A stretch of 46,707 nucleotides of DNA from Solicoccozyma terricola (lineage: Eukaryota; Basidiomycota; Tremellomycetes; Filobasidiales; Piskurozymaceae): NCBI GenBank assembly GCA_001600875.1, contig BCLD01000010.1, positions 344,523 through 391,229 on the forward strand, given 5' to 3'. Below, piece by piece: positions 1-46,707 of this stretch. The notes beneath the pieces are model-generated. The model saw only the letters and a program-made list of their open reading frames with translations, was not told the origin of the DNA and made no database searches. The position numbers and the translations under genes were made by a program. The stretch's first letter is position 1, and each line of letters begins with the position of its first letter.

Positions 1-34
<34 letters not shown>
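1..34 (+). repeat. Poly-C tract in an intron tail
   Basis: Thirty-four C residues open the window, followed by ACCCCCAG, which is a usable 3' splice site (AG at 41-42). The ETF-alpha coding frame is open immediately after it, so the tract is the pyrimidine-rich end of an intron whose 5' part lies outside the window. Confidence 0.8.
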
Positions 35-42
35 ACCCCCAG

Positions 43-1127
43 CCGTCACTCCAGCCATCGCATCATTCCTCTCTTCAAATCCGGCCACCACCCACATCCT
101 AGCCGCCCACACCGCAGTGACTAAAAACCTCTTCCCACGATTGGCCGGTCAATTGAACGTTCCAATGATCTCCGACATCTTAAAGGTTGATTCGACAGGC
201 ACGGAATTCGAGCGACCGATCTACGCTGGTAATGCGATTCTCAAGATCAAGGTTAGTGGTAAAGAAGGAGCGGTCAAGATTGTCTCAGTTAGGACTACTG
301 CGTTTGATAAAGCGGAGGTTGGAGAGAGTGAGGAGGGTTACGAGGTCGAGGAGATCAAAGCGGACGATCCAGCAGAGGGTGAGTCGTCGGCTTCCTCAAT
401 CAATCAAAAAGTCGATGCACGCTACTCCCCAGAGAACTGATGGTTCTGTCACTCCTTCCCTCCCCCCCCCCCCCCCCCCAACAGTGCCAACCAAGTTCGC
501 AGGCGAAGAATTGACCATCTCATCCCGACCGGATCTTTCATCAGCTTCTCGAGTCGTCTCAGGGGGTAGAGCTTTGAAGTCCCAGGAACAGTTCAATTCG
601 ATTATGGAGCCGTTGGCTGATAGTTTGGGTGCTGGTGAGTCCTATAAAATTCTTCCAGTTCTAGGAGTGCAGAAGGGAGAGCCACGACACTGACGAACGT
701 GTGATAGCTATCGGAGCATCGAGAGCTGCTGTCGATGCAGGTTACGCAGATAATTCATTGCAAGTTGGACAGACTGGAAAGGTGGGGTGCACTGTCAACA
801 TCCGTTCGTCCGCGAGTCACTCACCGCCTTTTATTGCGTTGACATTCTACAGGTCGTCGCACCGGCTCTTTACATGGCCGTTGGTATTTCCGGTGCGATC
901 CAGCATTTGGCCGGTATGAAAGAGTCCAAGATGATCGTCGCAATCAACAAGGTGAGTCGTTTCCTTTTCCTTACGATGTCACAATTTCACCACCTCACCC
1001 GCTTACGACGCTTCCTTCATAGGACGCCGATGCTCCCATCTTCCAAATCGCCGACGTCGGTCTCGTTGCTGATCTCTTTACGGCTGTACCCGAGTTGACC
1101 GAGAAGATCAAGGCTGCAAAGGCATGA
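43..1127 (+). CDS. ETFA: Electron transfer flavoprotein subunit alpha (5' partial)
   Basis: ETF-alpha binds FAD in the mitochondrial matrix and passes electrons from acyl-CoA dehydrogenases to ETF:ubiquinone oxidoreductase. Five exons are visible: 43-378, 485-634, 708-781, 853-951 and 1023-1127, joined by GTGAGT- or GTGGGG-type donors. The first visible exon encodes the end of the N-terminal domain ([20 protein letters not shown]). Later exons carry the C-terminal FAD-binding domain with [39 protein letters not shown] and [20 protein letters not shown], all family hallmarks. It ends in KIKAAKA and TGA at 1125-1127. The initiator and the first roughly 100 residues, including any targeting peptide, are outside the window. 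The intron at 379-484 ends in a C-run just before its acceptor. The frame was checked across every junction. Confidence 0.95.
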
Positions 1128-1248
1128 ACGGGAGGGGATTTGAAAGCGTGCAGGATGAAAGAAAAACAAAAAGTGGTGTATAAATCGCGGTGTACGCAGT
1201 GTCTATAGCATGGAGAGAAATCTAAAGTATGTCGGCCAATCGGTCCGA

Positions 1249-2921
1249 CTACAATTTTGCCTCACTACTTCGCACGTCTTCCTTACCGAAAACTTCCTCA
1301 AAGACCTGATGGATCATCGGAACCATGTCCTCTGTCTGCATTGAGCGACCTTTCGCTTCGTACGTCCTTCGGGAACAGGTTCGGTTGAAAGTTGATGCCC
1401 CGTAGGCAGCAAGAGTGGGAATGTGTTTGGCGATGTCGGATGCTTTCGATGGTGGTGGGTGGCCAGCTCGTCTACAGGGATAGAAATATGAGATTAACAG
1501 TCCGAGTAGCAATGGAATCCTCCAACTCCCACCACTCACTCGTACGTTCCAGCAACCCACTCTGCACCCCAAGCCAATAACACCCCAACCGATCCCGACA
1601 ATATATCACCCTGACCACCACATCGTTTCAACCCACCCTCAACTTCATTCCTCAGCATATCGACCTTCCCACTCTCGCCGTCGGGCAATAGCGCCTTGGC
1701 TACTGGTAATCCGTTCGAAATGATATCTACGGCACCTTTCTGCAGGATGGTGACGTTTTGGAGAGCGCGAGCGAGGCGTGAACATAGCTCATCGGGAGTG
1801 GCGGAGGAGTCAATTTGCTGTTCACAACTCGAAAGTAAGCCGATGACTCCCTGGAAACGACTTGCAAAGATCCAACTCACCATTTTATCACATAGCCGCT
1901 TGAATTCCATTATGTTGGGAGTCAATACAACTCGTGGTACACCTGGCCAATCCAGGATCACCGACGGATCTTGCTGTTCCCCATTTCCGAACATCAGGTT
2001 CTCTCTTTTCGTCGCATGAAATCAAATCATCTCGAGACGCTTCCCACCTGAACAAGGAACAGCCCATCTGCATCAACGACCACTCCCATTTCAGATTCTT
2101 TCGCTAGTTCGAAAGCAATTCGCGCACATGATAACATGTGGTCTGTTCGAGAGAGTCCTGGACCTATGATGAGGACGTGCTGTAAGATTCGGTGGAGATC
2201 TCAGCCAAGTTACAAGGTGTGCGGCTAAATGTCGAGCAGTCACCAGACGAGACATGACGTCTTTCATTGATTTCTTGATCTCCTCTAGAGAATGAGTCGG
2301 GTCGAGAATGCCGTGAACGATGAGGTCTGCCGAGCGATGTGACAAGGTTAGCTTATGGATAGTATGCTTGAAAGGCTCAGACAACTGACCAGGTGAATAC
2401 GTCTTGATAACTTGACCGGCGAGCGGCTCGCAGATCACATGAGCGAGGTCTGCACCCTGGATATGTCGAAACAAAAGAGTGCAATGTCGAGAGTTCGTCA
2501 GGGTGTGTGGCGGAAATGGGACGTACGGAGGGACTCACGAAGCGAAGCGCTCCGATGCTCGAGAAGAATGGTGCACCGGTGTAGCTAGAGAAGGGAATAT
2601 AACAATTCAGTTATCCAAACAAGCGATTTGCAGCGCAGACGACTCATCCCGCCAAGGTGAAGCATAGATGCGCAAAGGTGGTCAACCACTCACTCTCCTG
2701 ATCCCCCTAGAATACCGATTCTCCCTGCAAGATGGAACGAACGGGTCAGCTGTACATCCAGGAAGCTATCTAGTATACCGAGGTCCAGCTGTACTGGCAG
2801 AATCGACATTGCCCGACGTCAACTCACCCGCTTGACCCTTGTGCAACTTGTTTGACAAGGGTGGAATGAGTTTTGTGGATATGAGGTTGATGAGATGGGT
2901 GTGAGTGGCTGATTGAGGCAT
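1249..2921 (-). CDS. NAXD: NAD(P)H-hydrate dehydratase (carbohydrate-kinase-like repair enzyme)
   Basis: This enzyme uses a nucleotide triphosphate to dehydrate the damaged cofactors NADHX and NADPHX back to NADH and NADPH. The predicted start at 2921 gives [20 protein letters not shown], followed by [13 protein letters not shown] and, across a short intron, [10 protein letters not shown]. Further exons carry [20 protein letters not shown], a [11 protein letters not shown] segment, a [13 protein letters not shown] segment, [12 protein letters not shown], and [20 protein letters not shown], which is the conserved glycine-rich site with the catalytic aspartate. The tail [15 protein letters not shown]...[12 protein letters not shown]...VFEEVFG also matches human CARKD/NAXD. 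Introns are numerous and short. It is convergent with ETF-alpha, 121 bases away. The family assignment is firm; exact internal exon edges were only partly checked. Confidence 0.92.
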
Positions 2922-3110
2922 GATTGTGTAGGTTTATGTGGGGAGAGCGCAGCAGGGGTGGTACGGAGTGCTTGGGCTATGTCTAGGTCGCTTCACGATG
3001 GATAGTAGTCGATGTGGAGGATGTAGGAGGTGCATGTCATCGACCATCCGAGTGTGTTGATGACGTCATTTTACCCTCAACTAAGTAATGTTCAACTATG
3101 TCGTTTGAAG

Positions 3111-3342
3111 GTCAACACCTCCAACATCATCGACAATGTCGAGACCGCCTGGGTCGTTAATGTGACGAGATCTCCGAGCTACGCTCTCGCATCCTTAGTT
3201 ACCTTCCACACTCCCGAGATGGTCAAGTTGCGGCTTGCGCAACGGGAACCTTGAAGAGTATGCGGACGCGTTGATGAATGCGGAGAAAGTGCCGGTGGAG
3301 ACCAAGAAGAGGAAGGTGGGATGGCGGCAATTACCTAAATAA
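3111..3342 (+). pseudogene. Coding-like fragment, possible gene remnant
   Basis: This stretch between two reverse-strand genes reads as protein-like sequence on the forward strand. An open segment VNTSNIIDNVETAWVVNVTR...TPEMVK is followed, only after a change of frame near 3230, by LRNGNLEEYADALMNAEKVP...KKRKVGWRQLPK and a stop at 3340-3342. No convincing start codon, upstream exons or splice site join the two parts. It could be the remnant of a gene or a duplicated exon pair, or chance open sequence within the 3' region of the CCDC124 gene and the promoter of the NAXD gene. I do not recognise a family. The KKRKV stretch resembles a basic nuclear signal but is weak evidence. Confidence 0.25.
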
Positions 3343-3464
3343 TTGGCTTCCATAACAAAGATTGGAATGCCTTGGCAGTTGTGAACTTGGTATTCGTGAT
3401 GATCGATGCGTTCGTTGTGCTTCATAATTCATACGGATTTCATAATCGTCGAATAGCGAGTCAA

Positions 3465-5083
3465 TCAACCATCCACCCTATACTTCTGCTCCTTTGCGGT
3501 ATTACTCGCTTTGAGAGCATCCACACGATCATCCTTGGTCGAGTTGTAAGCCGCTGTGACCTGATTGAAGCTGTGTGGGGGGATTAAGAGTATTAGTGAT
3601 GATTAGACGACGATGTGACGTGATAAAAAAAGAGACTTGCGGATTCTCCGGCGCCTTTTGGAATTGCTTGAAGAGCATGTCTTGCATTTGCTGTTTCCGC
3701 AGACCGGGATGCTAGCCAGACAGAAAGATACTTCGTCAGAACAGAGACCAGCGATATGATAAAGTCGTGCTCACCTCTTTCTTCAAGATCGGCATCTCTC
3801 GCTCGAGGTAAGCTTCGAAAGCGCTCTTGAATCGTCTCTGTGAAAATGGGCAAGGTCGCGATGGGCATCATGAGAGGAGGGTCTCTCTCGAGGTCATTTA
3901 TTCCGGCAGACTCACCTCTGGATGCTTTTCAATCAATCCAGCCTGTCAAGTAGATAGATAGTGAGCTGGAATTTTAGCATCATTCTGCCGTGACGCAATC
4001 TTGTTACTGCCCTGCCCACCTTGGCACCTAAACTGCTCTTATCGGTTTTTGCGTTCACGAGCTCTAGCGCCTCCAACATGTTATCCAGACCTGTCGCCGC
4101 GAGGTGAACAGTACCCTCCTCTTCTTGATCTTCCTCTTTGTTCACGACGTCCACAGATGCCAGACCGCCACCAGCAGCCAGGGCACCTGGCCCAGCAGGT
4201 CTAATACTCTCCTTCTCCTTCTCCTTCTTTGTTGGTACGGCCTTTTTCTTTGCTGCTGCGCCTGTCACTTGAGGTTTAGGCTTGGAGGGGAGGGAGGCTT
4301 CTTCAGCTGCAAGTAGAGCAGCCTTTTCAGCCTTTTTCCGCTCTGCTTCTGCGGCTTTGGCTTTGGCAGCTTCGGCTTTCGAGTTGGATTTCGCTGGTGG
4401 GTGAATATGAATGCAAAGGAGGACAGATTTGAAGGTTGTCAGTACATGTGTAATGTAGTCTTTCGTTTTTGATACCCGATATATAAACAGCAGTGTTGAC
4501 GGAATACTGGCTTGTATATTTTCGACACATGTATGCTTGTCAGGTCAAGAGCTCTAGCACAGAGCGTGGTGGATGTACTGGACCCTCAAGCCAAGCTGCA
4601 ACTCTTGTTGAGACTTGCTTTGTAAGTCAGAGCTCCCCCTCGCAGCTTGCCAGTTACGATATCTCTCAAGATACAGCCAGATGACCGCAACATCTCCCAT
4701 GCACTCTCTTACACGCGGCACTCACCTCCATCCTCCCAATCCTTTGCTACAGCAGCTTCTTTCTCATTTGCAGCTTTGGATTTCTTGACGTTCTGTTTTC
4801 GCCAGAGTAGATGAGCCAAAAAAGACGGTTAGCAGAAGAAACATCAGGTTCAAACGAATCAAACAACTGCATAGCCTAGGGAGGTTTCCAAAACGAAAAG
4901 AAAAATTCGGCGCAGTTATTTCAAGATTCCGGTTTACTCTCAGATTTTGAAGCCTGAACCGCTTTTGACCGACTACCCGCACACGACACTAATCGGGGCA
5001 AACCCCCAGGTACACACCTCATTCTCCTCCTTCTTCGCTCGCCCGGCTTCCTTCTTCGTGTTCCCGCCTTTGCCTGGTGGCAT
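3465..5083 (-). CDS. CCDC124: CCDC124 family ribosome-associated coiled-coil protein
   Basis: The family (CCDC124/Oxs1, related to yeast Lso2) binds idle 80S ribosomes and aids recovery of translation. The start at 5083 encodes MPPGKGGNTKKEAGRAKKEE, a lysine-rich N-terminus typical of the family, followed by an alanine/lysine coiled coil (KSNSKAEAAKAKAAEAERKK and so on). The middle has a low-complexity acidic linker, then LDNMLEALELVNAKTD. The conserved C-terminal block reads HPERRFKSAFEAYLEREMPI, LKKEHPGLRKQQMQDMLFKQ, FQKAPENPFNQVTAAYNSTK and ends in KYRVDG with the stop at 3465-3467. The roughly 230 residues are spread over at least six exons. It shares a 184-base divergent promoter with the nuclease-like gene at 5268. 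Confidence 0.9.
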
Positions 5084-5267
5084 GTTTGGCCGATGAATAT
5101 GTGTGTATGTGTGGATGTATCCCAAGACGGTTGCGGGTTGAGGGATGAGGGATGAGGGATGCTGGATGGGAAGTGTGTACAGGAGGTTGACCTTTGCCCG
5201 AAGATGTCTCAGTCTCAGTCACGTGTTGTCGCCACCCGGCCGAGCCACGTGGGAGTCAACTACAATA

Positions 5268-7533
5268 ATGTCCAACCAGGCTCGACCGATGCATCCTCAT
5301 ACCACTTCACACAACATGCCACCGAGATCCAACACGCACAAGGGCAAAGGCAAGGCGCGGATGGAGCACGTCGCCGCGGTGCGCGGGAGGGCGACGCATG
5401 AGACTCGCGAGACGGAGGAAAGCGTTGCGGGACCCAGTAGGTCGCACAACCCATCCGAGACTGAGCATCGGGAGGAAACCAAGGTGAGTGGACAGGTGCG
5501 GCTCTTCAGTTCTTCGCGGAGCGAAGATCTTTGTCTTGCGAACGTAGTGAGCAAAATACTCTCTGTCTCTGCGAGTGTAGCGAGCAATACACACACTCTC
5601 TACGAGTGCAGCAAGCAATATTTTCTGTCTGTGAAAGTGCAGCACAAACTCTCTCTCTCTCTGTGTCTGAGTGTCTGTGTGTCTGAGTGTGTCTGTGTCT
5701 CTGTGTCTCTGTGTCTCTGTGACTCGTCTGACATGTGTATCCTTTTATTTACCTCATGCTCGCTTATCATATATGCATCTTACAATGACAAACCGCCCCA
5801 CCGACGCCGCCCGCTCAATTGGTCGTATCATTTCCACTGTCGGATGTACAACAACCCATACGCAGAATCTCCTGGTGGCCATTTGGAACGAAGATATTCG
5901 AGCAGATCGTTCTCGATGGGTGGGCGGCAAGTTCTACATGCAATGGATCCTCAATTATGGTCCCGATAGGGAGCACACTGCTCCCGATGAAGCTATACTT
6001 GCACCGAGCATATCGGCCGCATGCAAAGATATCATCGACGAAGTAGCCACGACTTTTCGAACGGTACAGGTCATGCGCCCGACTTCCCTCAGACAGATTC
6101 ACGAGGAGGGATCGTGGAAAGCAAGCAAGTTGCACGATGTTTATAACGAGAGGCTGGCACTGGCGATAAACCAGGAAGTGAACTGGAGACTGGAAGAATT
6201 GGGTCAGCAACCGCTTGCGATTCCCGACGAAACACCATTCCAAGGAGACGGGGGACACCCGAGTTCAGTTTCGGTTGGAGTTACGCAAGCGGACGGGATG
6301 ATCACTTGGACCACTGACCGCCAGCAAGTACATGCTGTCTTGGTTTGCGAGATTAAGGCTGTCTCAGGGAAAGACATACACAAAGAAGGGGAGTGGAACA
6401 GAAAGCACAAGAACGGTACAGTGCAATGCATTTGCTATCTTTACGCAGCCTATAAACTGTGTGGAGCGAGATACGGTCTTGTCATCGTCAACGATCGTTT
6501 TCAACGTATCGTGATCAGTGTGAAGGGACGCATGTTGATCGAGGTACCGAAAAATTCGCCGTTCGTTGGGAAAACATGCGACCTCCAGGTCGGACTCGAT
6601 GACGCGCTCTTTGGTCGCTCAAGGATCCCGAACGTTTTGCCAGTCCCGACCTATCCGTCGACTGGATCGGAAGGTGCTGTGGACAGGTTCTGCCATTACA
6701 TTACAACGGCTGCTGAACTGGCGGAAAGACTGTGTCGAGGGGGAAAATGCGCTGGTCAGGAGACAAAGGTGGACAATGTCATCCTACCAGAGCATAACGT
6801 CTCTTGCAAGATTGATGACAAGAGTATGGCGACCGTTTACGAAGAAACTGAAACCTTTATCGATTCGAAGAATAGGAAAGCAGCCGGTCATTTCAAGAAG
6901 GTGACGGATGCGAGGAAAGCTTCGAAAAGGTCCGAGACTTTGAAGCGCAAGGGGAAGGAAGATGAAGGTGAAGATAAAGATGAAGATGAGCACAACCGTG
7001 GTTCCGGACCTTCCAGAGAGACTCCTAAGCGCAACAAAGATCGACATGGGGACCATCGTAATGAGAGCGCGCCACCTCGGGACAAGAAAACTGGGGCGAG
7101 CAGTCGGGGTCAGATCCCAGCTGGTGGTCAAACGCGCATCAAGGGGAACGTAGGGGTGGAAAATGCATCTATCGAGCAGATTGGCGACAAGCTCGGTCAG
7201 ATGCGTCGTTTGCCCCTTTCTGCCGACATTTCGGAATCGTTGAACCACTCGAATAATGGCTACAGCGAGCAGGGCGCTGGTCTCAACATGGGGACATGGA
7301 TCCGCCAGCTCGACCCGGACGATCAAGCTCCAGAGTATCGCGAGGCGACGTCGGCGACTGGGTCCGAGTCCGGGGACTCTTTCGATGAGGTCCCACCGAG
7401 TGAGCGCTCCGAGGGTGGGCCGTCGTTCGATATTGGCAAGATCATGGCAGTGATGGACGAGGAGAATTTCGTCATCGACTTTGCCGACTCTGACGCCATC
7501 GACGCCGAGGTGAATGAATGGCGAGAGTGCTGA
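5268..7533 (+). CDS. Orphan protein with predicted PD-(D/E)XK nuclease-like core
   Basis: Two exons are predicted: 5268-5483 (MSNQARPMHPHTTSHNMPPR...EETK) and 5866-7533 (NLLVAIWNEDIRAD onward), about 627 residues. The junction is phase 0, with GTGAGT at 5484 and a CGCAG acceptor. Roughly residues 190-300 look like a restriction-nuclease fold: an aspartate in TQADGMITW, a strand ending in VLVCEIKA (the E-x-K signature), then VQCICYLYAAYKL, resembling the Q-x(3)-Y helix of RecB-type nucleases, and a closing strand GLVIVNDRFQRIVIS. The C-terminal half is charged and disordered (KRKGKEDEGEDKDEDE, then acidic stretches), suggesting a nuclear protein. I know no named family with this arrangement. 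Catalytic activity is inferred only from the motif pattern. The intron is unusually long at 382 bases and full of repeats. Confidence 0.75.
5511..5725 (+). repeat. GCGAGCG-type repeats plus CTGTGT microsatellite inside intron 1
   Basis: The intron at 5484-5865 contains degenerate copies of a near-palindromic unit: GCGAACGTAGTGAGCA, GCGAGTGTAGCGAGCA and ACGAGTGCAGCAAGCA, plus the inverted repeat CTTCGCGGAGCGAAG. A tract of CTCT and CTGTGTCT steps follows at about 5650-5725. The unit is the same one that fills the first introns at 14906-15250, 19387-19670 and 20338-20710, and reads in the sense direction of the host gene. Confidence 0.8.
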
Positions 7534-7677
7534 GCAGACGTGCTTGTAGGGGGTGAGTTGGGTGGCGGTGGCGGTGGCGGTGGCGGGATCACGTGCTCGA
7601 TGACGTGTCACAGCCGAGTGGAGGTCGAACCATCTCGGATGCCAGCCAGCTCAACTCACCACCCGGCCCAACAACAC

Positions 7678-8999
7678 ATGCCCTATCTCTCATCCCTCAC
7701 TCGTCAGCTGCCCACAATCTACAGACGCACCATGTCGTCCACCACCATCCCTGCCACCATGCGCGGCATCCTCATCGCCAAGACAGGAGGTCCCGAGGTC
7801 CTCGAGTACAAGACAGATCTCCCCGTGCCCTCGGTGAAAGACGGAGAGGTGTTGGTGAAGAACGAGTTTTGTGGGATTAATTACATCGATACGTGAGTCT
7901 TCGTGCTGTTCTAACCACGCAGGCGTCCAAGTAGTGAAAGGACGGTTCGGACGGTGTGGACGTTGCGGACGTTGCGGAAGGTGCTGACCCCTCATGCCCA
8001 CGACGCTACACAGATACTTCCGAACCGGTCTCTACCCCTCCCCCAAACCCGAGATCCTCGGCCGTGAGGCCTCGGGAACCATCGTCTCCCTATCCCCTGC
8101 CTCATCCCACTACAACCTCTCCGTGGGAGACCGAGTCGTTTGGATGGCTAGCAACGGTTACGCAGAATACACTGCAGTACCATCGAAAGCGGTTCTCAAG
8201 CTTCCGGATAACATCAAGTTAGAAGTAGGAGTCGCAGCGTTCTTGCAAGGACTGACGGCGTTGACGATGATTCGAGAGTCTTATCATGTCAAGAAGGGAG
8301 ATTGGGTACTCGTCCATGCAGCTGCTGGTGGAGTGGGTTTGTGGTTGGTCCAGTTGCTGAAGGCTGTTGGAGCCAAAATCATCGCTACTGCATCTACCGA
8401 GGACAAATTGGCTGTCGCCAAGAACGCTGGAGCGACTCATACCTTACTATCGTCTCTTCCTCACAAAGAGTTGGCGGAAAAGATCAATGAGATCACAAGG
8501 GATACCGAAGAGGAGACTGGGGAGGGAGAGAAGAGGGAAGAAGGCGTTCATGCCGTGTTTGACGGCGTGGGCAAAGTCACATTCGACTTGGACTTGGACG
8601 TTGTCAGGAGGAAGGGTACGATCGTTTCTTTCGGGAATGCAAGTGGTGCGGTGGATCCTGTTCCTTTGACGTGAGTTTGTAAAACGCTCTCAGCTTCACT
8701 TCCCGTTTCCGCATGAGGGGTCTCCGATGATGCTGACCGAGGGCTTGCTGCAACGAAAAAACAAACAAACAAACAGTAAACTCGTTCCGAAGAACGTCAA
8801 ACTCCTTCGTCCAACCCTCGGAAACTACCTGACCACCCGCAAAGAGCTGGAGACATACTCGAACGAGTTGTGGCAGATAGTTGGAGAAGGTAGAGTAGAT
8901 GTCAACATCCACAAGATCTATGATTTGAAAGATGTCAAGACGGCACATGAGGATCTGGAGGGGAGAAAGACGATGGGTAAGCTGTTGTTGAGGGTATGA
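7678..8999 (+). CDS. NADPH:quinone oxidoreductase (zeta-crystallin-like)
   Basis: A medium-chain dehydrogenase/reductase of the zinc-free quinone oxidoreductase group, which reduces quinones with NADPH. Three exons, 7678-7892, 8014-8670 and 8777-8999, were joined in frame. The N-terminal GroES-like part shows MRGILIAKTGGPEVLEYKTD, NYIDTYFRTGLYP and LGREASGTIVSL. The Rossmann part shows VLVHAAAGGVGLWLVQLLKA, VGAKIIATAS and HAVFDGVGK. The C-terminus is YDLKDVKTAHEDLEGRKTMG, ending KLLLRV. Length (about 360 residues) fits the family. Two in-frame starts exist. The first, at 7678, adds MPYLSSLTRQLPTIYRRT, a basic, hydroxylated leader like a mitochondrial presequence. The second, at 7732, has the better context and would give a cytosolic form. 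Confidence 0.93.
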
Positions 9000-9142
9000 A
9001 GGGTGTGTGAGAAGATGGGAGGCGATAAGAAGAGTAACAGGCAGTGCACCGTGTTGAAAGTGAAGTATGAGGACGATGCGATCAAAGTCTTGTCTGACCA
9101 AAGACTGTTTGACCAAAAGACTGTCTGACCAATGACGATAGT

Positions 9143-9256
9143 ATGCTCCGCTCATCTGCCCTGCCGGCGGTCCTCGCTCGCCATCACCTCCGCTCCTTCC
9201 GCCCGGCACTCCCTCCCCGGCACCATCCCCCGCAAATCCCGCCACCGTGTTATTGA
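9143..9256 (+). other. Upstream open reading frame in the 5' leader of the HAD gene
   Basis: A 37-codon frame (MLRSSALPAVLARHHLRS, arginine-rich, stop at 9254-9256) lies 121 bases before the HAD start at 9377. It resembles a mitochondrial leader but does not join the downstream frame without an intron that I cannot define. It may repress translation of the HAD gene, or be chance. Confidence 0.25.
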
Positions 9257-9376
9257 TTCGGAGCCTCGAGCATTCCAAGCGGAGAGGTGGATGGCCAACC
9301 ACTTTCCGACATTCATTCCTCAGTCAACTCCTCCCACAGCTCAGTATCAACCTACCTCAAGTAGCCAGGCCAGGCC

Positions 9377-10884
9377 ATGCTCTCCTCCGCTCGCCAAGGA
9401 CTGACGGGCAAGTTGTCCAAAGTCAAGCTGGTGCTGTTCGACGCTTTCGGTAGGTGTGCCGTCGGATGCGTGCGCAGAGAGCCAATCGGGAGTGGTGTGC
9501 GTGCATGGCGACCCGGGGTACCACGAAGCATGAGGTCGGCGTGGGTTTATGTCGTCTTGCATCAAGCTGACACACATGTTATACGGCTCTGACGGTGGAC
9601 AGACACACTCATCACACCGAGATTACCCATCCATATCCAGTTAGTAGTATCACCGTACAACGACTCGGAGGATGTAGACTGACACCAGCAACACGGTCCT
9701 GATATCATATGCTATGATGGTACCCTTCCCTCATGTCTCCTTCATAACGACCTATAGGTATGCAGAAGAAGCTCGGAAAGTGGGATTGTATGTCGACCCG
9801 GATGCTGTGCGAGTTGCATTCAAGTCTGGTGCGTGTTCATGGACCTTGTCAAGAAAGGCAGTGGTCAAAACTGCTTCAGTCCCCTCTCCTGTCCTGTTTC
9901 TGGAACCGCTGACGGTGCTGTCCTCTTCGAATCGTTTAGCATTCAAAGCCACGACATCTTCCTATCCCGAATGGGGAAGGAGACAAATCCCACCAATGAC
10001 TCCAGAGGAATGGTGGCTTCAGATGATAAGGACTACCATGGTGGGAAGTGGGGTAGCAGAGGAAGGTAACCTGCCATGAATTCGAAGCAACTCTGTTCCT
10101 ATTCTCTGACCAATATCACCTCCTGAAAATCAACTTCATAGCGGTCGATGCTACTATGCCCATTCTGGGACCATCTTTGCTTCGCAGATTCGAATCCCGA
10201 GAAGGCTATCGTACATTCGACGATGTCATACCTGCTTGTAAGTTGGGGAATTCCCCTTTCCAAGCTGCGCATAATCGATTGCTGATTTACGAACAACCCG
10301 CAGTAACGGCACTTAAAGAGCTGAATGTAAAGACAGGAGTAGTATCGAATGCCGACTCCCGAATCTGTATGTAACAATGTTTTTACCATGTCCAAACGGG
10401 GATTCATCTGACCTTTTGTCACATCGCAGTGAAAACCTTTTCAGCACTATCCATCACACCTCTTCTCACCGCACCTGTGACCTTGTCCCAGTGTTGTGGG
10501 TACGAGAAGCCGGACGAACGGATCTTCAGATTGGCGGTTTCGAGAAGTACAATAGGTGATGGAGAAGCTGACAAGGCTGCAGAGGGAGATATCAGAGAGG
10601 ATGTCATATTCGTTGGGGATGAGCTAGAAGAGTGAGTCGTGCGCGTCGTTCTACCAGCGGTATAAAGGCGCTCAACATTTGCGGTGTGAAAAAGTGACTA
10701 CTACGGAGCAACTGCCGCTGGCTTATCCGCTCGTCTTCTGCGTAGACCAGGGGAGTGGTCGGATGGTGCGCAGCGAGATTCAGAGGATGAAGAAGCAGTC
10801 GTGGAGATGGGCGTGAAGGTGGTGAACAGTTTGGACAATCTCGTGCAAGAGATCAAGGAGAGGAATGAGGACGCAGATGCTTGA
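9377..10884 (+). CDS. HAD-superfamily hydrolase (HDHD3-like)
   Basis: A haloacid-dehalogenase-type phosphohydrolase. Eight exons were joined in frame: 9377-9449, 9603-9639, 9758-9828, 9940-10065, 10142-10237, 10304-10366, 10430-10631 and 10746-10884. Motif I is LVLFDAFDTL, with the nucleophile aspartate first in D-A-F-D. The cap region includes QYAEEARKVGLYVDPDAVR and EWWLQMIRTTM. Motif II is TGVVSNADSRI, motif III the lysine in CGYEKPDERIFRLAV, and motif IV VIFVGDELEE. This order and the W-rich cap match HDHD3-type proteins; the substrate is not predictable. The region between motifs III and IV carries an acidic insert (DGEADKAAEGDIRED), and another follows motif IV. The start at 9377 is the only methionine in frame ahead of motif I in this exon. 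It converges on the aminotransferase gene, about 100 bases away. Confidence 0.88.
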
Positions 10885-10988
10885 TTTCTCGATGGATTGT
10901 TGATGGACTAGGTCTCGTGTTGTATCTTCCCGGGAATTTCCATGTCATATGCACTGTCGCAAGGCCTTATTTGTGTGCTCCTATACCT

Positions 10989-13233
10989 CTAATTACCTCT
11001 AACGACCTGGTCGACGGCCTTTGCAAAGGTCTCGACGTTGTTTTTGTTCAATCCTGCCATCGATATACGGCCGTTGGCTGGAACAAGGTCCGTCATGATC
11101 TAATCAGCATACGGGGAACAGTACGAGAGGCGCCGTCCAGCTAAAACCCACCCGTGAGGTAGACAGAGAACTCCTCGACCAGTCGCTTCGTTTGCTGGGG
11201 GTTGAGACCGGTGAATGAGAACATACCCTGATAGCCACCATACAACTGGTTAGCTTCCGGTCACTGGTCACCACCACCCGATAAGCGCGCGCTCACAATC
11301 TGACTCTTGACGTGACCCCAGTCCTTGCGCTCGGCTGGTGCCGGCGTCTTGTACTTGTTGTTGAGAAGGTCAAAAAGAATGTCTCGCATTTCGATGATTC
11401 GAGACGACATGGTCGTGATGTCCTTCTTCCAGTCGGCGAAGAGCTCAGGTTGGGTGAGAATCATGGTGACCTGGATATCGGCAGAGGATGAGGTCGTGCA
11501 AGCAACGTAAATGGGAAAAGCGTTGCTCACCAACTGAGCACCATACGCTGGTGGATTGGAGATCTCACTTCTCTGCAAGATTAGCAGCTGACTCTTGATA
11601 CGCTCGACCTCGTCCTTGGTCGCCCCAACGAAGTGGAGGGCACCAACACGTTCGTTGTACAAACCGGCGTTTTTCGCAAAGGACTGTCGGTGGTACAAGG
11701 ATCAGCTGATGTATGGGGAGTACTGGCTCGACCGACGCTCTCACCTGGCAAACAAGCAAAGGCACACCTTTCTCTGTGAACAATCGCACAGCCTCGGCAT
11801 CCTTGTCCAAATCACCCGTAGCGAAACCTTGGTACGCAGAGTCGAAGAAGGCAAAATGCTTCTTACGGAGGAAGAGCTCGGCGAGAGATTGCCATTGTTC
11901 TGAAGTTGGATCGACCCCCTGCGTATATACAACCAAGGTGAGTTGACTAGCCAGGAAGGGGTTACGATTGTGTTTTTTTTTTCACTCACAGTCGGGTTGT
12001 GCGCACATGCGTGGACGAGGATGATGCTACCCTCTGTCGCATTCTCCAAAGCCTTGACATAGCCGTCAAAGTCGAGGTCGATAGTCTTGGGGTTGTAGTA
12101 CGGGTAGGAAACAGGAGTCAAGCCGACATTGCTGATAATAGCGTTGTGATTGGCTGGTCATCAGTTAGGAGTGGTTAGCGTTTCGGTGGACAACAAGAAC
12201 AGGGGGTTTGAAAGTTCAACATATTCACCCCATGTTGGATTGGAAATGTACATCTCACGCTCGCCCTTGAACTGGTAGAACTTGGCCATGAAGAGAGCTC
12301 CCATATGGTTGGCACCAGTTCCGGAGAGGGTTTGTACACTGTACGGGTTCCCAGGAGAGGATCGTCAAGTCGGATCTCCTCGCCCTGACCCATCCAACGT
12401 CATTCGACGTTTTTTTTTTCCCGACTGACTCACCTAACAACACGACCTTCCTTCACTGCCTTGCAGTCCGTACCAAAGACCAACTTCTGCGCTGCATTTG
12501 TGAAAGCTGGAAGACCAGCGATCGGGAGATACTCGTGGTTGATGGATTCATCGGCGGCGAGTATGGCAGAGGCCTGGTGGTTATTTCAGGAGTTTCAGCG
12601 TTGGGGGTTAAAGCGCATGTAGGTCGTTGGGGGATCATACCTTTTTGACCACTGGTAGAACCCATGGTTTGCCATTCTCATCCCTGTACGCTCCGACACT
12701 GGGTATAGGAAAAGAAGAATTTGGCGAGTAGTTGTAAGAGAGACCATTTCGAAAGACCGACTTGGGGTGGTGAAAAAACGACTACAAACTTACCCGAGGT
12801 TGATTTTTTTGGGATTCGTATCAGCAGTGTATTTGGCGGTGAGTGCGAAGATGCTGTGAAAGCCAATGGTGAGTATATCAGTAGAGCACTTTCCTTTTTT
12901 CTCTCCTCCGTTTATCATGTTATCTGATCACCCACTCACGAATCAGCCGGGGCCAATGGGACCTGTTGCCATAGTGCTACTCGATGATGTAGGTTGAGAA
13001 GGAGAAGAAGGAAGGTAGGGACGATCAGCTAAGGGACGTCATAAACTGAGACCAGAAGACGACCACAACCGGTTGTTCCAAGCGTTCGAGGAATGAGACC
13101 TCATCATTCCAGGAGACTATACTAGAATGGAATCCACCTCATCCATACACTCACCTGTCATATTGTCAACCTGTTCCTTTAGAAGATGACCTTGAATTTG
13201 AGTAAGACGTTGTTGAGCTTGTTGCAATGTCAT
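10989..13233 (-). CDS. Aspartate aminotransferase (PLP, class I)
   Basis: It interconverts aspartate and 2-oxoglutarate with oxaloacetate and glutamate. Conserved blocks in order: LWQQVPLAPADS-IFALTAKYTADTNPKK; INLGVGAYRDENGKPWVLPV; HEYLPIAGLPAF; LSGTGANHMGALFMAKFY; NPTWG then [69 protein letters not shown], whose lysine forms the PLP Schiff base; SNPPAYGAQL-VTMILTQPEL; GMFSFTGLNPQQ; and NGRISMAGLNKNN. The stop is at 10989-10991. Splitting is dense, about a dozen exons. The first exon (13155-13233, MTLQQAQQRLTQIQGHLLKE...) shows no mitochondrial presequence, so a cytosolic enzyme is favoured, but that exon is the least certain part. The exon 2 acceptor could be either of two AGs three bases apart. 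Confidence 0.93.
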
Positions 13234-13760
13234 GAGACTGATTGTACGGATCAGAAAACCCGAGAGGGAGAGAGAGAGAGAGTGGTATAAGAAGGAATGG
13301 GTAGCGACGGATGAAATTGTCGGAGTGTATGAGATAAGCGGACTTTGAAACCAAACCCCTTGGGCTCAATAAGTTGCCCTAGCCGAGCTCAAGCTTGCTC
13401 ACCAAGTCGCGTGGGTATGATATCGGGGATTTGGGAGACGAAGGGACGATGTGGATTCGTTTATCGGTGGACGGACGACAGGGATGGGATGGATGGGATG
13501 GGATGGGGTGGCTTGGAGGGTGGAGTTGGGTGATGGAGAAGTAGTGGACGGTGTGCATGCATGGGACATGGCCTGGTGACTCGCATGGAGTTCTCCACAG
13601 GGCGGGGGCGGGGGGCGTGCACGTGATCAACAGTCGGTCTAAGGTCGTCAGGGTAGAGTACAGTACACTCCGGGTCAACACAGCATCGTCCAACGAGTCC
13701 ATCGAGTCCATCGTCCATCGTCCATCGTCCAGCATCCCACAGCTCCCATCCACCCTCCCA
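13234..13760. other. Intergenic region between two reverse-strand genes
   Basis: About 530 bases separate the DUF7137 stop from the aminotransferase start, so this is the aminotransferase promoter and the DUF7137 3' region. It holds a GAGAGAGA microsatellite near 13264-13280, GGGATGGATGGGAT steps near 13490-13510, and a CACGTG hexamer near 13620. I see no gene. Confidence 0.5.
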
Positions 13761-15325
13761 TCAGTCTCGTCTCCGTCTCCCAACCAACCCCCAGCCAGAC
13801 ATGACCATCACCAGCAGAGTCACTAGCATCATCAGCGGCCCAGGTCGCGATACAAGAGCGAGCGCAGACGATTTGCACGATGTACACACCCATTCTGCGG
13901 ATTTCACAGTGGTGTCTCGTTAGCGTGTGTGATGAAGGGTAGAAATTCATCGAGTTGAGATAGGGATAGGGATAGGGAACTCACGAGGTAGTGGTGTATA
14001 CTGTGGAGACGTCGAATCAAGGATGTACAAGCGGGTGGGGTGGGAAAAGTCATTAGCAAGGTTCCCATATTGTAGAAAAGAATTCAAAAAATCGCGATCA
14101 AACCCACAGGTTGCGGTCTATACAATGCGAAATTTGTACCAGAGTAAGGACTGAAACGACCTGGAGAGACCTGCCATCCCAATAATGCGATACCCAAAAA
14201 AATACACGTTTCCATCAGCTGAAAAATCCGCTCTTGTACCTTTCCCTACTACACCGCCACTAAAGCCACACTCACAGCCGCAGTAGGTCCTCTCTCATCC
14301 CATACCTTCAACACATAAGTCGCAGCAGCTAACGGAACTGCACCAGCCACTTGCTCGTATTCCCATGGTGACCAAACAATTTGAGTCTGGGTAGCTGGGA
14401 TTGTGTTGCCCCCCGATGTGGCGGGACCGATCGGGTACGTGTTACCGTTTTGAGAACAGGATGCGATGATGGTTAGGGAGGTTGGAGTGGCGCTGTTACG
14501 CCGGGGGGGGGGGGGAGAATGAAAAAAAAAACAGAAAAGGTGATCAGTTGTTTGTGAATTGCTAGAGAAACAACGGGTTGGGCCGTGCACGAAGATAGGT
14601 GAGGTGGGATATGAGGGCATATCAAGACGGCGGACCGTTTCTCCCAATCTCCAATCACTCGACGGGTTTGACAAACCCAACCGGACATTCCCACTCGCTG
14701 GAAACTCCCCTCCCCGTTTCCAATCTTTCAAAAAAAGAATAACAGAAAGGCAAGGAAAGGAAAGGAAAGGAAAGGAAAGGAAGGAAAGGAAGTATCCAGC
14801 ACCACCGAGTGACACTCACTACAAACTCGTTAAATTCCATCCAAAAGTGACGTAGGCATTTGTTGCAATCTTATAGTATGATGCAGATGCCGTCGAAGGT
14901 GGTTGCTGAATGGTATATGGGTTAAGGAGAAGTGAAATGTTTTAGACTGTCAGCTCCCGATCACAATAGTATTTCAATGGAAAGAGAGTAGATTGCTCGA
15001 CATGCTCGCAGATCCACAGAGGGTAATTGCTCGCTTCGCTCGCGGAAGCCACTGGTCGTTGCTCCGCGAAGTAATGCATGCTCACTACGTTCGCAAAGAC
15101 GAAGAATTCAGTGCTCGCTGCGCTCGCGGAAGAAGAGCTCCCTAACGGGAGGAAACTCGTCGCTCCGCGAAGAGACAAATCCTCACTACGTTTGCAATGA
15201 CTGCTCGCTTCGCTCGCGACGAAAGGCACCCCCCATCATCATACACGCACCGTCATTGTTATCCCGCCTGCCGCTGCAGTCTGAGGGATACTCGACGAAG
15301 CTCCCGAGGACGTTGAAGTCGGCAT
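13761..15325 (-). CDS. DUF7137-type membrane-anchored protein
   Basis: Six exons join in frame: 15251-15325, 14820-14905, 14276-14492, 14108-14170, 13985-14000 and 13761-13894, about 196 residues. The recognisable pattern of this fungal family is YYKIATNAYVTFGWNLTSLY, ATPTSLTIIASCSQNG, VWSPWEYEQ, TYVLKVWDERGPTAA, VSPGRFSPYSGTNFALYRPQ, then YTPLPQWVCTSCKS and one hydrophobic helix (LMMLVTLLVMVMSGWGLV) before RRRRD. Function is unknown; the family looks like a secreted or surface domain with a C-terminal membrane anchor. Oddities are a 16-base exon and a predicted N-terminus (MPTSTSSGASSS...) without a signal peptide, so an upstream exon may be missing. Intron 1 (345 bases) is packed with GCGAGCG repeats, and intron 2 contains a C-run near its acceptor. 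The family name is from memory of the pattern. Confidence 0.72.
14985..15225 (-). repeat. GCGAGCG-type repeats in DUF7137 intron 1
   Basis: On the forward strand several copies of GCTCGCTNCGCTCGC are seen, along with degenerate GCTCACTACGTTCGC and the inverted repeat CTTCGCGGAGC in reverse form (GCTCCGCGAAG). On the sense (reverse) strand these read GCGAGCGNAGCGAGC. The array starts about 30 bases after the intron donor and fills roughly 240 of the 345 intron bases. Confidence 0.85.
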
Positions 15326-16289
15326 GATTCCAGGAAAGTAATGTCGTAACTCTGATTATAAATACGTAGAGTACGTGAAGATACGTGAAGGTCGGAGAAT
15401 GGATAAGGTCGATGGTGGATCTGGAGACGACGGGGATGCAGGGGATCAAAAAAAAACAATCTTTGTCAGAACGAAAGAAGTAAAATCGATGGGACACCAC
15501 AGATAAAAAAAAAAAAAAAAACTTGGCCTACCGGTCGTGCGTTAGTATTCCTGGAGAGGAGTGAGATGGGCGACAGGGGTTGGTGAGAAGGAGGTGGTGT
15601 TGGTGTTGGTGTGGTGTGGTGTCACTGCAATGTGTGTGTGTACCCAACATATCGAGCGGATCCGCCAAAGTGCACAGCCGGGAATAAACGCGTCGTAATT
15701 GGGCACCGCGGGAGAGAGGGGAGGGGGGAGGGGGAAAAAGAGGGGGGGGGGGAAGACGGGAGAGGAGGGAAGAGAGGAGTGGTGGAGAGCAATATCACGC
15801 TGTGTATAATTCACTCATCCTTGTATTCCTGTACGTTCAATAGACGAGACCCACAACAACGCCGTTTGGCAGCTTCGATGGACATGGGACCGGGGGAGGG
15901 GAGAAAATGCTCTAAAGAACAGTTGCGAACCAAGGGTAGACGATGTGACCTGGCGCGCCTTCCCCTTTCCACTCCTCCAGCAATTCCAGTCACAGCACGA
16001 CGTACCAGCACGACGTAACAGCTCGACTGCTCCCCTTGCCCACATCGTCGACCTCGTCGTGTGCTTCGGGTGTGCTTCCCGGTTACTAACCACCCAACGC
16101 CCGCCACCGGGGTCTTGCGTCATTTCCTCGCCACAACGTCATGTCATTCCAGGCTGGTGGAGGGCATCGCATCTAGATGGGATGCAATCGATAGCATCCT
16201 GGCCGGGTGCTTAGACTGGTGGACAGATAGATAGACAGCCTGATATCCATCCCTGTTGCACGCCGAACCCCTCCCCTACACCCTGCACC
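15326..16289. other. Divergent intergenic region, low complexity
   Basis: This is the 964-base space between the DUF7137 start and the DUF3429 start. It contains T-runs and A-runs near 15450-15520, GGTGTTGGTGTTGGTG steps near 15597-15615, and a G-rich stretch with a G homopolymer at about 15739-15751. A missing signal-peptide exon for the DUF7137 gene could lie here but I could not define one. No other gene is supported. Confidence 0.5.
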
Positions 16290-18058
16290 ATGCTCCGCTC
16301 ATCGATCATCCGCTCACTTCCACGTCCCACATCCATCCATCCCACTCCTCCCTCCCTCCTACTCGGAGCTCGTTACCGCTCATCTATTGCATCCGCTCAC
16401 ATCGTCAAACCGACGACTCGTTTGCAATCGTTAGCCATTGAGAACATTCGTAGGAATGCTCTCACTGATACTGGAAGGTGGCCCCAGAAACGAGGTGCAC
16501 AGACGGCTGCAGGTGCTCGTGCCGAGGAACAACGCGTGACTACAGCTGCAAAGGAGGAGGTGAGTAGCAGCCTAAGATCTCGGAAGGAGATGGATGGTAA
16601 GGATGATTGAAGCCTGTCCATTTGTTGAATCTTCTATTCGCATTAGGCAAAAGCGGTACTCAATTCCTACGCCGAGTTGATCGCAGGTCGAGGCGCGAGG
16701 GAGAATGTACATCATCACGCCAGTGTACAGGAGGATTGGGTGAGTGTTTCGCCTGATACTTTCTCTTTGTGTTCCCCGTCGATCTTGCTGATTGCAAGAA
16801 TTCGTCGTACAGTTCTCAATCACCAAAGGAATGGTGGAAGAAGTCCCCAGACCTGTGATGGTTTTCGGTTTAGCCGGTACCATTCCATACATTGGTACCA
16901 GTGCCGCCACCATCTTCCTAGCTAGAGAAGTCGGTATCGTCAGCACGGGTGAGCTACCCTGTCCAAGATTTTGATCCGAGATGGACAGCGGAGCCCCTTA
17001 CAACCCGGGCGGTTTTCTTTTCATCCAGGTGAAACTGGGATCACAGGCCTCGATGCTCAAACAGCCCTCGCTGCATTGCACACCATGGAAAACGTTCAAA
17101 TCACATACGGCGCCATCATTCTATCTTTCCTCGGTGCGCTCCACTGGGGTATGGAATTTGCAAGGTATGGAGGAGAGGTTGGATATGAGAGATTGATCGT
17201 GGGCACCGTACCGGTGTTGCTTGCCTGGCCTACGACGTTCTTGACACATGGAGTTGCGTTGGGTGGGTTGACGCGTCCCTTCGTTCCTGGACTTGAAAAT
17301 AGGAAGCAACTGGGTGCTGATCCCCGCCCCCCCCCCCTCCCCAGCCGTTCAATGGGCAAGTTTTACTGGCGTTTGGATGCTCGATCAGCGTGCGAGTACG
17401 AAAGGGTGGAGTGAGTCCTGGATCTGGATATGGGCCATTTTTTCTGTGACAGAACTTTGAACTACCCTTTTCACGCATTTCACCCACAGCTCCATCCTGG
17501 TATTCGACCTACCGATTCTACCTATCCATCGTCGTTGGATTCTCCATCATCTTCACTCTCGCCGGTACATCATACTACGGCGCAGGTTCTGGATCGGCTC
17601 GCAGTGTCCTTCCCGGGAAAGCCGAGGCCAAGGCGACAAAGACAAGCTCGAGCATGTCAAGGCTTGGAAAGGTGGCCGTGATGAACGACCCGGCTTTTAG
17701 TGGGAAACGACAGGGATCGACCAAGGGTGATGTCGTAATGGAGGATCTGGATGAGGAGGGTGGGGACGCGTACGTGAAGATCCATCATGTGAACAAGGTG
17801 AGTTCCGCGCCCCCGGGGGGGGGGGGTTGACCCACGGGGACGTTCAACGCTGATAATTGGATATCAATAGAGCGAAGAGACGGCTAAAGCACAGCAGCAG
17901 GACAAGGAGGAAACGGTAAGTGATTTGTCGTGTGGTTGCTGGGAAATCCCTCGTTTATATACGACGTGTTATTCCCACAGGCGAGCCAGCAAGACACCAA
18001 GGAGATCAACCAGGCCGCTAACTCTCCCCAGGGAATGAAGACCGAGACGAAAGGTTGA
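16290..18058 (+). CDS. DUF3429 mitochondrial inner-membrane protein
   Basis: The start at 16290 (context CACCATG) gives MLRSSIIRSLPRPTSIHPTP..., a classical arginine- and serine-rich mitochondrial leader. Downstream exons encode EEVPRPVMVFGLAGTIPYIG, TSAATIFLAREVG, then ITYGAIILSFLGALHWGMEF, LIVGTVPVLLAWPTTFLTHG and YLSIVVGFSIIFTLAGTSYY. This is the multi-helix DUF3429 (TMEM69-like) arrangement with the typical PYIG and GALHWG motifs. The C-terminal tail is hydrophilic (GDVVMEDLDEEGGDAYVKIH, then glutamine- and lysine-rich) and ends at 18056-18058. Molecular function is not established. Several introns contain C or G homopolymers (near 17328-17340 and 17811-17826), which makes exon edges there error-prone in an assembly. 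Confidence 0.88.
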
Positions 18059-18343
18059 ACTGACATGAGGGATGGTAGGCAGGATAAGGGAGGAGATGCA
18101 GGTCAGAACCAGGTGTAGAAAGGGGGGTCGGACTGTGTGTGGTGTGCGCTTAAAGCGGGTAATTGGCAAAAAGGAAACGGAAAAACGAAAAGCATGGCGG
18201 TGGTCTGAAATGTGGTTGTGTTGTCATTCCAAAGTTGTTTAAAGATTAATTACAAGTAGGGAAGGGTGGAGTTGAGGTGCCCACTCGCCCACTCGCCCAA
18301 CCTAGCCGCCAGTGGTTTGGAAAATAAATAAAACCTTTTGCTC

Positions 18344-19727
18344 CTACGCAAGACACTGTCCCAACCACCAACAAACGGATCGAATGATGTCGCACAGTTC
18401 ATCGAGCGTGTAAGGTCCTTGGTGATTATCCCGAAGACCCGGGACCTAAGGAAAGAGTATTCAGCGGCGGATCTTCCATTGGGGGGGGGGGGGGGGGGGG
18501 GGGGAGGGGGCGTACATGAACAAATAACACCGGCTTCCTCGCTTTCATGCCCCTTTCAGACACCGTCACGACTTCACTCCACTTCAGTGATGTAGCGTAT
18601 GTGTATCCACATAGGTAACCACCAGGATCCGCTGATTCACGTATAGCCTGTCGTCATACCATCAGCTTGAGAAACCGGTGAATACAACCTACACATCGAG
18701 CGAAACGTCCCCGCGGGAAGGCGGGGGGGGGGGGGGGAAGGGATCTCTCACCGCCATACCCTTGCCTTTCAAGTACTTTACGAGTTCCTTTGTATCCACT
18801 GCAGTGTTCCATCGATCTACAGACCCTTCAAGACCGTTTCCACCTGGTACTGGAGGTGGGAAGCGACCGTCGACGTCGGGATGGACGGTGTCGTAGTTTA
18901 GTCTGTCTGTTGGGAGGGGGCGTCATGGTCGAGGCATTGACGTCGAAATGAGGTTCAATAACTCCAGCCAGGATAGGCCCCGGTCTCACCGGAACCAGTC
19001 TCTAGCGTACACTCCTTGTAACCCATGGCTACACCTAGATGTAACACCACATCCCATTCTTCCTCTCTATGTATCTCTGGAACCTGTCGTATGATATCGG
19101 TGTAAGAAACTCGAAACTCTCGAGATGTTATTGTGACTGCACGAGATGTTGGAGAGTGTGGTTTGAAGAGTGGAGTGGATGGAGTTGGAGTTGGAGTTGG
19201 GGAGGTAAGTTGGTAGGATCGGGAGACGCCGACTCCGTGTTGAGGATTGGACGTTTCATCGATGTTGGTTTGCGAGGTGGTAGCTTGTGTGGATGTGAAG
19301 GATGATATAGGTTCGGATGTTAGAGTTTCGTTTGCTAGTCTACGACCGATGAGCATTGATGGATTTTCCAAGACATCGAGGAATGGCTAGTGGGGTGGGG
19401 TGGGAGGGAGGCCGGGGGAGGGTAATAGAAAGATTCAGCGCGAGTGATAGAGTGGCGGTGGCAGACTAGAACGGCGACAGCATTGTCGAATAAGAGAAGA
19501 CAGTAGTGCTCGCTGCGCTCACAGAAGAGAAGACTGTATTGCTCGCTGCGCTCGCAGAAGAGAAGAGAGTATTGCTCACTACGTTCGCGAACAAGTGAAT
19601 GCTCGCTTCGCTCGCGAGACAGTCTTCGCTACGCTCAGTGAGCGAATGCTCGCTACGCTCGCACACTCACCCCAAACCCGGTCAATAGCAACCTAACCTG
19701 CCTCTCCTGACCATCCACAGCTGGCAT
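18344..19727 (-). CDS. Pyroglutamyl-peptidase I (cysteine peptidase family C15)
   Basis: It removes N-terminal pyroglutamate from peptides. Five exons join in frame, 19671-19727, 18990-19386, 18752-18906, 18516-18647 and 18344-18445, about 280 residues. Exon 1 (MPAVDGQERQVRLLLTGFG) and exon 2 (PFLDVLENPSMLIGRRLANE) form the family's opening G-F-G-P-F motif. HREEEWDVVLHLGVAMGYKE follows. The catalytic cysteine is in DPGGYLCGYTYATSLKW and the catalytic histidine in KPVLFVHVPG. The C-terminus is GPYTLDELCDIIRSVCWW. Compared with bacterial enzymes (about 215 residues) there is an insertion of roughly 60 residues rich in S, T and P (TPTPTPSTPL) after the N-terminal helix. Intron 1 holds GCGAGCG repeats, and introns 3 and 4 contain C-runs of 16 and 24 bases on the sense strand. 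Confidence 0.9.
18481..18504. repeat. 24-base G run (sense-strand poly-C)
   Basis: A G homopolymer on the forward strand at 18481-18504 lies in the last intron of the peptidase gene (18446-18515). On the sense strand it is poly-C close to the donor. A sister tract at 18723-18737 lies in the preceding intron. Confidence 0.85.
19488..19668 (-). repeat. GCGAGCG-type repeats in peptidase intron 1
   Basis: At least five copies of TGCTCGCTNCGCTCGC or its degenerate form, spaced by GAAGAGAAGA-type linkers, lie in intron 1 (19387-19670). On the sense strand they read GCGAGCGNAGCGAGCA, and the first copy begins only about eight bases after the donor. Confidence 0.88.
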
Positions 19728-20182
19728 GTCGATTCCCAGCCTTTTCGTATGAAGCTGGTTGCCACGAGTTGGATTATCGAGGAATGTGGGTATCCCAATC
19801 TATCTACGGGTGAGACATGGACGGGATTGTTCGGAGATTGCCGAGACTGGGTGGTGGTGGTGTGAATGGCCGGGAAGGGCGTGGGTGTGGGAGAGGGTGG
19901 TCGGGATGACTGTGCAGTGTGCTCCTGACCAGCTCCTGACCACCCTCTAACCGCCCTCTGGCCCCCTACCCGTAACCTTCCCCTGGTTCTAGTCGATGCT
20001 GTGCGATGCGATGACTTGCCACTGGAAATGCACGTGACACTTTCATACATCCCCCCCTTCCACGTAGACACTTTCATCGCCACACATCCACACCACACAT
20101 TCACATATCCACCATCACACACCCCACCCCCACCCCCACCCACCCATCCCCCCATCCCCCCATCCCCCACCCATCCCCTCTC
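19728..20182. promoter_or_regulatory. Divergent promoter region of the peptidase and HXL1-like genes
   Basis: This is 455 bases between two divergent start codons. It contains CACGTGAC at 20031-20038, whose ACGTG core is the kind of site recognised by XBP1/HAC1-type bZIPs, then a C/A-rich leader with CCACCC and CCCCCAT runs up to the HXL1 start. Autoregulation is a speculation from this one site. Confidence 0.4.
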
Positions 20183-21805
20183 ATGCCAGCATCTCGATCT
20201 CATACACAACCTCCACCAGGGCGTATACCAGAAGGGGCGTCGGTGGCGGAAAGGAGGTGGTTGGAGGAGGAGGGGCTGGGGGAGAAGGAGAGGAGGAGGA
20301 GGGCGAGGGTGTTGAGGAATAGGTTGAGTGCGCAGAAGTGAGTCGAGCGGCGAGTGTAGCGGCGAGCGTAGCGAGCATTCGTCCCCTGAGCGTAGCGAAG
20401 GACATCTCGCGAGCGTAGCGAGCACTCTCTCCCTGAGCGTAGCGAAGGACATCTCGTGAGCGTAGCGAGCACTCTCTCCCTGAGCGTAGCGAAGAATATC
20501 TCGCGAGCGCAGCGAGCATCCTTTCCCTGAGCGTAGCGAAGAACATCTCGCGAGCGTAGCGAGCAATACTCTCTCTTCGCTCGAATACTCTTCATCTCTT
20601 ATCTCTTGGGAACGTTGCGAGCACCCATCTTCTTCGCGTAGTGATCTCGGTCGTAGACGGAGAAGGAGAGTATAGTAGCTGACGATTCCACCCCGACCCC
20701 CCCTTACCAGTTCACGGAATCGCCGCAAGACGCATCTTCAGCAACTCGAGGAAACTGTTGAACACCTTCGACGGGAGAATGAGATTCTGCGAGGTGGTGG
20801 AACGGTTGATTCTTCGGATTCTTCGGCGACGGAAGGAACGAGATTGGAAAGGAGACTGAACCGCTTTGATGAGGATGAGGATGATGATGAGGAGGAGGAG
20901 GATGTGGATGACGAGGATGTCGAGGATAATCAAGATGACTATTCTCCGTCACGACCTGATCTCAGCCACCGAGGACGAAGAGTCAGTGGGAACACGGTCG
21001 CGACATCCGGTACCGTCGTCTCCCCCGCGTCATCGACTTTTTCCGGATGGGAGAATGAGAAATCAATCAATCAAGCACTCGTCGAGGAGAATGCGGCGTT
21101 CAAGAATCGCATAGAAGCATTGGAGAATATTATTCGAAACATGCTTGCCGGTCAGGTCGTAGCCGCCACCGCCGCCACCGCTGCCGCCACCGCCGCACCC
21201 GCGCCCGCACCACCACAACCGACATTCTCCATCAACGGACAACTTGTCGTTCCCGACCTCAAAGTCTCGTCATTCCCCACCACCCAAACCGCTCTCCCAC
21301 TCTCACCCACGATCTTATCATCCCCTCCTCTCCTTCTCCCCACCAACAACCTCAACCTCACTTGCCATCCAGCAGCGATGGTGACTTTGTCAACCTCCAA
21401 TAACGAGGCTGACAAGGCCCTGCAGCGGGTGTCGTTGATGGTTCGAATTGGGAAAAAAGTAGAAGAATGGAAGATGGACGTGGCGATCAGATGATGATGA
21501 TGATACAGGAAGAGGAACAAAATTCAATTCTTAATCATCATCGTCATCATCCTGATATGAGAGTGACGGCGGACGGGGAAGATCACATCGATATCTCACC
21601 CCTCATCAATGGGAATGGATCGATAGATTCATCACCGTCGTTATACGACGACCTCACACCGGCAATGACATTCGACAGTGATTTCGGTGGAACGGTCGAT
21701 GGTCTCGATTGGAACGCGATACTCTATAATGAAGACGACGAGGACGCGGTGGGGCGGCAAAGGAACGATCGAATGAAGCTGTTTGGACCCAGTGTGGGTG
21801 CTTAG
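20183..21805 (+). CDS. HXL1: HAC1/XBP1-like bZIP factor of the unfolded protein response
   Basis: It is the likely nuclear effector of the Ire1 pathway. Exon 1 (20183-20337) encodes MPASRSHTQPPPGRIPEGAS and the first half of the basic region, EKERRRRARVLRNRLSAQ. Exon 2 starts at 20711 and continues NSRNRRKTHLQQLEETVEHL, RRENEIL. The bZIP signature N-x7-R is NRLSAQNSR and the sequence is closest to the XBP1/HAC1 class. An acidic stretch and a second possible coiled coil (SINQALVEENAAFKNRIEAL) follow. Without further processing the frame stops at 21494 (312 residues). A second frame ending at 21805 overlaps it and encodes an acidic, probably activating tail (DDLTPAMTFDSDFGG, GLDWNAILYNEDDED). 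Removing 21373-21422 joins them into 399 residues. The gene symbol is by analogy with Cryptococcus HXL1. Confidence 0.9.
20344..20645 (+). repeat. GCGAGCG repeats with about 47-base tandem period in HXL1 intron 1
   Basis: The 373-base intron 20338-20710 contains roughly four tandem copies of a 47-base unit. Each copy includes CTGAGCGTAGCGAAGGACAT followed by CTCGCGAGCGTAGCGAGCAC and a CTCTCTCC tail. Copies differ by a few substitutions (GAAGGACAT against GAAGAATAT, CACTCTC against CATCCTT). Less regular units flank the array. It starts within about ten bases of the donor. Confidence 0.85.
21363..21433 (+). promoter_or_regulatory. Predicted Ire1-cleaved unconventional intron (two hairpins)
   Basis: The 5' hairpin has stem CCATC (21365-21369) with GATGG (21377-21381) around the 7-base loop CAGCAGC (21370-21376). 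The 3' hairpin has loop CTGCAGC (21420-21426), closed by CC/GG and, after a small internal loop, GACA (21411-21414) with TGTC (21430-21433). Cutting after the third base of each loop, as in XBP1, removes 21373-21422 (50 bases, 2 mod 3). Codons then run ...CAT CCA G|CA GCG GGT..., which opens the second frame. The ends are not GT-AG, so a spliceosome would not remove it. Cutting at an alternative CAG|CGG (after 21425) would give 53 bases and the same frame. Confidence 0.85.
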
Positions 21806-22429
21806 ATGCCGGTTGGTATATTTTAGGAAAATTCTTTTCGGTCCCGTGAGTACTGATTGGGGGGTCAAGATATGCGTTGGGGGGGGGGGAAACCGTGGGG
21901 AAAATCTGACATTGGACGTATTTCTTCGAATAGCGAAATATTTTTAATACGTGCGCAGGTAGCCGTCGATTTTAATCACTGTAGCAATACCCCGAAGGAA
22001 CCTCATCTCGGAGCGCCGTGTGGACGAGCCCAGGTATTCTCTGCGTCTTTTACTATGATCCCCCCCCCTCTCTTCCCCCCCTCCCACCCCCCCAAGTCTC
22101 ACCCAACCTACCTTACACCCGCTTTCGCCCTTCTCTCCCTCTCCCCCAGCTGATCTCGCTGCTCCCGCTCGCCGTTAACGGTTCTAGAGCCGAGCATGCT
22201 GATGACGCTGGGACGAGAGATTGAGCTGGTGATTTGCCGTGTGTGAGGTTCAGGCCGAGTGAGGTGCGAGGGTGTGGAAGTGGTGGTGGTGGATTCGATG
22301 GGGGAGGTTGGATTGGACGATGAACAACATGGGCATGCGCTGGTGCAACGTAGGGATGTATGTGGCTTGTATGTAGTATAGGTAGATAAGACGAAGAAGA
22401 TCCATATCGAATGGTGTCTATCCGATCGA
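21806..22429. other. Intergenic region after HXL1
   Basis: This is the HXL1 3' region and the promoter of the Aim32-ferredoxin gene. It contains a short G-run near 21882-21890, C-runs near 22061-22092, and GTGGTGGTGG steps near 22279-22290. No coding sequence is supported. Confidence 0.5.
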
Positions 22430-24149
22430 ATGACGCGGCGTCGATTGGCCGCCCCGCCCGCGTTTCAACAAATATCGGCAAACCACAGTGCGACCGTCCG
22501 ATTTCCCAATGTAATTGTGTCGTACACCTCCAGCATGTCCCTGCCGTGGTCGACAGCTCGCCAGACTTGCTCAGCATGCCTACGAGAAGCTACTCGCCGG
22601 CCAACGACCGTGGTTCTGCCCTGCAGACGACGCTGGCGTGTTTCAGGAAGAACTCTCTCAAGTATGAGCTCGCAGCAGACGACGTCAACTACCTCTTCCA
22701 TTCCCTCTACCCTCTCTCCAACCTCTAACGAATCATACGCAACGCCGGTGCTTCCCCTGTCACGTCACATTCCCTCATCCTCGGGCCTTTTACTGTTGTC
22801 CATACCAGGTCCAACAAGCAAATGGCCAAGCCACGTAGAAATGGAAGATGAGCTGGTCAATGAGCTTACAAAAGTCGCGAAAAAGGTCGGTGTTAGGGTT
22901 GTTTGCGAAGTGGGACAGGATCGATATCAAGCGAGGTTGATTTCGGCCGATGGTAGAACGAGCGATTTAGGGAAACTGTCGATGGAAAAAGTTGGATCGT
23001 TCGACTTTTCTCAAACGCTAGCTACGTCTCTGGAATCAGACGCAGCCATACCTGCCTCTCGTGAGATCCTCGTATGCACACACGGCGCTCGCGATTGTCG
23101 TTGTGGGGATATCGGCGGAGACCTCGTGGCGGCGCTGAACAAGGAGATTGGCAGACGGAAGATCGATGAGGTTGCAGTGAGAGAGGTCAGTCATGTTGGA
23201 GGTCACAAGTGAGTGTTTTATTAGTCGCAATTCACCGCTCGTCTCGATCTTTCGGGGGTGAAACGTATCGTTGAAAAAATCGAATATCCGTCCCCCTTTT
23301 GAAAAAGATGGGCCGCCAACGCAATCCTCCTGCCATCTCTACACCTACTAGGAAATCTTCGACCTTCCCACGCTCCAGCAGTCCTTGATCATCTACAATC
23401 ACTCTCATCCGCGCCTGCTATTGAACCTTTACTGGGAGACACATCGGTGATCAATGATGCTCGCTCGTATGCAGCGATAGGCATGTGGGATCATTTCAGA
23501 GGAGCATTTGGAAAGGAAGAGGAAGATCAGGAGGCGATGTGGGTGGAGGCAACGTCGTTTGTACGATCAGAGGGGAAGCAGGATTCGGCGGCTGAGACGA
23601 CGTTGAATGTTGACATTGAAAAGTCTACATCACCGGTAACGTCGTCGTCGGCCGATCTCCTTTCTTCCCGTCCTACATCTCTGCTACGACCCACTCCACA
23701 AGAAAAGGTCCGTCTGAAATTCATCAGAATAGTGGATGGCGAGTCGGAAATCAGCTACGTAGACGCATTTACTGGGGAGACTGTCATGGATGTGGCAAAA
23801 CGGGAAGGTTTGGAACCGATCGAGGGTGTTTGTGGTGGACATCTTGGTGAGTTGTGCGAGAGTCGAGCCAACGTGACATACCCGGTATGAAAACTGATCT
23901 AAATACATACCCTTCTCTTTTCTTTTTTTGGTACTTTGTTTTTCTCTGATAGAATGCGCCACATGTCATATCTACCTCCCGGCGTCCGCGCCACAGTCTG
24001 AAGTGACTGACGACGAAGAGGACATGTTGGGGTACGCTTTGGAGTACAAGGAGGATGAGAGTAGGTTGGCATGTCAGATTGAGGTCAGTCAGAGGTTGGC
24101 GGAGTGGAGTCAGGTCGATGGGAATGGTATAGGATTGCCTCGATGGTGA
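22430..24149 (+). CDS. Aim32/Apd1-type [2Fe-2S] domain fused to adrenodoxin-type ferredoxin
   Basis: Three exons, 22430-23208, 23308-23846 and 23953-24149, join in frame. The first part is a sucrase/ferredoxin-like domain of the Apd1/Aim32 family: WPSHVEMEDELVNELTK, then ILVCTHGARDCRCGDIGGDL with C-x8-C, and EVSHVGGHKWAANAILLPS with H-x3-H, the bis-histidine cluster ligands known for that family. After a linker rich in S and T comes a complete vertebrate-adrenodoxin/Yah1-type ferredoxin: VRLKFIRIVDGESEISYVD, GVCGGHLECATCHIYLP (C-x5-C-x2-C), DDEEDMLGYAL, and the fourth cysteine in SRLACQIEV. The N-terminus is arginine-rich, fitting mitochondrial import; an alternative in-frame start at 22535 (MSLPWSTARQTCSACLREAT) looks equally like a presequence. 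Two different clusters in one chain suggest an electron-transfer relay. Confidence 0.9.
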
Positions 24150-24585
24150 TAGTGTGTGCTGTGCAGAGGATGATACATGACCCTGCTGTCCCTATGCCCT
24201 CTTCCTTCTCCCCCTGCTGTCCCTGTCCCATGTACCCTCTTCCCTGTCCCTGTCCCTCCCACCGTCCCGTCCCTCCCTCTATTCCCAAGTCACGTGCCAT
24301 TTCAACTCCCGAACGTCGCGTTCATGAGCACACTCTCACTCAACTCTACACGTATGGGCTCATAGCACCAGCATCATCCACAATCACCACAACAGTAACA
24401 AGCCGTATACCACGTCCTTCTCCACACACAACGCACGGCTCGATCGATCGCATCTAGAACGAACATCGTTGGCAAAAGTAGAAATATCAACACCACTATA
24501 GAGCGTCCTTCGTGTCATTTCCAAAAATAAAAATAACGACGTAGCTTTCTCAACGGACATCCATCGATACCCACTCCCATTCACA
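24150..24585. other. Intergenic region, pyrimidine-rich
   Basis: This 436-base space between two forward genes holds many CCCTGTCCCT-type steps at about 24180-24290, a CACGTG hexamer near 24292 and a CGATCGATCG stretch near 24443. It is read as the 3' region of the ferredoxin fusion and the promoter of the next gene. No gene is seen. Confidence 0.5.
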
Positions 24586-25770
24586 ATGTTCCGTCGTAAA
24601 CGACCTTCAACGGCGCAAAATAAATCCAAAGCCGCTTCATCCACGCTTCCCGAATCGGCAAGCTCGTCTTCCATGGCTAGTTCGAGTAGTGGTAGTAGCG
24701 GTCTTGGACTTCCGTTGGTGGAGTTGACCATTCCTAGAGATGATTTTAGAGGTAGTGTTATTATTACCAAGTGAGCATCACGGGACAGGAGATCGAGGTG
24801 GAGCATATATCATAGCCTGTTTGCTGATGAACACCCCGACACCCCGACACCTCCACACACCTCTCTCTCTCTCTCTCTCTCTCTCTCCTCCCAGCCTCGC
24901 CAAACGGTTCTCCATCCTTAGAGAAGCACAACCGACTCGGAACTCCCACCTCCCACTCCATACCAACGGCCGACCTCCCGTCTCCATCGACGATATCCGT
25001 CTTCGGTTGGCCGACCAACGACAACGAGCGACGCGAGAGCGAGGAGAGCAAGATGGGAAACGATGGTTCGTGACAGAGGAAGAAGAGGATATCGTATTAG
25101 AAGAACTTGTCTTTCCGCAGGATGAGGTTTCGATGACCTCTCCAGTGGCTGACTTTAGAAGATCACCGAGTGATTGGAGTATTTCCAGGTCCACGACGTC
25201 GAGTAACACTTTTGGATCCATGGCTAGGTCTCATAGTGCTTCGGAGACGAGTACCGGGTCGTTGTCATCCATGGTAAATGATACTCGAATGGCACGACCT
25301 CCTCCTCCTTCTGATGGCGCGGGCCCACACTCGAAGAGTTATGGTATATCATTTGGCTCACAAATGAGAGACAAGGAGATTATGCGGGTCGCAGCTTCTC
25401 GAGGAGCGGGGAAGATGAAGCGGAGCGCGGAAGATGGGATCTTGAATATCGCACCGAAAGGGAAATCGCAAGGGAAGCTGGTCATCATGAAGGAAGACGA
25501 GGACGACATTGAGGATGAGGATATGACACCGAGGTCTTTGGAAATAGCGGGAAGATGGACGCCACCGGTCTCAGCAACTAGCAGTCATTTCAAACACAGA
25601 AAAAGCTCCCTCCCATCACCTCTTCCTGCAGCATCCAGACTTGCAACACGGAAATCACTCCTCGATGGTTTTAGTTCCGAGTCGCTACGACGTATCTCGA
25701 TGGCTCTGGTAGAGATCGAGGAGGAATTAACAGCGACGCGACAGATGGAGCACGTCGAATCAGAAATTCT

Positions 25771-25841
<71 letters not shown>

Positions 25842-28800
25842 GGAAGGCCCGGTCGTCAAAAGTCAAGCCACTCACACCGCATCGCAGTAATCAGCTATCC
25901 TCATCTTCGAGCAATGGTAGTATCGGACCGACATCAGCTGGCCACGAACGCAAGACCAGCATCACGAGGAGTCCAGCATATCACGATTCTCTTTCCGTCG
26001 CTGCACACAGGGCAACGCTGGTAGAGGAACGCTCTCCAAGCCCTAGTCCAGCTCCAGCTACCACAAGAACCAATTTAGATCGCGCTCCAGCTCTCCCTCG
26101 AATCAGTTCACGAGCCGGAAAACACAATCGACAACCGAGCGCTACGTCGCAGCTCAAAGCGCTACTGCCTGACCCACCCAGTTCAGCTCCTATTTCCCAC
26201 CACGCGCGGTCGGCTTCCAGCTCACCGTTTTACCCTGGAATGGCAGCTCCGGTGGTACCTGTGACTTTGACGAGAATGCGAAGCGCGTCGACGACGTCTG
26301 CGGGTGCGAGTCCGGTCTCTCGCGACTCGATCATCAGTGGGTATGTGCCGGGTGATGCAAGACCGTTTACACCTCCTCGGTCAACGTTGATCGTGGAGGG
26401 TGGGAATAGCACTCTTTCGTCTCAACTTGGTGGGTCATCAGCATCACACAATAATACCAGTAGAATCGCTGCGGCCCGAGCTGGTGGAGAGAATCGACCT
26501 CAACTATTCATCAAGCCCGGCCTCACGGTCCCAATGGTGAGATCAGCGTCCGGTGGTCGTATCCCATCCGTCTCTCCAGTGACCGAGACATTCGAAGCCA
26601 GTGAACCGACGCCGACCGATGTCACGTGGGCGTGGTCGCAGCAAACTTCCACACCTCGCGTTTCTGGTCTTCACAGCAACCCTTCTTCACCTCTGGCACC
26701 ATGGGATTCGCGGAAGTCTCCCGAGGACCAGGATGCTGAAGCTGGAGACGTCACTTTCGATACTACTGCATACTATGGTCAACCATCTCCTGTTCGAAGA
26801 ACCTCCCTGGTGGAGGGCTTGGACGTGCTGGACACGGAATCTCGACAACTTGGAGAGACTAGTAGATACTCCTCGAGGACCAGTCTAGACTCGCAATATA
26901 ATCTCGAGGAACGCGACGACGATTTGGAGGCGATGCTGTTTCCACCACCGGTAACAACGTGTGCCATCAATGCGACCATGGCAGACCATGACGACGACGA
27001 CGATGACGGTTGGGATATTACTTGCGAGCAGATGATGACCCTTCAAAATAAGTTAGTCAATCAAGCGAAAGCGATACGGTTGGAAATGAACGGACCGGAT
27101 GAAATTTCCCCTCGACCTTCCCCAAACCCTGCGGATACGCTGGTGAGTTGCAAAAGTGTTTGTCCTCGTAGTACGCTCGCGATTGACGTGCCGCCATGAC
27201 AGCAACACCGCCCTTCACGTCGCCTTCGGAGAACGGAGATGTCGACATTTGCGATGCGGGAAGAGGTGGGCCAGCTCGAAGTTGCTCTCTCACCACCCGT
27301 GTCGGCCGAGGGCTACACGCCGTTATTGCAACGCCAGCCAACAACCTCTTCCACCGTGTCCAGCAATTTTGCTTGCACACCCAGCTCGGCGAATGACGGT
27401 GCTTCGCCTGGAGATAATCCAACCGTCGCTAGTCACTTTCTAGATGGAACGGCGAATGATTCGGCGCATGACAGATTCCCCGGGGATAAACATCGGACAC
27501 CCTTGACCATTGTCACGCCACATCTCCCAGACTCGCAGCCCTCTCGATCTCGCAATTTGGCGGACGACCCAGCGGTCCGCAAGCAATTTGAGGAAAAGAT
27601 CGCCCAGGCTACTGCTGAGCTCCAACGGAACGCTTCTACCGGCGGCAAGCTGTCTCGCAAGAATACTCGGACAAAGGCGTCTCAGATCTCTAATCCGCAA
27701 CTCTTGTCTTCGTCCTCGAAATTCGTGACCAACCCAATCTCATCGCCACGGATGGAGCAGTCGGGTCGGATCGAGAGTCCGAGGGATGCTAGCTCGACAG
27801 CAGGTCGCATTCGCAAATTGGCTGGATTGGGCACCTCGAAGGATGCTCCCGATTCCCCACTGGCGTCGCGGGCCGATGCGGAACCCAACAGACTGAACGA
27901 CGTGTCCTTTGTGAAACGAACAGAGTCCAAGAAAGCGGTCAAGGAGGTGTCCATGTCAAATGCTCAGCCTGCATTGCATCGGGGGAACAGCACTGGATTT
28001 CGTGGGCTAATCGGGAAATTGCGCACGAAAGGTGTTACAGAGCCATTGTTTGAAGAGGTATCTCCTCTCGTGGCGGAAGAGCAACCGGTATCGCCCCCAA
28101 CATTTGCGAGGACGCAACGGTATGGCGCGCAAACCAACTCTGTGGTACGTAGGACCATCATTGTACCTCATCAGAGCCATCCGTCGAGTACAGGACAACC
28201 GGAGTTGTCAATGTCCGGCCCATTCCGCAAACCATCGACTCGCCGGAAACCGGTGAAAGCTCTGGATGATGCGCCAGCTACTTCCATCCAGCCACCCGTT
28301 CCGCAAGCTCACGACCCTCAATCCCTTCACACGCGGACCGTATCGTCACGCTACTCTCAACCGGGCTCTGACGGCTCGATTCTGGACATGTACATGGAGA
28401 ATGACGACGAAAATGATTCCTTTGACGGGACGCAGGTGCGGGATGCTGTAGAGATATGGTGAGTGGGCTATTTCGGCAAGCAATGTGATGTCATTCTGAG
28501 TGGGTTTTTCCCCTTGATAATCAGCGAGATGAGCGACGGGAACGTCATCTGGAACGTCCTTGAAAGTGGGAGGACCGTGGAAAGTCACGAGATGGCGGCG
28601 AACCATACGTTGCAACACCCTGCTGAAATGTCGAGCGCCTTCCAATTGTCCATCAAGGGTCCTTCTAGCAATCAGCTGGCAAAGCTTGGTCAAACTCGCC
28701 CTGAAACCAAGGTGAGTAAGAGACTTGTCTGGTAGACGGGAATTTGCAGCAGACCGAATCGTCGCCCTACAGGTCTACTTTTCTTCATCTGCCCAAATGG

Positions 28801-29036
28801 CGGATCTGATCGAGGATATCTCTCGGGATCTTGATTCAGGCCGGTTCGACATTGTTCCTTCGGGGGAGGCAGCAACAGCCACGCCAACACAAACTGGTCA
28901 CCTGCCGCCTCTCAGCACGAGATTGCAAGTGAGTGTAAAAGCCCATCAAAGTCGATGTACAAGACCGGCTGATATTTTGGGCAACCCCCAGTCTCTTCTC
29001 ACTCACCACCTCGGTACCGCAAAAGACAGCATGTAA
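24586..29036 (+). CDS. Large low-complexity fungal protein, function unknown
   Basis: Six exons join in frame: 24586-24770, 24895-27142, 27203-28458, 28525-28711, 28773-28928 and 28991-29036, about 1,350 residues. The N-terminus reads MFRRKRPSTAQNKSKAASST then LPLVELTIPRDDFRGSVIIT and NLAKRFSILREAQP, the first ordered block. Most of the protein is S-, P- and R-rich and disordered, with many SP and TP steps that look like kinase sites, and a DNDN/GDGD run from a microsatellite. The C-terminal ordered block is RDAVEICEMSDGNVIWNVLE, then RPETKVYFSSSAQMADLIED, ISRDLDSGRFDIVP. A block of this kind is, as I recall, shared by uncharacterised proteins of other filamentous fungi, so the ends are probably the conserved parts. 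I cannot name a domain. The architecture suits a scaffold in polarity or signalling, which is a guess. Confidence 0.75.
25771..25841 (+). repeat. In-frame AACGAC/GGCGAC microsatellite
   Basis: About six AACGAC units followed by several GGCGAC and GACGAC units encode an asparagine-aspartate then glycine-aspartate run in the large low-complexity protein. The unit is six bases, so copy-number change would keep the frame. Confidence 0.85.
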
Positions 29037-29210
29037 CATAAAACGACAGACCTTTTACGACCTTCACGTTTGTATTTTCATTTAGGGGCTCAAAGCGATC
29101 GTATATGCATTCAAATGTAAACCAAGCCGGAAACCAAGCGGGAAATCATTCCATCTATCTAAAACCACTAAAATTCCAAGTCCGCCTCTACCAATCTGCA
29201 TTGCTGATAG

Positions 29211-31258
29211 TCACGGAGAGACCATCACTTTCACACCCGTCCTGGCTTCGAGAGCAAGTCCAAGGCTCCGGAGCCAACCTCTGATTTCCGAGACAGACGA
29301 GGCATTGAATTTGTTGACCTCTGGAAGCGCCCTCTCGACCTCGCCCTTCCAAGCAAGTGCAACTCTGCGAGCGCGCTCCTCGGCGACTCCAAACCCGCCC
29401 ATTACTTGCCGCTCATACTCCTCGCTTGACAACCCCCAAACCTCGTAAGGGGATCTGAGGAAGGCAGTCGCAGAAGTGCCCGCATCGGTTGACGTGATAT
29501 ACTTGGCGATCGCGATGTTGACGCGACGAGCGAGCAAGTGGAAGAGAAGGATGGCTGGAACATCCTCTGCAGCATCCAGAATCGACTCTTGCTCTTGCGT
29601 CGGCATTTCCACATTGTCTCGCAATGCCTGGAGGACGTCGCACACGGTGGTGGGACCGGATTGCAAGGCCATGACGACGTACCGTTGAGATTGTAAAGCC
29701 TCGATAGCTTCTCCAAGGGCCTCTCGAGCGAGATTTTCAGTGGCGTTGGGATCAGAAGGGGACTTTGCCGGCGGAAGCACGAAGCCAGTGACAAGACGTT
29801 GAACGAGAGCTTCAAACGTGGCCAAAAAGTGAGCTGTGGGATCCAGAGGCAAGGCACCACCGCGGCCAAAGTCGCCGCTCTTGCGAGGCGGAGACGGTGG
29901 GCGAGACGAAGGTCGTGAGGGTAATATGGAAGCCATTTTACCAACGGCGCTGACTGGTCCAGCGAGAGCGACAGGTGGAAGCCTGACAGGCTCGACGGCC
30001 AATGCCGCAAGTGCTTTGGCCATGGACTCTGGGCTGGGCGGTCTCCCATTCTGGTCTTTGGCAGGAACGTTCCCTTGTAGCGCGTATCGCGTTTGGCAAG
30101 AGACCATTCCCTTCCAGATGACAGCAACCACGACGCTGGTCACCCAACTCTCGCCGTCATCCCTGCAATCCTTGCACACAGCTTCAAAGACCCTGCGAGC
30201 AGCCTCGATCTTGGAAGCAAAGGCCTTGAGACAGAGTGGCGTGTTGTTGACGACCTTTGCGTTGACTACAGCTGTGATGTTGGGCGTACCAGGGAGAGGT
30301 GAAGCCCTGCCGTTACCAACGGGCGAATTCCCGGACAATTCAAGAGAAACCAACAACTCCCTCTTCAGGTTTCCCATCAGCGGGGTAACGACCCTTGCGA
30401 CCACCGAGTCAAGTTTGTCCATGACAGGTCGAAGTAGCTCGTGAACGAAGCGAGGGTAGGTTGGCTTGCGATCTAGCGTCATCTCGAGCACCTCGCAGGT
30501 CTCCCATGCCGCGTGGCAGAGCGACAATGCGAATAGTTGTGCAGGATTGAGCTGTTGAGAGGTCGGGGTCGGCGTCGCGAGATTGAGTGGGGCCGAGAAC
30601 GCAGCATCGGTGAGCGCTGGCAGGACCAGGTGTTCGAGACGAGAGACGTAGATGGAAAGAGATCGAATGGCGGTGCGAAGGACGGCACGAAGGAGATAGG
30701 CGTCTGCGTCGTGCGGCGGGAATTCCCTGGGGGTTTTGAGAAAAAACGGAAACCAAAGGATGAGCGACGTAGTTCCGAGCCCGAGAACCAGACTGATGCT
30801 CACCTAACGACGACCTCGCCGAGCTGCCAGCCACTACCCTTCTTGACACTTTTCTTGGTCTTGAAATCGACTCCCAAGCACGTCTTGTTGACTTGTTCGT
30901 TGAGCTTGAGACCTATGGCATCGATGAAACCGCCTTGCGGTTCCGCGCCAGCAACTAGACCTGATCCTACAACCGGTACAGCTGCCTGGGATAAAGCTCG
31001 AGGAGTGGCTGGTCGCGACAATGGAGGACTATGACCGGATGATTTGTGAGGGACTCCATTGCCATTGGCAGCAGGGCCCCCGTGCGTGCCAAGTGTCAAA
31101 CTGATACCGAGCGGTCGAGAGGCCGATCTAGATCGAGTGGGGACAGCTGGCGGTCCCATCAGACCGACAGGAGGATCTACTGCATTGTCTGGTGTTCGAG
31201 TCGCAGGCGTAGAAGAACGGGAGGGTCGAAGGAGAGGAAGGGTCCGGAATGTGTTCAT
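29211..31258 (-). CDS. Uncharacterised helical protein
   Basis: Two exons: 30806-31258 starts MNTFRTLPLLRPSRSSTPAT, and 29211-30731 follows after a 74-base intron (junction ...GEVVV-R-EFPPHDADA). The roughly 650-residue product begins with a proline- and serine-rich disordered region, then a block GFIDAIGLKLNEQVNKTCLG, and a long, mostly helical remainder: YLLRAVLRTAIRSLSIYVSR, FALSLCHAAWETCEVLEMTL, RFVHELLRPVMDKLDSVVAR, SWVTSVVVAVIWKGMVSCQT, AILLFHLLARRVNIAIAKYI. It closes with SPYEVWGLSSEEYERQVMGG and a stop at 29211-29213. I recognise no domain. The helix pattern could be a solenoid or a tethering-type fold, without support for either. It is convergent with the preceding gene, 174 bases apart. 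Confidence 0.8.
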
Positions 31259-32513
31259 TGCGTTGAAAGAGGATTGATAGGAGGTTGCGGGGATGTTATA
31301 TGTATCAGGTCTTGTGACTTTGACGATGTATGACGACTCGATTGTTGATTGGTAGAGTCCCTAGGAGATGGGTAGAATGAGGAGAGGGAGGACGAGCGGG
31401 GGATTTTCCGAAAGAGGGAGCAGAATTATCCCATTCAGAAGGATATAAAGTGGAGCAAAGTTATCCCATTCAGAGTGTGATCGCTTGATCACGACTTTGA
31501 GCTGAAGATTTGACGAGGGTTTTGAAGATTCCTTGATCTTCTTGTAGATTGTTATAACAGCAGTCGAGACCGTGATTGTAGAGAAACCGGTAGCCGAGTT
31601 GCTTCGAGTAGATTAATCGTGTAAGTTGATATTATGGTGGCCTCTCTCCGCTAGCCAGCAGGGTCTCCAAGAGAAGGAGGGAGGAGCGGTGTGGAATGCA
31701 GGCGTTGGATACGCTGTGTGATTGCAGGACGGCGAATAGTGAGAGTAGGGATGTATATGTTTGGAAAATCAATGTGGTTCGTTCGAGGGTTTGTGTGAAT
31801 GCACGAAACGAATCGGAAGGACGGCGATACGAAAAAGGAAGACGAAAGGGTGTCAGAGACATGAAACGATTCCCATATGTTGTGCCGTATGCCGTTTGCC
31901 GTTTGCCATCGACGGCAATGGCGGCGCACCCCTCTCAACCCCATGCCACTCACCCTGGTCCGATCAGAACCTGGTTAAAGTCACTATTAAGAGCTTTCTT
32001 CTTCATTAAAAGCCAAGTAGCGAGATGCTCGACTAAGGGGTGCGAGGTGTTACTGCAAGCGAGAGCGAAGCAGGTGATGGGTTTCCTCGGTAGTTGATGC
32101 TATCGATGGAGGACTGCGGTGAGAGAGGGTCAGATTTCTTTCTTCTTTCCAGAGACGGGTCAGCGACCAAGTCTACCCACTGATATGACAGGTGGTGCGT
32201 GCAAATTGAACTACAGTGTCTGTGCACGGAGGCGATGACGGGGAGGGTATAGTAGGGCAAGTCCTGCTGTTATATTGTGCTATGAAAGCCGTTTGTCGAT
32301 GTTGTAGATGACGGTCGAGGCTGCTCCAATCGCAAATCAGACGAATGCGCTGAAAAAAGTGGCGAGTGGGGGAGCAAAAATGTTTTTTTGGGCGGACTCA
32401 TGCGGGATTCGAAGTGACACCCGGGTGGGCCGGGATGCGGGGGGGGTGCCGGATCGTGGCCATCCATAAGCATGGGTTACAACGCCCAGCTCTCGTTCTA
32501 CTGCTTGGCGAGG
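31259..32513. other. Long intergenic region with a short direct repeat
   Basis: About 1.25 kb lies between two reverse-strand genes. It includes the direct repeat TTATCCCATTCAGA at about 31426-31440 and 31461-31475, separated by a ATATAAAG element, and the inverted repeat TGATCGCTTGATCA just after. These may be promoter elements of the 29211-31258 gene. Short open frames occur on both strands but none shows codon pattern or homology I trust. Confidence 0.45.
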
Positions 32514-35500
32514 TCAACTCTGGGCTTCGAGAAAGTCGCCCAGTCTTTCTGCCATCTGCGCAAATATCACCCCGTCCCATTCCGCTTCCACATCGTCATC
32601 CTCCATACCAGTCGCAGAGGCTCCAGCGAGACTCGTCGTCCCATACCCCGATCCAGAAGCACCAGACAACGGTCGAGCCATGCCAGCCAGACCGTCGATG
32701 TCGTCCAGCAGCTTGGCCGTATCCATCTCCGTCTGAGCGAGTGTCATCAGCGCGCCGTCCGATTTCGTGCCGTACGAGAGTGCTGGATCGGCAACAGGTT
32801 GCCAAAGACGGACGCCCGCGAGATAGTCAAGGTATGCTGGCGAGTGCCTGGGTTGCTGTGGGATGGGATGATCGATGGGTGGTCCTGAGAACCAGTACAT
32901 CTGGCCAGATACCGGGTCGTGGTCCACCATTTCAACTGACCCGGGGGGGGGGGGGGGGTTTCAGCGCCGAAGCATCACAACACAGCTCCCTCTCACTCAC
33001 GAGTCGTTTGTGGCAGTTGCTGCAAGTCATTGAACCTCAACAACCTATCTGGCCCTCCCACGGCCGTAGCAAGTCCCCGCTCAGGCATACTTCTCGCCAG
33101 TGGAGGTGCACCTGGCCGACTATGCGAAGCATACGATGACCCTGAGTTGGACGGAGCCATAGTGATCGAGGTGTGTTGAGGTCCAGGTGACGGGACAATA
33201 CGGTAAGGCGTTGGTGCAGGATGGGCCAGCATATATCCACCCGGTGGCTGCAGCATGGGAAGATGGCCGGGCGAGAATGCGGGTGGTGGCAAGGCGAGAA
33301 CAGGGTAAGGGTGTGCTGGTCCCGGCATGGGAGATGCATAACCTTGATGATAAGATGTCGGATTGACCGGTAGTGGACCCATTGTCGATAATGGAGAACG
33401 TAGTGCAGCTGCATTGCAATGATCAGCAACGGCAAGGCCCACTTGGCTAAGTTTGCTTCACTTACTCGGCGCCGCATCTACACTCGGACTCTCCGCACTC
33501 CTGCCCGGCACCGGCACCGGCGTCGACGTCCCACCCCTATCCTTCCTCTGCCTCTTTGTCGGCCGCTCTTCGTCGTCTTCATCCTCTGGGGTGCTGCGCG
33601 CCGGCGATTTTTGCATCACACCATCGATGATACCTCCAGTGGCACCAGGTCCTAGGGAGTTGGGAGCACCAGTAATGAACGGCGAGGCAAGAAGGCGCAG
33701 AGAATGCGGTGCTTGGTCGAATGCGACGGGTGGATTCGAGCTGGACTTGCGTAATTCTTCAGGGATACAAGAGTTCCAGTTCTTGATCTTGACGCATTGT
33801 CGTTCCCGCTCGTTGTATCGGGAGACGCAGACGTCTGCGGTGGGACTGAGGGAATCAGCATCGTGAAAGGACGCGGAGTTGGCACGGAAACCCACACAAG
33901 GGCCAACCAGGGTACCATTCGGGCGCTGGTGGTCTTCCGCGAGAGTACTGGGCGAATGAAGAAACCCCGATGTGAGCGGCCGCTGTGCAACCACTCTGCG
34001 AAGCAGACTCACCTTTGTGGAAAACTGACAGCCGACCTTTTCGAGGATATCCTCAACCGGGTGATCGACATAGTGACCTGTGATGGCACATATGAGCCTT
34101 GGGAGACCATCATGCGGTTCGCCATTCCACTCACTGCTCTTGAACACCTCGTTCTGATAAAAAGTTCGGTCTGCTGTGTGTATGATCTGCGAGAAAGGGT
34201 GAGGTGATCAGTATACAGTCTCCTAAAAAGGCATTGCAACACACCTGCTCGCTTCGAAAGTACCAGCAAACCGACACCATGTGACAAGGTGTTCCCCTAG
34301 AATGCAAAAAAAAAAAAGGCTTCGTTGGCTCCCAGTTGGCGTCGACTTGCATACACTCAACTCACTTGGTATACGCGTACGTCTTGAAAATGTGACCGAT
34401 GATTGGTCTGGTGGGGTCGTCGGGATTGATGAGATGTACAAAGTCTCCCATTCGGTAAGCCATGCCTTTCGACCTCGCTTCAGCAGTGTAGACCTTGTCT
34501 TTTGTCGATGTCGATGCTCGCGGCGATGTGAACTGCTTGGCCTCCCAATTCATCCTTCCATTTTCTGGCATCACTCGAGCACGGCCGGGACCAGCAGGGA
34601 ACCCAGCAAAGCTGATTTTGCTTGCGGCGATGAAGGGGTCCGGCCCGGTTGGCAAGAACGCATTCGGTTCGTGCGAGGACGTGAGCGAGTTGTACAGGCG
34701 CTGTGAAATCGGGGGAGTATGATTTGAAAATTGATGTGGCAGCGGGAGTGGTCAATAGGAAGCTCACCTGTAACGCCAGAATATCCCCATAATCCTTGGA
34801 ACCCGCTTCATAGTAACGTCTTCCCTTTTCGAACAACTTGGTCATATCCATGTCGAACGCACGCATGGTCGGGTACGCGCGAGCCTTGACGCGCTGAGTG
34901 ATCATGGAGATGGATAGCGGGTCCTGGAAAGAGGGTGGTTAGGGACCGGTTCCAATGTAAGCCGCTCACAACTCACGGAAAATGACAGAAAAGTCAAATC
35001 TGTCGTTTCCTCTGGGATCTTGTCGAGTGATTTCGCAATGCGGACGTTGCTGTGAGTCGGGGTATGGTGAGGTGAGGGGGGGCCAAGGGCAAGGGGTGGG
35101 GGGGGGTTCAACTCACTGTATATCCTTGTACCGATTCAAAACGTCTACGATGAGGATCGCACGAGCTTGCCAATCTCCAGGTTCTACAGCATCACGTTGC
35201 GGGTACCAGTTACCTCCCCTCGAGTCACCCCACCATCCGGCACCAACAATACCACCGAGACCTTTCGCACCACCATCGTCGCTGTCGCCCTTGCTCGGGC
35301 CGACAACGTCGTCGGGAAGTGTCTCCTCTGGCCCAGTCCATCGTGGCAGATGGATATCGGCCTCGTGACGAATCCGCTCCTGCGTTTCGATGGTGGAGAA
35401 TTCTCGTGGATCATTGAGTGGTGGGACAGGCAGCTGACGGGTGATCTCGGTCGGGATCAGCTCTCCCAACTCTGGTGGTCCACGCAATGGTCGGTCGGAT

Positions 35501-37478
35501 GAATGCTTGGATGATCCCGAAGGTCCAGGTGTAGCGAATGCTGGTAGAGAGCCCGAATTGTAGGTAGGAGGTCCCATGGAGTTGCCATAGTAGCCCACCC
35601 CGAATGGTCCGCCGCCATGTTGTGAAAAGGAGCCCGTAGACAGCGGCATTCGTGGTTTGGGAGGCGCAATAGGAAGTATCGTGCCGGGTGGCGGACTCAC
35701 GTACATTCCACTTGTCTCGTCGACGATCTTGCCCTTGGGTGGACGGCCACGGGGACGAGTGGCCTTGGATCCTCCTGGTGTCATGGAGGGAGATGTTGGT
35801 GGTAGCGGCGTTTCAATCTTTGCGGTGACAGGTGGCGGCGCAATGGGAGCTGGCGTCGGCGCGGGGACGGGGGCTGTGACGGGGGCTGGGGTCGGAATAG
35901 GCTTTGAAGTTTGGGTGGGGGCGGCGGACTTTGGAGCTGGAGCTGGGGCTGGGGTCGACACAGGCGCCTTTGGCGCACTAATCTTGGCGGCACCGGACTG
36001 CCCTTTGTACGGCTTTGTCCTGATAGGAGTCGCCGGTGGCAACAATCCAGCAGCCGTTTGCGCGTTGTACATCTCGTGTATGAGATCTTCAAGGGCCTTT
36101 GCGTCCTTCCAGATTTGACTCGTCTCTTCGTTGACTGCCAGGGGATATATTCAGCATGATATCGATTTTGAAGGATTTAGCACGGCAGCTCACAATACTT
36201 TGCATTCAAGAACACGAGATGCAGGTCTTTGAAAAACTCTGAGGGAGTCTTGAAGCGTTTCTCTGCAAGACCAGCCTGCGAATAGGTAGGGCATCAAGGA
36301 GACCGAAAAGGGATTAGCATTGGAATCGCTCGTTGTTGTTTTGCAATAAGCGATCGATTCCGTCACCGTCTAGTAGACCACTGCTCGAAGAGACGATGCA
36401 TCGGATGAGGAACGATCGAGTATCTCGACCTGCTCGATCAATCTGCTTCATCAGGCATGTGCCAGTGAGAGAACGTCCTAGCGTCCCAGCGCAGATCTGT
36501 AATATCATTCCACTGAGTCGTATCTTGTCCATTCCCTACCCTTGCATGACTCTGCCAGGTGATGTTTTGCTTTCTGCCTACCAAAGCACGCTCTCCTAGA
36601 CCTCTTGACGTTCAAGTCCACGAGTCCCTAACTCACCTTGACCACTTCCAAACTCATTGGCTCCGGTATAATCTTGTAATATTCAGGAAAGCTATTGCGG
36701 TCTGGGAGGGATTTAAAGACCTGAGAAATAGGACGTCTGTGTGAAGGGAATGTAGACGAGATACGATCGGCAGATTGGATGGGATGGAAGCAGCGAGTGG
36801 CGTGATGGGAAGCGAAAGGAGGGTAAGGGAATGTTGGGTATAGGAGAAGGATGAGGTGGATTATACGACATGAGTTTTATTTTCCTAGTTGATCGCCTAC
36901 TAACAACTTGAAAGCACCTATCCACAACTCACCTCCCATCCTTGGCTCCCAACACCGCATTCAATATCTCCCCACATAGCTTGGCGTATTCATCCTGCAT
37001 GGTTGGAGACGACCCAAAGGGAGGATAAGAACGGTATTTGTACCGACGAGAGCAGAAGTGCCGATGTGTGCTTGTCGGTATGACAGTGTGTGCAAGGGCG
37101 GAGGCGACTGCGCTGGCTGTCCAGGCTTTCGTCTAATCGCTAGGTCGCGTCTCTGTGGGTGGTCAACAACCGAGACCGACCAGCGTGACGCTTTGGAGTC
37201 GAGTTGCGGCAAGGTGTTGCAGCAGGTCGTGGCAGTCGTGATGATCGTGAAATGCAGACCCCCTGGAGTGCTGTGTATGCTGCTGTGTATGCTGCTGGGT
37301 ATGCTCTCGAAGATGTGTGATGCTGTTGAACCCCCCCCCCCCGCGCCGTAGAAAGTGTCACGTGACAATCACAATCAGTCAACCCCCCACCACCAACGGC
37401 GACGAGGCTCACCCCGATCGTGAGCTCGTACATCGCCGTCATCAGGTGTTCGTGTGAGTCGGATGCGGAGGGTGCCAT
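32514..37478 (-). CDS. Rsc1/Rsc2-like chromatin remodeller subunit (bromodomains, AT-hook, BAH)
   Basis: It is a subunit of the RSC nucleosome-remodelling complex. The start at 37478 gives MAPSASDSHEHLMTAMYELT. Bromodomain 1 is assembled from exons EYAKLCGEILNAVLGAKDGR, PISQVFKSLPDRNSFPEYYK, IIPEPMSLEVVK, AGLAEKRFKTPSEFFKDLHL, VFLNAKYYNEETSQIWKDAK. An AT-hook TRPRGRPPKGK follows in a proline/alanine-rich linker. Bromodomain 2 includes DPLSISMITQRVKARAYPTM and YGDILALQRLYN. The BAH domain has GDFVHLINPDDPTRPIIGHI, VCWYFRSEQ, TADRTFYQNEVFKSSEW and HYVDHPVEDILEKVGCQF. After it, YSRGRPPAPEWYPGWPLYVC and SRYNERERQCVKIKNWNSCI match the Rsc1/2 region past BAH. A long proline-rich tail ends at 32514. 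A 361-base intron interrupts bromodomain 1. Domain order matches yeast Rsc1/2. Confidence 0.9.
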
Positions 37479-37556
37479 ACTGCTCTCCTGACTTCCATCG
37501 TTCTTGCCTATCCTATCTCCAGCCACCCACCCACCCACCCCTCGCTCGGCGCCATC
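37479..37556. promoter_or_regulatory. 78-base divergent promoter between the RSC gene and NSE1
   Basis: The two start codons, at 37478 on the reverse strand and 37557 on the forward strand, are only 78 bases apart. The space holds a CCACCCACCCACCC run just before NSE1. Both leaders and both promoters must be compressed here or overlap the first exons, suggesting shared control of two chromatin genes. Confidence 0.65.
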
Positions 37557-39099
37557 ATGATTCGTCCAACCGACCTCCACCGTATCTACATTCAATCCAT
37601 TCTCTCGCGACGAGTGTTTACCGAGGTCGTTGGGATGGAGATCTACAAGAGGTGTTCGCTGGCAGTAATTGGTGGGTACCTTGTCCTGCCTGACCAAATG
37701 CTTTAATTTGACGGGGAAATCCGCTACCTCTCATGCTGACGCTATCGATAACTCGGGTCTATGCCATCACGCAGACCACGACCCTCACTTCGTACTTGCT
37801 CATCCTGCAAATCGAGCAGGTTTCGTGTCGTTTATAGGAGAGATTAATGAGTTGTTGGCACCGTTGGGAATGGAAGTCAAGAAGGGAATGAGAGAGGAAG
37901 ATGAAAAGGGTGCGGTGGTTTGGAGTTTGGTGAGTCGAGGACGGTCGAGAGCTTTCCAAACGATGACACCTAAACACACAATGCTAACATGCTGTCATTC
38001 CTTGACGTCACCTCCCGATGCAGACCAACAAGGACACTTCGTCACTCTCCGAATTAGCTACAGACATGTCAACCTTGGAAATTAGTTACTTTCGCAAATT
38101 GGTGAGCCGTAACCCACCCCGTCTACGCGTTCTTTGTCCCATCGACTGACGCGCCCGCTCAGATTGAGAACATCATCGAGTCCTACCCAGCTAATTCCGT
38201 GGGTTCAAGTCGAGCTCTGGCAATTGCAGGAGAGTTGACGTGTGAGTTTTCCGACCTTTTTCGCTTTTGACTATAATAGAAATGAGCTGATGTTAGTATT
38301 GTACAGCTTCCATTCCAAGGAGTCAAGCGGAAGTGTTGTTAAAGGCATTGGTCAGTCGAGGTTGGTTGGATAGATCTGCGTGAGTCCGGCGGGTAACAAC
38401 GGTTTTTAGGAATGCCCTCGAGACTGAATGGCGCGACCGACCGTAGACGCGGAAGGTACAGCCTCTCCCAACGTTCAACCCTCGAACTACAACCGTTCCT
38501 CGAAGATACATACGAAGAGGAATCGTTGTTCAAGTGTTCTTGGAAATCTTGCAGGGCGCTAGTGTTGCAGGTGAGGAGCACCGCAAGGTTTGACCATTTC
38601 TCTGCGGCGAGCCTGACACGCTCGGTCTCGACTTCCAGGGCTATCGTTGCGAGTACGATGGTTGTGAGTTGTCTGTGATCTGCATGCCCGACTATAAGCT
38701 AATGACTCCACTTGTCTAGGTGGCGCACACATTCACAAATCATGTCGGTCAGCTCTCGCCGTCTCCCGTGCAGACCGATGCGCACAATGCAAACGCGATT
38801 GGACCAGAGCAGGTACGGCTCCGTCGCCGATCGGTGAATCTAGCGTGCCCAAAAAAGAAGACAAGTTTGAGAACGTTAGTAGGAGGAAGAGGAAGAGTGG
38901 TGGGCGGGAAGTGCAGGATGGAGACGAAGAGGACGGGAAAGATGAGCAGTATGACGGTGTCGAAGTGGAAGTGGAAGCGTCGCAGAGGGCTGTGAGTGCC
39001 GGTTGAGACTACTCCGGAGGTGTCATGCTCGCGAGATTGATTGTTGTTCCCCACCTTCAGACACGATCGATACAACGCACGAGACCTACCGACGTATGA
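37557..39099 (+). CDS. NSE1: SMC5-SMC6 complex subunit Nse1 (RING-like)
   Basis: Nse1 is the RING-type subunit of the SMC5/6 DNA-repair complex, paired with a MAGE protein Nse3. The start at 37557 gives MIRPTDLHRIYIQSILSRRV, FTEVVGMEIYKRC. Winged-helix parts follow: FVSFIGEINELLAPLGMEVK, VVWSLTNKDTSSLSELATDM, STLEISYFRKLIENIIESYP, SSIPRSQAEVLLKALVSRGW. The RING-like domain is KCSWKSCRALVLQ, GYRCEYDGCGAHIHKSCRSA and ADRCAQCKRDW, with the spaced cysteines and histidines of the family. The tail is acidic and basic mixed (KKEDKFENVSRRKRKSGG...). A GTGAGT at the end of the tail exon suggests a last intron and a stop at 39097-39099; read through, it would stop at 39004-39006. About eight exons. The family call is strong. 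Confidence 0.88.
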
Positions 39100-39404
39100 T
39101 GATCTGTCCGAGACACATGGGACACTCGGAATGGAAGGCTGTAGCTACGATCGCAAAGGACGGTATCACGACAGGCACGAATTTTAACGATTTTTCATGT
39201 GTATGGATACAGTTGGAACAAGGTTTGCTCTATTGTCTAACGACATCGTGGGTAGCCTTCATGTATACCTCGGGTCCCTTCCCCTTTGTGTATGTTTATT
39301 TCGTTAATATTTCGTTCAAAATCCAGGCCCGGACGGTACGAAGCTGTGAGGAGGGGGCGATCGTGTCAGCTTGCGGAACGAACTGCCGAGAGCTCTCGGC
39401 AAAC
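39100..39404. other. Convergent intergenic region
   Basis: This 305-base space between the NSE1 and mannosyltransferase 3' ends is relatively AT-rich. It includes a TTTATTTCGTTAATATTTCG stretch near 39296-39315, a possible site of transcript ends. I see nothing coding. Confidence 0.5.
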
Positions 39405-42069
39405 TCACCCCATGTTGTATATATCATTTTCAAAGTCTCTCAGCTGATCAAACGTATTCCATTGGACGACCTCGATCGGACTGTCCTCCCAATTACGTCT
39501 TGGCCAGACTTTGTCCTCCTTTTCCTCGGGAAATTTACCTCCAAATCCATCGGGACGTTGGGGCTCCGGTAGACTCGCATTGGCGGCCTTTTGCAACTCG
39601 AGTGCCCAGAGCTGGTCCACCTTGTGATTCCACTCTGCCCGAGCAGTCTCCTGTAGCGCCTCCTTGGCCTCGCGTTCTCGTTGTTTGGCCTCGCGGATGT
39701 CACGATCAGAGTTGCGAACATTCTCTGGCCGAGGGTCAAAATACTCGAGATCAATGCTGTGTGTGGCAAGGTTAGTAAGGGAATACCAAGCGATGCCGCT
39801 GCACTCACCATAGCGCCGAAATCCATCCTCCGTGGTACTTTGCCTTTACACCTCGCTCCCTCGCTGCCCTTCTCCTGACCTCCATCTTTGCCGATGCCCT
39901 GGCGATACCCTCATCATCGGCATCTGCCAGCATATCACAGTCAACGTCCCCTACACCACTGAGGGTTGTTTCCTGGGCAGTGCGATCCTCGGTGTCGTTG
40001 TCGATGCCGTGCGAGGTTGGCGGTGGGAGAGTGTTGAACAGCGGTAGTTGCTTGGTCCGGCCCCAGGAGAATCCTCTGACAAATCGCGTTGTGATCAAGA
40101 CATGTTTTGGAATCGGCCGCAAAAAATTGTACTCACCTGCCTATTCCAGACGGAATCTGTTTGAGCAGGTTGTAATGTACAAACAAGCTGGAAGTCGTTT
40201 GTCAGCAAACCCCAAACAACCCGTAGACCTGTACAACTCACGGCTCTCCCCATGCATCATGCTGCAACATCGTGTGAGAACAGAAATCACCACTCGCAGT
40301 CCCAGAAGGCAGTGCAGCAGCGCCAACCCATCGTCCAGGAACGGCCCAACGCTTTCGAAGACCCAACATGGCCCATCGGAAGATATCCTTGTCACCATCC
40401 GAGTAATAAAACCAGTAATTGTGGTGTTGAAGCATGAACCGGACGAGAATGAAGACGTCGAGGTGACGCCCCTTGTCGATGAACATCTGACCAGTCTCCA
40501 TTTCCCATTCGTTGCGGCACCTGATGCCGAGAATGGCCCATATAGCTGGAGAGGTAGGGAGGGGTTAGTGAGGTTATGCGTTGGACGTACATTCCGACTC
40601 ACCATTGTTACCCGAAGTCTTCCAGTAGTCTGGCGTCGCCCATAACCCCAGCCGCTTGTATGAAGGAGCATCGAACATGTATTCAGGGTCCCGAGCCGGG
40701 ATTGAATCAGAGTCTAGGTAGAGAACCTCTCGCCACGGTGCTGTAGGAAGGGTCAATCAGCATCAGTCGTTCCGTGGCCCGCATGATTCGCACTCACATT
40801 GAATGATTGCGATCGCCTTCAAGTGGTAGCTTTTGTTTTTGCCCTGGTCCTTTTTCTCTCCCTTTGCTTCTACCAATTTTACAGCCAATTCCTCCAACTC
40901 TTTTCTTTGAGGGTCATCCTCTGCCAGCCTCTCTTCCGGGAAATGATAGACCTCGACTGGGAGCGTCGACCCCCTATCCCTCATGAATCTGACCGACCAG
41001 ATGACACGACGTAGGGTATCCGCGTTTCCAGCTACCATGACGATTCCTCTCCCGCCTCCAACGTGTTTCAGCTCTGGTGGGACGCGATACACCGTCTCAT
41101 CTGCATGTTCACGCATGTGTGCTATGAGTCGCATCCGGGTATCGTGGATGGTGGAACGGTTCATTGATCCCCAGATGTTGGCGGATTTTTTTATCATGTG
41201 CGTGTTGAGCTGTGGTTCAATGTTGCTACCGCAAGTCTCCGAGCTCCAGACGTTGAAGCCACCGAGTTCGATCTCTTCGGTTGGCGCTCCATCGACGAGT
41301 GACGGGTGGACACCAGGACCACGACCTCCAGGTGCACGCTCCCATGCCAAAAGACGTTCTTCCAGCGTGGCATCCACCGGGAGTGGTTGAGATGAAATGT
41401 CGATTTCTCGGAGGATAGTTGGGTGAGGGGAGGAAGGGGGAGGTGGTGGAAGAAACCACGGGCTGGTGTGGGTATGGTCTGATTTGGTAGAGAGGTCGAG
41501 GTAAGGGTCATGAGAGAAGTCCTGGTTGGAGGAAGACATGCGTTCAGAGGGTTGACACCGTGATGACGCTCATACGGACTCACCTTGGCCAGCGGGATAT
41601 TCCGACCGCTTCCCAAGAGTACATGGCCGAATAGGATGATCGCTACGGCGAAAGCAACGACGACCGCTGCTCGCTTCGCTATAGCTCCCGACCACCTCTT
41701 ACCCTCCGACAGAGTCGCCAAACCTAACCTGACACGCCGCACCAGCGACTGTACGCCTGCAGGCCTCGACTCGCCGGTCCTGAAGGGGTATTCTCTGCCA
41801 CCTCCCGGTGGTGGAAGTAATGGCGACGTAGCATCGATCTTCTCATCGTAGGTGCTGTTGGAAGTGATGGAAGACGAGGAAGAGTCATGTATGTTGTGGG
41901 ATGGTTTCCCCGGTAGAGGAGATAGTTGGGATGGTGGGCGGTTGGTGCTAGAATATGGATTGGAGAAAAAGGACGCACGAGGATCCGTGCAAGGATCCGC
42001 ACGAGTGTCCGAGTCGGAAGGTGAGGTAGATTGTGAGGGTAGGTGGATGCGAAGATCGGTTGGTTTCAT
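39405..42069 (-). CDS. Alpha-mannosyltransferase of family GT71 (Mnn1/Mnn2-like)
   Basis: Golgi enzymes of this family extend mannose chains on glycoproteins or glycans using GDP-mannose. The start at 42069 gives MKPTDLRIHLPSQSTSPSDS, a serine-rich cytosolic tail, then one signal-anchor helix (VVVAFAVAIILFGHVLLG), the type II topology of Golgi transferases. The catalytic part shows GRGIVMVAGNADTLRRVIWS, VRFMRDRGSTLPVEVYHF, LKAIAIIQ-CAPWREVLYLD with the metal-binding SDSIPARDP (a D-x-D motif), LGLWATPDYWKTSGNN, METGQMFIDKGRHLDVFILV, WFYYSDGDKDIFRWAMLGL and GDFCSHTMLQHDAWGEP-LFVHYNLLK. These match the Mannosyl_trans3 pattern. A charged C-terminal coiled region (REAKQREREAKEALQETARA) is unusual. 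The stop is at 39405-39407. Linkage specificity cannot be told. Confidence 0.88.
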
Positions 42070-42480
42070 GTTGGGTGGGTGCGCCGGTGGGGTGTCGAGG
42101 GTGGTGAGGATGATGGCTCGTCGACGAGCGCTCTTTCAATAACGTCTCGAACTGCGGTCGTTGCAGATGCAAGCCGTCGAGTAGACCTCGTAGGGAGGGT
42201 AGGGATGTTCGCGGGATGACCGCACGCAGTCGGATGGAACAAGCTGAACGATTGCGGTGGGGATGGATGGGTGTGTGCCAGTTGTGCGAGGTTATCCACC
42301 GTCTTGCCGCAGCCTGTATGACATACCTGGAACTTGTCTTTGACAATCTTCCACACGAACTGTTCTCTGGTGCTATCTTTACCTTCCGCAGCGTTCACAG
42401 CGTCACAGTCGTCACCGCGGCCAACAGATTCCGGCCGGGTGCACAGACAACCCCAATTTCTTTTGCATGTGTCCAACTAT
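42070..42480. other. Intergenic region
   Basis: This is 411 bases between the MFS 3' end and the mannosyltransferase start, both reverse strand. A reverse frame spans most of it but has no recognisable domain, so it is treated as the mannosyltransferase promoter and 5' leader. Confidence 0.45.
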
Positions 42481-44584
42481 CTATCCTACAACCTCGATCC
42501 GACGGTCCCTCCTTGGATCTCCTGCGCAAACACACCACAGAAGGAACGAGGCGACCACGATGGCTAACATGTAGGGTTGAATAGCGCCAACACCGGCCTG
42601 ATGATAGAATAGGGTTGTCGGTTAAAGAACATTCTCTCGATGTCCTCAATTTTCCCACTCACGTTCTGTGCTACGAGACCACTGCCAAATGCCCCAACGA
42701 TATAACCAAAGCTTCCAAATGCCGATGCTACAGCGACACCGGTCAGAACCAGCGACGGTTCGAAGATCTCGCCGACACTGGCAGTAGGAACATGTTCAAG
42801 CGTCAGTCCCAATCCGAGCACCCACCGCCCATCACGTACAGCAGCATCGCAAGGCCATAACCAGGAGACACGCAGAATCCTATCAGAGCTCCAGCTGTTG
42901 CACTGACATACAGATTATCGACCTGCCACAGTACGATTGAACATCCAATCAAAGCCGTGAGGCTAAGGTTTGTTCTCCGTTTTCAGCTCGCTGACACCTT
43001 ATACCTACCCCATCCGCCACGGCGCTCACTACAAGTAGTTTGTCAGTCGTACACGTAACTGTGTAGTGGGTTGGGACGAGGGTCCGTGTCAGGACTGTAA
43101 CCCCCGATGTAAAAAATTCCTCCCACCTTGCCGCTAATGGTCAAGACCATCAACACGAGTCTGGCCACGGCGTGACCACCCCAAAACCCTGTAGCAGCAT
43201 AGCCCACACTCGCACTGCCGTTCCTTTCAACCAGCAGATACGTGACCTGAATGACCTGATGCGTCAGTGGGCAGTCTCGTGGTATCGGCAGGCAGACGCA
43301 CCAACCAGCCACCAACACCAAACTCGACTGACACAACCATCAGGAGGTAGAGACATAATGCCAACCCCTTGGGTCGTTTCAACATTTGCCAAACCTTCTT
43401 CCCAAGTGACAGTCTGTGTGTAGTTTCCAATGGCGCACCACTGACAACCGGCAGTGGACCAAGGATCTGAGCACATGTCTTGAATCGATATGTCCACATC
43501 ATGTATACACCGTTCAGTGCGCCCATGACAGCTGGGAGGAGGTATCCCAGGGCAAACAGACGGGGTCGGTGGGTGACGATGAGGGTGGAAAAGATGGGCG
43601 AAAGAGCTCCTCCCAGTGCTGTCGGTATGCGTTCAAGCAAACTGGTCTGCACGACAGCTTTCAGCATACTCACCTGCACCAAAGTTGAAGAAGAACATCA
43701 TCGAGTGAGGTAGTTTCTTCATGTGTAGGGCATAGTGGTTCACACGGCAGTCCTGAGAGGGAGCGCGGGGGCGGGGGGGGGGGGGGGGGGGGAGGAATGA
43801 GTATACCGTCAATGACTTTCGCCGTTCACGTACACTTGTACCAGTAGAAAAGGACAGGAAGAAGATGCAGATTCCGACGACAGGGAACGGTGGTGCACAG
43901 CAGAGGATTGCCGATGAGACCGATTGAAGCGTAGCGGTGGTTACCATCATCTGACGATTCGTTCGGATTTCAGGGGATTCAGCGAATTCTTCCTTATTTT
44001 CTAAGGCGACGTTTACGACCCCCACCTTTCCGAAACTTATCCTATGTTCCAAATACAGCGACAAGAGGGAAGCCATTCCAAAGCCAATCGCTCTAATGAA
44101 GAACAGGACGGAGACTGTGGCGATGGGGAGGGGTATGAGTTTTCTTGGGTGTATTTGGACGCAGGAAAGGGATACCTGCCGACAACGTAGCTGACCTAGG
44201 TGTAGGAAGGCGGGTAGCAGAGTCGGTCGAACGTTATCCCCCCACATCATTGCTAACCGCTCACATTGTAGCGCTCTTGATAGTTTGGTAGGAGTGCACC
44301 GATGACCGACTCGTAGGACATGCACACTGCCGGGGGCGGGGGTGGCTAAGACGACCATCAACCGTGTTTCCCTCCGAGTCCGACCTCCATCACTCACCGA
44401 CCATATTGACAAAGCACGGAATCGACAGCATAAACTCCTGCCTTGGCGTAAGGTCGATTTCAAAGGATGAGGTGTCTGACAGTTGAGCGTCCTCCATTTG
44501 CGCCAGGGACTTGGAATCGGTGTCTACATGGTCGGTGGTGGACTGTGACTTTGGATCGGTGGACAGCTCGTCGACTTTGTTCAT
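42481..44584 (-). CDS. Major facilitator superfamily transporter
   Basis: The start at 44584 gives MNKVDELSTDPKSQSTTDHV, an acidic cytosolic N-terminus ending SFEIDLTPRQEFMLSIPCFV for helix 1. Later exons carry VCMSYESVIGALLPNYQERY, SVLFFIRAIGFGMASLLSLY, SAILCCAPPFPVVGICIFFL, then a NHYALHMKKLPHSMMFFFNF segment, LGGALSPIFSTLIV, LFALGYLLPAVMGALNGVYM, a cytosolic loop, GLALCLYLLMVVSVEFGVGG, VGYAATGFWGGHAVARLVLM, FGSFGYIVGAFGSGLVAQN and a last helix AGVGAIQPYMLAIVVASFLL. This resembles the fungal MFS group related to sugar/fucose permeases; the substrate is unknown. About ten or more exons; boundaries near 44090-44210 are ambiguous. One intron contains a roughly 20-base C-run near its acceptor (forward-strand G-run 43770-43793). 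The stop is at 42481-42483. Confidence 0.82.
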
Positions 44585-45059
44585 CGTTGTAGATGAGGAT
44601 GTAGGAGGGTAGGGTGGGGGTGAAAACGTTGATGGAGGGGAACTTGAGAAAGTTCTCATATATTATCAACCGATTGTTGTTCGATCTGCGGGCCGGCGGT
44701 GTTTCAGGTGGGAAGGGCACGACGATCACTTGGGGCATGTGTTTGATACGGATACAACGCAAACTGTTCCTTGCGTGTTGCGCAGTGAACACACCTCCTC
44801 GCATCCCTTTGGGCACGATGGACAGCGTATGACAGTGGGAGAATGCTGGATGCTGCTCGTCGAGGACTGCGAGTCTGCGACAGCAAGACGCTCGCCACCC
44901 TGTCATCTTCGGATCAAGGCGAAACGGGCGAAACGTAAACACGATCGGGGTAAATAGCCCAAACTTGGAGATCTGTCCCCGACTGGGTACTGCTTTGCAA
45001 GCATGGATGCGTACCGGGGTCATGCACGGCAACTTTGACATCCCACAACCGTACTTGCC
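44585..45059. promoter_or_regulatory. Divergent promoter of the MFS and nitronate monooxygenase genes
   Basis: This 475-base region lies between divergent starts. It holds no recognised gene. A short inverted element GGCGAAACGGGCGAAACG near 44918-44935 is a direct duplication of GGCGAAAC. Shared regulation of the two genes is possible but unproven. Confidence 0.4.
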
Positions 45060-46106
45060 ATGCCCCGCTTCGACCCATCTCGTCTGTTTGGCATCACCCT
45101 GCCCATCGTGCAGGCACCCATGGCAGGTGTATCCACCCCACAGCTTGCTGCCGCCGTCTCCAACGCAGGCGGCCTCGGATCCATCGCCATCGGAGCAGCC
45201 AGTGTTTCCGCCGCCCGGCGTATGATTCAGGAGACCCGTCAGAGAACGTCACATCCGTTCAACGTCAACGTATTCTGCCATCCTCTGGCCAAGCGAGATG
45301 CGGCAGTGGAGACCGCATGGCTCGACCACCTCGCCCCGTTATTCAAAGAATTCGACAGCGTTCCACCGACCGAATTGCAGGAGATTTACACATCGTTCAA
45401 CCACGACGAGGACATGTTTCGTATGCTTCTTGACACACGTCCACCCGTTGTCAGCTTTCATTTTGGCCTCCCTCCCCCACACCACCTGGAGGACCTCCGA
45501 AGTGCGGGTATTCGTACCATGGCCACCGCGACGAACCTGGACGAAGGGAAAATCATCGAACAAGCTGGAATCGACATCATCGTAGCGCAAGGAATAGAAG
45601 CAGGCGGGCATAGAGGCAATTTCCTCGACACTGACCCGGGGTTGACAACTTCGGTACTCGTATCCATCCTCACACGACATCTACATATCCCCGTCATCGC
45701 AGCGGGAGGCATCATGGATGGACGTGCCATAACTGCCGCACTTGACCTCGGCGCGGCCGGGGTGCAGATGGGCACGGCATTCATACTTTGTCCAGAGTCG
45801 GCCGCTGACGAGGCGTATCGTGTGGCCATGCAGGGCTCGCGGGCGTACGACACTCGGGTCACGTCCGCCATCTCTGGCAGACGAGCTCGGGGTTTGGTCA
45901 ATCGATTGACAGTGGTTGGAATGACACCAGGATGTCCATCACCTCCCTCGTATCCCGTAGCTTACGATGCTGCTAAAAGTTTACATGCAGCGGCATCCGT
46001 CAAAGGGAACAACGAGTTTGCTACGCAGTGGGCAGGGCAAGGTGCGCCTCTGGCGAGGGCACGGCCAGCGGCCGATCTTGTCAAGGAGTTGGTTGCAGAG
46101 ATGTGA
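45060..46106 (+). CDS. Nitronate monooxygenase (2-nitropropane dioxygenase family), intronless
   Basis: An FMN-dependent enzyme that oxidises propionate-3-nitronate or other alkyl nitronates. The single exon of 348 residues starts MPRFDPSRLFGITLPIVQAP, then MAGVSTPQLAAAVSNAGGLG (FMN-binding barrel start), NVNVFCHPLAKRD, VVSFHFGLPPPHHLEDLRSA, IDIIVAQGIEAGGHRGNFLD with the catalytic-site histidine of class I enzymes, HIPVIAAGGIMDGRAITAAL, DLGAAGVQMGTAFILCPESA, and a C-terminal FATQWAGQGAPLARA followed by ADLVKELVAEM. It ends at 46104-46106. Every other complete gene here has introns, so the lack of introns is notable and fits acquisition from bacteria or retrocopying. The leader from the MFS side is shared. 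Confidence 0.93.
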   Translation: MPRFDPSRLFGITLPIVQAPMAGVSTPQLAAAVSNAGGLGSIAIGAASVSAARRMIQETRQRTSHPFNVNVFCHPLAKRDAAVETAWLDHLAPLFKEFDSVPPTELQEIYTSFNHDEDMFRMLLDTRPPVVSFHFGLPPPHHLEDLRSAGIRTMATATNLDEGKIIEQAGIDIIVAQGIEAGGHRGNFLDTDPGLTTSVLVSILTRHLHIPVIAAGGIMDGRAITAALDLGAAGVQMGTAFILCPESAADEAYRVAMQGSRAYDTRVTSAISGRRARGLVNRLTVVGMTPGCPSPPSYPVAYDAAKSLHAAASVKGNNEFATQWAGQGAPLARARPAADLVKELVAEM

Positions 46107-46388
46107 AGGGGGGGGGGGGGGGGACAGATGACATGCAGAGCGTTGGCGCCGTTGCCGCTCGAGATGATCGTCTCGGTTGTCTTTTAGCATCGGTGGTATG
46201 AATCAGGAGGATGACCGGCCTTGATCTCAGCGTCCGGACACCTCGCAGTGTTTGCCTGATTGTAGGTTTGAAGGGATGGATGTCGCGGGAACGAAATCGT
46301 GGTAAAATATATGAATATAAACCTAAAGCCCCTCGTGGGCAGGATGATGTCGCAGCTAATGAGATAACCGCGCTGTTTTCTGAATAAC
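46107..46388. other. Convergent intergenic region with G-run
   Basis: A G homopolymer at about 46108-46122 begins two bases after the nitronate monooxygenase stop codon, in its 3' untranslated region. The rest includes an AT-rich stretch near 46303-46322 (AAAATATATGAATATAAACC), probably the transcript-end region of one or both genes. Confidence 0.5.
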
Positions 46389-46689
46389 TTAAAGAGGGAA
46401 GACGATCTTTTCCGCAGCGTATCCACCGTCACGCATGATTTCAAGACCCTTTACGACGCCTGCAGGGAGAGTGATGGTTAGAGGACACGTAACTTCAAGA
46501 ACCCGCGCGCGCCCACCTTCCAATCCTCCCTCCATGATCCTCAGCTTCTGCGCCTTGTACCTCGGCGAACCACCCTTGGATGTGTCCCACCCGGCGAGGA
46601 GAGCGGGAAGCTCCTTTGTGTTCCAGTCATAAGCGCCCTGGTTGTCATTGGGCATTGCAGGGAAGTTGAGGACGCTGGCAAAGGTCAAC
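46389..46689 (-). CDS. Probable zinc-binding alcohol dehydrogenase-type oxidoreductase, 3' part
   Basis: Only the last exons are present. An exon begins at 46689 after a C-rich acceptor and reads LTFASVLNFPAMPNDNQGAY, DWNTKELPALLAGWDTSKGG, SPRYKAQKLRIMEGGLEG. After a short intron it continues VVKGLEIMRDGGYAAEKIVF-PL and stops at 46389-46391. The pattern G-L-E-G-V-x3-L-E-x-M-R-x-G-x3-A-E-K-I-V is the usual C-terminus of medium-chain zinc-type dehydrogenases and enoyl reductases (ToxD/CipB-like). The catalytic and NAD(P)-binding parts are outside the window, so the call rests on the tail alone. Confidence 0.55.
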
Positions 46690-46707
46690 TGAAAGGGGGA
46701 GGGGGGG

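Follow-up and report, generated by a model that had tools for sequence, protein, structure and literature searches.

A bZIP transcription factor gene of Solicoccozyma terricola with a predicted 50-nt Ire1-type intron, comparable in layout to Cryptococcus HXL1

The stress sensor Ire1 switches on the unfolded protein response by excising a short intron from an mRNA in the cytoplasm; established cases include HAC1 of yeast, XBP1 of humans, and HXL1 of Cryptococcus. The described lengths of these introns differ widely: the human XBP1 intron has 26 nt and that of Saccharomyces cerevisiae HAC1 252 nt, short-type introns are given as 19 to 29 nt, and fungal introns are quoted as spanning 19 to nearly 850 nt (PMC6222058). 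The cut sites are described as lying in loops that follow the rule CNG|CNGN or CNG|ANGN, with the Ire1 of S. cerevisiae requiring a loop of 7 nt, and a zipper-like RNA structure has been described for XBP1 (PMC6037481). In Cryptococcus HXL1, a conventional intron has to be removed to obtain the bZIP frame, and an Ire1 intron of 56 nt then follows; this unconventional intron has CAG at both borders and a predicted stem-loop structure, and its published description presents it as lacking complementarity to the 5' UTR (PMC3154848).

The gene considered here lies in a window of 46,707 nt from the basidiomycete Solicoccozyma terricola (assembly GCA_001600875.1, contig BCLD01000010.1, positions 344,523 to 391,229 of the forward strand), by whose positions the features are given below. 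It very probably encodes a HAC1/XBP1/HXL1-type transcription factor of the unfolded-protein response, with a 50-nt intron that is excised by Ire1. The intron of this type is a strong prediction from the sequence, for which we infer cleavage, ligation, and dependence on stress. The parts of the gene are as follows.

20183-20337 + 20711-21372 + 21423-21805, plus strand: coding sequence of the bZIP gene in its predicted spliced form, 399 aa.
20183-20337, plus strand: exon 1, 155 bases, beginning with the start ATG and ending midway through the bZIP basic region (from the translation; the bZIP_1 match crosses the join).
20338-20710, plus strand: conventional intron 1, 373 bases, GTGAGT...CTGAC...CCAG, holding a dispersed tandem repeat (from the sequence).
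20711-21372, plus strand: exon 2, 662 bases, the remainder of the bZIP domain and an acidic, Pro/Ala-rich middle part (from translation and codon usage).
21373-21422, plus strand: predicted Ire1 intron, 50 bases (CNG-CNG borders, frame switch).
21423-21805, plus strand: exon 3, 383 bases including the stop, 126 whole codons, acidic C-terminus (from translation and codon usage).
21373-21494, plus strand: alternative C-terminus of the unspliced form, a 313-aa protein (from the translation; stop at 21492-21494).

Among the known systems, the predicted intron appears to be closest in layout to that of Cryptococcus HXL1. As described for HXL1 of C. neoformans and C. deuterogattii (PMC3154848, PMC5970146), a short Ire1 intron with a length of 2 mod 3 would change the C-terminus. 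The two differ in dimensions: the Ire1 intron has 50 nt here and 56 nt there, the repeat-bearing intron 1 has 373 nt here as against 55 nt there, and the unspliced and spliced proteins have 313 and 399 aa here, compared with 406 and 426 aa for the HXL1 described from C. gattii. The removal of the conventional intron is needed in the present gene because the bZIP domain is joined only across the exon 1/2 border. As in HXL1, which was compared by its description, pairing between the 5' UTR and the intron is nothing special: with 20001-20182 taken as the 5' UTR, yeast-like pairing was not beyond chance, as 113 of 300 shuffles were as strong, and a HAC1-style translational block by such pairing is unsupported on the same count. 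S. cerevisiae HAC1, as described, has in common with this locus the CNG|CNGN loops, Ire1, and a Trl1-type ligase, but the intron predicted here is far shorter and its pairing with the 5' UTR remains at the level of chance. A further parallel is cib1 of Ustilago maydis, likewise a basidiomycete bZIP mRNA, for which the Ire1 splicing predicted here has been described.

The initial annotation had assigned the product to the XBP1/HAC1 class of bZIP proteins. The bZIP domain itself is borne out by a match to Pfam bZIP_1 at protein residues 34-79, spanning the exon 1/2 join (6.7e-08, 33 bits against a cut-off of 27.6). The class, rather than that of some other bZIP, is suggested by the gene layout and by the basic region LRNRLSAQNSRNRRK, which we take to resemble that of XBP1. 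The closest PDB sequence matches of the protein are NRF2 (the best, E 0.006) and Jun, with E values of 0.006-0.04, and an NCBIfam search gave a single match, far under its cut-off. Viral and prokaryotic contigs yielded no relatives, which is what one expects of a gene from a fungus. Intron 1 reaches 373 bases because a dispersed repeat enlarges it. This is a tandem array at window positions 20362-20573, with 4.5 copies of a GAGCGTAGCGA-rich unit of 47 bases; it has at least 64 genomic matches, counting itself (with 40 of the 88 first-look candidates scored). A further copy of the repeat lies at about 19536-19660 on the minus strand. With an E limit of 10, an Rfam search across 20000-23000 gave 17 matches, all of them short of the gathering score; the top one, mir-598 (E 0.014), falls in GAT-rich repeats.

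The case for the predicted intron begins with the reading frame. A gap of 50 bases (2 mod 3) between the cuts, a coding sequence of 1200 bases, an unspliced end at 21494, and a second frame open over 21413-21805 had all been proposed initially and were confirmed on the sequence. Loss of 21373-21422 shifts translation from the frame that stops at 21494 to the one that is open to 21805; the exon lengths (155 + 662 + 383) add up to an exact multiple of three, and the two frames overlap such that both are open only over 21413-21491. Among 5000 shuffles, 12 kept the frame of exon 3 open over 126 codons. Codon usage independently places a change of coding frame near the predicted Ire1 intron. The scoring, which disregarded stops, was trained on nine frames from other parts of the genome (4890 codons); leave-one-out controls gave 0.118 +/- 0.081 for right frames (81 segments, 7 of them below zero) and -0.065 +/- 0.073 for wrong ones (162 segments, 31 of them above zero). 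Over 20711-21372 the exon-2 frame scores +0.12 and the other frames -0.07 and -0.09, and over 21423-21802 the exon-3 frame scores +0.15 and the others -0.06 and -0.04, stops again being ignored. Directly past the predicted cut, at 21423-21452, the exon-3 frame already stands at +0.24 and the exon-2 frame at -0.17, these values coming from only 9 and 10 codons, respectively. An earlier codon model with 10 training frames, among which the L006 frame was not bZIP-bearing and L013 and L015 overlapped, gave the same switch; synonymous codon choice alone, under this 10-frame model, did not separate the frames.

Both borders of the region so delimited lie in loops that fit the CNG|CNGN rule. The 5' loop is CAGCAGC at 21370-21376, with the predicted cut CAG|CAGC after 21372, and the 3' loop is CTGCAGC at 21420-21426, with the cut CTG|CAGC after 21422; the 3' loop of XBP1 is also CUG|CAGC.

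21365-21381, plus strand: 5' splice-site hairpin, with a CCATC/GATGG stem and the loop CAG|CAGC (from the local fold and stem counts).
21418-21429, plus strand: 3' splice-site loop CTG|CAGC, with a weak CC/GG or CCC/GGG stem (from forced and local folds).

Two such loops and a perfect 5-bp first stem were part of the original proposal and were found at these positions. The stem at 21365-21369/21377-21381 has five perfect Watson-Crick pairs, or eight pairs (21362-21384) with G-U included. The loop sequences alone are no evidence, because CAGCAGC-N30-60-CTGCAGC occurs at 24 places (some overlapping) in the genome searched (23.9 Mb, 33 contigs) and the same pattern read backwards at 37; the loops by themselves were therefore rejected as an argument. 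The first stem distinguishes the site in the bZIP gene, the only one of the 24 places with at least five Watson-Crick pairs at the first loop, as against 0-1 at the remaining 23 (at most three with G-U). The second stem is not discriminating, since its two Watson-Crick pairs are matched at 2 of those 23. Within the window, the 5' loop alone among 394 CNGCNGN sites on both strands has at least five Watson-Crick stem pairs (two sites when G-U is counted), and in fetched genome loci totaling 125,067 bases, one of which, L031, contains the same site, 3 of 1552 sites do. When 20711-21805 was dinucleotide-shuffled 5000 times, a comparable phased loop pair arose once and any stem-closed loop 20 times. 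Between 20711 and 21700 there are eight CNGCNGN sites, of which only 21370 is stem-closed in the local fold, 21420 and 21423 having two pairs each. Translation is switched into the open frame by only three pairings of CNG|CNG sites, at spacings of 50, 53, and 197 bases, and the 50-base pair is the best formed. The 197-nt pair was rejected, its second loop being without a stem. A 53-nt cut, with CAGCGGG at 21423 as its second loop (two stem pairs; weaker local fold, -1.8 vs -4.6 kcal/mol), is a possible alternative to that of 50 nt.

For the 111 nt around the predicted intron, the free fold has an energy of -37.3 kcal/mol (z -2.71), a value also reached by 4 of 200 shuffles. The modeled fold that we prefer to the one originally drawn combines a helix between the exons, the 5' hairpin, a central hairpin within the intron, and a weak 3' hairpin. 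Its further elements are given here.

21348-21361, plus strand: 5' arm of the predicted exon-exon helix, in exon 2, pairing with 21429-21443 (pair probabilities 0.76-0.94).
21429-21443, plus strand: 3' arm of the same helix, at the start of exon 3 (pair probabilities 0.76-0.94).
21385-21417, plus strand: central intron hairpin, CUUUGUCA-A-CCUC / GAGG-C-UGACAAGG (pair probabilities 0.88-1.0).

The predicted exon-exon binding of -16.6 kcal/mol was as strong in 41 of 1000 shuffles and at 4 of 470 window positions, and the free 50-nt intron folds at -17.7 kcal/mol, which was equalled by 4 of 1000 shuffles and at 9 of the 470 positions; at none of these positions were both energies matched. By prediction, then, an RNA structure juxtaposing the exons is present, and it recalls the zipper of XBP1. 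The likeness to human XBP1, as far as that is described, comprises this structure and the CNG|CNG cut sites in stem-loops; the intron here differs from it in being longer and in having a strong central hairpin of its own, and a Trl1-type ligase is present here.

The folding of the region, which the initial annotation had proposed as a check, upholds its first stem and goes against its second. The 5' hairpin competes with other structures, its five core pairs having probabilities of 0.25-0.40 in the 111-nt fold and an extra C-G pair within the loop (21370-21375) one of 0.25; the minimum-energy fold pairs both loop regions together and is better than the 5'-hairpin fold by 1.2 kcal/mol. Retaining the 5' hairpin, whether or not a 3' hairpin is formed as well, costs 1.2-2.2 kcal/mol relative to the optimum. 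When folds were forced, the first hairpin alone gave -36.1 kcal/mol and the second stem as drawn (CC/GG plus GACA/TGTC) -24.1 kcal/mol. The full second stem is 13.2 kcal/mol above the optimum; its penalty of about 12 kcal/mol comes from GACA, which is tied up in the strong hairpin at 21385-21417, and the stem was accordingly rejected for the 3' site. What is left there is a stem of 2 bp with a 7-nt loop (-35.1 kcal/mol) or of 3 bp with a 6-nt loop (-35.9 kcal/mol). In the 111-nt fold, the 6-nt-loop form of this hairpin has a pair probability of 0.12; a 201-nt fold gives the 7-nt-loop form 0.02, and the local fold at the 3' site does not close the 7-nt loop.

Genes for the IRE1 kinase/RNase and for a Trl1-type ligase, as recognized by their domains, share the genome with the bZIP gene. 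PF06479, the Ire1/RNase L nuclease, is found in two exons on contig 13, adjoined by kinase exons on the same strand, and PF09511 and PF08302, the ligase and CPD domains of a Trl1-type ligase, are found on contig 1. The exons of the RNase domain, at about 1629-2184 on the minus strand of locus L012 (G000:C13:305000-311500), seem by eye to be split by an intron with the unusual donor GTGACG. At their join stands RNK|KNHYQ, presumably the active-site region.

This donor bears on the question of whether a conventional spliceosomal GT-AG intron, rather than Ire1, connects the two frames, which we consider very unlikely. There are 61 GT-AG pairs that could join the frames without a stop, and GTGACT at 21381 is not to be dismissed as a donor, because the resembling GTGACG seems to be in use in the IRE1 RNase domain. 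However, only two of the 61 pairs combine a donor of at least 5/6 with YAG. They start at 21381 and span 110 and 128 nt, and the distance between the AG and the sole CTRAY site is 78 nt in one and 96 nt in the other. None of the 61 has a donor of at least 4/6, YAG, CTRAY 8-45 nt upstream, and a length of 40-150, and an intron of this kind would offer no explanation for the twin loops and the stem. The same donor also forms a frame-keeping GT-AG pair of 45 nt, 21381-21425 (GTGACT, acceptor CTGCAG), which overlaps the predicted Ire1 intron and contains, by eye, a branch-like CTGAC at 21409-21413. It would come as a considerable surprise if nuclear splicing sometimes took this pair in competition with Ire1 for the same bases; were it to do so, the 3' Ire1 cut site would be deleted, leaving the mRNA blind to ER stress.

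It is very unlikely, too, that the loops are there by chance and that the frame change reflects a sequence error of 1-2 bases or a -1 ribosomal frameshift. Either event would have to fall within 21413-21491, where alone both frames are open, and a run of six A (21453-21458), a usual place of errors and slippage, is indeed found there. Yet the stretch upstream of this run, 21423-21452, already has the codon usage of exon 3, if over only 9 and 10 codons; 21395-21490 contains two X XXY YYZ heptamers, both out of the exon-2 frame; and a stem-closed loop that is unique of its kind in the window speaks against chance. Least credible of all is a RIDD-like target of Ire1, cut at the site with the pieces degraded instead of ligated. 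The 3' loop CTG|CAGC does also meet the looser UG|C rule described for Schizosaccharomyces pombe (PMC6037481), but the frame switch into a coding-like sequence, the twin phased loops, the predicted exon-exon helix, and the ligase fit splicing better than decay.

Splicing by Ire1 remains the preferred reading, as it was in the initial annotation; it is supported by the frame switch in codon usage, the rare stem-closed loop, and the lack of a good GT-AG join, and is further backed by the IRE1 and ligase genes and the HXL1-like gene layout. In the proposed course of events, the conventional intron 1 would leave in the nucleus, and the mRNA, retaining the 50-nt intron, would encode the 313-aa form. 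Once the ER is stressed, Ire1 would cleave the two CNG|CNGN loops behind positions 21372 and 21422. With the cut exons still bound to each other through the exon-exon helix, the intron would depart as a hairpin of its own, and CAG would be ligated to CAG by the Trl1-type ligase. The ligated mRNA would then be read in the second frame to 21805, yielding a 399-aa activator, in which we infer an activating role for the acidic C-terminus.

On the evidence of its sequence, the predicted intron would be a convincing but ordinary further example of Ire1 splicing. The conceptual gain is modest because the mechanism is already established, and the length of 50 nt is unremarkable given the range quoted for fungi, falling as it does between the short type and the long introns of yeast. 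The titles and abstract openings of the literature searched make no mention of such a 50-nt intron, a scope that cannot prove it undescribed. The prediction supplies an exact Ire1 intron for one more fungus, in which it would allow a splicing-based reporter of ER stress, and the second C-terminus would escape gene finders that are restricted to GT-AG introns.

For C. neoformans, an action of Puf4 on HXL1 mRNA has been reported. In the present gene, the 500 bases past the stop contain only one Puf-type element, a Puf5-like UGUANNNNUA. This Puf5-like element, UGUAGCAAUA, is situated at window position 21980, 175 bases 3' of the stop.
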